From Adonisia turfae CCMR0081 (GTDB lineage: Bacteria; Cyanobacteriota; Cyanobacteriia; Phormidesmidales; Phormidesmidaceae), in contig NZ_QXHD01000004.1 of the NCBI RefSeq assembly GCF_011009555.1, positions 1,454,047 to 1,518,046 on the forward strand: a stretch of 64,000 nt of DNA, given 5' to 3'. The position numbers and the translations under genes are program-made. Shown piece after piece: positions 1 to 64,000 of the stretch (positions within the stretch are counted from its first letter, which is position 1; each line of letters begins with the position of its first letter). Below the pieces are notes generated by a model. It did not search any database and was not told the DNA's origin. It was given only the letters and a program-made list of their open reading frames with translations.

Positions 1-3000
1 CTGAAACAGATGGTTGTCCATTCTTACGGGTGGATGTCTCAGCCCTCGCCAAACACCAATCCCGACAACCGGGACTGAAACAAGGTAATCAGGTTTCAGT
101 GCTTGAGGTCACCACATCTCGCCAAACACCAATCCCGACAACCGGGACTGAAACGATCAAGCGGGCATTCGTCAGTGACATCGATCCGAAGCTCGCCAAA
201 CACCAATCCCGACAACCGGGACTGAAACGATGTTGAGCCCTCCAAAGACCTAACCCAGATCCTCGCTCGCCAAACACCAATCCCGACAACCGGGACTGAA
301 ACTGGAAATTTCGCCATTGAGTGTAGCCCAATGGCTCCTCGCCAAACACCAATCCCGACAACCGGGACTGAAACATAATTATCCCCTCCAAAAAGCAAAT
401 ATCGTTTTAGCTCGCCAAACACCAATCCCGACAACCGGGACTGAAACGCACATTCAACCCAAATGTATCTCCAGAGTTTCAGGCCAACTCGCCAAACACC
501 AATCCCGACAACCGGGACTGAAACATGTCTACCTCGTACCCATCGAATCGAATTGTTTTTGCTCGCCAAACACCAATCCCGACAACCGGGACTGAAACGC
601 AAGCCTGCATCGACTTTGTTAGTGCTTCTGTTTCTCGCCAAACACCAATCCCGACAACCGGGACTGAAACTCATATTGTGCAAGAATTTCTAATGTTTCC
701 CTCTTCGACTCGCCAAACACCAATCCCGACAACCGGGACTGAAACAACTAAGGATTCACGATGGGAATGGAAAGCCCTCTCTCGCCAAACACCAATCCCG
801 ACAACCGGGACTGAAACCTATTTGATTCTCCATAATTACTCGTCCGTTATTTCCTCGCCAAACACCAATCCCGACAACCGGGACTGAAACGTGTCAACCC
901 TAAAAAATGAAATATGAGTGAATTAATCTCGCCAAACACCAATCCCGACAACCGGGACTGAAACGACACTAAACAGGATTCCTGCAAATAAATACCCTAC
1001 TCGCCAAACACCAATCCCGACAACCGGGACTGAAACACACGTCCTAATCACAAAACACTGAAACCGAATAACTCGCCAAACACCAATCCCGACAACCGGG
1101 ACTGAAACGCTTCAACCCGTGAGTCATTTGCGTCCCACACTGCTCTCGCCAAACACCAATCCCGACAACCGGGACTGAAACGTGACTCCTTGAACAAGAA
1201 AGAAGCCATAGACCTTCTCGCCAAACACCAATCCCGACAACCGGGACTGAAACATACGTTGCGCTGACTGGACGGCAGTTTTCTCAGCTCGCCAAACACC
1301 AATCCCGACAACCGGGACTGAAACCAGCCGATGGAGATAGAATTCATACCTTGGGTGACGGCTTGCTCGCCAAACACTAATCCCGACAACCGGGACTGAA
1401 ACATCAATAACAATTGCCGTTTGCGTCTGCATAAGACTCGCCAAACACTAATCCCGACAACCGGGACTGAAACCGAAACGCCCACGACAGTGCCAAAATG
1501 TCGCTCGCCTCGCCAAACACTAATCCCGACAACCGGGACTGAAACATCAGAAAACTGCGTAGTGTAGTCGAAGTCATAAAGCTCGCCAAACACTAATCCC
1601 GACAACCGGGACTGAAACTCGTCGCTTTCGCTATATTGAGGACGACCGTGCTGCTGGCTCGCCAAACACTAATCCCGACAACCGGGACTGAAACTCTTCT
1701 CTTGTTTATGCTCTCTATGCTCTTTGATGCTCGCCAAACACTAATCCCGACAACCAGGACTGAAACAGATATCTATATTTAATTCATCTTCATCTGTCCA
1801 ATCCTCGCCAAACACTAATCCCGACAACCGGGACTGAAACGAGAAGAGATGATATCTTTGAACACGCTCTTAAAAGCTCGCCAAACACTAATCCCGACAA
1901 CCGGGACTGAAACTTAAAGGGGGGATTATTGCAGAATTAGCAATACAAACTCGCCAAACACTAATCCCGACAACCGGGACTGAAACTTGATGTTGATTTA
2001 GATTTCTGTCAAGGCTTCTTAGACTCGCCAAACACTAATCCCGACAACCGGGACTGAAACAAGCAGAAACCCTTCTAAAATTTGAATCGCTTTAGCCTCG
2101 CCAAACACTAATCCCGACAACCGGGACTGAAACTGCGAACAGGGGTTACGACAAGAAGCCCTAAATAGCTCGCCAAACACTAATCCCGACAACCGGGACT
2201 GAAACAATCAATGCCCGCTTCTTTTAGCTGAGTATTTCGATACTCGCCAAACACTAATCCCGACAACCGGGACTGAAACTTCAAAAAGTAAAACAAAGGG
2301 CTCAGAAAGTTGGGCTCGCCAAACACTAATCCCGACAACCGGGACTGAAACATCAATACGTTATCGTCAATTTTAACCATATTAAACCTCGCCAAACACT
2401 AATCCCGACAACCGGGACTGAAACACGAGGAAGGGCACACATTAAAAAATCCCTTCATCGGCTCGTCAAACACTAATCCCGACAACCGGGACTGAAACCT
2501 GCGCTCTCTCTGGGATAGGGATCATTTTGAGCGACTCGCCAAACACTAATCCCGACAACCGGGACTGAAACCAGGGTTTACTTATGTCAGTCGTGTTGAC
2601 TTGGCGCTCGCCAAACACTAATCCCGACAACCGGGACTGAAACTTTTCGTTAACAGCCGCCTCTGGAAAAGTACTTCCTCGCCAAACACTAATCCCGACA
2701 ACCGGGACTGAAACGACAATGTTACTACACATTGCTGAGTGAAGTTTACAACTCGCCAAACACTAATCCCGACAACCGGGACTGAAACTGCTGCTTATTC
2801 AGAGATTAAGTCAGGGTTTTTCCCCTCGCCAAACACCAATCCCGACAACCGGGACTGAAACATTTTTCTTTAGGAGGGGTTAATTGCCTTCGTGTGCTCG
2901 CCAAACACCAATCCCGACAACCAGGACTGAAACACCCCACCATTGAAGCGTGGGAGATCGATCAAGAACTCGCCAAACACCAATCCCGACAACCGGGACT

Positions 3001-3078
3001 GAAACTACTCAACAGAGCCAGTTCCGGTATAGTCGATCTTCCTCGCCAAACACCAATCCCGACAACCGGGACTGAAAC
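1..3078 (+). CRISPR. CRISPR array, right-hand end (42 full repeats + 1 partial)
   Basis: There are 42 complete 37-nt repeats, starting at 45, 118, 192, 266, 338 and so on to 3042-3078. The window opens with the last 7 nt of another repeat. Each repeat begins CTCGCCAAACAC and ends GGGACTGAAAC, with a 5-bp stem TCCCG/CGGGA around the loop ACAAC. Spacers are 34-41 nt, mostly 35-37, and no two looked alike by eye. The ACTGAAAC 3' end resembles the usual 8-nt crRNA 5' handle, which suggests plus-strand transcription with the leader to the left, outside the window; this is inferred. Repeats come in two allelic forms at position 13 (C or T) arranged in blocks. No cas gene is in the window, so the type cannot be assigned. 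Confidence 0.98.
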
Positions 3079-3102
3079 ACTAACTAATGGTCTATTCGTA
3101 CG

Positions 3103-3441
3103 TTGGGCAGACAACTTTTGTACGTTTTCCCATTAACGTATCAAGATTTTTTTACGGCTGATGAGTTAGTCAGAAATAACAGATATCAGGAAGTTTATGA
3201 ACATATAGATAAAGCCCGTTGGAAGTTTGTTATAGGATTAATATCTGAATGCCTTTCCTATGGATATATATGGGGCTTTTTGTGTGGCTTTAAGTTTAAA
3301 ATTGTTTCGACTATGTCAGATGAACCAGTTTTACTAAAATTTTTAGAGAAAACGGCCTTAACCGATGCTGCCCGTGATGGCTTTATAGATATTGCCCGCC
3401 CCCTCATTTTTGGATGGATATTAAGTTTTATCCAAAATTGA
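3103..3441 (+). CDS. Hypothetical protein beside the CRISPR array
   Basis: This 112-aa reading frame opens at a TTG 24 nt after the last CRISPR repeat. No clear ribosome binding site precedes it, so the start is uncertain and the first residues may not be coding. The interior looks protein-like: a charged segment near residues 20-42 (DELVRNNRYQEVYEHIDKAR), then a hydrophobic aromatic stretch (about 44-65), and a hydrophobic C-terminus ending WILSFIQN. I do not recognise a family. It could be a small membrane-associated protein or a remnant of a longer gene whose 5' part was displaced by the array. Confidence 0.35.
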   Translation: MGRQLLYVFPLTYQDFFTADELVRNNRYQEVYEHIDKARWKFVIGLISECLSYGYIWGFLCGFKFKIVSTMSDEPVLLKFLEKTALTDAARDGFIDIARPLIFGWILSFIQN

Positions 3442-3498
3442 TGTATTTCATGCTGTAGACGTCGAAGTATAAATGAATACCATGGGCTTACCATCGTT

Positions 3499-4290
3499 AT
3501 GAGTCAGGCAAAAACAACTCCTTCAGTAGAAATTTTTCTCCACCTTTCCCTTCTGTTGAGTTGGGTTGTTCCTATACCCTTTATCGATATCTTGGTGCCA
3601 ATTATTATTTGGCAAGCCACTAAAAAACAGTCCCCTCAAATTGAGCCCCATGCGCGTAATGCCATTAATTGGCTGATTTCATCGACAGTTTATAGCGTTG
3701 TTTTACTGGTTACGTTAGTCGGGACAATTTTACTGCCGGTGTTATGGGGGTTGCGCTTTGTATTTCCGATTATTGCAGCTATTCAAGCTAGTAAGGGAAA
3801 GACGTGGAAATACCCTCTTGCTATTGATTTTCTAGGAAGTAAACCTGAAAAACAACTCCAAAGGGCAGCTATTGGTTTTTTGTCATTGGTGGTTATACCT
3901 GTAGCAGCCTTACTGGGTTCTATTGTTTGGCAAAATAATCGTGTCAGTTGGCTGGATAGCCTATCACCTACTACGGGGACTGTCTCACAGGTCAATGAGA
4001 AGACAGATGAGTATGGTGATACTCTTTACCGGCCTGTGGTTGAATTTGAGGGACCTAATGGCGATTTGTATGATGTTTCTCCACTGGGGTGGACAGGTTC
4101 CCCCACTTACAAGAAAGGAGAGTCTGTCGGAGTGCTGTATACGCCCACTGAACCACAGAGGGCCATTATTGACAGCTGGTCTGAAAAATGGTCTATGGTC
4201 ACAGTAGCCTTGGTACTGAGTGCTATTGTGTTTGGGTTTTCGCTGATTCCCAGTATATTTTGTTTGATTGTGCAGCGTTTTTCCCCGTGA
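3499..4290 (+). CDS. DUF4870 (Tic20-like) + DUF3592 membrane protein
   Basis: A predicted 263-aa membrane protein joining two domains. Residues ~8-115 carry a DUF4870/Tic20-like core: hydrophobic helices around a cytoplasmic segment ending in HARNAINWLIS, which is typical of that family. After a further membrane helix (~122-142), residues ~150-220 form a small beta-rich extracytoplasmic module with the DUF3592 pattern (TGTVSQ, YRPVVEFEGPNG, YKKGESVGVLYTPTEPQRA). A last membrane helix follows at ~232-258. The biochemical role of either domain is not established. It stands alone between the CRISPR array and a non-coding element. The ATG at 3499 gives the family's normal N-terminus. Confidence 0.8.
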   Translation: MSQAKTTPSVEIFLHLSLLLSWVVPIPFIDILVPIIIWQATKKQSPQIEPHARNAINWLISSTVYSVVLLVTLVGTILLPVLWGLRFVFPIIAAIQASKGKTWKYPLAIDFLGSKPEKQLQRAAIGFLSLVVIPVAALLGSIVWQNNRVSWLDSLSPTTGTVSQVNEKTDEYGDTLYRPVVEFEGPNGDLYDVSPLGWTGSPTYKKGESVGVLYTPTEPQRAIIDSWSEKWSMVTVALVLSAIVFGFSLIPSIFCLIVQRFSP

Positions 4291-4436
4291 GGACTGTCTG
4301 CTCAAGCAACGATAGGACTCTACATTTAACCCACCAAGGAGCTGTTAAGAAACAAGTTCATGATTTGAATGCAGTAACGTTTATCCTGACCTCACCGTAA
4401 CTCCCACCAAACCTGAATCTTTGCAATGAGCGACAT

Positions 4437-4760
4437 CCTACTTTCGGGGGGTGTGTGGGAGTCGAGGCCCCCACGAACAGGAGGGTTTCAGGGAGGAAAG
4501 CCCTGAGCAATCCCTATCGCGATTACCCTATGCTCAACCGATGTATCTTGGGAGGTTGGTAACTCGCAAAACCCGCTGCGTGGGGTCCCGCCGAGTTCCC
4601 CACACCCCCATGGCTAGGGCGGACCGCCGCCCTAGAACCCTCGGAAAAATATCAATGATATCCCTAGCAGCCTATTTGGGCAGTTGGCAAAGTGGTTTAG
4701 AATTTTGCGCGCTGCGACAAAATTCTAAAAGGAGAGGTTATCCCATTTCCTGTTAGGCAA
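4437..4760 (+). ncRNA. Structured non-coding element, possibly HEARO/omega-RNA-like
   Basis: This gene-free stretch is GC-rich and unusually self-complementary. GGGGGTGTGTGGG near 4446 can pair with CCCCACACCCCC near 4598-4610, closing a domain of about 165 nt. Inside are a CAGGG/CCCTG hairpin and the run GGGAGGAAAGCCCTGAGC. Next comes a perfect 9-bp hairpin CTAGGGCGG/CCGCCCTAG (4614-4635), then a 12-bp inverted repeat TTTAGAATTTTG/CAAAATTCTAAA (4696-4729), like the terminal hairpin of IS200/IS605-type elements. ATGAGC lies on both sides (4426-4431 and 4779-4784). I suspect a stand-alone HEARO (IscB-type omega RNA) element, a kind known in cyanobacteria without its ORF, but I assign this from general architecture only. 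A reading frame of 101 codons across it is probably not coding. Confidence 0.4.
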
Positions 4761-4784
4761 AATAGCCATGGTCAACCCATGAGC

Positions 4785-5561
4785 TTAATTTTTAACAAGC
4801 CCCAAGTTAAATCGCTGTAGTTTGGCATCTAGCATTTTAGGTAGGGTCTTTTGTAATGCGGATTTGCTGGTAAATTCCAGCTTATGCTGAGCGGCAATAT
4901 CAAACGGAAACTGACCTGGTAAGTCTCCCCGCTCCATTTGAGCCACAATCAATTGCTCAGGTCGCTTATTGCATAGGGCATACCCCAGCTCTACGCAAAC
5001 TGCTGGATTGGGCACTAGTAAGGGCAAATCGCTATCGACTTCAAAAATTGGTGTGGCATCGGCAATAAACAGCAGGCTTCGGCGAATGTGGCGCATCAGG
5101 TTGCTGTTTAGTCGTACAGGGCCATTGCTGAGCCGGTGGGATTCGACTAGCTTGATGGGTAGCCGAGAGCGACGGTTAAACTTTTCGACGTAGGGTTCAA
5201 GGGCTGCCTGTAGCAAATCGCTGGATTCTGGATATTCCTCCTGGTAGCAGAGGAAAATAGTGGGATCAAGGTTGGCGAGGGAGTCGGCCTTGGCAAAGTA
5301 GATTTCGTGGCTGATCAGGTCGATATTTGCGATCGCATAGGTCCCGCTGCCTTCAATGTAAAACTCCACCGCATCCCCTTCCAGGTAACGCTGGAACCAC
5401 TCTGCGTCGCGCACATCGGCAATATCATCCAAAAAATCAGCCCGCAGCGCTGACTTCAGCAGACTATTCTTTGCCAGCCGCAGATCGTGGGGTCGCCTTT
5501 CTAAATCCCGAATTGGCTCATAATCCTGGAGATACCAAGCCTTAAGCGCAATTATCGCCAT
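4785..5561 (-). CDS. Conserved hypothetical protein with TIR/NDT-like C-terminal region
   Basis: A 258-aa soluble protein. The N-terminal two-thirds is a charged alpha/beta region of unknown function. The C-terminal part contains SLLFIADATPIFEV, then NPAVCVELGYAL, then QLIVAQ and PFDIAAQHKLEF. The order (hydrophobic strand, 'NPxVxxELGYAL', strand, 'PFDI...F') resembles nucleotide-binding TIR-like / nucleoside 2-deoxyribosyltransferase-like domains, in which the Glu of that motif is the NAD- or nucleoside-handling residue. That assignment is an inference from pattern. It is transcribed alone, towards the structured element at 4437-4760, and its stop codon directly abuts the ATGAGC at that element's right edge. 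Confidence 0.65.
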   Translation of the reverse strand: MAIIALKAWYLQDYEPIRDLERRPHDLRLAKNSLLKSALRADFLDDIADVRDAEWFQRYLEGDAVEFYIEGSGTYAIANIDLISHEIYFAKADSLANLDPTIFLCYQEEYPESSDLLQAALEPYVEKFNRRSRLPIKLVESHRLSNGPVRLNSNLMRHIRRSLLFIADATPIFEVDSDLPLLVPNPAVCVELGYALCNKRPEQLIVAQMERGDLPGQFPFDIAAQHKLEFTSKSALQKTLPKMLDAKLQRFNLGLVKN

Positions 5562-6150
5562 ACTGCCTCAAACAGATTGATTTGCTGTGGTCTAGGGTAT
5601 CCCAACTCTAAACCATCAAAACATTGCTATGGCCATCAGAATTTGAAAAACCATGTATTAAATCATTTTAGATCATTCGTACTATTTTTTCTGGCAGTCT
5701 GTCAAATCTTTGCCAAATACATAACCCATGTTTTACTCGGCCTCTGATGACTGCGCTATCGCCTGCTGCGTCAGCATCTCTAGACACTCCATCGAACTGT
5801 TCAGACAAGGAAGTGCCAGCGCTGGCGCGGACCATGGGAGTAATTTCAACTCTTGATTCATTTTTGCCCTGCGCTGAGTAAGTTGCTAATACAGACTAAG
5901 CACTTTGTACGGTGAAACTTATGACAAATTGCTAGTATTTCACGTCTAGTGTTAAAAGCGTAGCGCTTGTCCGTAAGGTGGAGTAGACATAACGGTTCAG
6001 GGAAAAAACCGCTATCGTTATAGACAAACTGAACCCTCGTGCGATTCGATTCAGATAGCATGGGGGTTGTTTTTTGGCCATCGATGTTCGGCTTCGCCAT
6101 GGTAGGGGCACACCCTTCGGATGTTGGCTGATGTTCCATAGAATAGGCCA
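5562..6150. other. Intergenic region without a supported gene
   Basis: About 590 bases between two minus-strand genes. A 97-codon minus-strand frame (5858-6151) exists, but it has poor protein-like composition and abuts the next gene's stop codon, so I do not call it. The stretch also holds a fragment (GGTAGGGGCA near 6100) that resembles half of the GC-rich palindromic repeat seen elsewhere. The part upstream of 5561 is presumably the promoter of the minus-strand gene. Nothing else was recognised. Confidence 0.5.
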
Positions 6151-6705
6151 TCAGTCATCAGGCTCTAGATCACGAGCAATTTGCCAAACGCGACAGTTGC
6201 GACAATGGGGATCATCTGAAAATGACAAACGAAGCTGAGCAGCGACAGCATTTGCATGGTCCAGGTTTGACAGCAGTCCAAATTGATTAACATCTGAGGG
6301 GATAAAACCAGCGTCTTGATCTGAAAATTGCCCGCAGTTGGTCAAAACGCTATTACCCTCCGCATCATCGACAATGTCAAAACCACAGAATTCAAATTTG
6401 GGGGGTATTGCGTGGATGTGGGTTGGCTGCTCAAGGATAGCTAGTAGCTGATCTTGCCCTATACGCCAGCGAATGCGTTGGCGGAGGTAAGCGAGATTGG
6501 TGAACCAGGTAATGCGACAATCTGCTTGGACATTGTAAGACCAGTCTTCATCCATAAGATCATCGATCAGATCAGGGCAGAGAATATAGTCAAGGGTGAC
6601 AACTTCAGTGATGTGGGTGAAGCCAGAAAACTTAATGTAGCTATGCCAGTCTTGAGTTTGGGATGGGATAAAGCGTTGGCGGGCGGTGAACATCCATTGA
6701 GTCAT
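6151..6705 (-). CDS. Hypothetical protein
   Basis: A 184-aa acidic, probably soluble protein with no signal peptide or membrane segment. The N-terminus MTQWMFTARQRF is followed by IKFSGFTHITEVVTLDYILCP. A C-terminal pair of cysteines (PHCRNCRVWQIA) could bind metal. The central sequence GFDIVDDAEGNSVLTNCGQF reads like a globular domain, and I believe related proteins occur in other bacteria, but I cannot name a family. Its start lies 7 nt from the stop of the upstream RidA-like gene, so the two may be co-transcribed. Confidence 0.6.
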   Translation of the reverse strand: MTQWMFTARQRFIPSQTQDWHSYIKFSGFTHITEVVTLDYILCPDLIDDLMDEDWSYNVQADCRITWFTNLAYLRQRIRWRIGQDQLLAILEQPTHIHAIPPKFEFCGFDIVDDAEGNSVLTNCGQFSDQDAGFIPSDVNQFGLLSNLDHANAVAAQLRLSFSDDPHCRNCRVWQIARDLEPDD

Positions 6706-6712
6706 CTCTCTT

Positions 6713-7099
6713 TCACGTAACGACGCAATCTACTTCGATTTCCACCAACCAATCTTCTTTAATAAACCGTGATACTTCTACAAAAGTACAAGCAGGACAA
6801 ATCTCAGAAAAGAATTCTCCATGGGCCTTAGCGGCTTCCTCCCATCTGGAAATATCTGTGAGCATCACCCTTGTCCGAATAACATCACTTAATTTGCCAC
6901 CAGCATCTTGAATTGCTTTATGGATAATACTTAAACAGCAATATGTTTGACCATATACATCCCCAAGACAAGCTGTGGAACCGTCATCCCCAATGGGTGC
7001 CGTTCCTGCGATTGAGATGAGGTTAGCAATCCGTACTGCCCTTGAAAACCCTATTGGTTTTTCCATTGGAGAACCAGAGGAAACGTTTTTTCTTGCCAT
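6713..7099 (-). CDS. RidA/YjgF family enamine/imine deaminase-like protein
   Basis: A 128-aa member of the RidA (YjgF/YER057c/UK114) family; family members hydrolyse reactive enamine/imine intermediates of PLP enzymes or act in related degradation steps. Visible family marks are FSRAVRIANLISIAGTAPIG near the N-terminus, the central QTYCCLSIIHKAIQDAGGKLSDVIRTRVMLTDIS, and the end VEVSRFI...VEIEVDCVV. The open frame extends 12 codons further upstream (to 7135), but the ATG at 7099 gives the usual length. It is a paralogue of the RidA-like gene at 13637-14032, and both share the 'RTRxxxTDISRW' block typical of the RutC-like subgroup. Confidence 0.85.
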   Translation of the reverse strand: MARKNVSSGSPMEKPIGFSRAVRIANLISIAGTAPIGDDGSTACLGDVYGQTYCCLSIIHKAIQDAGGKLSDVIRTRVMLTDISRWEEAAKAHGEFFSEICPACTFVEVSRFIKEDWLVEIEVDCVVT

Positions 7100-7176
7100 A
7101 GAAATCAATTTAGAGTGTGTAGCGTTGCTCAGCACTACCCAAATAGAATTTAGGCCCTGAGAAACATGGAGAGCCT

Positions 7177-7785
7177 TTAAACATCTAAAATGTCATCGTC
7201 CATCGACGACACGCATAATAACAGACAACCTGTTAGCGATTTCGGCTGATGGCTAGTCTTACCAGGGGCAGAAACTTGTTCACCTGGATGGTATACCTGA
7301 CCATCTACTACAAAGTCTCCATCCAGTACCAGTACGGTCTCTCCACTGGCATGATAATGATTCGGAAACAGACCAGCGCCAATCTTTCTTGCAAAAAAGG
7401 CTGCTTCACGGGAGGTTTCTTCTGTTTGCCAGGGGGCCACTTCCACACCTGACTTACCAGGTAACAGAGACCAGCTTAACTCAGCTGCCTTTTGTTTTAG
7501 CTGATTAATGGGCACATCCAACAGCTGCAGCAATTCTGAGCTCGCTCCCACAGACTGAGTAGCGATCCGTTGCCATAGGCGCTCCTTTAGAGCCGCTGCC
7601 ATTGGCATCGGCTTGGCCACATAGGCCAATGTAGCCGCTGTCTCTTCAAACTCACGAACTGCCTGCTCTAACTCTGTACTGTCTAACAAATCCTGCTCAA
7701 ACTGGGCACGCTCGTCTGCCTCTAGCGCATCAAGGGCATAGAGGGCGGCTGCATCGGCATTTGAGTAGGACTCAGGAGGGTTCAT
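7177..7785 (-). CDS. ChrR-like cupin anti-sigma factor (paralogue 1)
   Basis: A 202-aa protein of the anti-sigma/ChrR type, expected to hold the ECF sigma factor encoded just upstream. The N-terminal ~90 residues are helical (ALYALDALEADERAQFEQDL, then ETAATLAYVAKP), like anti-sigma domains, but I see no HxxxCxxC zinc motif, so this is a zinc-less version or binds differently. The C-terminal cupin (~115-195) keeps likely metal ligands in FPNHYHASGETVLVLDG and a later SHQP. The invariant tail SSMDDDIL is shared with the paralogue at 7984-8592. In characterised ChrR systems the cupin senses singlet oxygen or peroxide; the signal here is unknown. Confidence 0.85.
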   Translation of the reverse strand: MNPPESYSNADAAALYALDALEADERAQFEQDLLDSTELEQAVREFEETAATLAYVAKPMPMAAALKERLWQRIATQSVGASSELLQLLDVPINQLKQKAAELSWSLLPGKSGVEVAPWQTEETSREAAFFARKIGAGLFPNHYHASGETVLVLDGDFVVDGQVYHPGEQVSAPGKTSHQPKSLTGCLLLCVSSMDDDILDV

Positions 7786-7920
7786 GGCTTCATGTTAGCT
7801 CGGTTAATTAAGAACTAGTGTGGTGACACGAATGCTAACAGCGCTCTGCTGTCGCTTCAAAGCTTAAGACTACGTACAATGAAAAACGAACTGGGCAGGG
7901 TTGAGAGCTTGCATATAGGC

Positions 7921-7950
7921 TGACGGGCGCATAGCCGTTCGCCCCTACGG
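7921..7950. repeat. GC-rich palindromic intergenic repeat (degenerate copy)
   Basis: GGGCG (7925-7929) and CGCCC (7940-7944) form an imperfect hairpin followed by CTAC. It is related to the copies at 10878, 24499 and 24572, which share the outer form 'GTAGGGGCGCA...TGCGCCCCTAC'. It lies in the gap between the two anti-sigma paralogues. Confidence 0.6.
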
Positions 7951-7983
7951 AATTGGGTTGATCATCTTAAAAAATCTTTATTC

Positions 7984-8592
7984 TTAAGATTCCAAAATGT
8001 CATCGTCCATGGAAGACACACAGAATAATAGGCAACCGTTCAACGTTTTTGGCTGATGGCTTGTATTACCAGGAGACGATACACATTCCCCTGACCGATA
8101 TACCTGGTGGTCAACAACAAAATCTCCGTCCAACACCAGCACCGTTTCGCCACTAGCATGGGCATGGTTAGGAAATAACCCGCCTGTGGCTTTGCGTACA
8201 AAAAAGGCAACCTCGCGATCGCAATCATCAACTCGCCACATGGCAATTTCTGCCCCCGAGTTACCAGGCATCAACGCCCAGTCTAACTCAGCCGCCTGGT
8301 GCTTCAGCTCAGCAATCGGCAAATCTAGCAGCTCCACTAAATCTGAACTCGGCCCGATAGACTGCTGAGCGATCCGTTGAAATAAGCGATCTTTTAAATC
8401 TGCTGCCATCGGCACAGGTGAGGCACCATAGGCCAAATTAGCCGCCACCTCTTCACACCCACGCACCTCCTGCTCCAGCTCTACGCTATCCAATAGCGCC
8501 TGCTCAAACTGCCTACGCTCATCTGCCTCTAGCGCATCAAGGGCATAGAGGGCAGCTGCATCGGCATTTTGATAGCGCTCAGGAGATGTCAT
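7984..8592 (-). CDS. ChrR-like cupin anti-sigma factor (paralogue 2)
   Basis: A 202-aa paralogue of the protein at 7177-7785, identical in length and collinear throughout. The helical anti-sigma-like N-terminus (YQNADAAALYALDALEADER) again lacks an HxxxCxxC motif. The cupin segment has FPNHAHASGETVLVLDG plus SHQP, retaining His, His, Glu and His as candidate metal ligands. It lies directly downstream of the ECF sigma gene (gap ~105 nt), so it is the more likely cognate regulator; the second copy may have arisen by tandem duplication. One difference is NHAHA versus NHYHA at the ligand motif. The shared conserved tail supports a common function. Confidence 0.85.
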   Translation of the reverse strand: MTSPERYQNADAAALYALDALEADERRQFEQALLDSVELEQEVRGCEEVAANLAYGASPVPMAADLKDRLFQRIAQQSIGPSSDLVELLDLPIAELKHQAAELDWALMPGNSGAEIAMWRVDDCDREVAFFVRKATGGLFPNHAHASGETVLVLDGDFVVDHQVYRSGECVSSPGNTSHQPKTLNGCLLFCVSSMDDDILES

Positions 8593-8696
8593 GTTCTTAT
8601 ACTAACTCGGCTACTAACTCGGCATTTGAAACCTATAGGATTAGAGGATAGCTATATAGGTATACGCTAGCCATCCCGGCTTGGATCTCATATTTT

Positions 8697-9254
8697 TTAA
8701 CCTGTTCCCAAAGCCTGTTTTAGTTTGCGCAATCCCAACCGAATCCGCGTTTTGACCGTGCCTAAGGCCAGACCAGTTTGTTTGGCAATTTCCGACTGAC
8801 TATAGCCCTGGTAATAGGCCAACTCAATCACTAGGCGCTGTTCGTCTGGCAGCTCACCCAAGGCCTGCATCACAACTGTCCGCCGCTCAGCAATCATCAG
8901 AGCTTCATCAGGCCTATCAGAAGCACTCGTCTCGACCGTCTTCGTAGCCGCTTCGACAACCTTAGTCTGCCGTTGCCGCTGCCGTAATCGATCCAACGAC
9001 CGACTGCGGGTCATTAAAAATAACCAAGAATCCACACGGCTGCGACTGGAATCATATCGGGCAGCCGTTCGCCAAGCCTTGGCAAAGACATCCAGGACAA
9101 CTTCCTCCGCTTCTTCCACAGAGCCAAGTATTTTGAAGGCCAATGAATACATGACTCGGGCGTAGCGATCATAAAGCTGACTGAGCGCCGCCTGGTCTCC
9201 TTGCACCATGCGACTAATCAGTTCGGTTTCATCCTTAGATTGCAGTTTTGCCAT
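8697..9254 (-). CDS. ECF-type RNA polymerase sigma-70 factor
   Basis: A 185-aa extracytoplasmic-function sigma factor. Region 2 (about residues 24-65) includes LYDRYARVMYSLAFKIL and EEAEEVVLDVFAKAWRTA, followed by RSRVDSWLFLMTRSRSLDRLR. Region 4 (about 130-182) includes ALGELPDEQRLVIELAYYQG and the helix-turn-helix YSQSEIAKQTGLALGTVKTR. The long acidic linker and the coupling to cupin anti-sigma factors match the ECF subgroup controlled by ChrR-like regulators. It is transcribed divergently from the DUF4331/TPR/HupE gene row, so that row is a plausible target, although I did not identify a matching promoter. Confidence 0.93.
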   Translation of the reverse strand: MAKLQSKDETELISRMVQGDQAALSQLYDRYARVMYSLAFKILGSVEEAEEVVLDVFAKAWRTAARYDSSRSRVDSWLFLMTRSRSLDRLRQRQRQTKVVEAATKTVETSASDRPDEALMIAERRTVVMQALGELPDEQRLVIELAYYQGYSQSEIAKQTGLALGTVKTRIRLGLRKLKQALGTG

Positions 9255-9548
9255 TTATTTCAACTTTTTTTTGAAACCGAGAGATCCAATCCGCCAAGCC
9301 TGGCGTATACCTTTTCAGATTGCACAAAATCATTGCTTACAAATAGGGCAGAAAACCTCTGCTCCGACAATATTGACGTTTTTTATATGTTGTCATGGCC
9401 CATGCTCCCTAGCAACCGGGTCTGCTTTGAAATGCGTGCAATTTGCCCACGTCCAGAATTGTAAGTTTTCAGTAGAGAAAACACCAGCTTTGGCCGTGGT
9501 TTAACGAAAACCCCATTCTATTCATTTCCCAAGAGGAGAAATTGAACC

Positions 9549-10799
9549 ATGCTGAAGTCTTTACACAACACTCTAGGCCAACTGTCTAAGCGCCAAACCT
9601 GGCTAAAACTCAGCGGAGTGTTCCTAGCCACCACCCTCACCTTAGGGGGAGCTGCAACATTAATTAACGCGTCGGACCACGATGATGGAGAAGTAGATGT
9701 TAAAGGTCGTAACCTCAACATTACTGACGTTTATGCATTTAGAGAGAAAGATCAAAATCCCAATGCGTCTGAAGATGACCTCATCCTCATGATGAATACC
9801 AATCCTCGCTCCCTAGCGCGACAACAATATTATTTCAGCACCAATGCTCGCTATGAATTTCATATTGACTCTGTCGCCAATAAAGATGCCAAGGTTGCTG
9901 GTCAGCCGGATCTAACGCTGCGCTTCGAGTTTGGCCCTCCCAATGAAAACCAAGAACAGGAGGTTACGGTCACGACCATCAGAGACGGTAAAACCAGAGT
10001 TCGGAAAGCTGTCACAACATCTTTGTTCGATTCCTCACCCAATATTAACAATGTTAAATTAGGTGGCGAGCGTCTGACTGTCTTTGCCGGATTACGAGAA
10101 GATCCCTTCTTCTTTGATGTAGAGCAGTTCTTCCGTGTCCGTGCTGGAGCGGCTGGCATTGGTCCTGCTGTTGGTTTCCGCAGTGCCAATGAAGCGGTTG
10201 ACTTTGCTGCTGGATACAATGTCAATACTATCGCTGTGCGTATCCCGAAAAAGGTCTTAAGAGGCTCCACAAGTGCCGATGTTTTTGATGTCTGGACGAC
10301 GATTTCCACCCCTGATGCCAGTGGCAACTATGTCCAAGTTGAACGCCTGGCCCGCCCTGGTATTAACGAAGGGTTAGTGATTACCAACGATTTCCTAAAT
10401 GCTCTAAATAGTGTTGGCCCTGACTTCGAAGCCGCCGCATTAGCAGGGGAACAACCCGCCGCCGATATTGCTGGCCCCATTGTGGGTGAAGCTAAGAAAA
10501 CCTTGCTGGCCCTAGGCAATAGTGAAGAACGTGCTAATGCGTTATTGGGAGCCTTCTTACCCGACGTTATGCGCATCGACACCAGCGGTCCCAGTGGCTA
10601 TGCCAATGATCTAAATGCCGCAGGCAGCCCTGTGCGCGGGCGCATGTTAGAGGATGATGTCATTGATATCACGCTGAGTGTTCTATCTAATGGAGCAATC
10701 ACGACCGACAATGTTTCCTATGAAGGCACTCCTGGAAATCCGGCCCAGGGACATCAGCCATTAGAGCATACGTTTCCTTACTTGGCATTGCCTAATTAG
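9549..10799 (+). CDS. DUF4331 family secreted protein
   Basis: A 416-aa exported protein of the DUF4331 family, whose function is unknown. The N-terminus has a basic stretch and a hydrophobic core (LSGVFLATTLTLGGAATLI), consistent with a signal peptide. The mature start ASDHDDGEVDVKGRNLNITD and YAFREKDQ match the family's usual opening, which links the His/Asp-rich end to possible metal binding. The remainder is beta-rich with repeated family segments (LTVFAGLREDPFFFD, NTIAVRIPKKVL, and a C-terminal FPYLALPN). A good ribosome binding site (AGAGGAG) precedes the ATG. It leads a row with a TPR and a HupE-like protein, an association I have seen in other bacteria. Confidence 0.9.
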   Translation: MLKSLHNTLGQLSKRQTWLKLSGVFLATTLTLGGAATLINASDHDDGEVDVKGRNLNITDVYAFREKDQNPNASEDDLILMMNTNPRSLARQQYYFSTNARYEFHIDSVANKDAKVAGQPDLTLRFEFGPPNENQEQEVTVTTIRDGKTRVRKAVTTSLFDSSPNINNVKLGGERLTVFAGLREDPFFFDVEQFFRVRAGAAGIGPAVGFRSANEAVDFAAGYNVNTIAVRIPKKVLRGSTSADVFDVWTTISTPDASGNYVQVERLARPGINEGLVITNDFLNALNSVGPDFEAAALAGEQPAADIAGPIVGEAKKTLLALGNSEERANALLGAFLPDVMRIDTSGPSGYANDLNAAGSPVRGRMLEDDVIDITLSVLSNGAITTDNVSYEGTPGNPAQGHQPLEHTFPYLALPN

Positions 10800-10877
10800 C
10801 CTGCACCCAACGTCCCTCTTGCTAGCAAAGATAGCAAGCAGGACATCAAAGAGGATTAATCATGTCCTAATTCAGAA

Positions 10878-10897
10878 GGGCGCATGGCCATGCGCCC
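10878..10897. repeat. GC-rich palindromic intergenic repeat
   Basis: A perfect 20-nt palindrome, GGGCGCATGG plus its complement, followed by CCTACG. It belongs to the same family as the copies at 7921, 24499 and 24572. It lies in the space between DUF4331 and the TPR gene, and a longer frame running through it argues for placing the TPR start downstream at 10918. Confidence 0.8.
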
Positions 10898-10917
10898 CTA
10901 CGCAACAACATAAACCC

Positions 10918-12270
10918 ATGTTATTACCTCTCAATCTTCGTTTCACCCAGCGTCGTCGACAGCTGCTGTGGGGCATTGGCATCCTCCTGATTGCCACTAC
11001 CGTCCATCAACTCAAACCTCTCCTCAACACCAGCCCCTACGATTACTCTTTCTCGCCTCCAGACCAAACCGACATCACTGGCCAACTCGAACAGGAGATT
11101 GCCTTCTATAAAAATCGCATCCGCCAAACTCCAGAAGACGGTCTTAGTCAAGCGGCCCTCGCTAGCACTTACTTAAAACTGGCCCGTGCCACTGGTGATG
11201 CCAACTGGTATCTTCTTGCTGACCAAGCGGCTCAACAATCTCTACAAAAGCTGACGTTTAACAACGAAGGGGCTCAAATTGTTCAAGCCAAAGTCGCTGA
11301 AGCTCAGCACGACTTCGACCGCGCTATTCTTATAGCGAACCAGGTGCTTGCCACCCAAGCCTATTCTGAACCAGCTCAGTCTATCTTGATCACAGCATAC
11401 TTAGGCAAGGGCAATCTCACTAAAGCCAGGACCATCGCAGACAATCTGGTGCAGCAAATACCCACCCTAGGCTCCCTCACGCTGCGGGGCCTGGTGCATA
11501 GTGCCCAAGGCGAGGATGCATTGGCGATTAAAGACTTTGAAGCCGCCCTCAACGCGGAAGAACCGCAGGAATCAGGGAGTTCTGCCTGGACTCGTACTTT
11601 GATGGGGCGTTTTTACGCTAGCCGAGGAGATTATCAAACTGCTCAACAACTCTACCAAGACGCCCTAGACATTTTGCCTCGATACCCTTTAGCCCTAGTC
11701 CATATGGCTAAGCTCAAAACTCGCCAAGGGCATTACCGAGCTGCGACAAAGCTCTACTCTCAGGTGTTTACTTCCCAAGACTATCCCCATGTGTGGGACC
11801 ATGTTGCACTTCAAGGCATGGCTCAAGTTGCGAGCCTCCAGGGTAATCGAGCAAAAGCTCAACAGTTGTGGCAACAAGCCGAAGAACAGTTTAGACAACA
11901 TGAAGACTTAGAGACCTTTGGGCATCGTCGTGCCTTAGCACAGCTGTTATTGGACCGAGGTGATGTGGCCGATCTATCGGAAGCTTTGGCACTGATGGAC
12001 GCTGATGTAAAAATACGTCAGGATGCAGACACCTTAGATACTTACGCCCGAGTGCTCATGCAGTTGGGGCGTTGGCAGGATGCTCAACGAGCGTTGCAAA
12101 GAACCCTTGAGCAGGGCACGCGCAATGCGGTGATTTCTTATCGGGCTGGGTTGGTTGAGCAACAGTTGGGCAATGGGTCTAAGGCGAATCAATATTTTGA
12201 GACTGCCCAGATGGTAGATCCCAGCTTTGGTGAACGGGATCAGCAGATTTGGGGGCTGGTTGCTGATTAG
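10918..12270 (+). CDS. TPR-repeat protein with N-terminal membrane anchor
   Basis: A 450-aa tetratricopeptide-repeat protein. A single hydrophobic segment (about residues 14-31, QLLWGIGILLIATTVHQL) is a signal anchor, so the TPR solenoid probably lies in the periplasm. Repeat units are visible throughout (DGLSQAALASTYLKLARATG, QTAQQLYQDALDILPRYPLA, NAVISYRAGLVEQQLGNGSK). I chose the ATG at 10918 because the longer frame (to 10819) would translate a palindromic repeat. It lies between DUF4331 and the HupE-like gene and probably scaffolds or chaperones a complex with them; that role is inferred from position. Confidence 0.85.
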   Translation: MLLPLNLRFTQRRRQLLWGIGILLIATTVHQLKPLLNTSPYDYSFSPPDQTDITGQLEQEIAFYKNRIRQTPEDGLSQAALASTYLKLARATGDANWYLLADQAAQQSLQKLTFNNEGAQIVQAKVAEAQHDFDRAILIANQVLATQAYSEPAQSILITAYLGKGNLTKARTIADNLVQQIPTLGSLTLRGLVHSAQGEDALAIKDFEAALNAEEPQESGSSAWTRTLMGRFYASRGDYQTAQQLYQDALDILPRYPLALVHMAKLKTRQGHYRAATKLYSQVFTSQDYPHVWDHVALQGMAQVASLQGNRAKAQQLWQQAEEQFRQHEDLETFGHRRALAQLLLDRGDVADLSEALALMDADVKIRQDADTLDTYARVLMQLGRWQDAQRALQRTLEQGTRNAVISYRAGLVEQQLGNGSKANQYFETAQMVDPSFGERDQQIWGLVAD

Positions 12271-12341
12271 TGTTTGCGGTTAACCCACCCCGCTTTTCAG
12301 GCACCCCGCCCAAGAGGGGACTGCATTAGCCCTCCCCATAG

Positions 12342-12374
12342 TTTTTTATGCCTTTTTTATGCCTTTTTTATGCC
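12342..12374. repeat. Three perfect 11-nt tandem copies (TTTTTTATGCC)
   Basis: TTTTTTATGCC is repeated three times without change immediately upstream of the ribosome binding site (AGGAGG at ~12385) of the HupE-like gene. The runs of six T would allow slippage-driven copy-number change. It might act as a variable spacer or as a weak U-rich terminator for the TPR gene. Confidence 0.85.
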
Positions 12375-12395
12375 TTAAATTATTAGGAGGTTCAA

Positions 12396-13484
12396 ATGAA
12401 ACGGTTTGTTCGCTTTTTACGGGTCGGTATTGTGGGTTTGTTGGCTAGTGTATGGCTGGGGAATGTTGCGATCGCACCCGCCCAAGCCCACTGGGACGAC
12501 CTCACCGTAGCCGACATCATTGTCACCGACACCAACGCCCAAATCACGTTGACAATGCCTACAGCATTGCTCAGTTTTGCTGATGACGACGGCAATCAAA
12601 CGCTGTCATCATCAGAAATTGAACAGCATCGTACCCAGCTAGAACAACAATTAGGCAATGGCATTACTTTAAAAAATCAAACAGATGAATCAGGACAATT
12701 CACCCTCGCCTCAACAACAGCTCAGCAGCCTGAAGACAAAATCACCTATAGCACCTTTTTATTAAGCTATGAATGGCCAACAACCCTTCAAAAACTCACC
12801 ATTCAATATAATTTATTTCCCCCTGAACATGAACAGGCTCTAGCCACCATTACTCAAGGTAACCGTACCCGCAATATCGTATTCACCCCTGAAAACAACA
12901 CAGTAGAACTAGCAGACACAATCCCCTGGCAACAACAGTTTCTGAGTTTTCTCCAGCTGGGCGTTAAACACATTTTTACCGGCTACGACCACATCCTATT
13001 TTTAATTGCTCTACTTTTACCAGGAGGTCGCCTATCTCAACTCCTAACAATCGTTACCGCCTTCACCATTGCCCATTCTCTTACCCTTACCTTAGCCGCT
13101 TTCGATATTGTCACTTTGCCCACAGCCTTTGTCGAGAGTGCGATCGCTCTATCCATCGTTTACATAGCGATAGAAAATCTGTGGCATAAACCTATGAACC
13201 ATCGACCCTGGTTTACCTTCGGCTTTGGGCTGATCCATGGCCTCGGCTTCGCCAATATTCTGAGAGACCTCACCCAAAGTCAGGGCAACCTGATCTTATC
13301 CCTAGCCAGCTTTAACCTAGGCGTAGAGATAGGTCAGATTGCCATTGTTGTCCTGGCATTCTACGGATTGCGATTTTTACAACAACGTCGAGGAGCCATC
13401 TTCCTAAACTACGCTGCTTCAGTACTGATGATTCTCATGGGCAGCATCTGGTTTGCAGAGAGAGTCTTAGCTGCTTGGGTTTAA
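12396..13484 (+). CDS. HupE/UreJ-type membrane protein
   Basis: A 362-aa protein with a signal peptide (KRFVRFLRVGIVGLLASVWL ending APAQA) and a ~160-residue extracytoplasmic domain. That domain contains an EF-hand-like loop, FADDDGNQTLSSSEIE. The C-terminal ~180 residues form a polytopic HupE/UreJ_2 domain, recognised by GVKHIFTGYDHILFLIALLL, FTIAHSLTLTLA and FGFGLIHGLGFA, with membrane histidines typical of the family. HupE/UreJ proteins are linked to nickel or related metal transport, but the metal is not known for this long form. It is the third gene of the row with DUF4331 and TPR and has a strong ribosome binding site. Confidence 0.88.
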   Translation: MKRFVRFLRVGIVGLLASVWLGNVAIAPAQAHWDDLTVADIIVTDTNAQITLTMPTALLSFADDDGNQTLSSSEIEQHRTQLEQQLGNGITLKNQTDESGQFTLASTTAQQPEDKITYSTFLLSYEWPTTLQKLTIQYNLFPPEHEQALATITQGNRTRNIVFTPENNTVELADTIPWQQQFLSFLQLGVKHIFTGYDHILFLIALLLPGGRLSQLLTIVTAFTIAHSLTLTLAAFDIVTLPTAFVESAIALSIVYIAIENLWHKPMNHRPWFTFGFGLIHGLGFANILRDLTQSQGNLILSLASFNLGVEIGQIAIVVLAFYGLRFLQQRRGAIFLNYAASVLMILMGSIWFAERVLAAWV

Positions 13485-13552
13485 GCAATAAAGCACTGAT
13501 GCACTCCTAGTGGTCTGTCAAGAATCAGATTTTGGGTAAGACTGTTAAAGTG

Positions 13553-13607
13553 TAACGAGTCTAAAGTGGTGAAGAGCCACTCCTTACCCTTCACCCTTTA
13601 CTCGTTA
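13553..13607. terminator. Nested hairpin between convergent genes
   Basis: Outer arms TAACGAGT (13553-13560) and ACTCGTTA (13600-13607) enclose a second hairpin AGTGG...CCACT (13565-13581). It lies between the ends of the HupE-like gene (plus) and the RidA-like gene (minus). It has no clear U-tract, so a termination role is only probable. Confidence 0.4.
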
Positions 13608-13636
13608 ACCAACCCGAATTTTTAGCGCAAAATAAT

Positions 13637-14032
13637 TCAAAACACCAGAGCCTCTACCTCAATTTCAATCAGCATATCAGGATCAATCAGCGCACTAACC
13701 TCCACCATCGCCGTCGTAGGGGGATAAGCCCCCATAAACTCTTGATGGGCCTGACCATATTCTTGCCAGCGGCTAATATCTGTTACATACATGCGGGTCC
13801 GCACAATATTCGATAAATCCGCACCCATAGCCCGGAGCGTCTTTTGAATTATCTGAAAACACCGTTTTGCCTGGGCATAACCATCTCCTGGAGCAACGGT
13901 ATTCCCCTGATCATCCACCGGAGCAGTCCCCGACATAAAAATTTGGTTGCCCGCTCGAATCGCTCGACAGTACCCTACCCTTGGCTCCCAAGGAGTGCCA
14001 GTAAAATGACGAACAATAGATGGGTCATCCAT
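13637..14032 (-). CDS. RidA family protein (paralogue 2)
   Basis: A 131-aa RidA/YjgF-family protein. Typical segments are GYCRAIRAGNQIFMSGTAPV, GYAQAKRCFQIIQKTLRAMG, the 'NIVRTRMYVTDISRWQEYG' block with the conserved Arg of the active-site rim, and the C-terminal VEVSALIDPDMLIEIEVEAL. RidA proteins hydrolyse enamine/imine by-products; RutC-like members act in specific catabolic routes. It lies 17 nt downstream of pdxJ on the same strand. Since PdxJ makes the PLP precursor, and RidA removes damage from PLP enzymes, co-transcription would make sense, but this is inference. Confidence 0.88.
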   Translation of the reverse strand: MDDPSIVRHFTGTPWEPRVGYCRAIRAGNQIFMSGTAPVDDQGNTVAPGDGYAQAKRCFQIIQKTLRAMGADLSNIVRTRMYVTDISRWQEYGQAHQEFMGAYPPTTAMVEVSALIDPDMLIEIEVEALVF

Positions 14033-14049
14033 GACTATCTTTATATGTA

Positions 14050-14817
14050 TTACTGATTTGCCGCTGCAATGACATCCAAATAAGCCTTGACCGCATTCTC
14101 CAGACCCATCATTAACGCATCCGCTGTGAGAGCATGGCCAATGGACACCTCTAAGATATTGGGAATCTGCAAAAACTGAGGCAAGTTTTCGAGGTTTAAA
14201 TCATGACCTGCATTCACCCCTAGGCTACATTCCTGGGCCACTTTTGCCGCCACCGCATAGCTGGTATGCAGTGTTTCTAACTCCTCCTCAGTTCCTTCGC
14301 GGGATGCCGTAGCATAGGGTTCGGTGTAGAGTTCAATACGAGTCTCTGTCGGCCCCTGCATCGAACCTAATGTGGGGATCAGCCGAATTTGCTCTGGGTC
14401 AGGATCCATAAACAAGCTAACCCGCGCCCCTAGCCCTTGAATTTCCTTAATAATCGGGATCAAAGTCTCACCGTGCTTGGCAATATCCCAGCCATGGTCG
14501 GAGGTAAACTGATTAGGATCGTCAGGAACTAACGTCACCTGATGGGGTTTTACATCCCGCACAATGTCCATGAACCTAGCTTCTAAAGGATTCCCTTCAA
14601 TATTAAATTCGATCGTCGGATGTGCCTTGAGCATCTCCGCCAAGTCATAAACATCGTGACGCCGGATATGACGCTCATCTGGGCGAGGATGCACCGTGAG
14701 GCCATAGGCTCCAGCTTGAATGCAGGTTTCCCCCGCCTTAACAACACTTGGTATACCCATGGTGCGGGAATTCCGGACAAGGGCAATCTTGTTGAGATTA
14801 ACACTGAGGGCAGTCAT
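14050..14817 (-). CDS. pdxJ: Pyridoxine 5'-phosphate synthase
   Basis: PdxJ condenses 1-deoxy-D-xylulose 5-phosphate with 3-amino-2-oxopropyl phosphate to give pyridoxine 5'-phosphate, the last ring-forming step of the DXP-dependent vitamin B6 pathway. The 255-aa TIM-barrel protein shows the family blocks LSVNLNKIALVRNSR, GLTVHPRPDERHIRRHDV, the catalytic FNIEGNP, QVTLVPDDPNQFTSDHGWD, RVSLFMDPDP and GVNAGHDLNLENL. The ATG at 14817 gives the canonical N-terminus MTALSVNLN; the frame's earlier starts are not conserved. It lies downstream of the phosphonate-associated genes on the same strand, with a ~100-nt gap, and may have its own promoter. Confidence 0.95.
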   Translation of the reverse strand: MTALSVNLNKIALVRNSRTMGIPSVVKAGETCIQAGAYGLTVHPRPDERHIRRHDVYDLAEMLKAHPTIEFNIEGNPLEARFMDIVRDVKPHQVTLVPDDPNQFTSDHGWDIAKHGETLIPIIKEIQGLGARVSLFMDPDPEQIRLIPTLGSMQGPTETRIELYTEPYATASREGTEEELETLHTSYAVAAKVAQECSLGVNAGHDLNLENLPQFLQIPNILEVSIGHALTADALMMGLENAVKAYLDVIAAANQ

Positions 14818-14917
14818 AAATCTTGCTCTGATGCTAGCTACCAGGCCTATGGTGTGGGCTATAGATTGTACAACATACAGACTGACTGATTGTGAATTGC
14901 CTAGGGTTGATCCATCG

Positions 14918-15745
14918 TTATAAAGCTGCCACAACCACCTTTTTCCCGTCAGAAAACCGATAGGGACCATCAAACTCGCCAACATACATGGTATGGGAAA
15001 CTAACGTCTCCTTTGTCCATACATGGAGCTGATAGGCGGGTGGTTCCATCACAAATTGGCTAGAGCCGTCAGGGTCAAAATCGATAGCACTTTGATGGAC
15101 TAAGCTAGGCTGGCTGCTGGCCACCGTCCCGGCCCATGGGCAGTAGATAGTGCGGTGTAAATGGCCACAGCTAATGCGTTTTACTTGAGGGTGTTGGCGA
15201 ATTAATTCTGCCAGCGCCCCACGGCCTTGAAACCGTTTGCGATCCATCCAGGGAATGCCAGTGGCAAATGGAGGATGGTGCATAAACATGAGGGTTGGTG
15301 TTTCAGGTGCTGCTGACAGTTGTTGCCCTAGCCATGCCAAACGCTCGGCATCGACACAGCCCCCACCTTTTCCTGGGATAATGCTGTCGAGCATGATCAG
15401 GCGCATGGGATAGTTATCGACAGCATAACTAAGGTGAGAACTCGCCTTTGGCAGATAGGTGTGGGTATTAAATACCTGTCGTAGATGATCGCGATGATCG
15501 TGATTGCCTGGCATTAAATACACGGGACACTGCAATGGTGCGAGCATGGCTTTTAGCAGCTCATATTCTTCCACAGTGCCGTCTTGAATCAGATCGCCTG
15601 ATGCCACCACCACATCTGGTTGAGGATGAAGCCTGCTCAATCGGGCAATGGCCTCGGCAACTAAGGAATTAGTGTCTACGATGCCATAGGCGAGTTTGCC
15701 CGGCCTCTGTACATGGAGGTCGCTGATTTGGGCGATGAGGATCAT
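14918..15745 (-). CDS. Calcineurin-like metallophosphoesterase (CpdA/GpdQ-like)
   Basis: A 275-aa dimetal phosphodiesterase. All family motifs are visible: ISDLHVQRPG (DxH), VVASGDLIQDG (GD), LMPGNHDHR (GNHD), MFMHHPPF and ISCGHLHRTI (GHxH). The start at 15745 (MILIAQISDLH) overlaps the stop of the upstream HD gene by 4 nt (ATGA), indicating translational coupling. No phnP is seen in the window, so this enzyme might open the cyclic ribose phosphate left by C-P lyase, a role played elsewhere by non-homologous phosphodiesterases. That substrate is an inference from context. Confidence 0.88.
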   Translation of the reverse strand: MILIAQISDLHVQRPGKLAYGIVDTNSLVAEAIARLSRLHPQPDVVVASGDLIQDGTVEEYELLKAMLAPLQCPVYLMPGNHDHRDHLRQVFNTHTYLPKASSHLSYAVDNYPMRLIMLDSIIPGKGGGCVDAERLAWLGQQLSAAPETPTLMFMHHPPFATGIPWMDRKRFQGRGALAELIRQHPQVKRISCGHLHRTIYCPWAGTVASSQPSLVHQSAIDFDPDGSSQFVMEPPAYQLHVWTKETLVSHTMYVGEFDGPYRFSDGKKVVVAAL

Positions 15746-16302
15746 ACGACGGGTCCCCGACACGCAGTGGTTAGAATAGGTTGAAAATGATCTAAGTCAG
15801 GGGTTTTTAGGTTTTTAATCTTAGCTAAATCATCCCAACGACGCAGTTTGACAGCATTTTCTGCATTCGGCTGGTCAATAAAAGCTTGTGCCATCGACTG
15901 TGAGAAAATACCTCCCTGAAGCTTCAAACTTAGCTTAGAGGCAGGCGAGAGTGCTTCCCAATAGTTCTCATCTATCGCACAAAGATAGCGTTTGGCGGCT
16001 ACGTGCAAACGAATGGGTGTGGTAACAGTTTCTGGAAATAGGGGTTCTAATACGGGAATTGCACGATATTCATGGCAATCATCAACGCCCCGCACTGCTG
16101 GGTTGTTGCCAAGATGATGGACCAGATGTCCCAGGTCATGGAGTAAGCAAGCGGCGATCAGCTCTGGTGATTCACCATTCTCTTCGGCGAGGGTGGCGCA
16201 TTGGAGGGCATGTTCTAACTGACTGACGGCTTCACCACCATATTGGGCTTGGCCACGTTGGCGATAAAGATCGAGAATTGGGTCTAGAGTTGTTATGTGC
16301 AT
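15742..16302 (-). CDS. Phosphonate-operon HD-domain protein (PhnZ/TmpB-like)
   Basis: A 186-aa HD-domain protein of the type associated with phosphonate degradation operons. PhnZ-like members are mixed-valence di-iron oxygenases that cleave the C-P bond of alpha-hydroxyphosphonates. Visible features are YGGEAVSQLEHALQ (the Tyr and Glu correspond in order to the substrate/iron-gating pair of PhnZ), ACLLHDLGHLVHHLG (HD ligands), and LHVAAKRYLCAIDE (further His). The start at 16302 is chosen because the upstream extension reads through a palindrome. No phnY is seen here, so whether it acts as an oxygenase or in another step is open. Confidence 0.85.
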   Translation of the reverse strand: MHITTLDPILDLYRQRGQAQYGGEAVSQLEHALQCATLAEENGESPELIAACLLHDLGHLVHHLGNNPAVRGVDDCHEYRAIPVLEPLFPETVTTPIRLHVAAKRYLCAIDENYWEALSPASKLSLKLQGGIFSQSMAQAFIDQPNAENAVKLRRWDDLAKIKNLKTPDLDHFQPILTTACRGPVV

Positions 16303-16319
16303 TGCAAGAAAAGGGATAA

Positions 16320-16359
16320 CCCATTGTCGGGACATTCCATGGAACATCCCGACAATGGG
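16320..16359. repeat. 40-nt near-perfect palindrome with TTCCATGGAA centre
   Basis: Arms CCCATTGTCGGGA (16320-16332) and TCCCGACAATGGG (16347-16359) pair perfectly and enclose CATTCCATGGAACA, itself almost palindromic. The centre TTCCATGGAA also occurs in the palindrome at 26374-26393. It lies in the gap between phnM and the HD gene and might act as a transcript-stabilising or terminating hairpin, or be a mobile repeat. Confidence 0.8.
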
Positions 16360-16524
16360 TGAACGCGGTTGTTTAACAGGATAAAATCGTCATAGTTTTG
16401 TTATAATCTAACAATCTTGTTGATAGGTATAAAGACCTTCAATCAAGTGTCTCAATGACTTAACCAGGAAAAGGAGAGAGAAAAAATCAGGTTTCAGTGA
16501 GGAAACTCTCCCATCCCCTTGCCT

Positions 16525-17661
16525 CTAAGCAATGCGATATCCCTGACGGACAGCGGATGTTAGTCGGGGAATCACACCATCATGGTGCAAGGTAATCATG
16601 TCAGCCCGTTTGCCGACCTCTAGACTGCCGCGATCGCAATCCAACCCAATCGCCTTAGCTGGATTTACGGTAAACAGACGCATTGCTTGATGCAGCGGCA
16701 CTTGAGCCTTCTCCACAATCAGGAACATCGCTTGAACTAAACTTTGGGGCACATAGTCTGACGAGATAATATCGGCTAAGTCTCGCTCGATTAAATCCAT
16801 GGCGGACACATTGCCTGAATGGGAGCCGCCCAAGATTAAATTAGGGGCTCCCATCAGCACCTGTAGACCATGGGTGTGAGCTGCTTTCGCCGCATCCAAT
16901 GTGGTGGGAAATTCGGCAATGGCAGCCCCGTCTTCAATGGCTTCTTGGACATGCTCCGGGGTGGCATCATCGTGACTGGCCAGACAAATGTCGCGTTGCT
17001 GGGCCAGTTCCACCAGTCTGCGACGGTTATCGACGGCATGGCACTGTTGGGCTTCGATGCGATCGCGAATAAAGCCATCCATTTCCTCAGCCGTTACCCC
17101 ATGTTTGCCCTGGTAATACTCTTTGTACTTATCAAGTTTTACAAACTGTCGCTGTCCGGGGGTGTGGTCCATTAGGGACATCAGTGACAGCAGCGGGTGA
17201 TCGGCATAGGTTTCCACCAGATCGTATACCTGGTTATATCCCAGCTCACAGCGTAGGTGTAGTCGATGGTCCACCGAGAAGCGCCCGTCGCTTTGTCCCT
17301 GATGAATCGTATTGATCATGGGGCCAAACTGGGTCATGCGCAGAGAGCCAGGGGTAAGATCGCCAATAGATATGGCGTCACACACGGTTGTAATACCGGC
17401 CCCCGCTAAATCTCGATCATGGTGTACGGCAGCCACATCCAGAGGCCAGCTCACCTTGGGGCGAGGTGACATGCAGCGCTCCAGGTTATCCGTGTGGAGT
17501 TCGATCAGCCCTGGCAGTAGATAGTCGCCGTTGCCATTCTGCCCTTGATCCACAGTACCTGGCTGAATGTCTGCAATTAGACCGTCCTTGACGACAAGGG
17601 TGCCCAGTAGCTCCTGGCCTGGAAGCTGCAAGCGATAATTGGTGTAGATGGTTTCAATCAT
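16525..17661 (-). CDS. phnM: Alpha-D-ribose 1-methylphosphonate 5-triphosphate diphosphatase
   Basis: PhnM removes pyrophosphate from ribose 1-alkylphosphonate 5-triphosphate, giving the substrate of the radical C-P lyase PhnJ. The 378-aa protein is an amidohydrolase-fold enzyme. Metal and family motifs visible are LLPGLIELHTDNLERCMSPRP, AAVHHDRDLAGAGITTV, SLMDHTPGQRQF, ICLASHDDATPEHV, IAEFPTTLDAAKAAH and the C-terminal VGKRADMITLHHDG. It is separated from phnL by a plus-strand gene and has an upstream palindrome ATGTCTAGACAT that I interpret as a PhnF operator, so it probably has its own promoter. Confidence 0.95.
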   Translation of the reverse strand: MIETIYTNYRLQLPGQELLGTLVVKDGLIADIQPGTVDQGQNGNGDYLLPGLIELHTDNLERCMSPRPKVSWPLDVAAVHHDRDLAGAGITTVCDAISIGDLTPGSLRMTQFGPMINTIHQGQSDGRFSVDHRLHLRCELGYNQVYDLVETYADHPLLSLMSLMDHTPGQRQFVKLDKYKEYYQGKHGVTAEEMDGFIRDRIEAQQCHAVDNRRRLVELAQQRDICLASHDDATPEHVQEAIEDGAAIAEFPTTLDAAKAAHTHGLQVLMGAPNLILGGSHSGNVSAMDLIERDLADIISSDYVPQSLVQAMFLIVEKAQVPLHQAMRLFTVNPAKAIGLDCDRGSLEVGKRADMITLHHDGVIPRLTSAVRQGYRIA

Positions 17662-17725
17662 GGGGCGTATGGTCTGGATTTATTTGGGTAAACGGGCTTC
17701 TCTACCAATTAGATACCACTAGAAA

Positions 17726-17737
17726 ATGTCTAGACAT
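17726..17737. promoter_or_regulatory. Putative PhnF (GntR/HutC) operator between phnM and 17798
   Basis: The perfect palindrome ATGTCTAGACAT contains GTCTAGAC, matching the HutC-subfamily operator form GTnTAnAC. It lies 64 nt upstream of the phnM start and 60 nt upstream of the divergent gene. Matching sites precede phnG (23695) and phnC (45459). Confidence 0.6.
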
Positions 17738-17738
17738 C

Positions 17739-17778
17739 TCTAACTGATATCTAACCAAGGTTAAGTTAACGTTATCTT
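17739..17778 (+). promoter_or_regulatory. Pho-box-like direct repeats
   Basis: Four octamers are spaced 10-11 nt apart: TCTAACTG (17739), TCTAACCA (17750), GTTAAGTT (17760) and GTTATCTT (17771). They are imperfect matches to the cyanobacterial Pho-box unit YTTAAYYW. The array is weaker than the one at 45368-45419 and could serve the gene at 17798. Confidence 0.4.
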
Positions 17779-17797
17779 TAGGGTTAGGAGACAAAAA

Positions 17798-18424
17798 ATG
17801 GCTCAGATCATTGAACTTCCAGAGTCCTGTTATTTTTCTGACTATTTCAAGCTGAATTATTATCTGGAAGATATCGTGACCCACTTTGGGTATAGCTTAG
17901 AGCTGACGTCGCTGGTTTTGCCTCAGTCAGAAAAACCAGTAGACACTATCGATCGACTTAGGCAGCGTTTGGAGGAGAGTTTGCCGTTCGTCACATTAGA
18001 TAGTGAATCGGCGCGCCGAGAATTTTTGATTGCGCCTCTGGTTTTAGAGTTAGTGCATTTAATCCATGTCAAGGTTAAGGTTAGCTATTCTCTTAAGGCG
18101 ACGGATCAGTTGAAGGGCCTTTTAGATTATTATCTTCAGTCTGGCCATAGTTTGCTGATTATCGAGGCCACAGATGAAAATCTGGAACGCGGATTTAAAC
18201 AGCTGGCGGCTGAACTCATTGCATTGGATAAAGTCACGGACTCATCGTCGGGGAATCTCCTTTATGGTGCAGTTTCGATTGGGCGTATCTGGCAGTTTGC
18301 TGTGCTTGATCGACAGCAAAGAAAAATTTCTCAAGATTTAGAGCTATATCGAGTACCCGCTGATGTAGACCCTCTAATGAGTATCTTGGTGGCTATTTTG
18401 ACTGACCAAGCAAGCGAGGGTTAG
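17798..18424 (+). CDS. Hypothetical protein with PD-(D/E)XK-like fold
   Basis: A 208-aa cyanobacterial hypothetical. REFLIAPLVLELV, then LKGLLDYYLQSGHSLLIIEATDENLERGFKQLAAELIAL, follow the pattern of restriction-endonuclease-like proteins common in cyanobacteria ('E.l.aP', 'G..DY', 'lvvEAK', 'QL.aE..A'). Here the usual catalytic Lys of ExK is replaced by Thr (IIEATD), so nuclease activity is doubtful. It sits on the plus strand between phnL and phnM, overlapping the phnL stop by 4 nt, and so splits an otherwise minus-strand operon. Any role in phosphonate use would be a guess. Confidence 0.75.
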   Translation: MAQIIELPESCYFSDYFKLNYYLEDIVTHFGYSLELTSLVLPQSEKPVDTIDRLRQRLEESLPFVTLDSESARREFLIAPLVLELVHLIHVKVKVSYSLKATDQLKGLLDYYLQSGHSLLIIEATDENLERGFKQLAAELIALDKVTDSSSGNLLYGAVSIGRIWQFAVLDRQQRKISQDLELYRVPADVDPLMSILVAILTDQASEG

Positions 18425-19146
18425 CCAAAGAGGAGGGTGCGATCGCAAACCCTTTCCCTGACTTCGTCATCATGGAAAATTCCTACCATGGCACAGCCCT
18501 GGGCTTTACGTTCTTCGATTAACCGCATCACGACGTCTCGATTGGCCGCATCTAGCGCTGATGTGGGTTCATCTAAAAGCAAAATAGGGTAGTCCATGGA
18601 GAACGCACGAGCGATATTGACCCGCTGTTTTTCACCCCCAGAAAAGGTGGTAGGTGACAGTTCCCATAGTCGCTCTGGCAAGTTTAGCCGAGAAAATAAG
18701 TCTCGTACCTTATCTTTAGCCTTATCTGTATCTAAACCTAGTTCCATCAAGGGTTCTGCAGCAACTTCTAACGCTGGTACCCGAGGAATCACCCGCAGAA
18801 ACTGGCTGACATAGCCGAGGGTATATTGGCGGACTTCAATTAATTTATGGGCTTCGAGTTGGGGCAGATCAACCCACTCCCCCTGGTGTTTGACCCAGAT
18901 AGAGCCGCTATCCACACGGTAGTTGGCGTATAGAGAGCGCATAAAGGTGGATTTCCCTGAACCTGAGGCTCCCTGGAGGGCAACACATTCACCGGGGTTA
19001 ACGGTGAGGGAAACCCCTTCGAGCACGGGAAGATTGACACTGCCCTGGTGATGAAGCACAAAGCTTTTATGGAGCCGGTCTGCTTGCAGCAGGGCTGTTG
19101 TATTGGTTGGGGCGGTTGCTGGAGATGGGAGTTGTAAGGTGTTCAT
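18421..19146 (-). CDS. phnL: C-P lyase complex ABC-type subunit PhnL
   Basis: PhnL is an ABC-ATPase-like protein needed for formation of ribose 1-alkylphosphonate 5-triphosphate by the PhnGHI(L) system; it is not a membrane transporter component. The 241-aa protein has Walker [20 protein letters not shown], a Q-loop region (LGYVSQFLRVIPRV), the ABC signature TFSGGEKQRVNIARAF, Walker B ILLLDEPTSALD and a terminal switch His (GIFHDDEV). The conserved opening LHKSFVLHHQG is PhnL-specific. It follows phnK by 31 nt and is the last gene of the phnG-L run; its stop overlaps the convergent gene at 17798. Confidence 0.95.
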   Translation of the reverse strand: MNTLQLPSPATAPTNTTALLQADRLHKSFVLHHQGSVNLPVLEGVSLTVNPGECVALQGASGSGKSTFMRSLYANYRVDSGSIWVKHQGEWVDLPQLEAHKLIEVRQYTLGYVSQFLRVIPRVPALEVAAEPLMELGLDTDKAKDKVRDLFSRLNLPERLWELSPTTFSGGEKQRVNIARAFSMDYPILLLDEPTSALDAANRDVVMRLIEERKAQGCAMVGIFHDDEVRERVCDRTLLFG

Positions 19147-19177
19147 GGGGGGACAATTGTGTTGTAGTGAGTCTTCA

Positions 19178-19951
19178 TTAAGGCACTAACGTGGCATTCA
19201 CAAGCTGTTGCGTATAAGGATGGTGGGGATCATCCAACACCTGGTCGGTGAGTCCGGCTTCGACAACCTGACCGTGCTGCATCACCATCAGTCGATGGGC
19301 CAGCAGTCGCACGACGCCGATATCGTGGGTGACCAGGATGACGCTGAGGTTAAGGGTGCGTACCAGCGATCGCATCAGGTCTAACAGTCTGGCCTGGACA
19401 GAGACATCGAGACCGCCTGTGGGTTCATCCATCAGCACAATGCGGGGGCGTGTCACCAGAATGCGGGCCAACTGCAGACGCTGTTGCATGCCGCCGGAAA
19501 AAGTACGGGGAAAGTTATCAAGACGGGCAGCCGGAATTTCAACTTCACTTAACCATTGGAGGGCTTCGGTACGAATATTGCCATAGTGCCGCTGGCCAAC
19601 ATCGAGCAGTCGTTCGCCAATATTGGCCCCAGCGGTCACGTTCATGCGCAACCCGTCACGGGGATTCTGGCGGACAAAGCCCCACTCGGTTTTCATCAAC
19701 CGACGACGACGGGGTTCAGGTAGCGTACGCAGGTCGATAAAGTTGTTGTCTCGGTCACAATAGGACATCTCTCCTGTTTCAAAGGGGATACGACCGGCAA
19801 TGCTATCCAGCAGGGTACTTTTGCCGGAGCCAGACTCGCCGATGATGCCCAGAACCTGACCTGGGTAAAGGTTGAAGGAGATGCGATCGCAGGCACACAG
19901 ATCGCCATAATACTTACTTAAATTATTAACCGTCAGTAGCGGCTGCATCAT
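19178..19951 (-). CDS. phnK: C-P lyase complex ABC-type subunit PhnK
   Basis: PhnK is an ABC-fold protein that binds the C-P lyase core (PhnGHIJ) and couples ATP turnover to the complex. The 257-aa protein shows Walker [21 protein letters not shown], the PhnK block EWGFVRQNPRDGLRMNVTAG, signature TFSGGMQQRLQLARIL, Walker B IVLMDEPTGGLDVSVQARL and a switch His in VTHDIGVVRLL. The C-terminal DDPHHPYTQQLV is shared with oligopeptide-type ATPases, its nearest relatives. It lies 9 nt downstream of phnJ. Confidence 0.95.
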   Translation of the reverse strand: MMQPLLTVNNLSKYYGDLCACDRISFNLYPGQVLGIIGESGSGKSTLLDSIAGRIPFETGEMSYCDRDNNFIDLRTLPEPRRRRLMKTEWGFVRQNPRDGLRMNVTAGANIGERLLDVGQRHYGNIRTEALQWLSEVEIPAARLDNFPRTFSGGMQQRLQLARILVTRPRIVLMDEPTGGLDVSVQARLLDLMRSLVRTLNLSVILVTHDIGVVRLLAHRLMVMQHGQVVEAGLTDQVLDDPHHPYTQQLVNATLVP

Positions 19952-19960
19952 GTCTTTCTC

Positions 19961-20872
19961 CTATTGCCCTAGTTTTTGTGCACTACCCGATTGCGATCGC
20001 TGACGCTGCTCGCAATAGTCCGTATCTGAACAAATCCACATGCGTCCCCCCTGGTCATCAATGACCACCTCATCCAGATAGCTGTCGGTGGCCCCACAAA
20101 ACTCACAGGGCTGCTCCCAGTTCTCCACCGAAAACGGATGATCTTCAAAATCCAGGCTTTTCACTTGGGTGTAGGGCGGTATGGCGTAAATTCGTTTCTC
20201 TCGTCCTGCCCCAAATAGTTGCAACGCCGGGTTCATATCCATTTTCGGATTATCAAACCGGGGAATTGGACTGGGGTTCATCAGATGCCGCCCATTTACC
20301 ATGACCGGATAGTCATAGGCCAAAGAAATCCGCCCAAACTTGGTAATGTCCTCATAGAGTTTGACGTACATGGGGCCATATTCTTCTAACGCATGCATTT
20401 TGTTGGCTTCAGTCCGAGACGGCTCAATAAAGTACAGCGGCTCAGGCATGGGCACCTGATACACAAACACCTGCCCTTCTTTGAGAGGTGTTTCAGGAAT
20501 CCGGTGACGGGTCTGAATCAGGGTCGCTTCCTCTGTGCGTTCGGTCGTCGCCACACCACACACCTTCTTAAAAAAACGTCGGATATTCACGGCATTAGTG
20601 GTGTCGTCAGCCCCTTGGTCAATCACCTTCAAGGTATCTTCTTTACCAATCACCGAGGCCGTCACCTGAATGCCACCAGTGCCCCAGCCATAGGACATTG
20701 GCATTTCCCGCGAGCTAAAGGGAATCTGATGTCCAGGAATCGCAACGGCCTTAAGAATGGCCCGACGGATAGATTGTTTAGTTTGTTCATCCAGATAAGC
20801 AAAGTTAAACCCTGGTTCAGGGTTAGAAGGAGCAGGGGAGACAGGGAGAGCAGGAGAGGGCAGGGAAGTCAT
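19961..20872 (-). CDS. phnJ: Alpha-D-ribose 1-methylphosphonate 5-phosphate C-P lyase (radical SAM)
   Basis: PhnJ cleaves the carbon-phosphorus bond of ribose 1-alkylphosphonate 5-phosphate, releasing the alkane (methane from methylphosphonate) and cyclic ribose phosphate. The 303-aa sequence shows FAYLDEQTKQSIRRAILKA, SYGWGTGGIQVTAS, DQGADDTTNAVNIRRFF, and the C-terminal iron-sulfur region CEFCG...WICSDTDYCEQ. The cysteines of that region are the cluster ligands and catalytic Cys of this unusual radical SAM enzyme. It starts after an 88-nt gap from phnI. The N-terminal ~20 residues are a Pro/Ser-rich extension. Confidence 0.96.
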   Translation of the reverse strand: MTSLPSPALPVSPAPSNPEPGFNFAYLDEQTKQSIRRAILKAVAIPGHQIPFSSREMPMSYGWGTGGIQVTASVIGKEDTLKVIDQGADDTTNAVNIRRFFKKVCGVATTERTEEATLIQTRHRIPETPLKEGQVFVYQVPMPEPLYFIEPSRTEANKMHALEEYGPMYVKLYEDITKFGRISLAYDYPVMVNGRHLMNPSPIPRFDNPKMDMNPALQLFGAGREKRIYAIPPYTQVKSLDFEDHPFSVENWEQPCEFCGATDSYLDEVVIDDQGGRMWICSDTDYCEQRQRSQSGSAQKLGQ

Positions 20873-20902
20873 GGTTTAGCAAAGAGAAAAGGGATATGTG
20901 CC

Positions 20903-20931
20903 GTAGGGGCTGGTCTTGTACCTGCCCTGGA
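20903..20931. repeat. Partial GC-rich palindromic repeat
   Basis: GTAGGGGC followed by GTACCTGCCC forms an imperfect hairpin in the phnI-phnJ gap. It looks like a variant of the dispersed 'GTAGGGGC...GCCCCTAC' family. Confidence 0.4.
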
Positions 20932-20960
20932 AAGAAAGATGGTAGGGTTTAGCCCTTTAA

Positions 20961-22136
20961 TCATGCTGTTGTTGCCTCCTGGGAAACAAGTGGATGACTC
21001 TCAGCCTGAGTCGACGGTGGGTTTGTTACCGCCTGGGTCCGTTCATAATCACGGCGTAGCTTACGAATCAGATTTAGTTCCGCCTGAAAATCGATGTAAT
21101 GGGGCAGCTTAAGGTGCTGCACAAAGCCCTGAGCTTCAATATTGTCAGAATGAAAGAGAACAAACTCTTCATCCTGGGCTGGACCATCTAGAGATTCTCC
21201 TAAATCCTGAGCCTGAAGCGCTCGATCCACAAGGGCCATGGCCATGGTCTTGCGTTCGTTGTAGCCAAACGTAAGGCCGTACCCTTGGGTAAACTGTGGC
21301 GGAATTTCTTTACTGCCCTTAAACTGATTCACCATTTGCACTTCGGTGACTGTTATATCGGCAATGGCAATTTCAAATCCTAGTTCCTCAGGACATATGA
21401 TCATTTCCACCTCACCCATGCGAATCTCACCAGCAAAGGGATGATTTTTGCCATACCCCCGCTGGGTGGAATAGGCCATAGACAACAAAAAGCCTTCATC
21501 ACCACGGGCTAAGTTCTGTAAACGAGCATCGCGATGGGTGGGTGTGGTGAGTGATTGTCGCGTAATGTCAAACGGTGCAGTGTCTTGCTGTTGATCATAC
21601 CCATGCCCCACCGTTCCATTGCCAGGAGGTATCACCAATCCCTCCTGCTCCAACGTATGAGCCACCCGAGGCGTCGTTTCATTGACATCAACCTGTTCAC
21701 TGGTGGGTGCAGAAAATGCATTATCCTCAGCCGCCAGCTTAAAGTCCAACAGTCGATGAATGTAGTCAAATGTGGGGCCTAGCTTCTGCCCACCCGGGGC
21801 CTCCTTAAAGATGGCCGAAATGCGCCGCTGAATTGCCATGGCACTCGTATCCAGCGGTTCACTATAATACAGTCGAGGCAAGGTTGTTCGATATGCCCGC
21901 AGCAAAAAAGCCGCTTCGACCAAATCTCCCCAAGCTTGTTTTATGGCCAATGCTGCCAGGTCCGGATCATACAAACTGCCTTCGGCCATTACTCGGTTTA
22001 CCGCCAGCTGCATCTGTTGCTTGATCTGCTCCACGGAAAGCTCCGGCACAGTCTCATCGCCTCGCCGCTTTGCCTTGAGTAAGGCTTCGGCATTGCGAAT
22101 GGCTTGTTCTCCACCTTTGACCGCAACATAGGGCAT
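20961..22136 (-). CDS. phnI: Ribose 1-methylphosphonate 5-triphosphate synthase subunit PhnI
   Basis: PhnI is the nucleosidase-like core subunit that, with PhnG, PhnH and PhnL, exchanges the adenine of ATP for the phosphonate. The 391-aa protein begins MPYVAVKGGEQAIRNAEALL and contains AIKQAWGDLVEAAFLLRAYR, LARGDEGFLLSMAYSTQRGY, HPFAGEIRMGEVEMI and GLTFGYNERKTMAMALVDRA, all PhnI hallmarks. A ~25-residue low-complexity C-terminal tail (QAVTNPPSTQAESHP) lies beyond the conserved core. It follows the GNAT gene by 22 nt. Confidence 0.96.
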   Translation of the reverse strand: MPYVAVKGGEQAIRNAEALLKAKRRGDETVPELSVEQIKQQMQLAVNRVMAEGSLYDPDLAALAIKQAWGDLVEAAFLLRAYRTTLPRLYYSEPLDTSAMAIQRRISAIFKEAPGGQKLGPTFDYIHRLLDFKLAAEDNAFSAPTSEQVDVNETTPRVAHTLEQEGLVIPPGNGTVGHGYDQQQDTAPFDITRQSLTTPTHRDARLQNLARGDEGFLLSMAYSTQRGYGKNHPFAGEIRMGEVEMIICPEELGFEIAIADITVTEVQMVNQFKGSKEIPPQFTQGYGLTFGYNERKTMAMALVDRALQAQDLGESLDGPAQDEEFVLFHSDNIEAQGFVQHLKLPHYIDFQAELNLIRKLRRDYERTQAVTNPPSTQAESHPLVSQEATTA

Positions 22137-22158
22137 GGATTTTCTCCTGAAGATTTCG

Positions 22159-22605
22159 TTAACTAAGTTCGACTCGGTAACTGTATCCGTGTTGGGTGAA
22201 TCCTAAGGATTCGTAGAAGGCGTGGGCAGCTGTTCTGCGAAGGTTAGTGGAAATGGTGAGTTTGTAGCATCCGGCAGAACGACACTGTGCGATCGCAACG
22301 TTCATCATTCGCCGACCAATCCCCTGGCCTTGCAAATCAGGAGCCACCCCCACAGCTTCGACAATGCCAGATGGGCTGCCATGGTGAACCAGATTATCCA
22401 TAATCAGCAAGGCAAACGTGCCAACAACTTTCTCGGAGAAACAGGCAACCCACAGCGTGTAATTTGGATACTGTTGAACCCGTGAAAACCATTTCTCGGT
22501 ATCAGCTAAGGTCAAAACAGCGTCATGCTCCAGCCCCGAATGATTATAGATATCCACAACTTGAGGTAAATCTTCGCGGCTGCCAGGACGAATTGTTAGC
22601 GTCAT
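22159..22605 (-). CDS. GNAT acetyltransferase in the phn operon (PhnO-like role?)
   Basis: A 148-aa GNAT-fold N-acetyltransferase. The acetyl-CoA loop is GVAPDLQGQGIGRRMMNVAI (the R/QxxGxG/A motif), followed by AFYESLGFTQHGYSYRVEL. The ATG at 22605 overlaps the phnH stop by 4 nt (ATGA), so it is translationally coupled inside the C-P lyase operon. In enterobacteria PhnO acetylates aminoalkylphosphonates and protects the cell; this protein could do the same, but its sequence is not clearly PhnO and the substrate is inferred from position. Confidence 0.85.
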   Translation of the reverse strand: MTLTIRPGSREDLPQVVDIYNHSGLEHDAVLTLADTEKWFSRVQQYPNYTLWVACFSEKVVGTFALLIMDNLVHHGSPSGIVEAVGVAPDLQGQGIGRRMMNVAIAQCRSAGCYKLTISTNLRRTAAHAFYESLGFTQHGYSYRVELS

Positions 22606-23201
22606 ACGCCCCCTTGAGATTCTATGATGGGTTGAGCTGTGCGAGGCAGCCCCAGCACTCGATCGTCGACAAAACACCAGCAGTCTAAACCCAAGGGATA
22701 ATCTGCCGTCATCATTTGCCACTGTTGCCAAAAATCAGAATTCAGAGGCAGACTCACCGCAATTTCATCCAAAATCCCTGGCCCTTTGAGTTTCATGGGT
22801 AATCCCCCCGTTAACTCAGGCAGTTGGATCAATAACGAAGTAGACGCTTCTGGATATTCAGCATTGCCCCAGGAGAATTCAGCCAGCTTAGGGGCGGTGG
22901 CGATTTCCTTAATCAAGGCAAAATCAGCAGCCTGGGGATTGTCGGTAAAGCGACAGCCCGTATGAAACACTAGCCACTGACGCACATCTTCAGTAAATCC
23001 TGACTGTAACCACACTACAGTTTCTAAATCGAACAGGGTGAGGCAGGCAGCGGCGCAACTTAGCTCAAGACCATTAGGTGTGGTCAGGGAAACAGTTGTT
23101 TGCAGAATACCGGGTCTTGCCAAGGCATCTAACAACGCTCGGAAGGTTTTCTGGGCGTCGTAAACTGTATCTGTAAATCCGGTTAGCTGAGTAATCATCA
23201 T
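22602..23201 (-). CDS. phnH: Ribose 1-methylphosphonate 5-triphosphate synthase subunit PhnH
   Basis: PhnH is a structural subunit of the C-P lyase core complex, related to PLP enzymes but without PLP. The 199-aa protein opens TGFTDTVYDAQKTFRALLDALARPG, a family signature, and later contains LIQLPELTGG, LKGPGI and DYPLGLDCWCF before the C-terminal VLGLPRTAQP. Its first codon overlaps the phnG stop. Together with PhnG and PhnI it is expected in the cytosolic core. Confidence 0.95.
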   Translation of the reverse strand: MMITQLTGFTDTVYDAQKTFRALLDALARPGILQTTVSLTTPNGLELSCAAACLTLFDLETVVWLQSGFTEDVRQWLVFHTGCRFTDNPQAADFALIKEIATAPKLAEFSWGNAEYPEASTSLLIQLPELTGGLPMKLKGPGILDEIAVSLPLNSDFWQQWQMMTADYPLGLDCWCFVDDRVLGLPRTAQPIIESQGGV

Positions 23202-23653
23202 TAGCTTTCCCCCCGCAGCATTGTGAAAAAGTTGACACGGGTGGATTCAACTTCAGCCGCTTCCCGCTCTCGTTTTTCCTGGGCTGCCGCTTGCAAAGGG
23301 ATAATCACCTGGGCCTGCACCCGATCATGCCAACCAGGGTGCTGTAGCAGCCCATCACACACAGCTGCTAGCTCTGCATGGCGTTTGGAACGACCCGCTA
23401 CATACCCAAAGCCAGTCAGCTCATCCAGCTGTACTACACAACGAGTCAGCGTCATTTCACCCAGGTTAAAGGGTTGCCCAGTCCCCTCGGCTCGACCTCG
23501 CACCATGGTCAAACCAACTTCGGGCGATCGCAAAAATCCATACCCAGGCACATCGTCAAGTGTCGCAACGCACTCTTCTAAAAGCATCAAGGGCGCTTTA
23601 GCTAGGACTGACATCCAGACGGCTCTAGATGGTTGTAGCGCTGTCTTTACCAT
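23201..23653 (-). CDS. phnG: Ribose 1-methylphosphonate 5-triphosphate synthase subunit PhnG
   Basis: PhnG is the small subunit of the C-P lyase core. The 150-aa protein has the conserved WMSVLAKAP near the N-terminus, EVGLTMVRGRAEGTGQPFN, LTRCVVQL, the block GYVAGRSKRHAELAAVCDGLL, and the C-terminal STRVNFFTMLRG. It is the first gene of the phnG-L operon. Pho-box-like octamers end right at the ATG (23654-23683), which would leave little room for a leader. Either the mRNA is nearly leaderless or translation starts a few codons later, but the conserved Trp13 argues for a start close to the one given. Confidence 0.94.
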   Translation of the reverse strand: MVKTALQPSRAVWMSVLAKAPLMLLEECVATLDDVPGYGFLRSPEVGLTMVRGRAEGTGQPFNLGEMTLTRCVVQLDELTGFGYVAGRSKRHAELAAVCDGLLQHPGWHDRVQAQVIIPLQAAAQEKREREAAEVESTRVNFFTMLRGES

Positions 23654-23683
23654 AACTTAACCAATTGTTAACTGATCGTTAAA
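23654..23683 (-). promoter_or_regulatory. Pho-box-like direct repeats upstream of phnG
   Basis: Read on the minus strand, TTTAACGA, GTTAACAA and GTTAAGTT occur at exactly 11-nt intervals. Each keeps the TTAA core of the cyanobacterial Pho-box unit. The array is unusually close to the phnG start codon, so its function is uncertain. Confidence 0.4.
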
Positions 23684-23694
23684 TTCATGTAGAC

Positions 23695-23702
23695 GTCTAG
23701 AC
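23695..23702. promoter_or_regulatory. Putative PhnF operator upstream of phnG
   Basis: GTCTAGAC, 42 nt upstream of the phnG start and partly overlapped by a second palindrome TAGACGTCTA. It has the same core as the sites at 17726 and 45459. Confidence 0.55.
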
Positions 23703-23960
23703 AAATTATTGATCCTTTAGGCTGAAGATGCAACTGATTTATGGTGGTGTGTCGGGATGACATAGAGCTATGGCACTCAAAAAGTTCAGTGATGAAGTAA
23801 GGGGCTTAAATTTGCCTATTTCCCTTATAGCGATTTCATTGGCGTTTGAACCTGGTTTCTCATGAAATGGAGACCTAGTTTTTGATTTATAAATAAAAGT
23901 GATCCAATTTTGGTTAGGTGTCGTACCTCTAATGAACACCTGTTAGGAAGGTATTAATTC

Positions 23961-24473
23961 ATGAAGAAGGTAATGGTACTCACCAGCCTATTGGCTGCTA
24001 CATTTGCGATGTCTCCAGTGCAGGCTAAAGAGACAGCCTCTGCTCAGTCCAAAGATGGACACACTGGAAACACTATTGTTAGTATTGCATCCACCAATGA
24101 TTCCTTTGATGTTTTGACTGCGTTGCTAAAACACGCCAAGCTAGTAGGTGTGCTCAATGGTGAAACAGAGTTTACAGTGTTTGCCCCTACTGATGATGCG
24201 TTTGGCCGTTTGCCTGAAGGCACAATTGAGAGTCTCTATCAACCCGAAAACAGAGAGCTATTGGCAACCATTTTGACGTACCATGTGGTGCCCGGCAGTG
24301 TGCGGTCTACCGATCTGGCATCGGGTAGCGTTGATTCTGTTGCTGGAATTCCTTTAGATATCTCTGTGGGTTCTGGAGTGACCGTAAATGACTCTAACGT
24401 GGTTTCAGCTGACATTGAAGCCAGCAATGGCATTATTCACGTTGTTGATGCGGTAATTTTGCCTCCTCAGTAA
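23961..24473 (+). CDS. Secreted fasciclin-domain protein
   Basis: A 170-aa exported protein with a signal peptide (MKKVMVLTSLLAATFAMSPVQA) and one fasciclin (FAS1) domain. Domain hallmarks are TIVSIASTNDSFDVLTALL, LNGETEFTVFAPTDDAFGRLP (the FAS1 H1 box), ILTYHVVPGSV and the terminal NGIIHVVDAVILPP (H2 box). FAS1 proteins are adhesins or stress-induced surface proteins; in cyanobacteria single-domain forms are common and their exact roles unclear. It is monocistronic, followed by two palindromic repeats. Confidence 0.93.
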   Translation: MKKVMVLTSLLAATFAMSPVQAKETASAQSKDGHTGNTIVSIASTNDSFDVLTALLKHAKLVGVLNGETEFTVFAPTDDAFGRLPEGTIESLYQPENRELLATILTYHVVPGSVRSTDLASGSVDSVAGIPLDISVGSGVTVNDSNVVSADIEASNGIIHVVDAVILPPQ

Positions 24474-24498
24474 CCATAGTCTTTTCTAGAATCTGTTA

Positions 24499-24528
24499 CG
24501 TAGGGGCGCATTGCAATGCGCCCCTACG
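24499..24528. repeat. Perfect 30-nt GC-rich palindrome
   Basis: The left arm is CGTAGGGGCGCATTG and the right arm is its exact complement, so all 30 nt form a perfect palindrome. It is the best-preserved copy of the dispersed repeat family, located just after the fasciclin gene, where it may also end transcription. Confidence 0.9.
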
Positions 24529-24571
24529 CAGGATATGGTGCATTGGCCTATAGCATTTGCCTGTATCTGAA

Positions 24572-24591
24572 GGGCGCACGACAGTGCGCCC
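24572..24591. repeat. GC-rich palindromic repeat, second copy
   Basis: GGGCGCAC and GTGCGCCC flank a 4-nt loop, followed by CTACC. It lies 43 nt beyond the copy at 24499-24528 and differs in the loop. Confidence 0.85.
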
Positions 24592-24750
24592 CTACCAGCC
24601 ATTCTGAATTCTCAATTAAATAGCAGCCCCTAATTGCCACTTAATCAGCAAGTTTTGTATGGTGCGTATAGCAATGCCCTAAGATGTCTAGAACATGGGG
24701 CAAACGCCCTATCTGTACGTTTACTTGCCTGTTTGAGAGGCCGCTAAATT

Positions 24751-26364
24751 ATGGCTGCGTTAGTGCTATTTTCCATTGAGCTAGCCTTAATTATTATTCT
24801 TTGTGGTTTTTTATATATTTCTTTTAATTGGGGTTCTCGTTGGGTTTTACAAGCATCTCCACTACAGATGGATGATGCAGGCTTGCAAACGCTACGACAA
24901 AACGTATTTGGCATCGTTCTGATTTCAGGCTGCTTGCTCGTTCTATTAGTAGCAGGATTCAACGGGTGGATACTACTACAGGGTGAAAAGCCAGATACGT
25001 ATACCCTGTCTTTGATTCAAAACACACCTCAGGAAGTTTGGCTGGGCATAGCAGCAGGTGTTGCCAAAAGTATATGTTTGCTGGTCCTGGTCGGTATTTT
25101 GCAGCGTCCCCTCAAGCACAGGTTAGCTCAGATTAGTCGCCACGTTAAGCAGATAGAGCAAATCACGGCGAATGATGAGAGTATTGAACATTTGTTTAAG
25201 GCCTTAAGTACCGTATTACGCGTGGGCATGTGGCTTTTGGCCTTGATATGGTGTGCTCGTTTTTTGCATCTACCCGAAGAGATATCTCCTTATCTCTATG
25301 CAACCTGGCGAATCTATTTGATTATTTCCATTGGCGTTATCGTTTTTAGATCCGTAAGTGTTGTTGTTGATAGCTTGGATGCTTTGAGTAAAAAGTATTC
25401 TAGCCCTAGTAATCTGTTGCGGTTTTACGATCGTTTACAACATCTTGTTCCTTTTTTAAAGCGCTGTTTGGAATATGTTGTCTGGCTCTATGTAGGTATA
25501 TTAGTAGTCAGGCAAATTGACTTAATTGCTAACTTAGCAGGCTATGGCGCAATGGCTGTGAAGGTCATTGTCTTAGTTTTTTTAGGGCGATTAGCTGCCA
25601 ATATCGCACAATTACTTGTCTCAGAATTATTGCTGTCCACTGAGGAAACATCGACTGCAATTTATCAGCGACGGGTGACCATCACCCCACTCATTGTAAG
25701 TTCACTTAGATATATTATTTACTTTGGCACGGCTTTATTTTTGTTAAAAGCTCTCAATATTGATCCAGGGCCAATCTTAGCAGGTGCCGGGATTGTGGGT
25801 CTAACCGTTGGTTTAGGGGCGCAAAACCTGGTGAAGGATGTGGTCAGCGGTTTCTTTATCCTGTTTGAAGACTATTACTTAGTGGGTGATTTTATTAAAA
25901 CTGCCGAAGCCCAGGGGATTGTTCAATCGATTGAGCTACGAACGACACGCATTCTGCATCCCGATGGCCAGGTTCAGATTCTGAGAAATGGCGATATTGG
26001 ATCGATTATTAATTACTCTAAACATCCGATTAATGCAGCGGTAGAGGTGTCTATCACCTACGAGGTAGATCCGGAAAAGGCCTTTGAAATTATTGAGCGT
26101 GTGGGAATAGAATTGTGTCAGGACGAGGACGATGTCCTAGAGCCAACTCATATTGAAGGCGTAGAAACATTCTCGGAAGAGATTTGTTTAATTTATACCC
26201 AAACTAAAGTTAAGCCTGGTAAACATTTGAAGATTCAACGTGTGCTACGTCAGCGTTGTCTGGTTGCACTCTTGAAAGAGAATATTGAGGTAGGCTCGAT
26301 GGATACAAAATTGGTTCTCAAGAGTGGTTTTGAGAAGTTTGGTGTGCAGAATGAAGCAGTATAA
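24751..26364 (+). CDS. MscS-family mechanosensitive ion channel
   Basis: A 537-aa inner-membrane channel protein. Several N-terminal transmembrane helices precede the conserved pore region (around residues 340-385): ILAGAGIVGLTVGLGAQNLVKDV followed by SGFFILFEDYYLVGDFI, which is the Gly/Ala-packed TM3 and the start of the MscS beta domain. The C-terminal cytosolic part (VEVSITYEVDPEKAFEII, then GVETFSEEICLIYTQTKVKPG) forms the vestibule. Homologues release solutes during hypo-osmotic shock. It is longer than E. coli MscS (286 aa), with extra N-terminal helices, as is usual for cyanobacterial paralogues. Confidence 0.92.
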   Translation: MAALVLFSIELALIIILCGFLYISFNWGSRWVLQASPLQMDDAGLQTLRQNVFGIVLISGCLLVLLVAGFNGWILLQGEKPDTYTLSLIQNTPQEVWLGIAAGVAKSICLLVLVGILQRPLKHRLAQISRHVKQIEQITANDESIEHLFKALSTVLRVGMWLLALIWCARFLHLPEEISPYLYATWRIYLIISIGVIVFRSVSVVVDSLDALSKKYSSPSNLLRFYDRLQHLVPFLKRCLEYVVWLYVGILVVRQIDLIANLAGYGAMAVKVIVLVFLGRLAANIAQLLVSELLLSTEETSTAIYQRRVTITPLIVSSLRYIIYFGTALFLLKALNIDPGPILAGAGIVGLTVGLGAQNLVKDVVSGFFILFEDYYLVGDFIKTAEAQGIVQSIELRTTRILHPDGQVQILRNGDIGSIINYSKHPINAAVEVSITYEVDPEKAFEIIERVGIELCQDEDDVLEPTHIEGVETFSEEICLIYTQTKVKPGKHLKIQRVLRQRCLVALLKENIEVGSMDTKLVLKSGFEKFGVQNEAV

Positions 26365-26539
26365 GGGCTTGGTAGACGTTCCATGGAACGTCTGTGCATG
26401 ATTCTGAATGGAAGTGGAGAAATGCCCTAGACTTTCGATAGAAAATACCGAGCTTTTTCTCTTTGAGACCAGGTAAAGAACGAATTTGTTCTAGTAGCGC
26501 GTTGAGGAAAGCTATTGTTTCTGCAGATGTGTGTTTCAT
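26318..26539 (-). pseudogene. Truncated remnant of a small conserved gene
   Basis: The first ~44 codons (MKHTSAETIAFLNALLEQIR, then GLKEKKLGIFYRKSRAFLHFH) look like the well-conserved N-terminus of a short cyanobacterial protein. The frame then passes into the palindrome at 26374-26393 (coding TDVPWN), where any likeness to a normal protein ends. It also overlaps the 3' end of mscS by 47 nt, which the intact gene would not. I infer that the 3' half was lost, perhaps by insertion of the palindromic repeat or a deletion beside it. The family name is not known to me. Confidence 0.55.
26374..26393. repeat. Perfect 20-nt palindrome with TTCCATGGAA centre
   Basis: AGACGTTCCA and its exact complement. 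It shares the core TTCCATGGAA with the long palindrome at 16320-16359 and marks the point where the gene remnant on the minus strand loses its conserved sequence. Confidence 0.85.
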
Positions 26540-26744
26540 GGTGGCCTATTCCTAAGCTACGGTTTTGTAGATTGAGGATAAACGTTAATCAGATGCGAAA
26601 TAAATCCTAACTAGTATCGTTGAGCCATAAATCAAGAATTATGTTACTGGTTAGTGGCTGGGTACGCTCTAGGGCAAAATTAGACCAAATTAAGGGTCTA
26701 ACCAAGGTCTGAGACACTGAAAGATACGTAGAGAGTAAACATTT

Positions 26745-27092
26745 ATGGAATGGTATATCAAGGTTTTAAAGAACTATGCAGTATTTGAAGGACGTGCGCG
26801 CCGAAAAGAATACTGGATGTTTGTTCTATTCAATTTTCTCGCTGCCTTATGTTTAGGCTTCATAGAAGGCTTTCTGGGAGCATTCAGTAATACGGATCAA
26901 AGTATCCTCAGCTTTATTTATAATTTAGCTGTTCTGATTCCATCTATTGCTGTCGGTATTCGTCGTATGCACGATGTTGACCGCAGTGGGTGGTGGATTC
27001 TGTGTCCAATTGTAAATTTGGTCTTTGCTGTAACGGATGGGACCGCAGGGTCTAACAAGTTTGGGCCGGATCCTAAAGCAAATGAGCGTTAA
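26745..27092 (+). CDS. DUF805 inner-membrane protein
   Basis: A 115-aa membrane protein of the DUF805 (YhaH-like) family. The opening WYIKVLKNYAVFEGRARRKEYWMF is the family signature, followed by hydrophobic segments (FVLFNFLAALCLGFIEGF and SIAVGIRRMHDVDRSGWW), and the C-terminal motif GTAGSNKFGPDPKA. Function is unknown. It stands alone, preceded by ~200 nt with no recognised features. Confidence 0.92.
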   Translation: MEWYIKVLKNYAVFEGRARRKEYWMFVLFNFLAALCLGFIEGFLGAFSNTDQSILSFIYNLAVLIPSIAVGIRRMHDVDRSGWWILCPIVNLVFAVTDGTAGSNKFGPDPKANER

Positions 27093-27409
27093 AGGTTGAA
27101 AGAGCGCTGATGGGGCATAGGTGCCTTTAGATTAGTAACCCCATGCCCCCTTCCCTGTCCCTTAGCAGCGGGTATTTTATCAGCCACTAGATTACGTACA
27201 GAAACAATCGGTGTGGTTATACTGTTTCCTCCAACACTTTCTCTTTAGTTTCTTGGGTTGTTACCAAATGACATGCCGTTGGATGGACTCCGTCTACCCT
27301 GGTCATTACCGCAAAAGCATTTCTTGCAGTTGCCAAGCTTCTGCTACTCAAGCTTGTGAGTTGCTGATTGTCAGCAGGAATATAGGTTTTAGAGGTTCAC
27401 TCTTGTTTA
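27093..27409. other. Intergenic region
   Basis: Just over 300 bases downstream of the DUF805 gene. GGGGCAT (27112-27118) and ATGCCCC (27143-27149) could form a hairpin that ends the DUF805 transcript. A 97-codon frame across the rest shows no protein-like character. Nothing else was recognised. Confidence 0.4.
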
Positions 27410-27664
27410 TCAGCAATAGAAATGACTTCTATCCAATAGCACTTCACCGTGGTCAGGGACCCAAGCAGCCCAAGTGTCGTCTGATGCCTGGCAGAGTAAC
27501 TTAGCCTTGTCATAAGCAAAATAGCTAGGTGGTTGCAGCAGCTTAACCCAGGTATCGCGGGTGTAATTAAGCTGACAAACAGAATACCAGCTTGGCGCAG
27601 GTTCTACTTCTGGTTCGGGTACCAATGGGCATGTGGGAGCGCTAGCTTGAAGGAGCATACTCAT
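27410..27664 (-). CDS. Small conserved hypothetical protein
   Basis: An 84-aa protein with a variable Pro-rich start (MSMLLQASAPTCPLVPEPE) and an apparently conserved remainder: PSWYSVCQLNYTRDTWVKLL, FAYDKAKLLCQASDDTWAAW, and VPDHGEVLLDRSHFYC. Trp/Tyr-rich small proteins of this kind recur in cyanobacteria, but I know of no assigned function. It is isolated, with no neighbour on the same strand within 500 nt. Confidence 0.6.
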   Translation of the reverse strand: MSMLLQASAPTCPLVPEPEVEPAPSWYSVCQLNYTRDTWVKLLQPPSYFAYDKAKLLCQASDDTWAAWVPDHGEVLLDRSHFYC

Positions 27665-28016
27665 TCTTCACTTCGCAGTTATTTATGTATTCAATTTTAC
27701 AAAATAGAGGTTATAAAGGTTACTCTATGGCAATAAGTTAATAAAACCTGACAATCAAAGATATTTTGCGATTGCTGATTTAGGAGATGAGCCGGTCTAG
27801 AGCCATTGTTATCTGACCGCCTCTCCCAGCTAAAATCATCCTGCCAGTTTGGCCTTAGTTCCAATCGCTTTTGGCAACAGGATCTTCCGTTTTCTGTTGC
27901 TCCCAGTCAGGTGCATGTCTGTTTGTTTTATAGAGGTTAGTTTGGTGTGCTCAATGACGGTAGCTTCAGTCCCATGGGCGCAGGTGACGAGACTTCTCTG
28001 ACTATCATGGTGCCTA
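27665..28016. other. Intergenic region
   Basis: About 350 bases between the small minus-strand gene and the flippase. It presumably carries promoters for both. Nothing further was recognised. Confidence 0.4.
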
Positions 28017-29348
28017 GTGACTAACCAGGGAGGCAGCTTGCAGGAACCAAATGTATTCGCCAAACTAGTGCGAGGGGCAGGGGCCGCATTGACAGTGCAG
28101 ATAATCAGTGCGGGGGTTTTATATAGCTCTCAAGTGTTGCTGGCGCGTTGGATGGGCACAGCCGCCTATGGGATTTATGACTATGCTACAGCCATTGGCA
28201 TTTTCTGGGCCTTTATTGCTGGATTTGGCTTGCCAACGGCGGTTCTGCGGTTTATTTCAGCCTACAATGCCCAGGAAGATTGGTCCCATTTAAAGGGAAT
28301 CATCTGGGGCAGCTGGCTACAGACATTGTTGATTGGTATTCTCACCTCGCTGTGTGGCACTGGCATTTTGTTGTGGCTCAATGCTCATCGTGATTTAGGT
28401 GCTTATACCATGCCTGTTGTTATTGGGATTTGGACAATTCCGACCGTTGCCCTGGTGAGTCTCCAAAAAGAGATTATTCGTGGGTTTCAAAGAATTGTAT
28501 TGTCCTATGCACCATCACTGGTTATGCAGCCGCTGTTGCTGATGATCATGGCGGCTATTTGGCAAAGGTTGTATGGGCTGACCAGCACAGTTGCGATCGC
28601 ACTCTCCTTGCTTTCTGCATTATTAACCCTGGGGTTGCAATGGTTGTTATTTCAACAAAGTGTAGATACCAAAATCCGTCATGCCCAACCCGCCTATGAG
28701 ATTTCCCGATGGTGGAAAGCGGCTGTACCCTTAATGTTGTTTGGTGGTTCATTCATGGTGCTCAGCCAAACAGACACATTAATGATCGGTGTGTTTTTAG
28801 ATGCCAAACAGGTGGGCATTTATGGCGCAGCTCTCAAAACCGCATTATGGGTGCCGTTTATTTTGGCCTCTGTAAATGCGATCGCAGCACCATTGATTGC
28901 CTCCCTCTATGCCCAGGGCGATCACGAGAGACTGCAACAATTAGTCTCTACTGTGGCCCGATGGATGTTTTATCCAGCCTTCATCACATCGATTGGGCTC
29001 ATCAGTTTTGCAGGACCTGTACTACAGTTATTTGGCCCCGAATTTGTGGCTGCCAAGGGTGCATTAACCATTTTGGTCCTAGGCCAGTTAGTCAATGTAG
29101 GAGCTGGTTCAGTGGGCTATATCCTAACAATGACCGGCTATCAAAGCCAGTCCGCCGTTGTTATGGCAATCAGTGCCCTGGTTAATGTCATTCTGAATTT
29201 AGTTGGCATTCATATTTTCGGAATTGTTGGAGCCGCCATGGCCACCGCCTTTTCCATGGCTATGTGGAATGTTTGGCTATATTGTTTAGTGGTGCGGCAT
29301 GTAGGGGTGCGACCATCAATTTTAGATGCACTGCGCGCACTGCGCTGA
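28017..29348 (+). CDS. Polysaccharide flippase (MOP superfamily, Wzx-like)
   Basis: A 443-aa protein with about 12-14 predicted membrane helices. The opening KLVRGAGAALTVQIISAGVL and LLARWMGTAAYGIYDYATAI are characteristic of oligosaccharide flippases (Polysacc_synt family), followed by FGLPTAVLRFISAYNAQ and SQTDTLMIGVFLDAKQVGIY. Such proteins move lipid-linked oligosaccharide repeat units across the cytoplasmic membrane. The start is a GTG at 28017; no other glycan genes are adjacent, so its substrate cannot be inferred. Confidence 0.9.
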   Translation: MTNQGGSLQEPNVFAKLVRGAGAALTVQIISAGVLYSSQVLLARWMGTAAYGIYDYATAIGIFWAFIAGFGLPTAVLRFISAYNAQEDWSHLKGIIWGSWLQTLLIGILTSLCGTGILLWLNAHRDLGAYTMPVVIGIWTIPTVALVSLQKEIIRGFQRIVLSYAPSLVMQPLLLMIMAAIWQRLYGLTSTVAIALSLLSALLTLGLQWLLFQQSVDTKIRHAQPAYEISRWWKAAVPLMLFGGSFMVLSQTDTLMIGVFLDAKQVGIYGAALKTALWVPFILASVNAIAAPLIASLYAQGDHERLQQLVSTVARWMFYPAFITSIGLISFAGPVLQLFGPEFVAAKGALTILVLGQLVNVGAGSVGYILTMTGYQSQSAVVMAISALVNVILNLVGIHIFGIVGAAMATAFSMAMWNVWLYCLVVRHVGVRPSILDALRALR

Positions 29349-29529
29349 GAGAGTTGTCCACAGGCTTCGGGGACTGCACAAAAATAAAGACCCAGGTTGG
29401 GGTTGTCGATGGGTGGATGAGTGATGGGCTAATGGGGTGATTATTTAAGCGCAAGCGCCTTACCTAGGCAGTCGCAATACACGTTTGCTATGGTTGAGTT
29501 TCATCGTTACTGAGGCTTACACATAGCCA

Positions 29530-30369
29530 ATGTTGGTAGAACTTGCGATTGGTGATGCCTATGGTGCTGGGTTTGAATATTCCCCCAGCAGTATGATCCG
29601 TGAACAGAATGATCTCAGTGGGTATGTGCAACATCCACGACATCAGATTCAGCCAGGTTACTATACCGACGATGCCCAGATGAGTATTGCAATTGCCGAA
29701 GCCATTGTGTCGGGTGAACCCTGGACTCGTGAGAATCTAGCCCATTATTTTGTCTCAGCCTTTAAGCGTGATCCTCGTGAAGGCTATGCCCGTGGCTTTT
29801 ATGGATTTTTGCAAGCAATCAACGGTGGGGATGAATTCCTTGCCAAAATTAGGCCCCATAGTGACAAAAGTGGAGCCGCCATGCGAGCCGTTCCCATTGG
29901 CATTTTCCCAACTGTTAAAACTGTGATTGAACGCTGCAAACTACAGGCAACCCTAACCCACGACACACCAGATGGCATCAACGCTGCAGTTGCGGCCAGT
30001 CTAATGTCCCATTACTTTATCTACCAGCTTGGCCCCAAGTCAGAATTGCCACAGTTTATTCATAAACGTGTACCTGGACCATGGATAACACCCTGGCAAG
30101 GCAAGGTTGGCTCCAAAGGTATGATGAGTGTTCATGCGGCCCTAACGGCTGTCATGGCCCACGATTCCCTCAGCGAAATTCTCAAAACTTGTATTGCATT
30201 TACAGGTGATGTAGACACAGTTGCCACCATTGCCCTTGGTGCAGCCTCTTGCTGCCAAGAAGTAGAACAAAATATTCCACCTGTTTTAATCGAGACCCTT
30301 GAAAATGGCGATTACGGCCTTGATTATCTTCGTCATCTTGATGGTCAGCTATTCCAAGCCGTTACATGA
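29530..30369 (+). CDS. ADP-ribosylglycohydrolase family protein
   Basis: A 279-aa protein of the DraG/ARH family, which removes ADP-ribose from proteins or small molecules using two magnesium ions. Metal-site motifs are visible: LAIGDAYGAGFEY near the N-terminus, YYTDDAQMSIAIAEAI (TDDxxM), and the C-terminal FTGDVDTVATIALGAAS. Length is normal for the family. It converges with the MarR-family gene, with 13 nt between the stop codons. The physiological substrate cannot be told from the sequence. Confidence 0.92.
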   Translation: MLVELAIGDAYGAGFEYSPSSMIREQNDLSGYVQHPRHQIQPGYYTDDAQMSIAIAEAIVSGEPWTRENLAHYFVSAFKRDPREGYARGFYGFLQAINGGDEFLAKIRPHSDKSGAAMRAVPIGIFPTVKTVIERCKLQATLTHDTPDGINAAVAASLMSHYFIYQLGPKSELPQFIHKRVPGPWITPWQGKVGSKGMMSVHAALTAVMAHDSLSEILKTCIAFTGDVDTVATIALGAASCCQEVEQNIPPVLIETLENGDYGLDYLRHLDGQLFQAVT

Positions 30370-30382
30370 AATATTTCCATGG

Positions 30383-31006
30383 TCAAACAATAGCCGCCTC
30401 TTTCTCCTGATGCTCAGGACAATCCAAACGCAAATCGCGATCACCAAACGGCGCATCCACTAACATACAGTGATGAGGACGATCAGCATCCTCATATACA
30501 TTGGCCCTAAAATATTCACAAGTCACACACATCCGTGACGGAGGAATCTTTCCCTGTGACTGCAGCTTCTGAATCATTTTAGTTAAGCCTCTAAAGAAAA
30601 TCGTTTGCTCTTCTTCAGAGAGTTCTGTGACTGCACTTAATAAGAAATCTGGCCAGCTAGCAGCTTTTTCCGCTTGTTTTTGACCTTTAGGCGTCAGCCG
30701 AATGGCGATGGCTCGACGATCATCCGTTGCCTTTTCCCGAGACACCAACCCCTTTTTTACCAAGGATGAGACCGCATCACTTGCCGTCGCTGCACTGGTA
30801 GCCAATCCTTTAGCAATGGTAGAAAGGCGAATTCCCCTTTTTGGGCTAGATTGGAGCAATGCCAAAATCTGCCCTTGGGTGGGAGTTAACCCTTGAGCTT
30901 CCGCTCCTTGCCAGGACTGACTACGCAGGGCTATACCAATTTTGGAAAGCCCTGTGATAACCCGTTGGCCAATGGGTTCATTAATGGTGTCAAATGGATT
31001 ATCCAT
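30383..31006 (-). CDS. MarR-family transcriptional regulator
   Basis: A 207-aa winged-helix regulator. Residues ~35-110 contain GLTPTQGQILALLQSSP, LSTIAKGLATSAATASDAVSSLVKKGLVSREKATDDRRAIA, a standard MarR recognition helix and wing. An extended C-terminus adds MCVTCEYFRANVYE and HHCMLVDAPFGDRDLRLDCPEHQ. Its four cysteines and histidines suggest a metal- or redox-sensing module that ordinary MarR proteins lack. It is the third gene of an operon with a secreted protein and a CPGC-containing oxidoreductase, and a long palindrome upstream of the operon (32480-32512) is its likely operator. Confidence 0.9.
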   Translation of the reverse strand: MDNPFDTINEPIGQRVITGLSKIGIALRSQSWQGAEAQGLTPTQGQILALLQSSPKRGIRLSTIAKGLATSAATASDAVSSLVKKGLVSREKATDDRRAIAIRLTPKGQKQAEKAASWPDFLLSAVTELSEEEQTIFFRGLTKMIQKLQSQGKIPPSRMCVTCEYFRANVYEDADRPHHCMLVDAPFGDRDLRLDCPEHQEKEAAIV

Positions 31007-31656
31007 TAAGTGTACGGTGGTATGATCGCGACAGGCTCTAACACATGGTTAATGATTTTACTCACCTCTGTTTCGGCTTTATGTCCAAACCATTGTGCCA
31101 GGATAGTGAAGTCTCCATCAAATAGAATCCAAGATGGAGTCCCTTGAAGCTGATTGACATGAAAGGTATATGCGGCAGGTGATAGTCTCTGTAGAACTTG
31201 CTTTATCCTAGCGCGGGCACGGGCTTGGGTTGTTTCATCCATATGGGGGAATGAGGGTGTGAGATGACATACGTGCTCGACATCGTTGTCATCAAAAAGC
31301 TCAGCCGCGTCGCCTACCTGGTCAAAGGCTACGGGAAAGGTAATGGGGACGGTGTAGGATCGCTGACCATGGTGTTGAAAGTATAGTCTAGTGGCCCCAA
31401 TAACTTCACCTGTTTCCAGCAGACATTGGGTGTAGTCGGCGGTGTTTAGATCAAAGTCCTCGAATGCGGTTGAAAGTCCTAAAACATTGAGACGATTACC
31501 ATAGGTATGATGTAGGTGTTCTGCCAGGGGTAGGGCATGGATAAAACAGCCAGGGCAATTGACCTGAAAGACTAACAAAAGATTTAAATCCTTGATCTGA
31601 AAATCGCCCTGTAGAACTTGGTCAATGGTCATTTTAAATTTAGCCACAAGAGTCAC
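31006..31656 (-). CDS. Thioredoxin-fold protein with CPGC motif
   Basis: A 216-aa protein of the redoxin/TlpA type. LLLVFQVNCPGCFIHALPLAEHL carries a CPGC active site where thioredoxins have CGPC, and LNVLGLSTAFEDFDLN follows as in peroxiredoxin-like folds. The end (GTPSWILFDGDFTILAQWFGH) matches the cis-Pro region of the thioredoxin fold. No signal peptide is visible, so it is probably cytosolic. It overlaps the MarR start by one base and is preceded by a strong ribosome binding site (GGAGGTGAC), so the two are one operon, perhaps a thiol-stress response. Confidence 0.82.
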   Translation of the reverse strand: MTLVAKFKMTIDQVLQGDFQIKDLNLLLVFQVNCPGCFIHALPLAEHLHHTYGNRLNVLGLSTAFEDFDLNTADYTQCLLETGEVIGATRLYFQHHGQRSYTVPITFPVAFDQVGDAAELFDDNDVEHVCHLTPSFPHMDETTQARARARIKQVLQRLSPAAYTFHVNQLQGTPSWILFDGDFTILAQWFGHKAETEVSKIINHVLEPVAIIPPYT

Positions 31657-31720
31657 CTCCTTTGATTTATCGCAAAAGATCTACACTGTGGGTGCAGTGT
31701 TAATGCACCCCACAACAGTC

Positions 31721-32461
31721 TCAACGGGCCTGAACCACATAGGGCAAACTCAAATCCCCTGAAACCACACTATAAACCTCGTAAACTCCAAGCAGAGGGC
31801 GGTTGGCGTCGGATGTGTTGACCTCCATGTAGGCAGCAACACCGTCAAAGTTAAACTCCGTGACATGGTTTATCCGTTGTGCAGGCACCAATACTCGCAA
31901 TGTGCTCTGATCGGTTATGACCGAGAACCCAGGAGAATCCATATACATGGGCATACCTGGATTAGTTGGCGGTAATACAACACTCTCATCCTCTTGGGCA
32001 AATTCCAGTACGGACAAACCGCCAGATACACGGTCATCAGGTGTTAGCACAACCCAGTGGCTATGCCAGATAACTCCGTCATTCGCGAAATTACGATCAT
32101 TGTTTTCATCCCATAGAGGTGTGTCATCAAAATCAGGATGTGAGGTAACGGCCAGGGCAACAATACCGTCAGTGGCATTGAAACCCACATCGTCAGGGGC
32201 CAATGTCGTTGGAAAAACATAGCCCAAGACAGGAGCACCATCTAACTGACCAGCGGCTTGAGGCAATGTAGCTCCTACCATGCCATTCACCTGTTGCTCG
32301 AACACCAACAGGTCCAGATCGTCCAGATATTGCACCTGTGCCAATTGAATCTCCAAAGCTGGGTTTTTGTCAGTTGCCTGAACTGCTCGAACGGGCTGGG
32401 ATACCCCTGTAAAGATAATCAAACTGACAGCTAAAACAAGCAACCCAATAAAACGTCGCAT
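31721..32461 (-). CDS. Secreted hypothetical protein of the MarR operon
   Basis: A 246-aa exported protein: a signal peptide (RRFIGLLVLAVSLIIFTGVS, cleavage near PVRA) and a mature part with many Asp/Gly-rich turns. Distinct segments are LDLLVFEQQVNGMVG, YVFPTTLAPDDVGF, HPDFDDTPLWDENNDRNF and DGVIWHSHWVVLTPDDRV, which repeat His/Asp/Trp and could bind metal. I do not recognise the family. It is the first gene after the palindromic operator, 64 nt upstream of the CPGC protein. Confidence 0.75.
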   Translation of the reverse strand: MRRFIGLLVLAVSLIIFTGVSQPVRAVQATDKNPALEIQLAQVQYLDDLDLLVFEQQVNGMVGATLPQAAGQLDGAPVLGYVFPTTLAPDDVGFNATDGIVALAVTSHPDFDDTPLWDENNDRNFANDGVIWHSHWVVLTPDDRVSGGLSVLEFAQEDESVVLPPTNPGMPMYMDSPGFSVITDQSTLRVLVPAQRINHVTEFNFDGVAAYMEVNTSDANRPLLGVYEVYSVVSGDLSLPYVVQAR

Positions 32462-32479
32462 AAACGACCTCCTTTATTT

Positions 32480-32512
32480 ATTTAGGATTCCTAATAATTA
32501 GAACTCCTAAAT
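32480..32512. promoter_or_regulatory. 33-bp palindromic operator, probably for the MarR protein
   Basis: Half-sites ATTTAGGATTCCTAA and TTAGAACTCCTAAAT are nearly symmetrical about the centre, giving two TAGGA-type arms. The palindrome begins 19 nt upstream of the first gene of the MarR operon, a position expected for autorepression. Confidence 0.6.
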
Positions 32513-32650
32513 AGTATCTAGCTTAAAAGATGGCGTCAAGGGGGAAGGTTGCGATCGCCCATGCAAATCAGGTTTTGAAATCTTCTAATGCCCGTGTGGA
32601 ACTGATCCTCTAGAAAGAGAAAAGTCTAGATGAAATATTGTTACTAAAAA

Positions 32651-33457
32651 TCAGGATGCCCGTCGGATCGCTTCAGTTTTCTGGATTTGTTCTGGACTGA
32701 AGCCAGCCTGTCGTAAATGATCTAAAAACCACGACTCACGATATTGAGAGTCTAAAGCAACCGCCTGCTGATAGGTTTGTTGGGCTGCTTCAGTTGCTTG
32801 GCTGTCCCATTGAGCTAGGGCTAAAGCTACCCAAGGATGGGGGTTGCCCGGTTCTAAAACCGTTGCCTGTTCTGCATGGTCAATGGCTTGGTCATACTCC
32901 TGTAGGCGATGATAAGCCAGGCTTAAGTTGTAGTATCCAATTTCGTTGTCAGGCTTCAGTGCGATCGCTTGGGTATGGGTTTCTACGGCAGCATCTAATT
33001 GACCATCCACCAAGTACACAATGCCCAATGCATTTAAAGCAGGCACGTGGTTATCATCTTGGTCCAATGCACGTTGCAAAACATCGATGGCATTTTCCGC
33101 CTGTCCATCTAAATGCAGGGTCCACCCCAATATCACCTGGCCCGAAAGATTCTGTGGGTCTAACGTCACAGCCTCCTGCAGGGCTGCGATTGCTTCTTTG
33201 TAGCGCCCCTGACCGCGATACTCCAGCCCCATCTGACGATTCTGGGCCGCCTTAGCTTTCTCTTCAGCAGATGGTTCAGTCATGGGAGTCTCGTTTATTT
33301 CCTGAGGAGTAGAGGCTACAGAAGTAGTGTCCGCTGAGTCTGATGTGTTAGTCGACTGAGATGGAGCGGTTGAGGTAGCCGTGCGACAGCCCGCTAAACT
33401 AAATGTCAGCAACGTAGTCAAAAGGAAACTACTAACTTTTTGAAGACTAATTTGCAC
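32651..33457 (-). CDS. TPR-repeat lipoprotein
   Basis: A 268-aa lipoprotein with tetratricopeptide repeats. The signal sequence ends in the lipobox LAGC (LLTFSLAGCRTATS). A Ser/Thr-rich linker (about residues 28-60) leads into six TPR units, for example RQMGLEYRGQGRYKEAIAAL, HVPALNALGIVYLVDGQLDA and EIGYYNLSLAYHRLQEYDQA. The C-terminus (FLDHLRQAGFSPEQIQKTEA) follows the last repeat. TPR lipoproteins usually serve as adaptors for envelope complexes; no partner is evident here. It is transcribed alone, divergent from the gene at 33570. Confidence 0.9.
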   Translation of the reverse strand: MQISLQKVSSFLLTTLLTFSLAGCRTATSTAPSQSTNTSDSADTTSVASTPQEINETPMTEPSAEEKAKAAQNRQMGLEYRGQGRYKEAIAALQEAVTLDPQNLSGQVILGWTLHLDGQAENAIDVLQRALDQDDNHVPALNALGIVYLVDGQLDAAVETHTQAIALKPDNEIGYYNLSLAYHRLQEYDQAIDHAEQATVLEPGNPHPWVALALAQWDSQATEAAQQTYQQAVALDSQYRESWFLDHLRQAGFSPEQIQKTEAIRRAS

Positions 33458-33569
33458 TACAGTTATGCCAAGACTCTGGGTCTCATTTTAGCGGTTATTC
33501 ACCGCGGTTATTCGCCTAAGGCGAGCAATGCTGATTCTGTCCTCTATAGGCAAGCAATTATCAAATGCT

Positions 33570-34010
33570 ATGGGGAATATCACTATCCGACAAGGCCCTA
33601 TGCGTTGGCTCATTGTCTTGCTGCTAGGTTTCGTATGTTGGCTTTTACCCACAACCTTGCCTATGCTGCCCGGCTCAAGTGGTGTTGCCCTGGCCGTGAC
33701 AATTTCATCTGAAACTGCTTTGGCCCGGTTATTTACGTCTTCAGAAATTCAGGCTAGCTGGTTTGCTAATAGCTTTTTGTCGCAGATTTCTCTGACCCAA
33801 ATTGAACAGGTTGTGCAGGGTATTACCGCTACCCTGGGGCAGTATCAGAGTGTTGAGGCCAGGGGGAACCAGTATCTTCTGACGTTTTTGCAGGATGCGG
33901 ATGGCCACCATTACTGTATTGCCGCCACCTGGAACAATCCTGATGGCATTGCCGAGCTCAAGTTTTCCGGTCTTTATCGCGGTGCTCTCTCATTGATAAA
34001 GTCAGACTAA
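33570..34010 (+). CDS. Secreted protein with beta-lactamase-associated N-terminal-type domain
   Basis: A 146-aa protein with a signal peptide (MRWLIVLLLGFVCWLLPTTL after ~10 residues). The mature part, ALARLFTSSEIQASWFANSF, QISLTQIEQVVQGITATLG, then VEARGNQYLLTFL and IAELKFSGL, follows the pattern of the small domain often found N-terminal to secreted serine beta-lactamase-like hydrolases, here stand-alone. The catalytic hydrolase domain is absent. An ATG at 33600 is an alternative start. It precedes a dipeptidase by 28 nt and may be co-transcribed. Confidence 0.65.
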   Translation: MGNITIRQGPMRWLIVLLLGFVCWLLPTTLPMLPGSSGVALAVTISSETALARLFTSSEIQASWFANSFLSQISLTQIEQVVQGITATLGQYQSVEARGNQYLLTFLQDADGHHYCIAATWNNPDGIAELKFSGLYRGALSLIKSD

Positions 34011-34038
34011 AATACTGGTAGCGCTATCTACCACCGTC

Positions 34039-35334
34039 ATGACATCTGATTTTCTCAAGCGAGTGCTCCCCTTTATCCTTGCGGTAATGGCGGCCTTGGG
34101 ATGGAAGACTGTTTATGCTAGCAACCTATCCCCCATCGATGTCTCATCTAATCTGGTCAGTACTCGCTCCAAGATTATTCATCAGACGGTATTAACCATC
34201 GACAGCCATATTGATTGGCCCATTCGGCAGTCGGTGAATCCCGAATTTGACCCAGGTATGGGCCATGGGACGGGAGCCCCTGGTAGTGGACAGTGGGATT
34301 TGGTGCGGATGGCGAGGGGCGGACTTGACGGGGCGTTTATCTCCATCTTTACCCCCCAGCGAGAGCTGACAGCCCAGGGATATGCCCAGGCAGCAACCTT
34401 GGCGAATCAGATGATTGCTTGGACCTATCAACTGACGGTCGATTACCCAGATCGGGTTGCGATCGCGCTTACCCCAGACGATGCCTATCGGCTAGAACGG
34501 GAGGGAAAACGGGCAATTTTTCTAGGTATGGAAAACGGCTATCCCTTAGGCACCGATATTGAGGCAGTCAACGCTTTTTACAATCGCGGAATTCGCTACA
34601 TTACGTTAACCCACTCTAAAAATAATCAGCTGGGGGATTCTTCCACAGATGATCAGCAAGATTGGCAAGGGTTAAGCCCATTTGGCGAAGCTGTGGTGCA
34701 TGAGATGAATCGCTTGGGCATGATGATCGATATTTCCCATGTGCATGACGATACCTTTTGGGATGTCATGCGTCTCACCCAAGCACCCCTCATTGCTTCC
34801 CATTCCAGTGCCCGTGCCCTGCGAGATGTCCCCCGCAATATGGATGACACCATGTTGCGGGCGATTAAGGAAAATGGTGGTGTAGTACAGCTATGTTTGC
34901 TAGGAGATTATATTAAAGAGATTGACCAAGATCCAAGACGAGAATCTGCATTAGAAGCATTGTCAGATCAACAGGCCGCCTGGCTGCGAGGAGATCTGAG
35001 CGACGCAGAGGTGGCTGATTTACTGAATCAGTATCGGGCCATCAGCGCCCAATATCCTGAAATTAAACCGACCCTGGCGGATGCCATAGACCATCTTGAC
35101 CACATGGTAGCTGTGATGGGTATTGACCATGTGGGCATTGGCTCTGATTTTGATGGCGGTGGTGGCTTAGTTGATATTGCAGATGTCTCTCAGATGCCTA
35201 ATATTACCCAAGAGTTATTGTCTCGGGGGTATACGCCTGATGATATTCGCAAGATCTGGGGTGGTAATTTGATGCGAGTATTTGATGCTGCGATCGCAGT
35301 AGCTGAACAGATGCAAGCAGAGGCTGAAGGCTGA
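34039..35334 (+). CDS. Membrane dipeptidase (renal dipeptidase, M19 family)
   Basis: A 431-aa zinc dipeptidase with an N-terminal signal or anchor (LKRVLPFILAVMAALGWK). Metal-ligand motifs are in order: LTIDSHIDWPIR (HxD), FLGMENGYPLG (bridging Glu), RYITLTHSKNNQLGDSS, MIDISHVHDDTFWD, APLIASHSSARAL, and the C-terminal DHVGIGSDFDGGGG. Family members hydrolyse dipeptides, including D-residue forms. The stop codon overlaps the next gene's start, indicating coupling with DUF6714. Confidence 0.95.
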   Translation: MTSDFLKRVLPFILAVMAALGWKTVYASNLSPIDVSSNLVSTRSKIIHQTVLTIDSHIDWPIRQSVNPEFDPGMGHGTGAPGSGQWDLVRMARGGLDGAFISIFTPQRELTAQGYAQAATLANQMIAWTYQLTVDYPDRVAIALTPDDAYRLEREGKRAIFLGMENGYPLGTDIEAVNAFYNRGIRYITLTHSKNNQLGDSSTDDQQDWQGLSPFGEAVVHEMNRLGMMIDISHVHDDTFWDVMRLTQAPLIASHSSARALRDVPRNMDDTMLRAIKENGGVVQLCLLGDYIKEIDQDPRRESALEALSDQQAAWLRGDLSDAEVADLLNQYRAISAQYPEIKPTLADAIDHLDHMVAVMGIDHVGIGSDFDGGGGLVDIADVSQMPNITQELLSRGYTPDDIRKIWGGNLMRVFDAAIAVAEQMQAEAEG

Positions 35335-35960
35335 TGGGTATTTCCTTTTCTAACCCAGATGAGAAAATAGCGTATGAAAACAAGAAGCTTGCCCTAATTA
35401 AAGAAATTAACGAGGCATTTGATGGTGTTGCCCGTGAAGATGGCGTCACGCTCCATGAGGCGATGGTGATCGATGATTACGGTAGCCCGGCAGAGCGAGC
35501 TGAGGCTAGAGCACAGGATACTGAAGACCAGTGGCAAGACGTTCCAGAAGATGATATTCGATTTTCTGATGCGGTTCTGAGTTTTCTAGACTCGAAGGGT
35601 TTTCACTATTACCTGCCGGCCTACATGGTTTGGTATCTCCGCAACATTGATAATGAAGATCCTGCATACTGGTCAAATACATTTGACTCGGTAATCTTTC
35701 ATTTGACCTATCAAATAGATGTAGAAAACTATGTCGCTTCAAAATTTCAATTGTTTACCCCTGCTCAACTGAGGGTTACGGGATATTTTCTTCAATTTAA
35801 CGTAGAACGAGAAGAGACAATTGAGAAGCAGAATTTGCAGGAATCTTTGTCCAAGGGTGGCTTATCACCAGAAGAGATTAACTCTATTTTGCTTGATCAT
35901 ACATTTCACAATCATGAAGACAGGCAGGCGTTAGAGACGTACTGGCGACAATTTATATAG
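35334..35960 (+). CDS. DUF6714 family protein
   Basis: A 208-aa acidic soluble protein. Segments GVTLHEAMVIDDYGSPAERAE, DTEDQWQDVPEDDIRFSDAVLSFLD, and GFHYYLPAYMVWYLRN fit the DUF6714 family, in which the 'LSFLDxxGFxxYLPAYMxW' block is diagnostic. No function is known. Its start overlaps the dipeptidase stop (TGATGG), so the two are translated together. Plausibly it has an immunity- or partner-like role, but nothing in the sequence proves that. Confidence 0.75.
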   Translation: MGISFSNPDEKIAYENKKLALIKEINEAFDGVAREDGVTLHEAMVIDDYGSPAERAEARAQDTEDQWQDVPEDDIRFSDAVLSFLDSKGFHYYLPAYMVWYLRNIDNEDPAYWSNTFDSVIFHLTYQIDVENYVASKFQLFTPAQLRVTGYFLQFNVEREETIEKQNLQESLSKGGLSPEEINSILLDHTFHNHEDRQALETYWRQFI

Positions 35961-35991
35961 ATGAGTCACTAGTTAAGGGAGGCGACACACC

Positions 35992-36537
35992 ATGACAACC
36001 CATAACCACGATACTTCCCTTGGCATGGGTGTTTATTTCGCCCCGGATGATTATGTTGGTATGATGCGTCGCATTGCCATTTTGCTTATCGACTTGGCAG
36101 TGCTGATCATCGTATATGTGTTATTTGCCATTTTTTTGATACCAATCGTTGGTAACCGCAACGGGTCAATGGGGTTGCTCTATTTTGGTATAGTGTGGGC
36201 TTACTTAACGACTCTCAAATCATCACGCATTCGCACGGTGGGTTATCGGCTGATGGGTGCCCGGATCATTAATCTGCGTGGTGGACGCCCCTCCATGTTT
36301 CGCATGACCTTTCGTTTATTATTATGGGCATTTGGCCCGTTTAATCTGTTGTTTGATTTGTTATGGTCCAGCGTTGATGACGATCGCCAATCCTTACGTG
36401 ATCGAATTGCCGGCACCTGTGTTGTTAATGCTCAAGCAGAACCCATCGGTACAGCTGAAATTCAACTCAAGTATTACTATGCATTTGGTCTGGCGTTAAT
36501 GTATTCGCGAGTGATGCGTCCGCAGGATCCAGAATGA
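35992..36537 (+). CDS. RDD family membrane protein
   Basis: A 181-aa protein with three or four membrane helices. The N-terminal RRIAILLIDLAVLIIVYVLF contains the Arg/Asp pair that names the RDD family, and RTVGYRLMGARIINLRGGRP followed by RLLLWAFGPFNLLFDLL is typical. Proposed roles of RDD proteins include transport of ions or osmolytes and, in some bacteria, Na+/H+ antiport. It ends shortly before the convergent pentapeptide-repeat gene. Confidence 0.88.
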   Translation: MTTHNHDTSLGMGVYFAPDDYVGMMRRIAILLIDLAVLIIVYVLFAIFLIPIVGNRNGSMGLLYFGIVWAYLTTLKSSRIRTVGYRLMGARIINLRGGRPSMFRMTFRLLLWAFGPFNLLFDLLWSSVDDDRQSLRDRIAGTCVVNAQAEPIGTAEIQLKYYYAFGLALMYSRVMRPQDPE

Positions 36538-36573
36538 TAGATGATCTGGGGCTCAAAGCTTTGGTCTTTCGCA

Positions 36574-36906
36574 TTATGGCTGACTGCAATAGCCTTTGAC
36601 TGCATCCATCAAGACAGCCCCACAAAAATTTGTACCTTTAGTGGTCACATTGTAGAGACGGGCATGGCGCAAATTTGCCCCTTGTAAATTTGCGTGGTTA
36701 AGATTGACGGAATCCAGCTGTGCCCATCTGAGATCCGCATTACTCAAATCCGCACCAGTCAAATCCGCATGCTGAATGCGTACTCCTTTTAACCGACAGC
36801 CGGAACAATTTTTAGTCGCCCTTAAGGCAACGACTCTCAGGGGTGTTTCAGCCTGAAGTACTAGAAGGATAATGGCTGTAGTGAGTAAAACTCGGAACAG
36901 CTTCAT
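36574..36906 (-). CDS. Secreted pentapeptide-repeat protein
   Basis: A 110-aa protein with a signal peptide (MKLFRVLLTTAIILLVLQAE) and about ten pentapeptide units of the form A(D/N)Lxx: KGVRIQHADLTGADLSNADL, RWAQLDSVNLNHANL, QGANLRHARLYN, TKGTNFCGAVLMDA. Such repeats build a right-handed beta helix. Two Cys (NCSGCRLKG) precede the first repeat. Function is unknown; the family is very common in cyanobacteria. Confidence 0.88.
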   Translation of the reverse strand: MKLFRVLLTTAIILLVLQAETPLRVVALRATKNCSGCRLKGVRIQHADLTGADLSNADLRWAQLDSVNLNHANLQGANLRHARLYNVTTKGTNFCGAVLMDAVKGYCSQP

Positions 36907-37136
36907 AGCTTCCTCTACAAATTGGAGACAGTGTAATCCTTACATTAGACGAGCTTCAAGGGGTAGGTCCCAAAATTTAACACTTTTACGGATAATATAT
37001 GTATATGTATTCTTTTTTAGCCGCTTGCACCAGTTTTTACTGTGTTCAAAGGTTAACTATACTGAATTTTTCAGTCGCGACACACACAGATATTACCTTT
37101 TATTGAAAATGCTTTAATGTTCTGCAATAAAAACCC

Positions 37137-37787
37137 TTAAATCAAGCCATACAAAGTTTTGAACCAGGTTACAAACCTCTGGGCATTAGGATGATTGGGA
37201 TGCAAAATGCGTTCCATAATTGCTTGATGTAGCTGTCTCCCTGGAGGATCCTGCCAAGCTAACCAGGTGTAGATATTAGCTTTATCGAGATGAGGATCTG
37301 TAAATACAGCACCTTTACCTTTAGCCTCGTTGGTTACTACCTGGGCAAACTGCCAGAGTGTTTCACTGTCTGTTGGAATCATATAAGTTAAGAAGGTTTC
37401 CAACATGCCGCGCATCCTGTTATCAGGCATTATCCAAATTCCAAACTTAATTCCACTAGAAGTAGTGTGGAGTAATCCATCTTCAGGTAAGACGTCTGGA
37501 ATATCAGGAATACTGGTTAAGCTTGCATTTCTAATACTTTGCCAACGTCCTATAGGATTATCATCAGCATCAATCATAATGCCGAGCGCCGAAAGCCCAG
37601 AGGCTTGTAGCTCTGTCGAGATTAAGTCTGGATCGACTAAATTTTGATAACCGTCATAATCACGAATAAAAACAACCGGTCTTGTCCGAGTTCCCCAATT
37701 CACACCATTGGCTTCGATTAGTTCTGGGATTACGAAACGATCTTGTTTTCCCTCGACAAGAAGAACGTTGGGGTAAATGTCAGCCAT
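37137..37787 (-). CDS. DUF3226 (TOPRIM-like) protein, partner of the AAA ATPase
   Basis: A 216-aa protein with a TOPRIM-like signature: LLVEGKQDRFVIPELIE (the catalytic Glu of 'vEGxxD') and LGIMIDADDNPIGRW (the DxD acid pair). The end, DKANIYTWLAWQDPPGRQLH, fits the DUF3226 family. In OLD-type and PARIS systems a TOPRIM nuclease (AriB or the OLD C-terminus) is controlled by an AAA ATPase. Here the ATPase gene is immediately upstream (3-nt gap), so the two form one operon. I infer a nuclease effector; target and trigger are unknown. Confidence 0.8.
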   Translation of the reverse strand: MADIYPNVLLVEGKQDRFVIPELIEANGVNWGTRTRPVVFIRDYDGYQNLVDPDLISTELQASGLSALGIMIDADDNPIGRWQSIRNASLTSIPDIPDVLPEDGLLHTTSSGIKFGIWIMPDNRMRGMLETFLTYMIPTDSETLWQFAQVVTNEAKGKGAVFTDPHLDKANIYTWLAWQDPPGRQLHQAIMERILHPNHPNAQRFVTWFKTLYGLI

Positions 37788-37790
37788 GCC

Positions 37791-38864
37791 CTATCGCACC
37801 TCAATTCCACGTTCAGCAGCGATTACAACTTGTCGTTCCGTAAATACAATACTCTTTGGCTTATCTTTCTCAATCCTCTGAATTGTAATTCCCTCTTCAA
37901 TCACGTTTTCGGAATTTGCCATTGCAGCAAGACTCGTCCAACAATCACTATTGTGAGTTGTGGCAAAAACTTGCACATTAAGCCTTTTAGCTGTTTTCCA
38001 TATTAATTTCCACATATCAGACATTGCACTAAAGTGGAATCCAGTATCAATTTCATCGACTAATAAAACACCATTCCTTGCATTAACAATAGCTAACGTA
38101 AGGCCAAGCATTCGCCATATTCCATCCCCCATACTACCAATCGGTATGCGTTGGTCTTCATTAGTGAGCCTGACAACAAACCCACTACGTGAATCACCAG
38201 GATATCTATACTTTTCAGAACCAACTGAAGCAATACGATTAATACTTGGCTCAATTATCTGGAGTACTTCTGTAACAAGCTCCTCCTCTGGAGTCAAAAC
38301 AACCTGATCAAATAACTCAACCATTTTCTCACTGGTCAAGGAGGAAGACGTTATAAATTGGGTTCTTGATCCTAATTTCTTTAAATCTTTGCGAACACGT
38401 CTTATGTAATCTAACGGCAAACCTTCTCTAGAGGATAAGGGCAGTTTAATGCTCTCATTTTCCTGTCCCAACCACTCAATAACTAATACAAGCTCTCGTA
38501 GATCTTCAAATAGACTCATTTGGCCTGAATTTTCTACAGATACCGTGACGCCTTCTTCATTGCTATGAGTATTGCTGAGTATTGAAAACTTGCTGCCTAC
38601 ATCAATTTCATGATTATGGAAAAGGTGACGAACATCTAGCTCACGATTACCGCCCCGTTCATCACTAAAAATATATTCACCACGACCGATCATTACTTCT
38701 CGCAATGATTCAAGATTAGATTGAGAATAAAGAAGCTGCACAGCCTCTAAGATAGAAGTTTTACCGCTATTATTAGTGCCAACGAGCAAGTTTAATTTGC
38801 CAAGCTGCTGAAGCTCAAATCTTCGAAAACAACGAAAATTTTCAATTCTCAGTGACCTCAGCAT
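37791..38864 (-). CDS. AAA family ATPase (OLD/RecF-like), putative defence module
   Basis: A 357-aa SMC/RecF-like ATPase: the opening LRSLRIENFRCFRRFELQQL, Walker A LLVGTNNSGKTSILEAV (residues ~27-41), a signature-like IGSMGDGIWRMLGLTLAI, Walker B GVLLVDEIDTGFHFSAM and a terminal FATTHNSDC with the switch His. This is the AAA_15/AAA_21 type seen in OLD, Gabija and PARIS-like ATPases. No nuclease domain follows in the same polypeptide; the TOPRIM partner is the next gene. It is divergent from a putative integron attC site and the bchE cassette. Confidence 0.85.
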   Translation of the reverse strand: MLRSLRIENFRCFRRFELQQLGKLNLLVGTNNSGKTSILEAVQLLYSQSNLESLREVMIGRGEYIFSDERGGNRELDVRHLFHNHEIDVGSKFSILSNTHSNEEGVTVSVENSGQMSLFEDLRELVLVIEWLGQENESIKLPLSSREGLPLDYIRRVRKDLKKLGSRTQFITSSSLTSEKMVELFDQVVLTPEEELVTEVLQIIEPSINRIASVGSEKYRYPGDSRSGFVVRLTNEDQRIPIGSMGDGIWRMLGLTLAIVNARNGVLLVDEIDTGFHFSAMSDMWKLIWKTAKRLNVQVFATTHNSDCWTSLAAMANSENVIEEGITIQRIEKDKPKSIVFTERQVVIAAERGIEVR

Positions 38865-38970
38865 GTTTGACAGTTTGTTGAAGTTATGGTATACACCTTC
38901 ATTATAAGGGACAACGTAGCTTCACAGTAGCGAATCTGAATAATGTCATAATGCTTTTGCACATCAAGAA

Positions 38971-39057
38971 GGCTAACACTAGGTTGGTGCGGCGGTGCAA
39001 GGGTTACTGATTTCGAGGCTAGGGTACTGACCGCCGCATAACTCTGCCGTTAGCTGC
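38971..39057 (+). mobile_element. Integron attC recombination site (attC1)
   Basis: All parts of a folded attC are present in order. R'' is GCTAAC (38972-38977), then a 5-nt spacer. L'' is GTTGGTGCGGCGGT (38983-38996), a 33-nt loop follows, and L' is ACCGCCGCATAAC (39030-39042). A 6-nt spacer (TCTGCC) then leads to R' GTTAGC (39049-39054). R''/R' and L''/L' are complementary, and L'' has the expected unpaired G. The 5/6 spacer asymmetry is characteristic of attC sites. The site ends 66 nt before bchE. No integrase gene is in the window. Confidence 0.75.
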
Positions 39058-39122
39058 ATCTGCTGCACTTTGCCGCCCGACCAATCGCTATGCTTTCGGG
39101 GTAGCCACAGTGCAGAGAGTTT

Positions 39123-40673
39123 ATGCGTATTCTCATCGTGAATCCACCGCACCCCGCCATTGGCAGTCGTATTCCACGGGAGCAACTGCCCCCTCTGGGA
39201 CTATTGTGTGTCGGTGGAGCATTATTGGACGCTGGTCATGACGTTACGTTGCTTGACGCTGAACTTGGCCCACTTTCTAATGATGAAATTGTTCAGCAAG
39301 TTGTTACTCACAGTCCACAGGTACTGCTTATTGGTCACTCAGGCTCAACCTCAGCCCACCCAATTGTTGTTGATCTTACTCTTCGCTTTCGGCAAGAGTT
39401 GCCCTCCCTCACGATTGTTTACGGTGGAGTCTTTCCCACATATCACTTCCACGACATACTCACCCAAGAATCTCAGATTGACGTGATTGTTCGAGGTGAG
39501 GGTGAAGCCACTGTTCCTAAGCTGATGGCGGCTATTGAAGAGGCGAATGATCTTGCTAACGTAGAAGGTATTGCCTTCCGTCGTAATAATCAGATCATTG
39601 AAACACTCCCTGCTCTTATGATCCAAGATCTTGATGCCTATCGCATCGGCTGGGAATTAGTCGACCTGAAGAACTATAGCTACTATGGCGGTAAGCAAGC
39701 TGTCGTTATACAGTTTTCCCGAGGCTGCCCACACCTATGTAACTACTGTGGACAGCGAGGCTTCTGGGCTCGTTGGCGACATCGTAACCCAAAGAAATTT
39801 GCAAAGGAAATTGCCTGGCTTCATCGAACCCATGGCGTAGAACTATTTAACTTGGCCGACGAAAACCCAACAGTAAACAAAGCCATCTGGCGTGAACTGT
39901 GTGAAGCTATTATTGCTGAAAATCTACAGATCAGTATTATCGGTTCAACCCGTGCAGACGATATTGTACGAGATGCGGATATCCTGCATTTGTACCGTCA
40001 GGCAGGCGTTGAGCGATTTCTCCTGGGTATGGAAAATACCGATGAAGTCACACTCAAGGCAATTCGTAAAGGCAGTAAAACTAGCACTGATCGTGAAGCC
40101 ATTCGTCTCCTTCGACAGCATGGCATTCTTTCTCTAGCTACATGGGTGACTGATTTTGAGGAGGTTACTGACTATGACTTTATTCGTTCGCTCAAACAGC
40201 TACTCTGGTACGATCCTGACCAACTTATGTCGTTATATGTTACACCCCATCGCTGGACTGGATATTATCGAATAGCTTCTGAGAGGCGAATTATCCAACC
40301 CGATCAACGTAAGTGGGACTATAAACATCAGGTATTAGAAACTCGCTACATGCCTCCCTGGCGTATCTTTCTGTGGGTGAAATTTATTGAAATAGTTCTG
40401 CAGGCTCGCCCTAAGGCGTTATGGAGATCATTTCTGCAGCCAGATCGAGCTGCACGGCATGGCATGAATTGGTTTACCCGCATGGGGCGACGGGTTATAG
40501 TCCATGAATTTTGGAACTTTCTATTTCACGACTCTCGCATAATAAATGGACCAACATTAAGAGAATTTTGGGGTGTGCCGCAAGACCATCAAGAAATTCC
40601 ACTACGCATGTCCTATCAGCCAATGAAGCATACAATGCCTATTGAGCAAGCAAGCTCTAAGGTCCGTTCTTGA
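39123..40673 (+). CDS. bchE: Mg-protoporphyrin IX monomethyl ester anaerobic oxidative cyclase
   Basis: BchE forms the isocyclic E ring of (bacterio)chlorophyll without oxygen. The 516-aa protein has an N-terminal B12-binding-type domain (MRILIVNPPHPAIGSR, then VLLIGHSGSTSAHPIVV and VRGEGEATVPKLM) and a radical SAM domain with the CxxxCxxC cluster motif in SRGCPHLCNYCGQRGFW, followed by FNLADENPTVNKAIWRELC and DIVRDADILHLYRQAGVERF. Much of the sequence matches purple-bacterial BchE as I remember it. The gene sits between two attC-like sites as a gene-cassette insert, suggesting acquisition by transfer. Many cyanobacteria rely on the aerobic AcsF cyclase instead. Confidence 0.85.
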   Translation: MRILIVNPPHPAIGSRIPREQLPPLGLLCVGGALLDAGHDVTLLDAELGPLSNDEIVQQVVTHSPQVLLIGHSGSTSAHPIVVDLTLRFRQELPSLTIVYGGVFPTYHFHDILTQESQIDVIVRGEGEATVPKLMAAIEEANDLANVEGIAFRRNNQIIETLPALMIQDLDAYRIGWELVDLKNYSYYGGKQAVVIQFSRGCPHLCNYCGQRGFWARWRHRNPKKFAKEIAWLHRTHGVELFNLADENPTVNKAIWRELCEAIIAENLQISIIGSTRADDIVRDADILHLYRQAGVERFLLGMENTDEVTLKAIRKGSKTSTDREAIRLLRQHGILSLATWVTDFEEVTDYDFIRSLKQLLWYDPDQLMSLYVTPHRWTGYYRIASERRIIQPDQRKWDYKHQVLETRYMPPWRIFLWVKFIEIVLQARPKALWRSFLQPDRAARHGMNWFTRMGRRVIVHEFWNFLFHDSRIINGPTLREFWGVPQDHQEIPLRMSYQPMKHTMPIEQASSKVRS

Positions 40674-41050
40674 ACACAACTCAACTAGTCTATTGATGAA
40701 CCTTTTGGGCTGAGTGCAGTGCAGGTATCCCAAATTGCAACAAGTCCCCAAACGTTGTCGCTCATAGCATCCAGTTGAGTTTTAATAACGACTGGTCAAA
40801 TCTCATCAGTTCCAACAAATCTCGGCGGTCGCTTGTCGCAATATCCCGATCGCCCGTAGCGTTAACGACAAGTGCACTCGGTGGGGGGCGGGGTCTGCCA
40901 CCTAGCTAAGGTTATGTTTTGTCAACGGTTGGTCATTGGCCAAGGCCCCATTCAATATCGGTGGATCGCTCAGGGTGAATAGCGTTGAGGGATCGGTAGA
41001 AGTCGGAAGTTCCAGCTGAAATCATGGCAGCCCCCGCCAGAGGTTTTGCC
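40674..41050. other. Non-coding stretch after bchE
   Basis: About 380 bases without a plausible gene between bchE and the second attC-like site. It contains short complementary segments (CTCAAC near 40679 and GTTGAG near 40773; CAAC/GTTG near 40730-40758) and a G-rich run near 40880. I see no promoter, terminator or repeat that I can defend. Confidence 0.4.
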
Positions 41051-41139
41051 CCCGAACATGGCGTTGATGCTGTCTGAGCGAAAATATCGGCTAAGCTTGA
41101 AAGGTGCTTCACAGCCGCACAACTCTGCCGTTATGCGGC
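41051..41139 (+). mobile_element. Second attC-like site (imperfect)
   Basis: The right half is clear: GCCGCACAAC (41114-41123), a 6-nt spacer TCTGCC, and GTTATGC (41130-41136); a 20-nt block is the same as in attC1 except for one base. The left half is weaker: GAAC ending at 41057, a 5-nt spacer, then GTTGATGC (41063-41070). The spacers again have the 5/6 form and the total length (86 nt) matches attC1. R'' does not match R' well. The next gene begins 4 nt after 41139. Confidence 0.5.
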
Positions 41140-41143
41140 AAGT

Positions 41144-42367
41144 ATGGCCATGATTGAAATTAAACATCCACAAGAGCAGGCGCGTTTACGCCGCCTTGCC
41201 CTGGCTGCACAAGGTTTGCTGCAAGCTCAACCCTATGGACGTGGTTTGGCAGGGGCACGTAAAGCCATTAACCACCTCGGTTATGTACAGATCGACACCA
41301 TATCGGTGGTAGAACGAGCACACCATCATGTTTTCCACTCTAGGGTGCCTGAGTTTAAGCCCTCCATGACCAATCAACTGTTGCTCAATGGAGACATTTT
41401 TGAATATTGGGCACATGCAGCAGCTTTTCTCCCCATCGCCGATTTTCGCTTCTCCTTACCCTACAAACACGCCATAAAAAGCGGCCAAACCCATTGGTAT
41501 AGAAACCGTGATACAAAGCTCATGGGTGAACTGTTGGCCCGCATACGTTCAGATGGCCCGCTACGCTCCCGAGATATAGAAACTAACACCCAAAAACGTG
41601 CAGGTTGGTGGGACTGGAAGCCTGCTAAAAAAGCACTCGAACAGTTGTATATGGAAGGCGACCTCATGGTCAGCGATCGCAAAGGTTTCCAGAAAACCTA
41701 TGACCTGACCGAGCGGGTGCTGCCATCTCACGTAAATTCACAAATGCCCAGCATGGAAGAATTTGCGACGCATATTGTCGATCAACAGTTGCGCTGCCAT
41801 GGGTTGGTTTCACTCAAAGGACTGACCTATCAGCGCCGCAATGCTGACCTACGCAAGGCTGTAAAAGCTTTGGTAAACACAAGGTTGGCAGAGCACACGT
41901 TAGAACAAGTACAAGTGAGCAGTGGCGAAGTATTTTTATTAGAAACAGGTGCCTTCGAACGCTCTCTTCCCCGATTGAACAACCGCATGTTGATTCTCTC
42001 GCCATTTGACAATAGTGTCATTCAGCGAGAACGGCTCAAAGCACTGTTTCAATATGATTACCGGTTAGAATGTTATGTCCCCGCAGCCAAACGTCAGTAT
42101 GGTTACTTTTGCCTGCCACTCCTTTACCGCGATGAATTTATTGGACGGATGGATTGTAAAGCCCATCGAAAAAACAGCCATTTAGAAATCAAATTACTCC
42201 ATTTGGAACAACATAATTTTGATGAAGATTTAGTCATTGCTGCATTTGTAGACGCCATCATACAATTCTGTCATTTTCAACAATGTGACTCCGTGGCTTT
42301 GACTAAAGCCCACCCAAAACATCTCACTCAATCCATAACAACGGCGCTAGACGGGGTCATCCCCTAA
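41144..42367 (+). CDS. YcaQ-type winged-helix DNA glycosylase family protein
   Basis: A 407-aa protein of the HTH_42/YcaQ (AlkX) family; characterised members unhook interstrand DNA crosslinks. Family blocks are AINHLGYVQIDTISVVERAHHHVFHSR, GDIFEYWAHAAAFLPIADFR (the HAA region holding catalytic residues in YcaQ-like enzymes), KRAGWWDWKPAKKALEQLYMEGDL, RMLILSPFDNSVIQRERLKALF and RQYGYFCLPLLYRDEFIGRMD. It starts 4 nt after the attC-like site at 41051-41139, as a first ORF of a gene cassette would. A convergent mug glycosylase follows 1 nt away. Confidence 0.88.
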   Translation: MAMIEIKHPQEQARLRRLALAAQGLLQAQPYGRGLAGARKAINHLGYVQIDTISVVERAHHHVFHSRVPEFKPSMTNQLLLNGDIFEYWAHAAAFLPIADFRFSLPYKHAIKSGQTHWYRNRDTKLMGELLARIRSDGPLRSRDIETNTQKRAGWWDWKPAKKALEQLYMEGDLMVSDRKGFQKTYDLTERVLPSHVNSQMPSMEEFATHIVDQQLRCHGLVSLKGLTYQRRNADLRKAVKALVNTRLAEHTLEQVQVSSGEVFLLETGAFERSLPRLNNRMLILSPFDNSVIQRERLKALFQYDYRLECYVPAAKRQYGYFCLPLLYRDEFIGRMDCKAHRKNSHLEIKLLHLEQHNFDEDLVIAAFVDAIIQFCHFQQCDSVALTKAHPKHLTQSITTALDGVIP

Positions 42368-42368
42368 A

Positions 42369-42923
42369 TCAGCCATCGCTAAATTGTTTCATTTCAGCAT
42401 ATACCCGTGCCAGGTCATTAACCTGATAATGGGCGTTGAGACCACTCGGATTAGGCAACACCCACAGGATAGCGCCATGTAACCCATGGGCCTGCCGCCC
42501 AATGACAGCCTTAGGCTGATGAAACGCCGTGCGATAGGCTGTGATACCCAGAATAGCCAACACCTTGGGCTGATAGTGTCTGATCTTTTGCTCAAGGGTT
42601 TGCCGCCCTGCCAATAACTCTTCTTTGGAGAGTTCGTCAGCCCTAGCTGTAGCGCGTTCACCAATGTTCGTCATACCCAGTCCCAGGGATAGCAGCTCTC
42701 GATCCTCTGACGGATGAAACAGTCGAGGGGTGAACCCTGCAGCATGGAGTGTTTTCCAAAGGCGATTACCTGGACGGGCAAAATGATACCCCACTGCAGC
42801 ACTGTAAATGCTGGGATTAATTCCACAAAAGAGCACATTTAGATTGGGAGCAATGATATCGGGAACAGTTTTACCGTAGGCCGCCTGAATTTCAGCTTTT
42901 GTGGGTTTTGGGAAAGAAGGCAT
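42369..42923 (-). CDS. mug: G:T/U mismatch-specific DNA glycosylase
   Basis: A 184-aa uracil-DNA glycosylase of the Mug/TDG type, which excises uracil and thymine from mismatches with guanine. The active-site loop is LNVLFCGINPSIYSAAVGYHFARPGNRLW (GINPS, with the catalytic Asn of Mug), and the second motif is VLPNPSGLNAHY. The ATG at 42923 (MPSFPKPTKAEIQAAYG) is preferred; the frame extends 35 codons further with no conserved content. It converges with the YcaQ-like gene, so two base-excision-type enzymes are adjacent here by chance or selection. Confidence 0.92.
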   Translation of the reverse strand: MPSFPKPTKAEIQAAYGKTVPDIIAPNLNVLFCGINPSIYSAAVGYHFARPGNRLWKTLHAAGFTPRLFHPSEDRELLSLGLGMTNIGERATARADELSKEELLAGRQTLEQKIRHYQPKVLAILGITAYRTAFHQPKAVIGRQAHGLHGAILWVLPNPSGLNAHYQVNDLARVYAEMKQFSDG

Positions 42924-43002
42924 GGAAGTAATAGTGAGTCGAACTGCCGCTACTAATAGCGTATGAGGGTAGGGTGCCGATGAACTAACGCACGAGTAAT
43001 AC

Positions 43003-43563
43003 TCATGCTTTTTTTGTAAGAATGGCATGCTGAAGTCGTATTTCAGCTAATCGTTCAGCGTGATCGCTGCGAGCCCCGATTGTAAATTCGCCCACTAGCG
43101 CGTAATAAACCATGCGAGCACGTACCATGGCCTCAAACGGTTCAAATCCAACTTCTAAAAATAAGTCTTTTGTATACTCCAAGCGTTGTTGATCCACTTC
43201 GACAAGAACGGTAGTAATTTTGGAATCACCCGTTGCCCAAGCCCGAATAGCATTCTCTACTCGACCATCATCCTGAACAGCTAACTCAAATAGGTAAAGC
43301 AGTTTTGTTGTTGCATCGCCCCCAATCGTTTCAACCTGTTCAATGATGCGACTGGTTTGACCATTGACCCATTCCTGCAAGATAGCTTCTAAAAACACGT
43401 CTCGATTTTTGAAGTGCCAGTAAAAGCTCCCTTTTGTTACCCCCATGCACTTGGCAAGGGGTTCAACGCGGACTGTCTCCACTCCGCTTTCTGCAAGTGT
43501 CTGGAGGCCTTGATTGATCCAATCTTGGCGAGTCAACTTGGACGATTTATTTTCCTTTTCCAT
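43003..43563 (-). CDS. TetR-family transcriptional regulator
   Basis: A 186-aa repressor. The N-terminal helix-turn-helix is visible: RQDWINQGLQTLAESGVETV, LAKCMGVTKGSFYWHFKNRD (family helix 3 with the GSFYWHFKNRD hallmark). The C-terminal ligand-binding half (VENAIRAWATGDSKITTVL, MVYYALVGEFTIGARSDH) is not diagnostic. It is divergent from the SnoaL-like gene and two near-palindromic operators lie in the shared gap, one over its own start codon, so it probably represses both itself and its neighbour. Confidence 0.92.
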   Translation of the reverse strand: MEKENKSSKLTRQDWINQGLQTLAESGVETVRVEPLAKCMGVTKGSFYWHFKNRDVFLEAILQEWVNGQTSRIIEQVETIGGDATTKLLYLFELAVQDDGRVENAIRAWATGDSKITTVLVEVDQQRLEYTKDLFLEVGFEPFEAMVRARMVYYALVGEFTIGARSDHAERLAEIRLQHAILTKKA

Positions 43564-43577
43564 ACGGTAGCGTATTG
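43560..43577. promoter_or_regulatory. TetR operator 1
   Basis: CCATACGGTAGCGTAT is an imperfect palindrome overlapping the start codon of the TetR gene. It matches the reverse complement of the second site, CCATACGGCAACGTATGG, at most positions. Confidence 0.65.
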
Positions 43578-43607
43578 ACGTTTTTTAGATACGACATTAA
43601 TCTATAT

Positions 43608-43625
43608 CCATACGTTGCCGTATGG
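43608..43625. promoter_or_regulatory. TetR operator 2
   Basis: CCATACGTTGCCGTATGG, an 18-nt near-perfect palindrome just upstream of the SnoaL-like gene. It covers the first of three possible ATGs, supporting a real start further downstream at 43637. Confidence 0.7.
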
Positions 43626-43636
43626 AAGTAATGAGC

Positions 43637-44068
43637 ATGACTACTTTAATTGAAAAAAATAAAGCGATCGCACTCCGCTTTGCCCAAGATGGATGGGGTA
43701 TCCAATCTGATTGGCGTGGGGTATGGGATGAGTTAATGAGTGCAGATGTTGTCTATCACTTCAATAGTGCAGCGGAGCCAATTGTCGGGTTGGACGCCAA
43801 TAAGGCATTTAACGAGATCCTTTTTCAAGGGTTCCCCGACATCTATCAACGTATGGGGGATATAGTCGCTGAAAATGACAAGGTTGTATACCGCACAACC
43901 ATTCAGGGAACCCATACAGGCAACTTTTTAGGCATGCCCCCAACAGGTAAGTCTGTCAAAGTGAATGATTTCACTTTGCTTCAGATTGCAGATGGCAAAA
44001 TTGTAGAGTGGTGGTACGAGTGCAATTTGTTAGAAGTTATGCAGCAGCTTGGTTTGGTTTCAGCTTAA
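43637..44068 (+). CDS. SnoaL-like (NTF2-fold) ester cyclase family protein
   Basis: A 143-aa NTF2-fold protein of the SnoaL-like/ester cyclase group: FAQDGWGIQSDWRGVWDELM, GLDANKAFNEILFQGFPDIYQRMGDIVAENDKV, RTTIQGTHTGNFLGMPPTGK and KVNDFTLLQIADGKIVEWWYE. Such proteins isomerise, hydrolyse or bind small molecules; the ligand is unknown. The ATG at 43637 is chosen because GGAAG lies 8 nt upstream, whereas the first ATG (43622) is inside operator 2. It is probably induced when the divergent TetR protein binds its ligand. Confidence 0.85.
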   Translation: MTTLIEKNKAIALRFAQDGWGIQSDWRGVWDELMSADVVYHFNSAAEPIVGLDANKAFNEILFQGFPDIYQRMGDIVAENDKVVYRTTIQGTHTGNFLGMPPTGKSVKVNDFTLLQIADGKIVEWWYECNLLEVMQQLGLVSA

Positions 44069-44079
44069 GTCTAATTGGA

Positions 44080-44381
44080 TGATGGCAAGCTGTTGCGGAC
44101 CTGAACGTAACCCATATCATTGATTTGATTATCGCCAAATGAAAAACACTTTTTGGGTGGGACAGTCAGACCACCTCATTGGCCGTAATACTGCTGATGG
44201 ATACAGGCATCCCAGTCAATAACACCTCACAGAGTAACCGAGATACCGTTGGCAACTCCGCTTTCAACTTATGGAGACTGGCCTGTCTGGCTTCCAGCAA
44301 GTGAGCCAGATATCCCATGGAGGTCTGGCTCACACCAAAGCGCAAACCGTCTAGAATAACGAGAATAAAGGGCATTCCCAT
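44080..44381 (-). pseudogene. Decayed phosphodiesterase/nucleotide pyrophosphatase gene
   Basis: About 70 codons match the N-terminus of an alkaline-phosphatase-superfamily phosphodiesterase: MPFILVILDGLRFGVSQTS, MGYLAHLLEARQASLHKLKAE, LPTVSRLLCEVLLTGMPV, ISSITANEVV. The next codon is TGA, where an Arg codon (CGA) would fit, and the same frame continues LSHPKSVFHLA before likeness fades near 44080. So a nonsense mutation and loss of the 3' portion have destroyed the gene. The surviving start lies ~120 nt from a Pho box pointing at it, consistent with a former phosphate-starvation gene beside phnFCDE. Confidence 0.6.
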
Positions 44382-44500
44382 GTCAGGCTCAACAACAAAG
44401 CAGTCCGCTGTAGAACTTGACGTACTTTTCTTAAGGCAACCCTTAAGGTAGTGTGCAAAACATAACTCCCTGTTAACCCTAATACAGCTAAAAATTAGAT

Positions 44501-44530
44501 AGGTTAAAAGCGGGTTAAACTGTGGGTAAC
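44501..44530 (-). promoter_or_regulatory. Pho box upstream of the decayed phosphodiesterase
   Basis: Read on the minus strand, GTTACCCA, TTTAACCC and TTTAACCT occur exactly 11 nt apart, the last two matching the cyanobacterial Pho-box unit YTTAAYYW in all or nearly all positions. It points toward the pseudogene, and ends 10 nt from the phnF start, so it is oriented for the pseudogene, not phnF. Confidence 0.6.
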
Positions 44531-44540
44531 GACAAAAGGA

Positions 44541-45263
44541 ATGATGCGCCAAGACGCCTTGCCTCTTTATCTTCAAATTGCTGACGAACTACGCCGTAAC
44601 ATCGAAGAATCGGTGTTTAATGTCGGCGATCAACTACCCACAGAACTAGAACTTAGTAAGCGGTTCGGAGTCCATCGCCACACCCTACGCCGCGCCGTAG
44701 AAGTCCTCCGTCAAGAAGGATTAGTCGATGTAGAACGTGGTCGCGGCACATTTGTAGTAGCGCCCATTGCTCTACCCATTGGCAAGCGCGTTCGCTTTAA
44801 CGAGGCCCTCAAGGCTCAAGCGTTAACACCCTCCTGGCAGGTGCTTAGAATCGTTGACATGAAAGCTGATCCAAAATTAGCGAAGCATCTTGAACTGGAG
44901 CTGGGAGCCTCAGTGATCTTATACGAGCGTCTCGGTCTGATTGACAATCTACCGATCAACATCAGCAGCAGTTATTTTCCTGGCGAACGATTTCCAGAGC
45001 TAGCTACCTACTGCGAAAACTATCGTTCTATTTCCCAGATGCTGCTTAAAGAATATAACTGTGACCACCTGCGTCGGTCCACACGCATCTCTGCGCGGGT
45101 GGCTCGCCCTCGGGATGCAAGACTTCTTAAAATGCCTGCCAATAGCCCTATTTTGTTATCAGAATCCATTAACGCTGATCAAGCTGGCGGTACCGTCATT
45201 GAGTATGGTGTGACCCGCTTCCGAGGAGATCGCATGGAACTGGTCATGGAACACGACGTGTAA
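44541..45263 (+). CDS. phnF: PhnF-like GntR/HutC-family regulator
   Basis: A 240-aa transcription factor: an N-terminal GntR winged helix (YLQIADELRRNIEESVFNVG, QLPTELELSKRFGVHRHTLR, RAVEVLRQEGLVDVERGRGT) and a C-terminal UTRA ligand-binding domain (VILYERLGLIDNLPINIS, SSYFPGERFPEL, ILLSESINADQAGGTVIEYG). PhnF proteins repress phosphonate or phosphate uptake genes and recognise sites of the form GTnTAnAC. Such sites precede phnC, phnG and phnM/17798 in this window. It lies upstream of phnCDE on the same strand, separated from phnC by 380 nt of regulatory sequence. Confidence 0.88.
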   Translation: MMRQDALPLYLQIADELRRNIEESVFNVGDQLPTELELSKRFGVHRHTLRRAVEVLRQEGLVDVERGRGTFVVAPIALPIGKRVRFNEALKAQALTPSWQVLRIVDMKADPKLAKHLELELGASVILYERLGLIDNLPINISSSYFPGERFPELATYCENYRSISQMLLKEYNCDHLRRSTRISARVARPRDARLLKMPANSPILLSESINADQAGGTVIEYGVTRFRGDRMELVMEHDV

Positions 45264-45367
45264 AAACGCAGCGGACACATGCCAGAGATTAAGAACCTCA
45301 GCCAACATCAACCCCTTACAAAAAAAGGGATTACAGAGGATTACTAACAGCTTCTGTGCCCTTAACC

Positions 45368-45419
45368 CTTAACCTGACTTTATCTAAATTTTAACTTACC
45401 TTGGTTTATCTCTTAAGCT
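45368..45419 (+). promoter_or_regulatory. Pho box upstream of phnC (five 11-nt-spaced octamers)
   Basis: Octamers CTTAACCT (45368), TTTATCTA (45379), TTTAACTT (45390), TTGGTTTA (45401) and CTTAAGCT (45412) recur every 11 nt with 3-nt spacers. This fits the cyanobacterial SphR (PhoB) binding pattern: units 1 and 3 match YTTAAYYW fully, 2 and 5 at seven of eight positions. Confidence 0.7.
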
Positions 45420-45458
45420 GCTAGCGATGACAATGACATTGAACATTGCTAGTTATAG

Positions 45459-45470
45459 ATGTCTATACAT
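45459..45470. promoter_or_regulatory. Putative PhnF operator upstream of phnC
   Basis: ATGTCTATACAT, identical to the ATGTCTAGACAT at 17726 except for one base. It lies ~175 nt upstream of the phnC start and ~40 nt downstream of the Pho box, where it could block a Pho-driven transcript. Confidence 0.6.
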
Positions 45471-45644
45471 GTCAATGTCTATGAATTTGGCATTGATAGG
45501 TTTGGCTTAGTGGTTTAGTGGAATGAATGCCTTTGGGTCTAAGGATTTCCAAGGCTGTGTCAAACCCTTGTTAAAAGTGGCTTAGGGCGTTTTCCTAAAT
45601 GGGTATCATCTGACAAATAAATAATTTAATTCGGCGGAGAGGCA

Positions 45645-46478
45645 ATGCAATCAGTCGCAGAAATGAACTCGAATATGATATCCCCTCAGATTGCTGTGCA
45701 GGTAATGGGGGTATCAAAAGCGTTTAAGGGGAAACCTGCTTTGCAGAATGTCAACATGCGGGTGCACACGGGTGAAATGATTGCTCTCGTAGGCGCATCG
45801 GGTTCTGGTAAGTCCACATTACTGCGTAATCTCAATGGTCTACAGCAGGCGGATGCAGGGCGAGTAGAAATTTTTGGAAATATCTTACAGATAGAGGGCG
45901 AACTCCATTCCAAAGCTCGCCAGATTCGTAGCCAAATGGGATTTATCTTTCAACAGTTCAATCTAGTCAACCGGCTGACGGCTCTAGAAAATGTTCTGGT
46001 GGGAAATTTGTCTCAAGTGTCCCTATGGCGCTCCGTAAGTCACAATTTCACTAGGGTGGAGAAAGTGCGAGCGTTGTCGGCCCTAGAGCGGGTTGGTATT
46101 TTAGACCAGGCTCATAAGCGAGCATCGACGTTATCCGGTGGCCAGCAGCAGCGTGTGGCCATTGCCCGCTGCCTAATGCAGGGGGCCAAAATTATTTTGG
46201 CAGATGAGCCGATTGCGTCTTTAGACCCAGACTCAGCCCGTAAGGTTATGGAACTACTGACCAGTCTAAATAGAGAACAAGGCATCACAATAGTGACCTC
46301 GCTGCACCAGGTGCAGGTCGTGCAGCGCTATTTCGAGCGTTCTCTCGCGCTACGCCAGGGAGAGGTTTGTTTTGACGGTTATACAGTTGATCTAGATGCG
46401 GCTCGCCTCAACAGTATCTATGGATCGGCGGTTGAAGAGTTGGTAATGAGCGGTCACAGCGAGGTGTTTGCAAGCTGA
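45645..46478 (+). CDS. phnC: Phosphonate ABC transporter ATPase
   Basis: PhnC powers import of phosphonates through PhnE. The 277-aa protein shows Walker [22 protein letters not shown]-loop [23 protein letters not shown] signature [16 protein letters not shown], Walker [20 protein letters not shown], and switch His in [20 protein letters not shown]. The internal stretch [20 protein letters not shown], followed by [14 protein letters not shown], is typical of PhnC. It is the first gene of the phnCDE run. The N-terminal ~20 residues are variable. Confidence 0.95.
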
Positions 46479-46549
46479 CAACTGCTCATTATCTGGGGTT
46501 CGCACACACACGGTTACAAAAACGGATAAGATCAAAGGAACACGGAATC

Positions 46550-47617
46550 ATGTCTACTATTTCCTTGCGTCGATTCGCATCGTTATTTGCAGCTTCTACC
46601 ATGATGGTTAGTTCTTTGGCTGCTTGTAGCGGTGCTGGTGGAGGTGTTGATACAGCAACTGATGCTGCAGAAGATGCAGCCACTTCTGTGACTGAAGGCG
46701 GCATTTGTGCAGCTGATATTAAAGAAATTGAGTTTGGTATTATCTCCACGGAGTCTGCCGACAATCTTAAGCCTCAATGGGAACCACTCTTGACTGATAT
46801 GTCTGAGGCCATCGGCCGTCCTGTAAAGGGCTTCTACGCCACTGACTATGCTGGTGTAATTGAAGGCATGGGTGCGGGTAAGGTACAGGTTGCTTGGTAC
46901 GGTGGTAAGTCCTACATTGAGGCGGCTGAGCGTTCCGAAGCGGAAGCATTTGTTCAGACTGTAGCGATTGATGGTTCCAAAGGTTATTACTCTCACCTGA
47001 TCACTAACGTAGAGAATCCTATTGTTGGTGAAATTGATCTAGAAGCGGGTGACGGTGACAAGTATGTGGTTGAGAATGCTGCTGACCTTACGTTTGCTTT
47101 TAACGATCCCAATTCCACCTCTGGTTTCTTAGTGCCCACTTACTATGTATTTGCTCAACAGGGTGCTAATGCCGACAAAATTTTTAGCGAGCTTGTCTTT
47201 GCTGGTAGCCACGAAGCAACTGCTTTGGCTATAGCTGAGAACCAGGTGGATGTTGCCACTAACAACAACGAAAACTTGGCTCGTTTAGAAGAGACGGCTC
47301 CCGATGCCCTTGAAAAGATTCAGATTATTTGGACGTCTCCTGTCATTCCTAGCGATCCTCTTGCTTATCGTAAGGACCTGCCCGATTGTTTAAAGGATTC
47401 CATGAAGGATTTCTTTATCAACTATGACAATGCTGAAGTTCTAGAAGGTCTACAGTGGTCTGGTCTAGATTCTGCAAAGGATGAAGATTGGAACACTATT
47501 CGTGAATTGCAGATTGCTAAGGATCTGTTGGAAGTTCAAAATGATGAGAACCTGAGCGATGCTGACAAGCAGACCAAGCTTGACGAACTTAACAAGAAGC
47601 TTGAGGCGCTTAAGTAA
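46550..47617 (+). CDS. phnD: Phosphonate ABC transporter substrate-binding lipoprotein
   Basis: PhnD captures phosphonates (or phosphite, in some paralogues) outside the cytoplasmic membrane. The 355-aa sequence has a lipoprotein signal (FAASTMMVSSLAACSGAGG, Cys of the lipobox) and the PhnD fold: FGIISTESADNLKPQWEPLL, DMSEAIGRPVKGFYATDYAG, VAWYGGKSYIEAAER, then FNDPNSTSGFLVPTYY and AIAENQVDVATNNNENL. A C-terminal helical tail (DEDWNTIRELQIAKDLLEVQ) is usual. It is 71 nt after phnC and is followed by a hairpin that may limit read-through into phnE. Confidence 0.95.
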   Translation: MSTISLRRFASLFAASTMMVSSLAACSGAGGGVDTATDAAEDAATSVTEGGICAADIKEIEFGIISTESADNLKPQWEPLLTDMSEAIGRPVKGFYATDYAGVIEGMGAGKVQVAWYGGKSYIEAAERSEAEAFVQTVAIDGSKGYYSHLITNVENPIVGEIDLEAGDGDKYVVENAADLTFAFNDPNSTSGFLVPTYYVFAQQGANADKIFSELVFAGSHEATALAIAENQVDVATNNNENLARLEETAPDALEKIQIIWTSPVIPSDPLAYRKDLPDCLKDSMKDFFINYDNAEVLEGLQWSGLDSAKDEDWNTIRELQIAKDLLEVQNDENLSDADKQTKLDELNKKLEALK

Positions 47618-47662
47618 GTTCTTCTTACCTGAGAGCTCATTGAGCTAAAACTGATACCATAG

Positions 47663-47690
47663 GCAGCCCCTGGGCTGCTCGTGTTTTTTA
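47663..47690 (+). terminator. Hairpin with U-tract between phnD and phnE
   Basis: GCAGCCC (47663-47669) pairs with GGGCTGC (47672-47678), followed by a run of T (GTGTTTTTT). It looks like a rho-independent terminator or attenuator inside the phnCDE operon. Confidence 0.7.
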
Positions 47691-47778
47691 ACCACGTCTC
47701 AGTCAAAACCTGTAGTGTTTTCTACAAAGAAATTGGCATTTTAGACGTGGCAGCGGTTCATTATTGACGTTTTTAAAT

Positions 47779-48618
47779 ATGGCTAAGTCGGTGGTTACGT
47801 CCCAAACTCGTGATGACGGTAATGTGTCAACTGAAGTCATGCGGGTGTTGGCTGAGGAAAAGAAGCTGGTTACCCCCCTACGGATTGTGTGGCTGTTGAT
47901 TGCGATCGCAGTCTTGATCTATGCCGCCCAAAAGAGCGACATTAGCCTTATCGAACTAGCCGAAGGCACTGGCAATATGGCGGAATATATCAGCCGCTAT
48001 TTCCCCCCGGACTTTACCGACTGGAAGTTTTATCTATCAGACATCCTAGAAACCATTGGCATGGGTATTTGGGGCACCCTGATGGCCGCAATCATTGCCG
48101 TGCCCTTAGCCGTTATGGCTTCTGAAAACGTTGCGCCACTGTGGATGGTCTTTATTATTCGGCGATTTCTGGACGCCATGCGCGCCATTAATGAAGTTGT
48201 TTTTGCCCTAATCTTTGTTGTCGCTGTAGGTCTAGGTCCTTTTGCAGGGGTGTTAGCGCTGTTTGTACATACCACTGGCACCCTGGGCAAATTGTTCTCA
48301 GAAGCCATTGAAGCCATTGAGCCTGGTCCAGTAGAAGGCATTCGGGCAACCGGAGCATCCAAGCTACAGGAAATTATCTTTGGTGTGATTCCCCAAGTTA
48401 TTCCCCTGTGGACCTCCTTCACCCTATATCGCTTTGAAGCTAACGTACGCTCTGCTTCCGTATTAGGAATTGTCGGTGCAGGGGGTATTGGTGTATCACT
48501 CTATCAAAGTTTTCGAGCCTTCAAATACGGAAAAGTCTCCGCTATTTTGCTGATTCTCATCGTGGCTGTCGCTTTAATTGACACCATATCTGCTAGAATT
48601 CGTCAGCGTCTCATTTAG
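47779..48618 (+). CDS. phnE: Phosphonate ABC transporter permease
   Basis: PhnE is the membrane channel of the phosphonate importer. The 279-aa protein has ~6 membrane helices. Conserved permease elements are LSDILETIGMGIWGTLMAAI, PLAVMASENVAP, LDAMRAINEVVFALIFVVAV, TGTLGKLFSEAIEAIEPGPVEGIRATGA (the EAA-type loop that contacts the ATPase), and ASVLGIVGAGGIGVSLYQSF. I take the ATG at 47779; the frame also opens at a TTG at 47764. It lies 160 nt beyond phnD. Confidence 0.94.
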   Translation: MAKSVVTSQTRDDGNVSTEVMRVLAEEKKLVTPLRIVWLLIAIAVLIYAAQKSDISLIELAEGTGNMAEYISRYFPPDFTDWKFYLSDILETIGMGIWGTLMAAIIAVPLAVMASENVAPLWMVFIIRRFLDAMRAINEVVFALIFVVAVGLGPFAGVLALFVHTTGTLGKLFSEAIEAIEPGPVEGIRATGASKLQEIIFGVIPQVIPLWTSFTLYRFEANVRSASVLGIVGAGGIGVSLYQSFRAFKYGKVSAILLILIVAVALIDTISARIRQRLI

Positions 48619-48640
48619 CAAGTTCTAGCAGGAAAGCTGT

Positions 48641-48997
48641 ATGGCCCTGTTTCTATATCTAGGATTAGGCCTTGCGGTAGGGACCCTGAGCGGTCTCATC
48701 GGTATTGGTGGCGGTGTACTCATTACCCCTGCTCTTATTTATTGGTTTGGTTTTTCGCAACACAGTGCCCAGGGTACTACCCTCGCTTTGCTGGTGCCTC
48801 CCATTGGTTTATTGGGAGCCTGGACCTACTTTCAACAGGGATATGTGGATATTAGAGCCGCGACCCTCATCTGTCTTGGGTTTGTATTAGGTGGTTTAAT
48901 TGGGGCTAAGTTTGCTGTTGATTTACCGGAACAGTTTCTACGCAGGCTGTTTGGCATCTCATTAATTTTGGTTGGTCTCCGCATGACTATTCGCTAG
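48641..48997 (+). CDS. TauE/SafE family membrane protein, half-size
   Basis: A 118-aa membrane protein of the TauE/SafE (DUF81) family. GLGLAVGTLSGLIGIGGGVL and FSQHSAQGTTLALLVPPIGL are the family's N-terminal hallmarks; GFVLGGLIGAKFAVDLP and FLRRLFGISLILVGLRM close one repeat. Full-length members have two such halves (about 240-260 aa), so this is a single-repeat form, which exists in some bacteria and may dimerise. Characterised relatives export organosulfonates or sulfite. It is 22 nt after phnE, so co-transcribed, and may export an anionic by-product. Confidence 0.85.
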   Translation: MALFLYLGLGLAVGTLSGLIGIGGGVLITPALIYWFGFSQHSAQGTTLALLVPPIGLLGAWTYFQQGYVDIRAATLICLGFVLGGLIGAKFAVDLPEQFLRRLFGISLILVGLRMTIR

Positions 48998-49146
48998 AGA
49001 TTGGGTCCTGTGATCATTTGCTATTTTTTCGCTCAATGATTCTCTTGCGAGTCAGACTGGACACCTGTTCGACCATCAGAACGGCCACAAAAATCACAAT
49101 ATCACCATTTAATGGTCTCGGTTTACCATAGAACTAGTTTGCAAGA
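48998..49146. other. Gap after the phosphonate uptake operon
   Basis: First part of the ~340-nt gap between the TauE/SafE-like gene and the PTPA-CTERM gene. It has no reading frame of note. The operon terminator follows at 49147. Confidence 0.4.
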
Positions 49147-49188
49147 AAGAACAATATCTCAGAAGAATTAGAGATATTGTTCTTTTTA
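49147..49188 (+). terminator. Strong terminator of the phn uptake operon
   Basis: AAGAACAATATCTC (49147-49160) and GAGATATTGTTCTT (49171-49184) form a perfect 14-bp stem with a 10-nt loop, followed by TTT. On the minus strand an A-rich run also provides a U-tract, so it may work in both directions. Confidence 0.85.
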
Positions 49189-49338
49189 ATATGTTGTTAA
49201 TAAGGCTTAGATCAGCCTTGAATATGCCTATTCAAGTTTCTCCCCCTTAATCTAGAGGCTAATTACAGGGGTTTGGCTACCCCTCTGCTCAAGCTGATAC
49301 TCAAATACATTTATCGTATGGGTTCAACTCTAAGCTAT

Positions 49339-49860
49339 TTAAGCTTGATTAGCCGACGTTAGATTCCGTTTACGACAGGCTGCGACCCCCATACCGATGA
49401 GACCAGGTAAGAGAGCTGGTGTAGGCACAGGAGTGGGGGGATTACCAGGGTTGCCAGGGTTGCCAGGCTTGCCAGGATTACCAGGCTTGCTGGGCTTGCC
49501 AGGTCGCTCTATTTCTTTATCTATGACAACAGTTTTATTGCCTCCACCAGTAGTATCTAATCCTTCTGCTACGAAGTACAGCATCATCATGAATGCCAGG
49601 ATCTCTGCCCAAGAATTTGCATCTCCCTTGGATGCAGTCGATCCTCCTTGAGAGATATAGTTTGAAGAGCTACCACCGTATGCTGATTGACCGAAGCTGC
49701 CAGTTGAAGAACTGAAGGAGTTAGAAGCACTGGGCGTTGTAAAACTATTGGAGCTACCAGAACTGAGCCTAAACGCTTGGGCTGGCTCAACTGATGCAGT
49801 GAGGGAGGCTGCTAAAGCTCCCAGGATCACACAAGAAAATCTTTTGAACATAATCATCAA
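49339..49860 (-). CDS. PTPA-CTERM surface protein with Ser-rich and Pro/Gly repeat regions
   Basis: A 173-aa exported protein. An N-terminal signal (FKRFSCVILGALAASLTASV, then EPAQA) is followed by a Ser-rich region (RLSSGSSNSFTTPSASNSF), a hydrophobic patch (WAEILAFMMMLYFVAEGL), and a collagen-like PGNPGKPGNPGNPG run. The tail PTPALLPGLIGMGVAACRKR is a PTPA-CTERM sorting signal, a PEP-CTERM variant read by exosortases: a PTPA motif, a short hydrophobic helix and a basic end. It shares its tail with the protein at 62359-63036, and an exosortase lies at 63312-64000. Confidence 0.8.
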   Translation of the reverse strand: MMIMFKRFSCVILGALAASLTASVEPAQAFRLSSGSSNSFTTPSASNSFSSSTGSFGQSAYGGSSSNYISQGGSTASKGDANSWAEILAFMMMLYFVAEGLDTTGGGNKTVVIDKEIERPGKPSKPGNPGKPGNPGNPGNPPTPVPTPALLPGLIGMGVAACRKRNLTSANQA

Positions 49861-50689
49861 GCAACAAGAAGAACAACAAAACCATAAAATGAAAGACCCT
49901 CAGATGGCAGACAGTTTGAAACAAATACCCTAATTAGGGCTACACATCAAATATGTGCGATTTCTCAAGCTAGGTTGAGTTTTTACTAGATTAATGAAAA
50001 TTAAACCTGATAGTCTTATCTCAACCTCTTTATTCGAAATCTTTTATAAATTTCAGAAGGATAAGAATTGAAATGTCTTGCCACCATCAAAACTTAACAG
50101 AAATCGAAAACCTCCAGCATTGTCTTAGCAAATAGACTTTTCATCTAGACAAAGTCAAGGATGAATGACCCAGAGCCTGACATAATTTAAAGTCATCTAA
50201 GGGTTATTTTCTTACTTGAGGTTCCTGCCGTCAATCGTTCCTAGAACTGTACAATAAGTCGACTTGTGTCTTCAAAGGCTACAATACCAGGCATTAAAGC
50301 TAGGTTTATTATGTATAGGTTTTATCTTTACCCTCTTTCACTACAATTCTTGATATTTACTTTTTGTCGACTTTAATTATTAGTTATCTTTGTTTTTTTG
50401 ATGTACTGAATTGCCAACTAAAATCACATTCTTATCCCTAAAAAATCTGATTACTTTTAGGAAATACCAGATATCAAAACATGACTCAAAACATGATATA
50501 GACATTTTTTATTTTCATGGGGCATAAATTCTCAATACGAAAAGAACAGAGTGGTAGTTTAAAGGACGTTTTTCAAACAAATGGCAGTCCGGAACCAGGA
50601 GGCAGTGAGATTCTAGATCCTGACTCCTGATGTCAAATCCAAATTCATTAACACTGATTACATGGACCATCCTGTAGGGGCACTTAATA
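49861..50689. other. Long AT-rich intergenic region
   Basis: About 830 bases between the PTPA-CTERM gene and the minus-strand terminator at 50690. It is AT-rich and has no protein-like frame; a 64-codon minus frame (50515-50709) is not convincing. I saw no repeat or RNA signature. Confidence 0.4.
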
Positions 50690-50727
50690 CAAAAAAACGG
50701 AGCTTCCACATAAAGGGAAGCTCCGTT
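50690..50727 (-). terminator. Rho-independent terminator for the gene at 50783
   Basis: AACGGAGCTTCC (50696-50707) pairs with GGAAGCTCCGTT (50716-50727). On the minus strand the stem is followed by a run of seven T, placing it just after the stop of the minus-strand gene. Confidence 0.85.
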
Positions 50728-50782
50728 CTCGCCAATAAATGGGGTCTATAACCTCATTTATTGTTTCCTAACACATGTTTGT

Positions 50783-51958
50783 CTAAGTAAGCTCACTTGT
50801 GAGTTCTTGACGTTCAGCAACATACTGTTGAAGCACCTGATTGTGACCATCCAACTCACGTTGCATGACAGCATATTGTCTTAGCAGGGTAGCTAGTTCA
50901 GTACGTCGCTCAGTTAGTTTTTTGGCAATTTGATCCAGTGTCTGTTGCTCTATCACCAACATTTGCTGGTGGTGGGATATGTCCATTAGCTCCTGTAAAG
51001 GCGCTTCATAGGCAGCTTCCTGCCATAGTGGATCGGGAGACTGTAGACTTGCTACATAGGCATAATCTGCCAAGATAACTTGAGCAGTCTGACGTAGCTG
51101 ACCTTCAAGTTGGTAGTAGGCTGCATAAAGCTCCCCAAGCTGAGTGTTGTCTAAGTCAGGATTGCTGAATTCAACAGCGATGTCGGTTTCTAATGCTTTA
51201 AGTTGTTGCAGTTGCTCTTGATATACGCGGTCTGTTACTAGCAGATGGCTGATATAGTTAACTTCATCTGAGTCTAAAGCCAAGATAGAGGTAACGTTAG
51301 AAAGCTTTTGCTGTAGCTGTTGCGATCGCACCGTTAACTCAGCCTGTCTATGGGAGAGATCGCTACTACGATACGCCAAGACTGTGCGATGTGTTTGCAG
51401 ATTCTGCGTTGTATGCTTCGCTTGAAACATCTGCATTTCTGATCTCAGTGCACGAACTTGCTCTTGAATTTGAGGCACTTGTTGATCAATAAACTCAAGC
51501 CCCTTACAAGTACTGTCTTTGCAAGTAGTATCCCGCTCACCAGCACCAGAACTAAACGCCACACTCGATGACGCTTGTGGGCTGGCAATCGGCGGTGTAG
51601 ACACGTCAGCTTCAGCGGCGGCAGACTCTGCGTCTGTTACAGTTGCTGTGTTGTCGTTTGAAGCAGAATCCTCTGGCGGATGCCAAAAACCTGTTTCCGT
51701 ATGTTGCATCAGGGCTCCGGCAGAGCATACCACCGTTGCACCAATGGCTAAGGCTGTATGATATTGCCAAGGCGAAGATGGTGGAGCAGGAACCGATAAG
51801 TCATCTACCCAATAAACCTGATCAGATTTATCAGACGTAGATATATCAGAGTCCAGATCGCCATCTTGACGTTGGTAGAGCGTTTCATCTCCTAGACAAT
51901 CAGCGATTAGCTGCTGCCAGGGCTTGGTGGGTTGTGGTGTGTTACAGAAAGAAGTCAT
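50783..51958 (-). CDS. Membrane-anchored coiled-coil hypothetical protein
   Basis: A 391-aa protein. The N-terminal ~60 residues are acidic and cytosolic, then one membrane helix (about residues 66-85, HTALAIGATVVCSAGALMQH), and an extracytoplasmic Ser/Thr/Ala-rich linker (SASNDNTATVTDAESAAAEA). From about residue 155 to the end it is almost entirely alpha-helical with heptads (VPQIQEQVRALRSEMQMFQA, YQEQLQQLKALETDIAVEF, LDQIAKKLTERRTELATLL). Two Cys lie close together (CKDSTCKG). The layout resembles Wzc/BcsD-like or envelope-tethering proteins but I cannot place it in a family. It precedes the sugar transferase on the other strand. Confidence 0.75.
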   Translation of the reverse strand: MTSFCNTPQPTKPWQQLIADCLGDETLYQRQDGDLDSDISTSDKSDQVYWVDDLSVPAPPSSPWQYHTALAIGATVVCSAGALMQHTETGFWHPPEDSASNDNTATVTDAESAAAEADVSTPPIASPQASSSVAFSSGAGERDTTCKDSTCKGLEFIDQQVPQIQEQVRALRSEMQMFQAKHTTQNLQTHRTVLAYRSSDLSHRQAELTVRSQQLQQKLSNVTSILALDSDEVNYISHLLVTDRVYQEQLQQLKALETDIAVEFSNPDLDNTQLGELYAAYYQLEGQLRQTAQVILADYAYVASLQSPDPLWQEAAYEAPLQELMDISHHQQMLVIEQQTLDQIAKKLTERRTELATLLRQYAVMQRELDGHNQVLQQYVAERQELTSELT

Positions 51959-52467
51959 ACCAACGAAGACAGAAACAACATGGCTTGGCTTACAGACTTC
52001 TACAAGGTTTTAAGCAAATGTCCGGGGATTTACACAAAAAACCATGGCTATAGGAATAGTTAACGCCATCTATTCGGCAAAATTACAGTGTGATTTCGTC
52101 CTGAGCTATAAAACTCAAACTGTAAACGATGACATTCAAACTAATAACCTTGATAAATCAGCCAACAAAATCAGCATACTGTTGTTTACCCATAGAAATA
52201 GACTGTTCAGTGTAAAAACACTGCAAACAATGTAAGCACTCCATGAAGTTAACAAAGCTTACATGAAGCAGGTGTTTTTTTCCAGATAAGAACGCCTTAT
52301 CTGGAAGGTTGAAACAGCTCAAACATGAGATATAGCACGCAAGTTATTCGCTTATTAGATGCACTAAGGGTTTCTGTTGACGCTGAACATCTTGACTCAA
52401 ACAGAAGCCCTTTGGATTTTGAAAGTATACCGATCTCTCCCGTTGCACCCAAATAGCTTTTTGCGTT
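51959..52467. other. Divergent intergenic region
   Basis: About 510 bases between divergently transcribed genes, presumably holding promoters for both. A hairpin with arms TCCAGATAAG (52281-52290) and CTTATCTGGA (52296-52305) lies upstream of the sugar transferase and could be a leader structure. No gene is supported here. Confidence 0.55.
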
Positions 52468-53124
52468 ATGCGACTCTCGACATACTCCCCTACCCCACAG
52501 GTAGTTACACCTGCGACGCATCCTTCAGTGCGTAGTAAACGTAAGCGCCTTATAGATATAGTTGGTGCTTTGCTGGGTTTAACGATTACCTCTATCTTAT
52601 TTTTGCCAATAGTAATAGCAATTCGCTTAGATTCCGCTGGTCCCATTTTTTATAATCAACAACGATGTGGATTAAAGGGTAGGCAGTTTAAGATTTGGAA
52701 ATTCCGTTCGATGGTGACGAATGCAGATAGCATGAAGCACCTGGTCAAGAATGAAGCTGCTGGACACATCTTCAAAAATCGGAATGATCCTAGAATCACT
52801 CGTGTAGGACAATTTTTAAGAAAAACAAGCTTGGACGAACTGCCACAGTTCTTTAATGTATTAAAAGGCGATATGAGCCTGGTCGGCACCCGTCCGCCTA
52901 CCTTTGAGGAAGTCGAACAGTATTCTAGATACCATTTCCAGCGGTTGAATGTCAAACCCGGCATTACGGGTGAGTGGCAAGTTTATGGACGCTCTAATGT
53001 AGAAAACTTTGACGAAATTGTGCGGATGGATCTCAATTATCAGAGAAAATGGTCAATAACTTATGATCTTCTACTAATCTTGCAAACGTTCGCTGTTGTT
53101 TTTAACAGACAGGGAGCATACTAA
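52468..53124 (+). CDS. Polyprenyl-phosphate sugar phosphotransferase (undecaprenyl-phosphate glycosylphosphotransferase)
   Basis: A 218-aa member of the bacterial sugar transferase family, which transfers a sugar-1-phosphate to undecaprenyl phosphate and so starts exopolysaccharide assembly. One membrane helix (RLIDIVGALLGLTITSILFL) is followed by the catalytic region: GPIFYNQQRCGLKGRQFKIWKFRSM, LRKTSLDELPQFFNVLKGDMSLVGTRPP, and VKPGITGEWQVYGRS. The protein is the short form, without an N-terminal multi-helix domain. It lies 166 nt upstream of the lasso-peptide genes; whether it belongs to that cluster is unclear. Confidence 0.92.
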   Translation: MRLSTYSPTPQVVTPATHPSVRSKRKRLIDIVGALLGLTITSILFLPIVIAIRLDSAGPIFYNQQRCGLKGRQFKIWKFRSMVTNADSMKHLVKNEAAGHIFKNRNDPRITRVGQFLRKTSLDELPQFFNVLKGDMSLVGTRPPTFEEVEQYSRYHFQRLNVKPGITGEWQVYGRSNVENFDEIVRMDLNYQRKWSITYDLLLILQTFAVVFNRQGAY

Positions 53125-53289
53125 CACTCACTATTTGAGACCGTTCAATCAAGGCAAAAGTGCCCATTTCTAACTGAATAAAGCTCAATAGTCATGAAAA
53201 CATGAACGTTTTCTCGCGAGTTTAAGCTGCAGTCCTTATATAACGCTTTCCTATTTCAACGTTAACAACTTGTCTATATTGAGGTTTTT

Positions 53290-53598
53290 ATGACTTCTCA
53301 AACATTAAAAATATCGCCAACATCAATGATCTCACCTGCACAGAACCAAATTGCCTCTGAATTAGGTGGTGAAGCGGTGATTCTAAACTTAGAGTCAGGC
53401 ATGTATTATGGCCTGAACGAAGTAGGCGCAAGTGTTTGGGAATTTATTCAAAAGCCATGTACATTCGCCAGTATACTTGAGCACTTACTGGCAGAATATG
53501 ACGTACAACCCGACATTTGCGAGCATGATCTAAATACAATTCTCTCAGAAATGCAGCATGCCCACCTGATTGAGGTGAGTGATGAAACAGTTGAATAA
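53290..53598 (+). CDS. PqqD-like RRE protein, lasso-peptide leader binding (B1)
   Basis: A 102-aa PqqD-family protein acting as the RiPP recognition element: it binds the precursor leader and presents it to the B2 protease. LGGEAVILNLESGMYYGLNEVGASVWEFI is the PqqD core, and LLAEYDVQPDICEHDLNTIL follows as usual. It is the first gene of the lasso operon, and its stop overlaps the start of the B2 gene, so the two are translated together. Confidence 0.88.
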   Translation: MTSQTLKISPTSMISPAQNQIASELGGEAVILNLESGMYYGLNEVGASVWEFIQKPCTFASILEHLLAEYDVQPDICEHDLNTILSEMQHAHLIEVSDETVE

Positions 53599-54025
53599 TC
53601 TCCTAAGACTTTCAGGAGTTGAGCGACGAGTTTTACTCTACGCATGTCTGTTGCTTAATGGAATTCGATTGGCTCTGTGGTTGTTGCCTTTCAATATGGT
53701 CAGGCAAAGAATATCGCGCCTTGCTTCTGTGTGGGTATGCCATAACTTGACTTCCCCTGTTTCCGTAGGAAAGATTGTCTGGAGTGTTGATATTGCCAGT
53801 CGCTATACCCCAGGCGGGGCAATGTGTTTAGTGCGGGCATTAACAACCCAGCTACTCTTAACTCGCTACGGGTATACGCACCAATTCCACATTGGTGTTG
53901 CCAAGAGTGAAAACGGTAATTTGACTGCCCATGCTTGGATTGAATACAAAGGACGAGTCATTGTTGGTGGTCTACATAACTTGAGTCAATTTAAACCGCT
54001 TTCTGCTGTAGGAGCGAAGCAATGA
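53582..54025 (+). CDS. Lasso peptide B2 protein (transglutaminase-like leader peptidase)
   Basis: A 147-aa cysteine protease of the McjB C-terminal type that removes the leader peptide. The fold is seen in RYTPGGAMCLVRALTTQLLL (catalytic Cys) and FHIGVAKSENGNLTAHAWIEY (catalytic His in AHAW), with hydrophobic N-terminal helices (LLYACLLLNGIRLALWLLPF). The ATG at 53582 is preferred to the GTG at 53579, with GAGG 6 nt upstream. It overlaps the B1 stop and its own stop overlaps the cyclase start (ATGA). Confidence 0.88.
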   Translation: MKQLNNLLRLSGVERRVLLYACLLLNGIRLALWLLPFNMVRQRISRLASVWVCHNLTSPVSVGKIVWSVDIASRYTPGGAMCLVRALTTQLLLTRYGYTHQFHIGVAKSENGNLTAHAWIEYKGRVIVGGLHNLSQFKPLSAVGAKQ

Positions 54026-56040
54026 GTGGCATTGTAGGGATTTACCATCTCGATCAACGTCTAGTGGAATCCAGTGATCTGCATCAGATGGTAGATATCT
54101 TGGACCATCGCGGACCTGACGGATCTGACACCTGGTATCGAGAATCCATCGGTCTTGGCCATTGCATGCTATGGACAACGCTAGAATCACTCCATGAACA
54201 GCTACCTTTAGTTAAGGGTGATTTAACTATCACTGCAGATGCTCGCATTGATAACCGAGATGAACTAGCCCAGGTTCTGACCTTACCCGATCGACCTTTA
54301 GAAAAGGTGACTGATAGTGAGTTTATCTTGGCAGCCTATGAAAAATGGGGGAGTGATTGCCCTGAACATTTACTAGGGGATTTTGCTTTTGGCATTTGGG
54401 ACGGACAAAAGCAGCAGCTATTCTGTGCCCGCGACCATTTAGGTGTGAAGCCGTTTTATTATTTTCATCAAGAAAGTAACACGTTTGCATTTGCATCAGA
54501 GATTAAAGGATTGCTTTGCCTAGACTGGATTCCTCAACAAATTAATGAGGTGCGTATTGCCGACTATCTAGCCCTGATGTTCGAGGATAAGGTAGTTACT
54601 ACCTTTGAGAATATTTTTCGGTTGCCCCCTGCCTCCAGACTATGGGCAGACGCTTCAGGCATTAGAGTTGAGACCTATTGGCAACTCGATTCAAACTATG
54701 AGTTAAAACTAGAATCAGATGATGCCTATGCAGAAGCTTTCCGTGAGATTTTTATTGAAGCGGTCAGGTGCCGCCTAAGAAGTGCTTTCTCAGTTGGTTC
54801 CCATCTCAGTGGTGGTTTAGACTCTTCTTCTGTTAGCTGTGTAGCCCGTAAAATCCTAAGTGAAACAACAGGAGAAACACTTCATACGTTTTCAAACATT
54901 TTTGACACGGTCAAAGAATGTGATGAACGTTCCTATATTGATGAAGTCCTAAAACAGGGTGGTTATACCCCCCACTACATTCATGCCGATGCATTTGGCC
55001 CTTTAACGGATGTGGAGCAGATTTGGAACTATGAAGATGAGCCAATCTTAGGTCCCAGTCATCATTATCCCTGGCGCTTAAATCAGGCGGCCCATGAAGA
55101 AGATGTACGCATCGTTTTTGACGGCTTTGACGGAGATTCCGTCGTATCCCATGGCCTAGATCGGTTACGAGAGTTAGCATTGCAGCAAAAATGGTCAGAA
55201 TTTGCAGAAGCTATAGAAGTTGCCAGCAAAAATTATAAATTTTCTGTTAACTACATGCTGACGTATTATGGGTTGCCAGCTTTGAGGCAGCTAAGTACGC
55301 AAGGACAGTGGTTCGGCTTTCTTAAAGCGGTTAATTACATTCACCATCGCTTTCAATACTCACGGCGTAGTTTACTAATTCGACAAGGTATTAAGCCAAT
55401 TTTCAACAAGGTTTTACACAAACTTGATCGAACGCCAAAGAAGTCAGTCGATAATTTAGGTAAGGCAAGAGAAATAATAAACGCTGATTTTGCAGAACAG
55501 ATTCATCTAAAGGAACGAGTTCGGAGATACACTCCTAAACCGGTTTCTCCAGGAACGGTGCGGCAGGAGCACTGGCAGTCAATGACAGGAGGTGTAATGG
55601 CTGTGAACCTTGAGGCAGTGGATCGTTGTGCAGCCGCCTTTGGATTAGAGGCACGCCACCCATTTTTAGATCGTCGGTTAGTTGAATTCTGTCTAGCTGT
55701 TCCATCTGACCAAAAATTCAGGAGAGGATTTGGGCGGATGATTATGCGTCAAGGCCTGAATGATATATTACCCCCAGCAGTCCAATGGCGGGGTGATAAA
55801 GCTAATATGACTGCTAATTTTGTAAATGGGTTACTCAATATTAATCGCCCATTATTTGAGCAAGTACTTAATAAGTACAGTTACTCTGTACTTAGATACG
55901 TTAATCTTGACGATTGGGAGAATGCTTGGCATCGAATAAAGCAGTATCCTGAATCAAAGAAAAAAGTGAGTTCAACCACTCAGGACTGTTTTATGGTGTG
56001 GCGAGCAACAGTTCTAGCGCTTTGGTTTCAGCGTATGTAA
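54022..56040 (+). CDS. Lasso peptide macrolactam cyclase (asparagine-synthetase-like, C protein)
   Basis: A 672-aa ATP-dependent cyclase that adenylates the side chain of an Asp or Glu and joins it to the core peptide's N-terminus. The N-terminal glutaminase-like domain begins MSGIVGIYHLDQRLV, with Ser in place of the catalytic Cys2 of asparagine synthetases, so it cannot hydrolyse glutamine, as is usual for lasso cyclases. The PPi-synthetase motif SHLSGGLDSSSVSCVAR is near residue 262, and RHPFLDRRLVEFCLAVPSDQK follows. Start overlaps the B2 stop by 4 nt. Confidence 0.93.
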   Translation: MSGIVGIYHLDQRLVESSDLHQMVDILDHRGPDGSDTWYRESIGLGHCMLWTTLESLHEQLPLVKGDLTITADARIDNRDELAQVLTLPDRPLEKVTDSEFILAAYEKWGSDCPEHLLGDFAFGIWDGQKQQLFCARDHLGVKPFYYFHQESNTFAFASEIKGLLCLDWIPQQINEVRIADYLALMFEDKVVTTFENIFRLPPASRLWADASGIRVETYWQLDSNYELKLESDDAYAEAFREIFIEAVRCRLRSAFSVGSHLSGGLDSSSVSCVARKILSETTGETLHTFSNIFDTVKECDERSYIDEVLKQGGYTPHYIHADAFGPLTDVEQIWNYEDEPILGPSHHYPWRLNQAAHEEDVRIVFDGFDGDSVVSHGLDRLRELALQQKWSEFAEAIEVASKNYKFSVNYMLTYYGLPALRQLSTQGQWFGFLKAVNYIHHRFQYSRRSLLIRQGIKPIFNKVLHKLDRTPKKSVDNLGKAREIINADFAEQIHLKERVRRYTPKPVSPGTVRQEHWQSMTGGVMAVNLEAVDRCAAAFGLEARHPFLDRRLVEFCLAVPSDQKFRRGFGRMIMRQGLNDILPPAVQWRGDKANMTANFVNGLLNINRPLFEQVLNKYSYSVLRYVNLDDWENAWHRIKQYPESKKKVSSTTQDCFMVWRATVLALWFQRM

Positions 56041-56164
56041 AGACATTTGCTTGTCAAGACAAACGTTAATCTTGGCGGGTTAGGAAATATATCCCTGACT
56101 GTAAGTCCAAACCAGGGGGGTATCACCAACTGTTAACTCAACTAATGTAATTAGAGGTCCTACA

Positions 56165-56359
56165 ATGACTAAGAAAGCATATACTCAGCCTAGCCTGACA
56201 GCTTACGGTAGTGTAGAAAAACTAACTAAAGCTAATGGCTCTATCAATCTTGCGGATGTCTTCATCCTATCTAACCTACCTGGCGAGCAGCCTGATCCAG
56301 TTGAAGCTGTAGGCCAGGGCTCTATAGATATCGAGATCGATGTTGAAGGTGCAATCTAA
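56165..56359 (+). CDS. Lasso peptide precursor with long acidic core
   Basis: A 64-aa precursor. The leader MTKKAYTQPSLTAYGSVEKL is followed by Thr-Lys; it carries the leader motif YxxPxLxxxGxxxxxT exactly (Y6, P9, L11, G15, T21). Since the conserved Thr is normally the penultimate leader residue, the core should start at Ala23: ANGSINLAD, placing Asp31 at core position 9 for a 9-membered ring. The remaining 33 residues have seven acidic and no basic residues. The predicted core is 42 aa, against a usual 15-26. RBS AGAGG precedes the ATG. This is inferred from sequence, not observed. Confidence 0.8.
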   Translation: MTKKAYTQPSLTAYGSVEKLTKANGSINLADVFILSNLPGEQPDPVEAVGQGSIDIEIDVEGAI

Positions 56360-56498
56360 TCGCGTTAGCTTACAAAAGCTAACCAACATGGAACTATCGA
56401 TGTTGAAGAGGCCATAATCTTTTTCAATTTGATTGGTCTGGATGGTTAGCCATTAGCTATTGATGATTTTGAATCTATAGATTCGGAGATCTCCATCG

Positions 56499-56527
56499 AA
56501 GCTTAGCCTCTGAGGCTAAGCTTTCTG
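56499..56527 (+). terminator. Terminator after the precursor gene
   Basis: AAGCTTAGCC (56499-56508) and GGCTAAGCTT (56514-56523) form a perfect 10-bp stem, extended by TC/GA, followed by TTTCT. It would end the precursor transcript; on the minus strand the following A-rich run is weaker. Confidence 0.7.
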
Positions 56528-56528
56528 A

Positions 56529-56825
56529 CTAATTGTTGGGAGGATCTAGTAGGCGATAAATTTCTTGCTGTTCATATTTGTTAAAGGCCGATGGGAGATT
56601 CTCTCCTATAACCTTAGCGATGTATTGAATAGATTCGAAATGCATTCTTATTAGATCCCCCTTCTCCATCATACTTTGGTAGATGCAAACATAGTGAATA
56701 GGTATCTCATTAATCTGTAATAGAAAATATTCTGGCACTTTGTTGCAAAACTGTATCTCACGTCTAAATAGACGTATTTTTGCTAAATCATGTACTGTTA
56801 TTCTGCTTATCAGCTGTGCCTCCAC
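56529..56825 (-). CDS. Possible small protein antisense to the kinase start
   Basis: A 98-codon minus-strand frame between the precursor terminator and the kinase. Its C-terminal half (MHFESIQYIAKVIGENLPSA, then YEQQEIYRLLDPPNN) has a natural amino-acid mix and no low-complexity bias, but I recognise no family. It overlaps the first 36 nt of the plus-strand kinase gene. A start at an internal Met is possible. It may simply be a chance frame. Confidence 0.3.
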   Translation of the reverse strand: MEAQLISRITVHDLAKIRLFRREIQFCNKVPEYFLLQINEIPIHYVCIYQSMMEKGDLIRMHFESIQYIAKVIGENLPSAFNKYEQQEIYRLLDPPNN

Positions 56826-57668
56826 TCAGAAATTCCGCTGTCGGGACTGCCTAGTGCTAACGGTGAGCCAGATGTCATTGTCCGTTTAAAGGATTCTAAA
56901 GAACATCCTGCTCCTGACTTGAGCAATCCAGCACAGGATATTCGGGGTCGACTAGCAGGGATAGGAAAATGTCGAATCTCAGATGGAAAGTTTATTACTA
57001 TCACTCCGTTTGAGGGAGTTACCCATGAGATGATTGATCCCAATGTTTTAGGGGGCTGTATGTCGGTTATTCTAAGACAGCGCGGGTTCCTAGTTCTACA
57101 TGCAAGCAGCGTTGCAGTACAAGGTAACGTAGTCGCTTTTTTAGGGCATTCTGGTTGGGGAAAATCCACTCTGGCTGCAGCACTGCATACCCATGGCCAC
57201 AGTGTGATTACCGACGATGTCTTGGCGATTAGTTTAGAGGATATTGAGAATCCTATAGTGGTTCCATCGTTTCCTCAATGTAAGCTTACTCCGCAAGCTG
57301 CCAGCGCATTGGGTAAAGATCCGGCTAGCTTAGAATTTCTCTACGCCCACTCTTCTAAACGGGCCTATCACTTTCAAACGGGATTTCAACAAGAGCAACT
57401 TCCATTACAAAGTATTTATCTTTTATCCAAAGGCGATAGCCACAGTATCATCCCCCTGGGTTTCATGGATGCATTTGCATATTTGGTGAGCCATACCCGT
57501 GCTATGGATGTGCTGCGAGATAACCAATCCTTAAAGGTCCATTTTCAACAATGTACCCAATTGCTTAAACAAGTGTCATACTACCGGTTTACTCGGAAAC
57601 CTGGTTTAGAAGAATTGCCGGATTTAGTGCGAATGGTAGAGGAACATGTGCAAGAACCATCTATTTAA
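56790..57668 (+). CDS. HPr-kinase-like protein of the lasso cluster
   Basis: A 292-aa kinase-fold protein. LHASSVAVQGNVVAFLGHSGWGKSTLAAAL (Walker A near residue 119) and GHSVITDDVLAISL are characteristic of the HPrK/P-like kinases found in lasso clusters, where paeninodin-type relatives phosphorylate the core's C-terminal Ser. Here the predicted core ends ...IEIDVEGAI with no Ser or Thr at the terminus. Either another residue is modified (for example Ser53) or the tail is cut first. It begins after a terminator, 430 nt beyond the precursor gene. Confidence 0.85.
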   Translation: MYCYSAYQLCLHSEIPLSGLPSANGEPDVIVRLKDSKEHPAPDLSNPAQDIRGRLAGIGKCRISDGKFITITPFEGVTHEMIDPNVLGGCMSVILRQRGFLVLHASSVAVQGNVVAFLGHSGWGKSTLAAALHTHGHSVITDDVLAISLEDIENPIVVPSFPQCKLTPQAASALGKDPASLEFLYAHSSKRAYHFQTGFQQEQLPLQSIYLLSKGDSHSIIPLGFMDAFAYLVSHTRAMDVLRDNQSLKVHFQQCTQLLKQVSYYRFTRKPGLEELPDLVRMVEEHVQEPSI

Positions 57669-57688
57669 CCACTAGGGGTTAACCTACC

Positions 57689-59506
57689 GTGCAATTTGCT
57701 AAGCCATTAGCGGCATTCTTTAAGAAAACCCAGCGATTGATGCCAGCTTTGCGCCTGGTTTGGCGTAGTAGCCCTGGCTGGACCATGGCTAAACTTAGCT
57801 TATTGGTAATTCAGGGGTTACAGCCACTGCTGCAAATCTATCTAATCAAGCTATTAGTTGATGTCGTGACAACTCAATCTGAGTTGACCACATCACCACA
57901 GTTTTTCAGTCAAAATAAATTGCTATTTATCGGACTGGCTGTGGTCTTACTGGTTGGCATGATAGCAACTTCACTCTCAGAGCTAGTCACATCGTCACAA
58001 TCTCAAAAGGTCTCTGACTACATGCGGGGTATTTTGCATGCTAAGTCCATTGAGATTGATCTTAGCTATTATGAGAACCCGCGTTATCACGACACATTAC
58101 AGCGGGCTCAGCAAGAAGCAACTTATCGCCCTAATCAGATTCTAAAGCGGCTGGCGCTGGTTGGCCAAAACGGTATTTTATTGGTTGCCATGGTGGGTTT
58201 GTTATTAACCCTCCATTGGGGTATCACTAGCGCCTTATTAGTTGCAATTATTCCAACCGTATTGGTTCGGCTACACTATACGCGTAGATTATATGCTTGG
58301 CAGCGTACCTGGACCCCTGTCGAACGGAAATCAGCGTATCTTTCTTGGTTGTTGATAGGGGATCAGTTTGCCAAAGAAATTCGCTTGTTTGGCTTAGGTG
58401 ACCTATTTAGTCAGCGGTTTAATGGGCTGCGATCGCAAATTTACCACGCCAAGCTCAAACTAATGACATGGCGTTCACTCTCGTTTTTAGCTGCCAATGT
58501 CATAGCAGGGGTGATGGTTGGTGCAATTTATGCCTTTATCCTCTATCAAACGTTTCAGGGCATATTAAAGCTTGGGGATCTTGTACTTTACCATCAGGCA
58601 TTACAGCGAGGTCAAAAGGGGCTCAAATCATTTATTGCTGGACTCTCCGGACTGCATGAAGACAATCTATTTCTAGCAAATCTATATGAATTTCTAGATT
58701 TAAAATCCCAGATTGTGACACCAGCACAGCCCAAATTCTGCCCCCCTGTAAAAGCGCAGGGCATTACGTTTGAGAACGTTAATTTCCAGTATGAAGGAAC
58801 GTCTCGACAAGCACTTCAAGATATATCTTTCAATATCAAACCTGGAGAAACCATTGCTCTGGTAGGAGAAAACGGTTCAGGTAAGACAACACTGATTAAA
58901 TTATTATGTCGCCTGTACGATCCGACTGAAGGACGAATCACACTGAATGGCATCGATCTGCGAGATCTCGATGTTCCCCATTTGCGACAACAGATTAGTG
59001 TTATTTTTCAAGACTACGCTAAATATAATCTTTCAGCCCAAGACAACATTTGGTTAGGTAATGTTCAGCTGCCGCTGGACGATCAACTTATTATCGAAGC
59101 TGCTAAACATGCAGGAGCCCATGAGGTCATTACCCAGTTACCCCATGGGTATGACACTATGTTAGGCAAATTATTCCAGGGTGGAGAAGAACTTAGTATT
59201 GGTCAGTGGCAGAAGGTTGCCTTAGCCAGAGCTTTCTTACGTCAGTCTCAGGTGATTGTTCTAGATGAACCCACCAGTGCCATGGACCCCAAGGCTGAGT
59301 ACGAACTTTTTAGTAGGTTTCGTGAGTTAATTCAAGACCAGTCAGCAATTTTAATTACCCATCGTTTGTCTACAGTCAAAATGGCTGATCGTATTTATGT
59401 CATGGACAACGGCAAACTCATAGAAAACGGTACACATCAAGAGTTAATGGAGAAACAGGGAAATTACGCCCATTTATTTGAAATTCAAGCTAAAAACTAT
59501 TGGTAG
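57689..59506 (+). CDS. ABC exporter (McjD-like) of the lasso cluster
   Basis: A 605-aa fused permease-ATPase of the ABCB type, the usual exporter and self-protection factor in lasso clusters. The membrane part spans about residues 1-330. The ATPase domain contains IKPGETIALVGENGSGKTTLIKLLCRL (Walker A near residue 392), the signature LSIGQWQKVALARAF, Walker B IVLDEPTSAMDP and the switch-His region AILITHRLSTVKMADRI. It starts at a GTG (57689), 20 nt after the kinase. Confidence 0.92.
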   Translation: MQFAKPLAAFFKKTQRLMPALRLVWRSSPGWTMAKLSLLVIQGLQPLLQIYLIKLLVDVVTTQSELTTSPQFFSQNKLLFIGLAVVLLVGMIATSLSELVTSSQSQKVSDYMRGILHAKSIEIDLSYYENPRYHDTLQRAQQEATYRPNQILKRLALVGQNGILLVAMVGLLLTLHWGITSALLVAIIPTVLVRLHYTRRLYAWQRTWTPVERKSAYLSWLLIGDQFAKEIRLFGLGDLFSQRFNGLRSQIYHAKLKLMTWRSLSFLAANVIAGVMVGAIYAFILYQTFQGILKLGDLVLYHQALQRGQKGLKSFIAGLSGLHEDNLFLANLYEFLDLKSQIVTPAQPKFCPPVKAQGITFENVNFQYEGTSRQALQDISFNIKPGETIALVGENGSGKTTLIKLLCRLYDPTEGRITLNGIDLRDLDVPHLRQQISVIFQDYAKYNLSAQDNIWLGNVQLPLDDQLIIEAAKHAGAHEVITQLPHGYDTMLGKLFQGGEELSIGQWQKVALARAFLRQSQVIVLDEPTSAMDPKAEYELFSRFRELIQDQSAILITHRLSTVKMADRIYVMDNGKLIENGTHQELMEKQGNYAHLFEIQAKNYW

Positions 59507-59550
59507 AGGTAGTATCTATTATTTGATTTTCAATTAACTACTTTAGAGCT

Positions 59551-60759
59551 GTGAGTACTTTAAGAATAACTGAGCTAAATCCAGAAATCTCATTTCTACT
59601 AAAATGCGCCAGAGTATATCTGAATATTGATGACCCGTGCGAGATTAACCAGCTAATCCAACAAACCAGCTTAAACTGGGATGAAGTCATTAAAATGGCG
59701 CAGGTTCATAGGGTATTGCCCATACTCCATAAGACTCTTACTCTAGTATCCCCACAGGAACTGCCAGATTTTGTCCTGCCAAAGTTACATCAACTACACT
59801 TTAAAAATATTAAACGTAACTTTTTTCTATTACAAGAGCTCATTAGATTTTTAGATATCCTAAAAAAGCATCAGATTGATGCAATTACATTTAAGGGGCC
59901 AATGACCGCAATGGTTGCCTATGGCGATTTATCATTGCGCACCTTCTATGATCTAGATTTACTAGTACATTCCCATGATTTTTTTAAACTTAGAGATATT
60001 GCCAAAAATCATGGTTATACGTGTGATTTGTTGATGGCGAAAGAAGAAAGAGAGTGTTTGACTAAACTTAGCTTTCAAGACCAAGAACTATATTTCAACT
60101 CACAAAAAGAGTATAGTTTAGTGAATGCCAAAAATCGTATTTTTCTTGATATTCATCAAGGAGTTTTATCTAAGCAATTCTCCCCATTATTTAACACTCA
60201 ATGGATTTGGGAGCACACTCAGCAGGTTAAAATCGGAGGACATCAAGTCTTAGGTTTGACACCAGAGGTTCAGATACTTGTGTTATGCGCACAAGGTGTT
60301 GAAGATTGCTGGAATCATCTAGGTAAGCTTTTTGATGTTGCAATCTTGATCAAGAACCACCCTGATTTAGATTGGGATCAGCTAGTGAAACTATCAAAGC
60401 AGATGGATGTGCTTCCTAGGCTTTTATTGGGACTGTGTTTGATTCGTCAACTATATGGGTTCACTTTGCCCGACCAGATTGAACAGCCGTTGCAGAATTG
60501 TACCTTTATTCAAAAACTTGCTGAGGCATTACAACGACAAATAATACTAAAGAGTAATATAAATTCTAAGTCAAAGTTAGATCTTCTCAACGCTGCATAT
60601 CAACTGCGGCTTATGAGCCAGTGGAAAAATCGTATTAAATTTATCCTAACGCTTATGCAGCCGACTCTTGCAGATATCGCTACAGTATCGCTGCCTAAAT
60701 CTTTATTCTTTATATATTATTTATTGCGACCCTTCCGGGTGATGCAACTTAGCAAATAA
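59551..60759 (+). CDS. Nucleotidyltransferase family protein (NTP_transf_5-like)
   Basis: A 402-aa protein with a nucleotidyltransferase-like core: LLQELIRFLDILKKHQIDAI, FKGPMTAMVAYGDLSLRTFYDLDLLVH (the DxD metal site in YDLDLLVH), and INQLIQQTSLNWDEVIKMAQ toward the N-terminus. It belongs to the group (PF14907-like) found in several lasso clusters, where its target is not known. It starts at a GTG 44 nt after the exporter, in the same operon. The C-terminal part, hydrophobic and Leu-rich, may contact the membrane. Confidence 0.8.
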   Translation: MSTLRITELNPEISFLLKCARVYLNIDDPCEINQLIQQTSLNWDEVIKMAQVHRVLPILHKTLTLVSPQELPDFVLPKLHQLHFKNIKRNFFLLQELIRFLDILKKHQIDAITFKGPMTAMVAYGDLSLRTFYDLDLLVHSHDFFKLRDIAKNHGYTCDLLMAKEERECLTKLSFQDQELYFNSQKEYSLVNAKNRIFLDIHQGVLSKQFSPLFNTQWIWEHTQQVKIGGHQVLGLTPEVQILVLCAQGVEDCWNHLGKLFDVAILIKNHPDLDWDQLVKLSKQMDVLPRLLLGLCLIRQLYGFTLPDQIEQPLQNCTFIQKLAEALQRQIILKSNINSKSKLDLLNAAYQLRLMSQWKNRIKFILTLMQPTLADIATVSLPKSLFFIYYLLRPFRVMQLSK

Positions 60760-61105
60760 TGGCCATACGGACATGCCAACGTAGAAAAATGTCAGGAACT
60801 TTACGGATAGCTCCTTATGACCAGAGAAAATAATTAATACGTTATGCCTATTTCTTGATTAGTAAGACTATCGCTTTTGTTGCGATTAAACAAAGGAGGC
60901 AATCGAGAGGTGACAGACAAACTTTATAGAGACTAGTTTACCACATTTGAAGATTTATCTTCCCATTGCTCCTGCTTAGATTCCGAGATAATGCCCACTC
61001 TCATGTATGGGGACAACGGATATATCATTCGTTAGTATCGCTTTAATATTAAGACCTAAGCGCCTAACTTATGTTCCGACACCACTTGATTTATTCTTTT
61101 TTGCC

Positions 61106-61732
61106 ATGACAAGCCTTCCTAGACCCTTTCCTTCTAAAGCTAATCAAACAGATGTTGGCCAAAATCCACAGATGCCTGCTGCTAAGAATATTTGTTTAGT
61201 TGTTGGTTTTACCTGTTTGCTGGGATTTTTAGTTGACATGTTGGTGTTGGCTACACCGCTCAATGTCTTTGCTTTAGAATGGCGTATCAATGTGATGCAA
61301 CAGGTTGGAGATCGCAGTATTGTATTGCTGCTGGCAGTTGGGATGCTGCTATTTGCCACTTTTGAACAGCGCCAGTTAAAACGTTCATTGGGGTATGCTT
61401 GTCTAGCTTTAGGAGTTGCCTTTGTCTTGTCCTGTGGTGTAGTAATCCGGGATAACTTGGTCTTTCAAAAACAGGCTTTGCAAAATATCAACAATCAGGA
61501 ACAACAGATCCAGACGCAGATTGAACAGGTCCAAGCTGGTGGCAGCCTACCGGAAAACGTGACTCTTGAGCAATTACAGCAAGCGTCTCAACAATTGTCG
61601 AGTCAGGCTCAAGCCCTCAAGCAAAATGCTCGTCAGGGTATTACTAAAAATAGTGTGGCCAGCCTCGGTAATCTTATAGCAGTCGGACTAGGGCTGGTAG
61701 GATTAGGTCGCCTGGGCATTAAGCGTGGATAA
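61106..61732 (+). CDS. HpsJ-like protein
   Basis: A 208-aa membrane protein resembling HpsJ of the cyanobacterial hormogonium polysaccharide (hps) locus. NICLVVGFTCLLGFLVDMLVL is the first membrane helix, followed by ERQ-type positive residues, further helices (IVLLLAVGMLLFATFEQRQL and LGYACLALGVAFVLSCGVVI), a coiled coil (QNINNQEQQIQTQIEQVQ, LQQASQQLSSQAQALKQNAR), and a final helix (NLIAVGLGLVGLGRLGIKRG). The ATG at 61106 is preferred; an upstream extension (to 61007) is not conserved-looking. Role in polysaccharide secretion is inferred from the family. Confidence 0.75.
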   Translation: MTSLPRPFPSKANQTDVGQNPQMPAAKNICLVVGFTCLLGFLVDMLVLATPLNVFALEWRINVMQQVGDRSIVLLLAVGMLLFATFEQRQLKRSLGYACLALGVAFVLSCGVVIRDNLVFQKQALQNINNQEQQIQTQIEQVQAGGSLPENVTLEQLQQASQQLSSQAQALKQNARQGITKNSVASLGNLIAVGLGLVGLGRLGIKRG

Positions 61733-62358
61733 GTCTGGTTGATATTGATACAGCTGATCGTTCAATAGCTATTATCATCAAATAACTGAATAGTCATTGA
61801 GTCCCTGTTAACTGCTAGGTGAGAGTTGATAGGGGCTTCTTATTTTAGGACTATTGTATAGCCAATAGTTTTTGGTCAATCCTAAGGAGAATGCTGGACG
61901 ACGTTGAGTCTGATAGTAAGCGAGATTTTTTGTGTGGATATAGCACATCAGACAGCTTTCTCTTCTCCTTTCCTATTGCCCTAAATATCTCTATTATTGC
62001 TCCTTATTTTTGTACGATTTTCTGGATATCCTCGTCAAATCCTGGGGTTCTTTCTTTATTAAAGGAGACTCCGGGGATCGATGTTTAACTAATTAAAGTG
62101 TCACCAATTGAGGATATCTCAGCTTCATAGGGCAGAAAATGTATTCAAGAAAGCTTGATAAAGCTTTTTCCTTGATTCTTGCATATGCTTTAAAGTCTTA
62201 TGGTGCATATGCATGAGGTGTTCCTGTTTCTTGTGCGATTCTGACAAATACTCCAGTTGAATTCAAGTGGGCAACTTAGTTCAACGAGGCTGGAGTTATA
62301 GGGTTAAATTGGGCTCTACCGATACATTTTTCAAGCAAACATTTTTCCCTACAAAATC
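61733..62358. other. Intergenic region before the second PTPA-CTERM gene
   Basis: About 630 bases. Contains an imperfect hairpin (AAAGCTT...AAAGCTTTTT near 62150-62172) and the repeated element GCATATGC (near 62182 and 62205). A 65-codon frame at 61891 is a hydrophobic chance frame. Probably promoter sequence for the gene at 62359. Confidence 0.4.
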
Positions 62359-63036
62359 ATGCAAAAATACATTCTAACAGGTGCCCTGTTTGCAAGTACT
62401 TTAGCTGCAAGTTTTCTGGCACAAGCTGATTCCGCAAACGCTGCTTCTATTACATATAACTTCAGAAGATTTGACGTACCGCTTCTAATTGATGTTGCAC
62501 CATCCAGTTTTACAGTTGATGGTCTAACTGTAGATGTAAGTGGTAATGGTGTCGTCACTCAGACTGCTGACGGTTTGGGTTTGGCCAGGGTCCTAAGCGT
62601 TGCTCCTCCTGAACAGGTGGATGGCCTTGCCTTAAACGGTCCAGACTTCCTGGATTTTGACTTTGGTAGTCGGTTTGTAAACATTGTCTCTGCTACGTTC
62701 CGACGTGTTGGTACCAATGTGCCTATTGATGAGGTAGGTGAAGTTGGTAACGATGACTTTAGTCTGGCGGTTGACGGTAACTCTGTTATCGAGATCGCTG
62801 ATATCCCTGGTGGTAATGGCCTTGACTCCGGTATAGGCACCTTTGACTTTACGCCCCTACTATTGCCTAGTGGTAATGTTTGGAGATTTAGTGCTCCTGA
62901 GCTGGATGATGACTACACCATTGCCAGTTTGACGGTCACTAGTGAAGAAATTCCCACTCCAGCTGTGTTGCCTGGTTTGATTGGTATGGGTGTTGCCTTT
63001 ATGCGCAAGCGACGTGGTGAAGCCGCTGATGCCTAA
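62359..63036 (+). CDS. PTPA-CTERM secreted protein
   Basis: A 225-aa exported protein with a signal peptide (MQKYILTGALFASTLAASFL, then AQADSANA). The mature region, beta-rich with many Asp/Gly/Val (FRRFDVPLLIDVAPSSFTVD, LNGPDFLDFDFGSRF, VDGNSVIEIADIPGG), resembles the generic extracellular PEP-CTERM family. The tail PTPAVLPGLIGMGVAFMRKR is a PTPA-CTERM sorting signal nearly identical to that at 49339-49860. It converges with the exosortase gene, whose product is the likely sorting enzyme. Confidence 0.85.
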   Translation: MQKYILTGALFASTLAASFLAQADSANAASITYNFRRFDVPLLIDVAPSSFTVDGLTVDVSGNGVVTQTADGLGLARVLSVAPPEQVDGLALNGPDFLDFDFGSRFVNIVSATFRRVGTNVPIDEVGEVGNDDFSLAVDGNSVIEIADIPGGNGLDSGIGTFDFTPLLLPSGNVWRFSAPELDDDYTIASLTVTSEEIPTPAVLPGLIGMGVAFMRKRRGEAADA

Positions 63037-63202
63037 TGGGTCTACGGTAGTCTTTAAGAGCTAATGGTTTAGTTGTGGTTGACTGAAAACCGTTGCTTAA
63101 AGATGCGTAGAAAAGGGTAAGCGTCCCCTATATGAAGCTGTTGGTATGACTTCTTCAAAGTGATAGGGAACGCTGGCCGAGATAGTTGACTAAGCGAAGT
63201 CG

Positions 63203-63247
63203 AAAAAAGAGATAGGCTCTAGTTCTTCTACAGTCTATCTCTTTTAA
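63203..63247. terminator. Bidirectional terminator between convergent genes
   Basis: AAAAGAGATAG (63205-63215) and CTATCTCTTTT (63235-63245) form a stem with A and T flanks on both sides, suited to end both the PTPA-CTERM (plus) and exosortase (minus) transcripts. A second hairpin with arms GCGTCCCCTAT (~63121) and ATAGGGAACGC (~63163) lies upstream. Confidence 0.75.
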
Positions 63248-63311
63248 GGTTTATGAATAACGTGTTTGGGGCAAATGCTTTGGATGGCCTGGCTGAGACT
63301 GCTATGATTTT

Positions 63312-64000
63312 TTATCCGCTCATCTGTCGAGACTGAGACTTCATTAGTGCCTCAACAATATAGTAATAAGCCGTAAACAAAACGCCCGAGAAAATTTGAC
63401 CACCCCAAAAACCATGCCAGAATTTAAACCACTCTGGTCCCCAATACACATGGGCAATGGTTACCAACATGAGTCTGGGCACATTAGCGATCATGGCAAT
63501 GATTGCAGCAGCGATAATTAACAGCACCATTTGACGGCGATCTTGTTTGTACAACAACCCCATAAATAAACCTGCTGCGGCAATGGTAATTGCCATATCT
63601 AACCCATTACACCCCCAACCTACTTCCACAGCTCCTTCAGGAAATGTGATAAAGATGCCCTGCTGCGTTGCTGGGAATCCAATCCACTGCATTGATTGTG
63701 TGCCTGCCCAGGCCATAACTTTCTCTAATCCTTGATCAGGAACGAAAAAGTCCCACAGCCCCCGAGAAATAATGCCAATGCGAGGATATACGGTTAAACC
63801 AATAAAAAAGGTTGGCAGCATAAACTTGTTAAAGACTTTAAGCCCCCAGGTACTACAGGCCATACCGATAATAATAAGTAGCCACAATAACGCTTGGGGC
63901 CACATGGCAAATCGACAAAATGGGAATACAACTATGCCGACAACAATTAATAAATAGCCTAAAGCTCGATCTTCTTCCGATGCTTTTAAGGTGCTAAACA
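63312..64000 (-). CDS. Exosortase (cyanoexosortase family), N-terminus outside the window
   Basis: A polytopic membrane peptidase of the exosortase type; the visible ~229 residues continue in frame to the window edge (SEEDRALGYLLIVVGIVVFP), so the start is not in view. The catalytic Cys is in EVGWGCNGLDMAITIAAAGL, the Arg in IANVPRLMLVTIAHVYWG, and the His in FWHGFWGGQIFSGVLFTAYY, in the order Cys-Arg-His that defines exosortases. These enzymes cleave PEP-CTERM-like tails during export. The PTPA-CTERM gene next to it, and the one at 49339, are likely substrates. Confidence 0.85.
   Translation of the reverse strand, partial: FSTLKASEEDRALGYLLIVVGIVVFPFCRFAMWPQALLWLLIIIGMACSTWGLKVFNKFMLPTFFIGLTVYPRIGIISRGLWDFFVPDQGLEKVMAWAGTQSMQWIGFPATQQGIFITFPEGAVEVGWGCNGLDMAITIAAAGLFMGLLYKQDRRQMVLLIIAAAIIAMIANVPRLMLVTIAHVYWGPEWFKFWHGFWGGQIFSGVLFTAYYYIVEALMKSQSRQMSG

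Follow-up and report, generated by a model that had tools for sequence, protein, structure and literature searches.

A probable integron gene cassette carrying a BchE-related radical SAM gene in the chromosome of Adonisia turfae CCMR0081

The stretch of DNA analysed here (64 kb, denoted the window) contains an intact open reading frame on the plus strand (39123-40673) that encodes a BchE-like B12-binding radical SAM protein of 516 amino acids with a CX3CX2C motif. The gene lies in a 2.08-kb plus-strand segment (about 39050-41130), whose limits are set by homology breakpoints against the equivalent locus of Leptolyngbya sp. PCC 7375 (L031) and fall at the cores of two candidate recombination sites, attC 1 (38971-39055) and attC 2 (41051-41136), both on the plus strand. 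An extra segment of about 326 bp (about 40695-41020) separates the ORF from attC 2; it is absent from the PCC 7375 cassette, and no copy was found among the other loci compared.

Upstream lies a second cassette (37079-39049, left edge approximate), of which attC 1 forms the right end. It holds two adjacent minus-strand genes, encoding a DUF3226 protein (37137-37787; PADLOC PDC-M38B, E 1.4e-72) and an AAA_15 ATPase (37791-38864; PDC-M38A, E 4.5e-91). This adjacency is what the PADLOC definition of PDC-M38 requires, and we regard the two as a candidate phage-defence pair. At the left edge of the array (near 37075) neither an attI nor an attC was recognised. Downstream of attC 2, a gene for an AlkZ-like DNA glycosylase (41144-42367, plus strand) follows directly. 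Further along, a TetR regulator gene and a SnoaL-like gene are arranged divergently (43003-44068); a similar pair is found beside an attC at 5.42 Mb of contig C11 (L195 5784-7033).

AttC 1 begins with R'' (GGCTAAC, 38971-38977), a 5-nt spacer (ACTAG) and L'' (GTT(G)GTGCGGCGG, with one extrahelical G), and ends with L' (CCGCCGCATAAC), a 6-nt spacer (TCTGCC) and R' (GTTAGCT, 39049-39055). R'' and R' pair at 7/7 positions (G-T counted), so that paired R''/R' and L''/L' arms, an extrahelical base and an R' of the form GTTRRRY are all present. With a purpose-written attC scanner it obtained the top score in the window, 31.5, a value reached at a rate of 0.015 hits per 64 kb in 200 dinucleotide shuffles of the window. 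Integron integrase (IntI) uses the bottom strand of an attC. Folded as single-stranded DNA, the bottom strand of attC 1 has a z of -3.2 (1/200 shuffles equally good), the top strand a z of -1.4. With a covariance model whose 12 training sites all lie outside the window and PCC 7375, attC 1 was again the best match in the window, at 27.4 bits and E 0.001, the runner-up having E 3. The E-values of this model are rough, and there is a mild circularity, since some of its training sites had been found with an earlier model. An Rfam search gave no match, and blastn of attC 1 against the source genome returned only the site itself. The exact core pattern AACTCTGCCGTTA occurs at only two places in the genome, both in the window, and the two sites are therefore not copies of a genome-wide repeat. 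By its sequence, attC 1 is a near-textbook attC. A previous sequence-only reading had described an attC of correct R''-5-L''...L'-6-R' geometry in front of the gene, and the geometry, shuffles, fold and independent model all bear this out, with a signal clearly above background.

AttC 2 is a different matter. Its right half is good (AAC-TCTGCC-GTTATGC, sharing AAC-TCTGCC-GTTA with attC 1) and its R' core is canonical, but R'' (CCCGAAC) is decayed, and equally poor in PCC 7375. Its fold is no better than background (z -0.5), and a search of the window with the independent covariance model missed the site. Judged by its sequence alone attC 2 is weak and doubtful, and taken by itself its score is at background; yet homology with PCC 7375 breaks at its core, and the weaker attC that had been proposed 3' of the gene is therefore a probable recombination point.

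The comparison with PCC 7375 defines the cassette. This genome carries the same locus at 91-96% DNA identity. The bchE-like block is homologous from 39049 (GTTAGCT) to 41130-41133 (GTTA) of the window; to the left of 39049 the two sequences are unrelated back to about 37075, where homology returns. The left neighbour is the PDC-M38-like pair here, and in PCC 7375 an IS plus a pentapeptide-repeat gene that has an attC of its own (L031 5848-5935). On the right side, past GTTA at 41130, the AlkZ-like gene comes next in the window. In PCC 7375 the same gene begins, at CGTTATG, only after a methyltransferase gene (plus an IS) and a further attC (L031 10021-10107). All three breakpoints against L031 fall, within a few bases, at the integron crossover G^TTRRRY. 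The suggestion that the stretch between the recombination points is one cassette (ORF plus attC) is therefore upheld, and the possibility of identical flanks in all relatives is contradicted outright, as the flanking cassettes in PCC 7375 are different ones. Identity to PCC 7375 is 96% in the cassette and 95% in the flanks, so the common ancestor probably had the bchE-like cassette already, and it is the neighbours that have changed since.

The right junction is used in other loci as well. Six other loci of the family have homologous DNA that begins at 41127-41139, and upstream of this junction the sequence differs in each of them, being attC-like in several. Read from these sequences, the AlkZ-like gene was itself once an integron cassette, and this holds for several genomes of the family. 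In the window, no attC was recognised 3' of the gene. Cassette limits thus coincide with recombination cores in both comparisons, that with PCC 7375 and that with the loci sharing the AlkZ junction.

The source genome (8.66 Mb) encodes one intact IntI (C11:2698362-2699303), 1.2 Mb from the cassette. The gene is a full-length ORF of 322 aa whose product scores 478 bits with TIGR02249 (cut-off 265) and contains the stretch ALERKYPNAHSEWKWQFVFPS, which we take to be IntI-specific. A second copy (L017:7305-7988) is broken by a frameshift and an internal deletion, its pieces being 89-95% identical to the intact copy. The search for an integrase elsewhere in the genome, which the sequence-only reading had called for, was thus positive. 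A minus-strand attC beside a peroxiredoxin-like gene (L019:13385-13469) precedes the intact intI by about 0.9 kb, with hairpin-rich repeats between attC and intI; another is found about 2.8 kb from the broken copy (L017:4455-4540, minus strand).

A first covariance model, trained on sites that include those of the window (its E-values within the window are thus set by construction), gave 23 attC-like matches genome-wide at E up to 10, four of them its own training sites; a dozen reach E 0.02 or lower. Small arrays are formed by several of these matches; at C11:106-108 kb (L196) two ORFs alternate with three attC sites, all on one strand. A loose attC pattern was tried as a detector and proved useless (110 matches versus 246 in a reversed control). 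With the intact intI 1.2 Mb away and further attC-like sites, several of them in small arrays, the window on sequence grounds holds a short CALIN, that is, a cluster of attC sites without a local integrase. Across the source genome and its relatives, 33/39 genomes have attC-like matches at E up to 0.02 (E-values rough), with up to 62 per genome. Cyanobacterial genomes of other families (G449, G450, G122 and G448) have 14 to 62, which suggests large cassette pools in the class.

These data bear on the proposal that the attC-like sites are chance hairpins, with no integron involved and the differing flanks owed to other causes such as IS activity or hypervariability of the site. Such a proposal can point to the background score of attC 2 and to the IS elements in the PCC 7375 copy of the locus. 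However, all three junctions share the integron core, and the AlkZ junction recurs in further loci; attC 1 surpasses the shuffles and was found by an independent model; and the genome possesses intI and other attC arrays. We consider chance hairpins scarcely credible.

The identity of the cargo is a separate question. The window protein passes the NCBI equivalog model for BchE (TIGR02026) with 681 bits against a cut-off of 481, aligns over its full length with BchE/ChlE and has the B12-binding and radical SAM domains in the same order, with CX3CX2C. It would accordingly be possible to see in it a true oxygen-independent cyclase (ChlE), acquired as a cassette for making chlorophyll under anoxia, as had been proposed. 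Against this, its identity to 20 BchE/ChlE sequences is only about 33% (31-36%); these include the genome's own chlE product and proteins encoded next to bacteriochlorophyll genes (Thiodictyon, a Rhodobacteraceae plasmid). It is 56-62% identical to proteobacterial, myxococcal, planctomycete and chloroflexal proteins, with stand-alone relatives in the non-phototrophs Rhizobium, Lysobacter, Caulobacter and Myxococcota at 57-62%, and 81-98% identical to cyanobacterial relatives of its own type. A maximum-likelihood tree of 56 sequences splits the window type from the BchE/ChlE clade by a very long branch with 100/100 support. The window type reads NPPHxAIGSRIP where BchE/ChlE has QPNYHSGGAEIAGNWPP, and YCGQRGFW where BchE/ChlE has FCSQWKFW; it also has a 24-residue insertion. 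TIGR02026 itself also accepts, at 532-564 bits, proteins from Rhizobium johnstonii 3841, Lysobacter and Asticcacaulis.

The genomic surroundings point the same way. None of six photosynthesis-cluster marker proteins occurs in 82 loci of the window type (up to 6 kb of flank), and no gene partner of the family conserved across clades was found in its loci. A true chlE is located elsewhere in the source genome (C11:5542522-5544003), adjoining a heme oxygenase gene, and a check for acsF found two such genes. The phylogeny and these surroundings leave the identification of the gene as BchE, and with it a role in chlorophyll synthesis under anoxia, without support, and a true cyclase as cargo is very unlikely. 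Most likely the cassette encodes a stand-alone enzyme, a cobalamin-binding radical SAM protein from a BchE-related family widespread in non-phototrophs, and not a Mg-protoporphyrin cyclase. From what is typical of the superfamily, its chemistry would most likely be a methylation or an oxidative rearrangement of a non-chlorophyll substrate.

The gene is patchily distributed, being present in 4/63 genomes of the family and order, all of one genus. Among 386 cyanobacteria sampled, 20 gave a score; three of these have only the second type, that of the window protein, and the source genome has both. No attC was found at the copies in Hyella, Calothrix, the Allocoleopsis plasmid and those in the genus with 84-85% identity. 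Beyond PCC 7375, the single attC candidate at a cyanobacterial copy is in Pseudanabaena biceps (L054 7521-7606, 25.8 bits, E 0.0025), where it overlaps the 3' end of the gene. The Allocoleopsis franciscana PCC 7113 copy (plasmid pMIC7113.05, L111; 81% identical) lies near a tyrosine recombinase gene. We tentatively entertain the broader idea that a stand-alone B12-dependent radical SAM family, labelled BchE in many bacteria, spreads as cyanobacterial integron cassettes in a widespread, scattered system served by one IntI in trans, and rate it as possible rather than probable.

The breakpoints at the cores of both attC sites, together with the intact intI, the further attC arrays and the patchy distribution (4/63), argue that the bchE-like stretch is an integron gene cassette, part of a short CALIN in the chromosome, with a member of a BchE-related non-cyclase family as its cargo (probability roughly 0.88). 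IntI, either the intact enzyme or the former one now broken, would act in trans on the folded bottom strands of the attC sites, and would excise and insert cassettes at G^TTRRRY. The cassette gene is probably expressed from a promoter inside the cassette, the upstream genes being on the opposite strand; a promoter scan of the cassette found no site in the leader and no more sites than in shuffles.

A variant of this reading is a fossil CALIN, in which shuffling lies in the past, attC 2 and the attC 3' of AlkZ would have decayed, and the cassette is no longer excisable as a unit, attC 1 still being competent. The equally poor attC 2 R'' in both genomes fits such a history, as do the failure to find an attC after AlkZ and the broken second intI. 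On the other side stand the perfect R' core of attC 2, the intact intI that remains, and the different neighbours at the attC 2 core in two genomes that are about 95% identical. We would put the fossil variant slightly short of an even chance, and, attC 2 being decayed, the odds that the cassette is mobile today at about even.

The integron cassette, then, is confirmed and the chlorophyll function is not supported: the cargo is new and the element is of a known kind. Comparison of genomes at this locus gives evidence, precise to the recombination core, that cassettes have been exchanged at a site in a cyanobacterial chromosome remote from intI. It also points to attC cassettes as common in the source family. 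Since TIGR02026, a widely used NCBIfam model, extends the BchE label over a second enzyme family, counts of BchE need re-examination. A literature search of limited scope found no paper that treats both bchE and integrons.

Several known systems can be set beside these features. Both proteins of the upstream cassette match PDC-M38A and PDC-M38B over nearly their full length; unlike the PADLOC PDC-M38 system as defined, the pair sits in an integron cassette, reversed relative to attC 1, and its role in defence is putative only. The position of the genome's own chlE beside a heme oxygenase gene recalls how chlAII-ho2-hemN-bchE are arranged in Cyanothece sp. PCC 7425 (PMC4500134). The cassette protein differs from BchE/ChlE in its separate clade, insertion, motifs and occurrence in non-phototrophs. 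Cyanobacteria have previously been found to carry integrons and CALINs (PMC8618304, PMC9668308), and a Cyanobacteria attC model exists (PMC8352920). The array described here resembles these CALINs and sedentary chromosomal integrons in its attC geometry and G^TTRRRY crossover, in the small arrays away from intI and in single-gene cassettes with diverse cargo. It differs in that no intI lies beside the array, that short arrays are scattered over the chromosome, and that a B12 radical SAM enzyme of metabolic type is carried as cargo.

Follow-up and report, generated by a model that had tools for sequence, protein, structure and literature searches.

A lasso peptide cluster whose predicted core peptide is unusually long and acidic raises the question of whether its tail is trimmed by a further protease or kept in the product. 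The cluster occupies positions 53290-60759 of the window, the 64,000-nucleotide stretch of Adonisia turfae CCMR0081 DNA analysed here, where gene calls and profile matches identified seven genes, all on the + strand. The lasso peptide gene set is complete, with a RiPP recognition element (B1), a protease (B2) and an ATP-dependent macrolactam synthetase (C) adjoining the precursor gene (A). B1 (53290..53598), a PqqD-like leader binder, matched PF05402 (5.5e-18) and NF033536 lasso_PqqD_Bac (2.6e-22; 78.8 bits, cut-off 80) and, in a phmmer search of the PDB, the lasso PqqD chaperone 9x90 (2.3e-14) as well as TbiB1 (5v1u). B2 (53579..54025) is a transglutaminase-like leader protease with matches to NF033537 (6e-29, above cut-off) and PF13471, and its Cys83 and His118 are invariant among 101 B2 homologues. 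The asparagine-synthetase-like cyclase (54022..56040) scored 1036.6 bits against NF033535 lass_lactam_cya (cut-off 525), carries an HLSGGLDSS motif and begins with MSG, Ser replacing the amidotransferase Cys2. An HprK/PEPCK-fold peptide kinase (56790..57668), an ABC exporter (57689..59506; PF00005, PF00664) and an NTP_transf_5 nucleotidyltransferase (59551..60759; PF14907, 3e-48) complete the set. The first-pass annotation had reported all core enzymes as present, which is borne out by profile matches for B1, B2 and cyclase and is an understatement, the kinase and nucleotidyltransferase having gone unnamed.

The precursor (56165..56359, 64 aa), homologues of which adjoin the same cyclase in other cyanobacteria, scored 30.2 bits (E 3e-7) against NF033528 lasso_cyano, below the curated cut-off of 33, whereas all 14 diverse relatives tested match this model, with E values down to 1.2e-20. 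Its 22-aa leader (56165..56230) carries the exact YxxPxLxxxGxxxxxT motif, with Thr at -2 and Lys at -1. Counting from this Thr, the predicted core is ANGSINLAD-VFILSNLPGEQPDPVEAVGQGSIDIEIDVEGAI (42 aa), consisting of a putative nine-residue ring closed between Ala1 and Asp9 (56231..56257), where an Asp or Glu at core position 7-9 is expected of a lasso peptide, and a tail of 33 residues (56258..56356) with seven D/E and no K/R/H; both the cleavage site and the threading are predicted from the behaviour of the families. The leader, ring and tail composition described in the first-pass annotation were all reproduced on recounting, and its statement that most known lasso cores span 15-26 aa is a fair one where characterised peptides are concerned, the reported maximum among them being 33 aa (PMC13352647). 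Within the tail, GSID (56318..56329) corresponds to a conserved family motif, G-S-x-D, of which Ser31 is the proposed phospho-acceptor, and the core beyond Ser31 is an alternating I/V-D/E stretch ending in Ile.

The long core is not unique to this cluster, as had been considered, but is family-wide among cyanobacteria. In a sample of 122 precursors adjoining related cyclases, 87 had cores of 30-58 aa, most of them from one cyanobacterial cyclase clade, and in the cyclase tree 49 long-core rows, including the window, fell on a single branch (SH-aLRT 93). These cores share a plan in which [AVIL]xG(x5)D9 is followed by a hydrophobic block (F/F-N-G), a linker that varies and then [G/D]-S-x-[D/N]. 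Asp9 is found in 71/87 long cores, and Ala, which the first-pass annotation had called uncommon as residue 1, is in fact the commonest residue there (21/59 nonredundant cores). In the set filtered on Asp9, GSx[DN] occurs in 38/59 tails, as compared with a mean of 2.8 and a maximum of 9 in shuffles, and S-x-D is invariant across the 14 diverse members. Pooled family pN/pS values were 0.18 for the leader, 0.30 for the motif, 0.59 for the ring block, 0.65 after the motif and 0.82 for the nearly unconstrained linker, thus remaining below 1 throughout the tail, although these values, like the shuffle counts, overstate independence because the sequences are related. Acidity was rejected as the key trait, the family median tail having 3 acidic and 1 basic residues; it is a feature of the lineage and not of the family. 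The long acidic tail of the window belongs to a cyanobacteria-wide family, all with a predicted long tail and a conserved Ser.

The likeliest function of the tail follows from the kinase and nucleotidyltransferase. The kinase matched TIGR04352 (6e-9) and PF07475 (3e-6), both below their cut-offs, and had only weak sequence matches in the PDB; its structure was therefore predicted (AF2, pLDDT 89.5) and compared by Foldseek, which matched it to PEPCK and HprK/P with probability 1.00. Its motif is intact (H104..G-x-x-G-x-G-K-S..D142-D143), including the His-Lys-Asp-Asp set of paeninodin-type kinases (H104, K125, D142, D143). A kinase gene is present in 62/64 long-core loci and 23/26 short-core loci, and a nucleotidyltransferase gene in only 38/64 long-core loci. 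PadeK and PsmK phosphorylate a C-terminal Ser, to which PsmN attaches a hexose (PMC9266682). A C-terminal Ser is found in 9/87 long cores vs 22/35 short cores (p 9e-9), and 50 long-class kinases stand apart from the rest of the kinase tree (98), a split that parallels the core classes and may reflect shared descent alone. The kinase encoded in the cluster probably acts on the conserved tail Ser. A target in the ring or loop, here Ser4 or Ser14, with the SxD motif serving exporter or cyclase recognition, would have a precedent in BsfK, which phosphorylates ring Ser3 and so demonstrates that such kinases can act on another Ser (PMC10368454). However, no ring position carries Ser/Thr in more than 29/71 long cores, as against an S/T-x-[D/N/S] site in 69/71 of their tails, and we regard such a target as rather improbable.

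As to the fate of the tail, the 70 cores examined for Cys contained either none (36) or two (34), never one or three, and all 66 Cys of motif-bearing cores were positioned after the motif Ser. Among nonredundant cores, 33 had none and 25 had two, where 21 single-Cys cores were expected, and in 22 held-out cores the same rule was followed (12 with none, 10 with two; 18/18 Cys after the motif). Since Cys number either none or exactly two, all past the Ser, the distal tails of Cys-bearing relatives are probably disulfide-bonded and retained. The core in the window has no Cys, and the best argument for retention of its own tail thus comes from these relatives. Alternatively, the tail could be a C-terminal follower with a guiding role for the kinase, the cyclase or export, removed afterwards by a cut close to the GS motif to leave a 25-31-aa lasso that, like paeninodin, ends in Ser. 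Lasso tails are known to be shortened by carboxypeptidases (PMC13352647), the length past the motif Ser is highly variable (4-27 residues in the family), and if the cut fell at this Ser, the mature peptides of the family would measure about 23-40 aa (31 aa for the window) and end in Ser, as 22/35 of the short class do. Against this, Cys paired exclusively past the motif would be pointless in a discarded segment, the distal tail has a pN/pS near that of the ring block, and domain profiles revealed no C39 peptidase in the exporter. A nearby tail protease was rejected as well, no recurrent candidate being found near the cluster or in about 90 family loci, where the neighbours that recurred were for the most part exopolysaccharide-type genes and ORFs apparently called in the wrong frame. 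Removal of the tail is considered unlikely; of the two outcomes put forward in the first-pass annotation, the long-tailed class is favoured over trimming.

Two further readings concern the precursor itself. Conserved Gly3 (49/59 long cores) could be residue 1 of a 7-residue Gly-Asp ring, its spacing to Asp equalling that of many short-class precursors (Gly2...Asp8), but with such a cleavage the conserved Thr would fall at -4, whereas -2 is the position expected in B2 substrates, and residue 1 varies among many known lassos; this shift appears highly improbable. The cluster might also be silent or defective, or its product linear, as probable degenerate copies of the 3' end of the precursor adjoin the gene (56396..56491, + strand), consisting of direct repeats at 56396-56415 (85%) and 56474-56491 (83%), which are short and could be due to chance. 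The frame through this region reads ..DDFESIDSEISIEA to a stop codon in the window and its congener alike, and a 12-bp perfect hairpin (inverted repeat I4, 56499..56523, + strand) lies between the precursor and kinase genes. Yet all frames are open, catalytic motifs are intact, the cluster is 94-97% conserved in the congener, and the 94%-identical precursor copy there shows no core differences outside linker residues 24, 25 and 27, making failure of the cluster very unlikely.

On balance, we lean towards a functional cyanobacterial long-tailed lasso cluster in which the tail is retained and internal Ser31 is phosphorylated, perhaps phosphoglycosylated. In such a pathway, B1 would bind the precursor leader, B2 would cleave after Lys(-1), and the cyclase would, as in its family, close the Ala1-Asp9 ring with the chain threaded through it, the 33-residue tail staying in the product. 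The HprK-like kinase would phosphorylate Ser31, probably at the precursor stage as PadeK does, the NTP_transf_5 protein, a PsmN-like candidate for phosphoglycosylation, may then attach a sugar to this phosphate as PsmN does, and the ABC protein would export the product; in about half of the relatives, a disulfide would form in the segment past the motif Ser. More tentatively, and with slightly less than even confidence, the cluster may belong to a large coherent cyanobacterial family of two-part lassos, each with a 9-residue ring and a tail of 21-49 residues that stays in the product and has a structure of its own, either disulfide-bonded or acidic and beta-like, and whose internal S-x-D Ser is tagged by a kinase lineage other than the one facing a C-terminal Ser. 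If so, they would exceed all known natural lassos in length. Retention of the tails would extend the tail lengths known from natural lassos to nearly twice their present range, and tail-fusion engineering could draw on dozens of natural cyanobacterial lassos that already bear an extra peptide domain. How lasso kinases select their Ser can also be tested directly in this family, one lineage facing a C-terminal Ser and its sister an internal S-x-D.

A literature search found no characterised cyanobacterial lasso peptide and no biochemistry, while one genome paper notes a 36-residue cleaved lasso (PMC9332814). The leader and cyclase of the window belong to the same families as NF033528 and NF033535; the NF033528 model covers only 35 positions (leader and core start), the tail motif and Cys rule lie outside it, and the precursor of the window scores 3 bits below its cut-off. 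The kinase-tailored Firmicute lassos paeninodin and pseudomycoidin share with the window a split B1/B2, an HprK-like kinase and an ABC exporter, and pseudomycoidin also a nucleotidyltransferase. Paeninodin, like the window core, has an Ala1-Asp9 ring and an acidic tail. The cores of both Firmicute peptides are about 23 aa with the phosphate on a C-terminal Ser, in contrast to 42 aa, a C-terminal Ile and a conserved internal SxD here. A related B. cereus precursor reads T-M-AGPGLKTPD (PMC7533575). Proteobacterial pandonodin (class IV) has the longest characterised lasso tail, 18 aa in a total of 33 aa (PMC13352647), and a tail-tail disulfide of the kind proposed for about half of the cyanobacterial relatives, whereas the 33-aa tail of the window has no Cys with which to form one. 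Long predicted cores have already been published for rumen Firmicutes (Butyrivibrio/Lachnospira), reaching 42-44 aa (PMC7533575); these resemble the window in a conserved Ser near the C-terminus and in clusters with an HPr kinase and nucleotidyltransferase, but differ in leader and core sequences and present the Ser in a Ser-Gly context as opposed to G-S-x-D, the products being predicted on both sides.

The lasso-peptide cluster is a block of seven genes, all on one strand (53290-60759), in which family searches identify a B1 protein (PqqD/RRE), a B2 transglutaminase-like protease, a lasso cyclase scoring far above the curated family cut-off, an HprK-like protein, an ABC exporter and an NTP_transf_5 protein (NTase), bearing out the first-pass annotation of a lasso cluster with its core enzymes. 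B2 retains Cys83 and His118, both invariant across 101 homologues, and the cyclase retains HLSGGLDSS and begins with MSG, without the amidotransferase Cys2. The 64-aa precursor (56165-56359) matches YxxPxLxxxGxxxxxT exactly and, with Thr at -2, a rule on which the boundary depends, yields a predicted 42-residue core with Ala1 and Asp9 (ANGSINLAD-VFILSNLPG...QGSIDIEIDVEGAI), as had been proposed; the residue count likewise agrees with the proposed 33-residue tail carrying seven acidic and no basic residues. Synonymous changes aside, the core matches that of the closest congener throughout the ring and the final 13 residues, and substitutions are confined to linker residues 24, 25 and 27. In both genomes the interval between the precursor and kinase genes (56360-56510) also holds brief, degenerate repeats of the precursor 3' end, which probably remain from a second such gene. 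A bacterial sugar transferase is encoded directly upstream of the cluster (52468-53124); lasso clusters (window, loci L031-L149) often adjoin exopolysaccharide-type genes, and a Wzz/tyrosine-kinase-like protein recurs at 35 loci. An exosortase gene (PF09721, 5.5e-35) also adjoins a gene for a protein with a PEP-CTERM-like C-terminus (62359-63036 and 63312-63905).

The cyclase family was present in 44 of 390 genomes of the class, and 40 loci were retrieved, plus 79 from named genomes, the two sets overlapping. Among the 122 distinct precursors extracted, with related sequences counted separately, cores are 30-58 aa in 87 and shorter in 35, so the long core in the window is not a one-off. In a quick cyclase tree (SH-aLRT support only), one branch (93) unites 49 rows with long cores, the window among them, and short cores predominate in the large group opposite. 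The NCBI model lasso_cyano, which covers the leader but no more than the beginning of the core, was matched by 14/14 diverse long members. In five related genomes (loci L180-L184, L158 and L159), several long-core precursor genes stand in tandem, with near-identical leaders preceding varied cores, a natural combinatorial set. A further locus, L195, encodes three precursors with a leader of the same kind and cores of long RGG repeats (..PPRGGRGGRGGRGG..), which to our knowledge resemble no known lasso core.

A set of 59 nonredundant long cores, preselected for Asp9, begin with Ala (21), Val (14) or else Ile, Phe or Leu, and 49 of them have Gly3. Asp9 precedes a hydrophobic stretch (L/F/V, F/I, F) and, in many cores, N14-G15; beyond a variable linker lies a G/D-S-x-D/N motif, whose Ser and Asp do not vary across 14 diverse aligned members. 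GSx[DN] was found in 38 of the 59 tails (mean 2.8 and maximum 9 in shuffled sequences; related sequences counted separately). Pooled over 33 close, non-independent pairs, pN/pS was 0.18 for the leader, 0.30 for the motif, 0.59 for the ring block, 0.65 after the motif and 0.82 for the linker.

The HprK-like kinase is encoded in 62/64 long and 23/26 short loci. Characterised related kinases transfer phosphate onto the precursor's C-terminal Ser, and the NTase of pseudomycoidin attaches a hexose to that Ser phosphate (PMC9266682); the target of BsfK differs, being core Ser3 (PMC10368454). A C-terminal Ser is found in 22/35 short but only 9/87 long cores (Fisher p 9e-9; related sequences counted separately), whereas the internal motif is carried by 54/87 long cores and 1/35 short ones. 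In a kinase tree, also quick and with SH-aLRT support only, 50 long-class kinases split from every short-class kinase on well-supported branches (98). The window kinase retains His104, a P-loop with Lys125 and Asp142-Asp143, and its predicted structure matches PEPCK and HprK/P folds. Together, these features point to motif residue Ser31 as the likeliest phospho-acceptor in the window. Some short-class clusters (L062, L063, L064 and L065) retain the kinase and have cores ending in Ala, Val or Gly, not Ser.

The strongest evidence on the fate of the tail is the cysteine pattern. Among 70 long cores, 36 have no Cys and 34 have two, never one or three; independent placement would give exactly one in 21 of 58 nonredundant cores. 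In motif-bearing cores, 66/66 Cys lie C-terminal to the motif Ser, the remaining two both belonging to a single core without a motif match. In a second set, later drawn from 391 genomes of another order (<90% identity to the first), 12 of 22 long cores have no Cys and 10 have two, with 18/18 Cys after the motif; many two-Cys cores are paralogues, the nonredundant counts being 11 and 4. Such Cys pairs C-terminal to the motif imply a putative tail disulfide, as in pandonodin, and hence a retained tail in these relatives. Since the window core has no Cys, its tail may be retained by analogy with them. A recurrent protease was looked for in the relatives' loci and not found.

The family-wide architecture, Cys rule and kinase/core split appear undescribed in the literature searched, which took in few subscription papers. 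Long predicted cores are not new in themselves, since a published set of predicted cores from rumen Firmicutes reaches 42-44 aa, has a conserved Ser close to the C-terminus and comes from clusters including HPr kinase and NTase (PMC7533575), and a 36-residue cyanobacterial lasso is mentioned in one genome paper (PMC9332814). The longest characterised lasso tail, that of pandonodin, is 18 aa (33 aa in total; PMC13352647), whereas the predicted tail of the window core is 33 residues.
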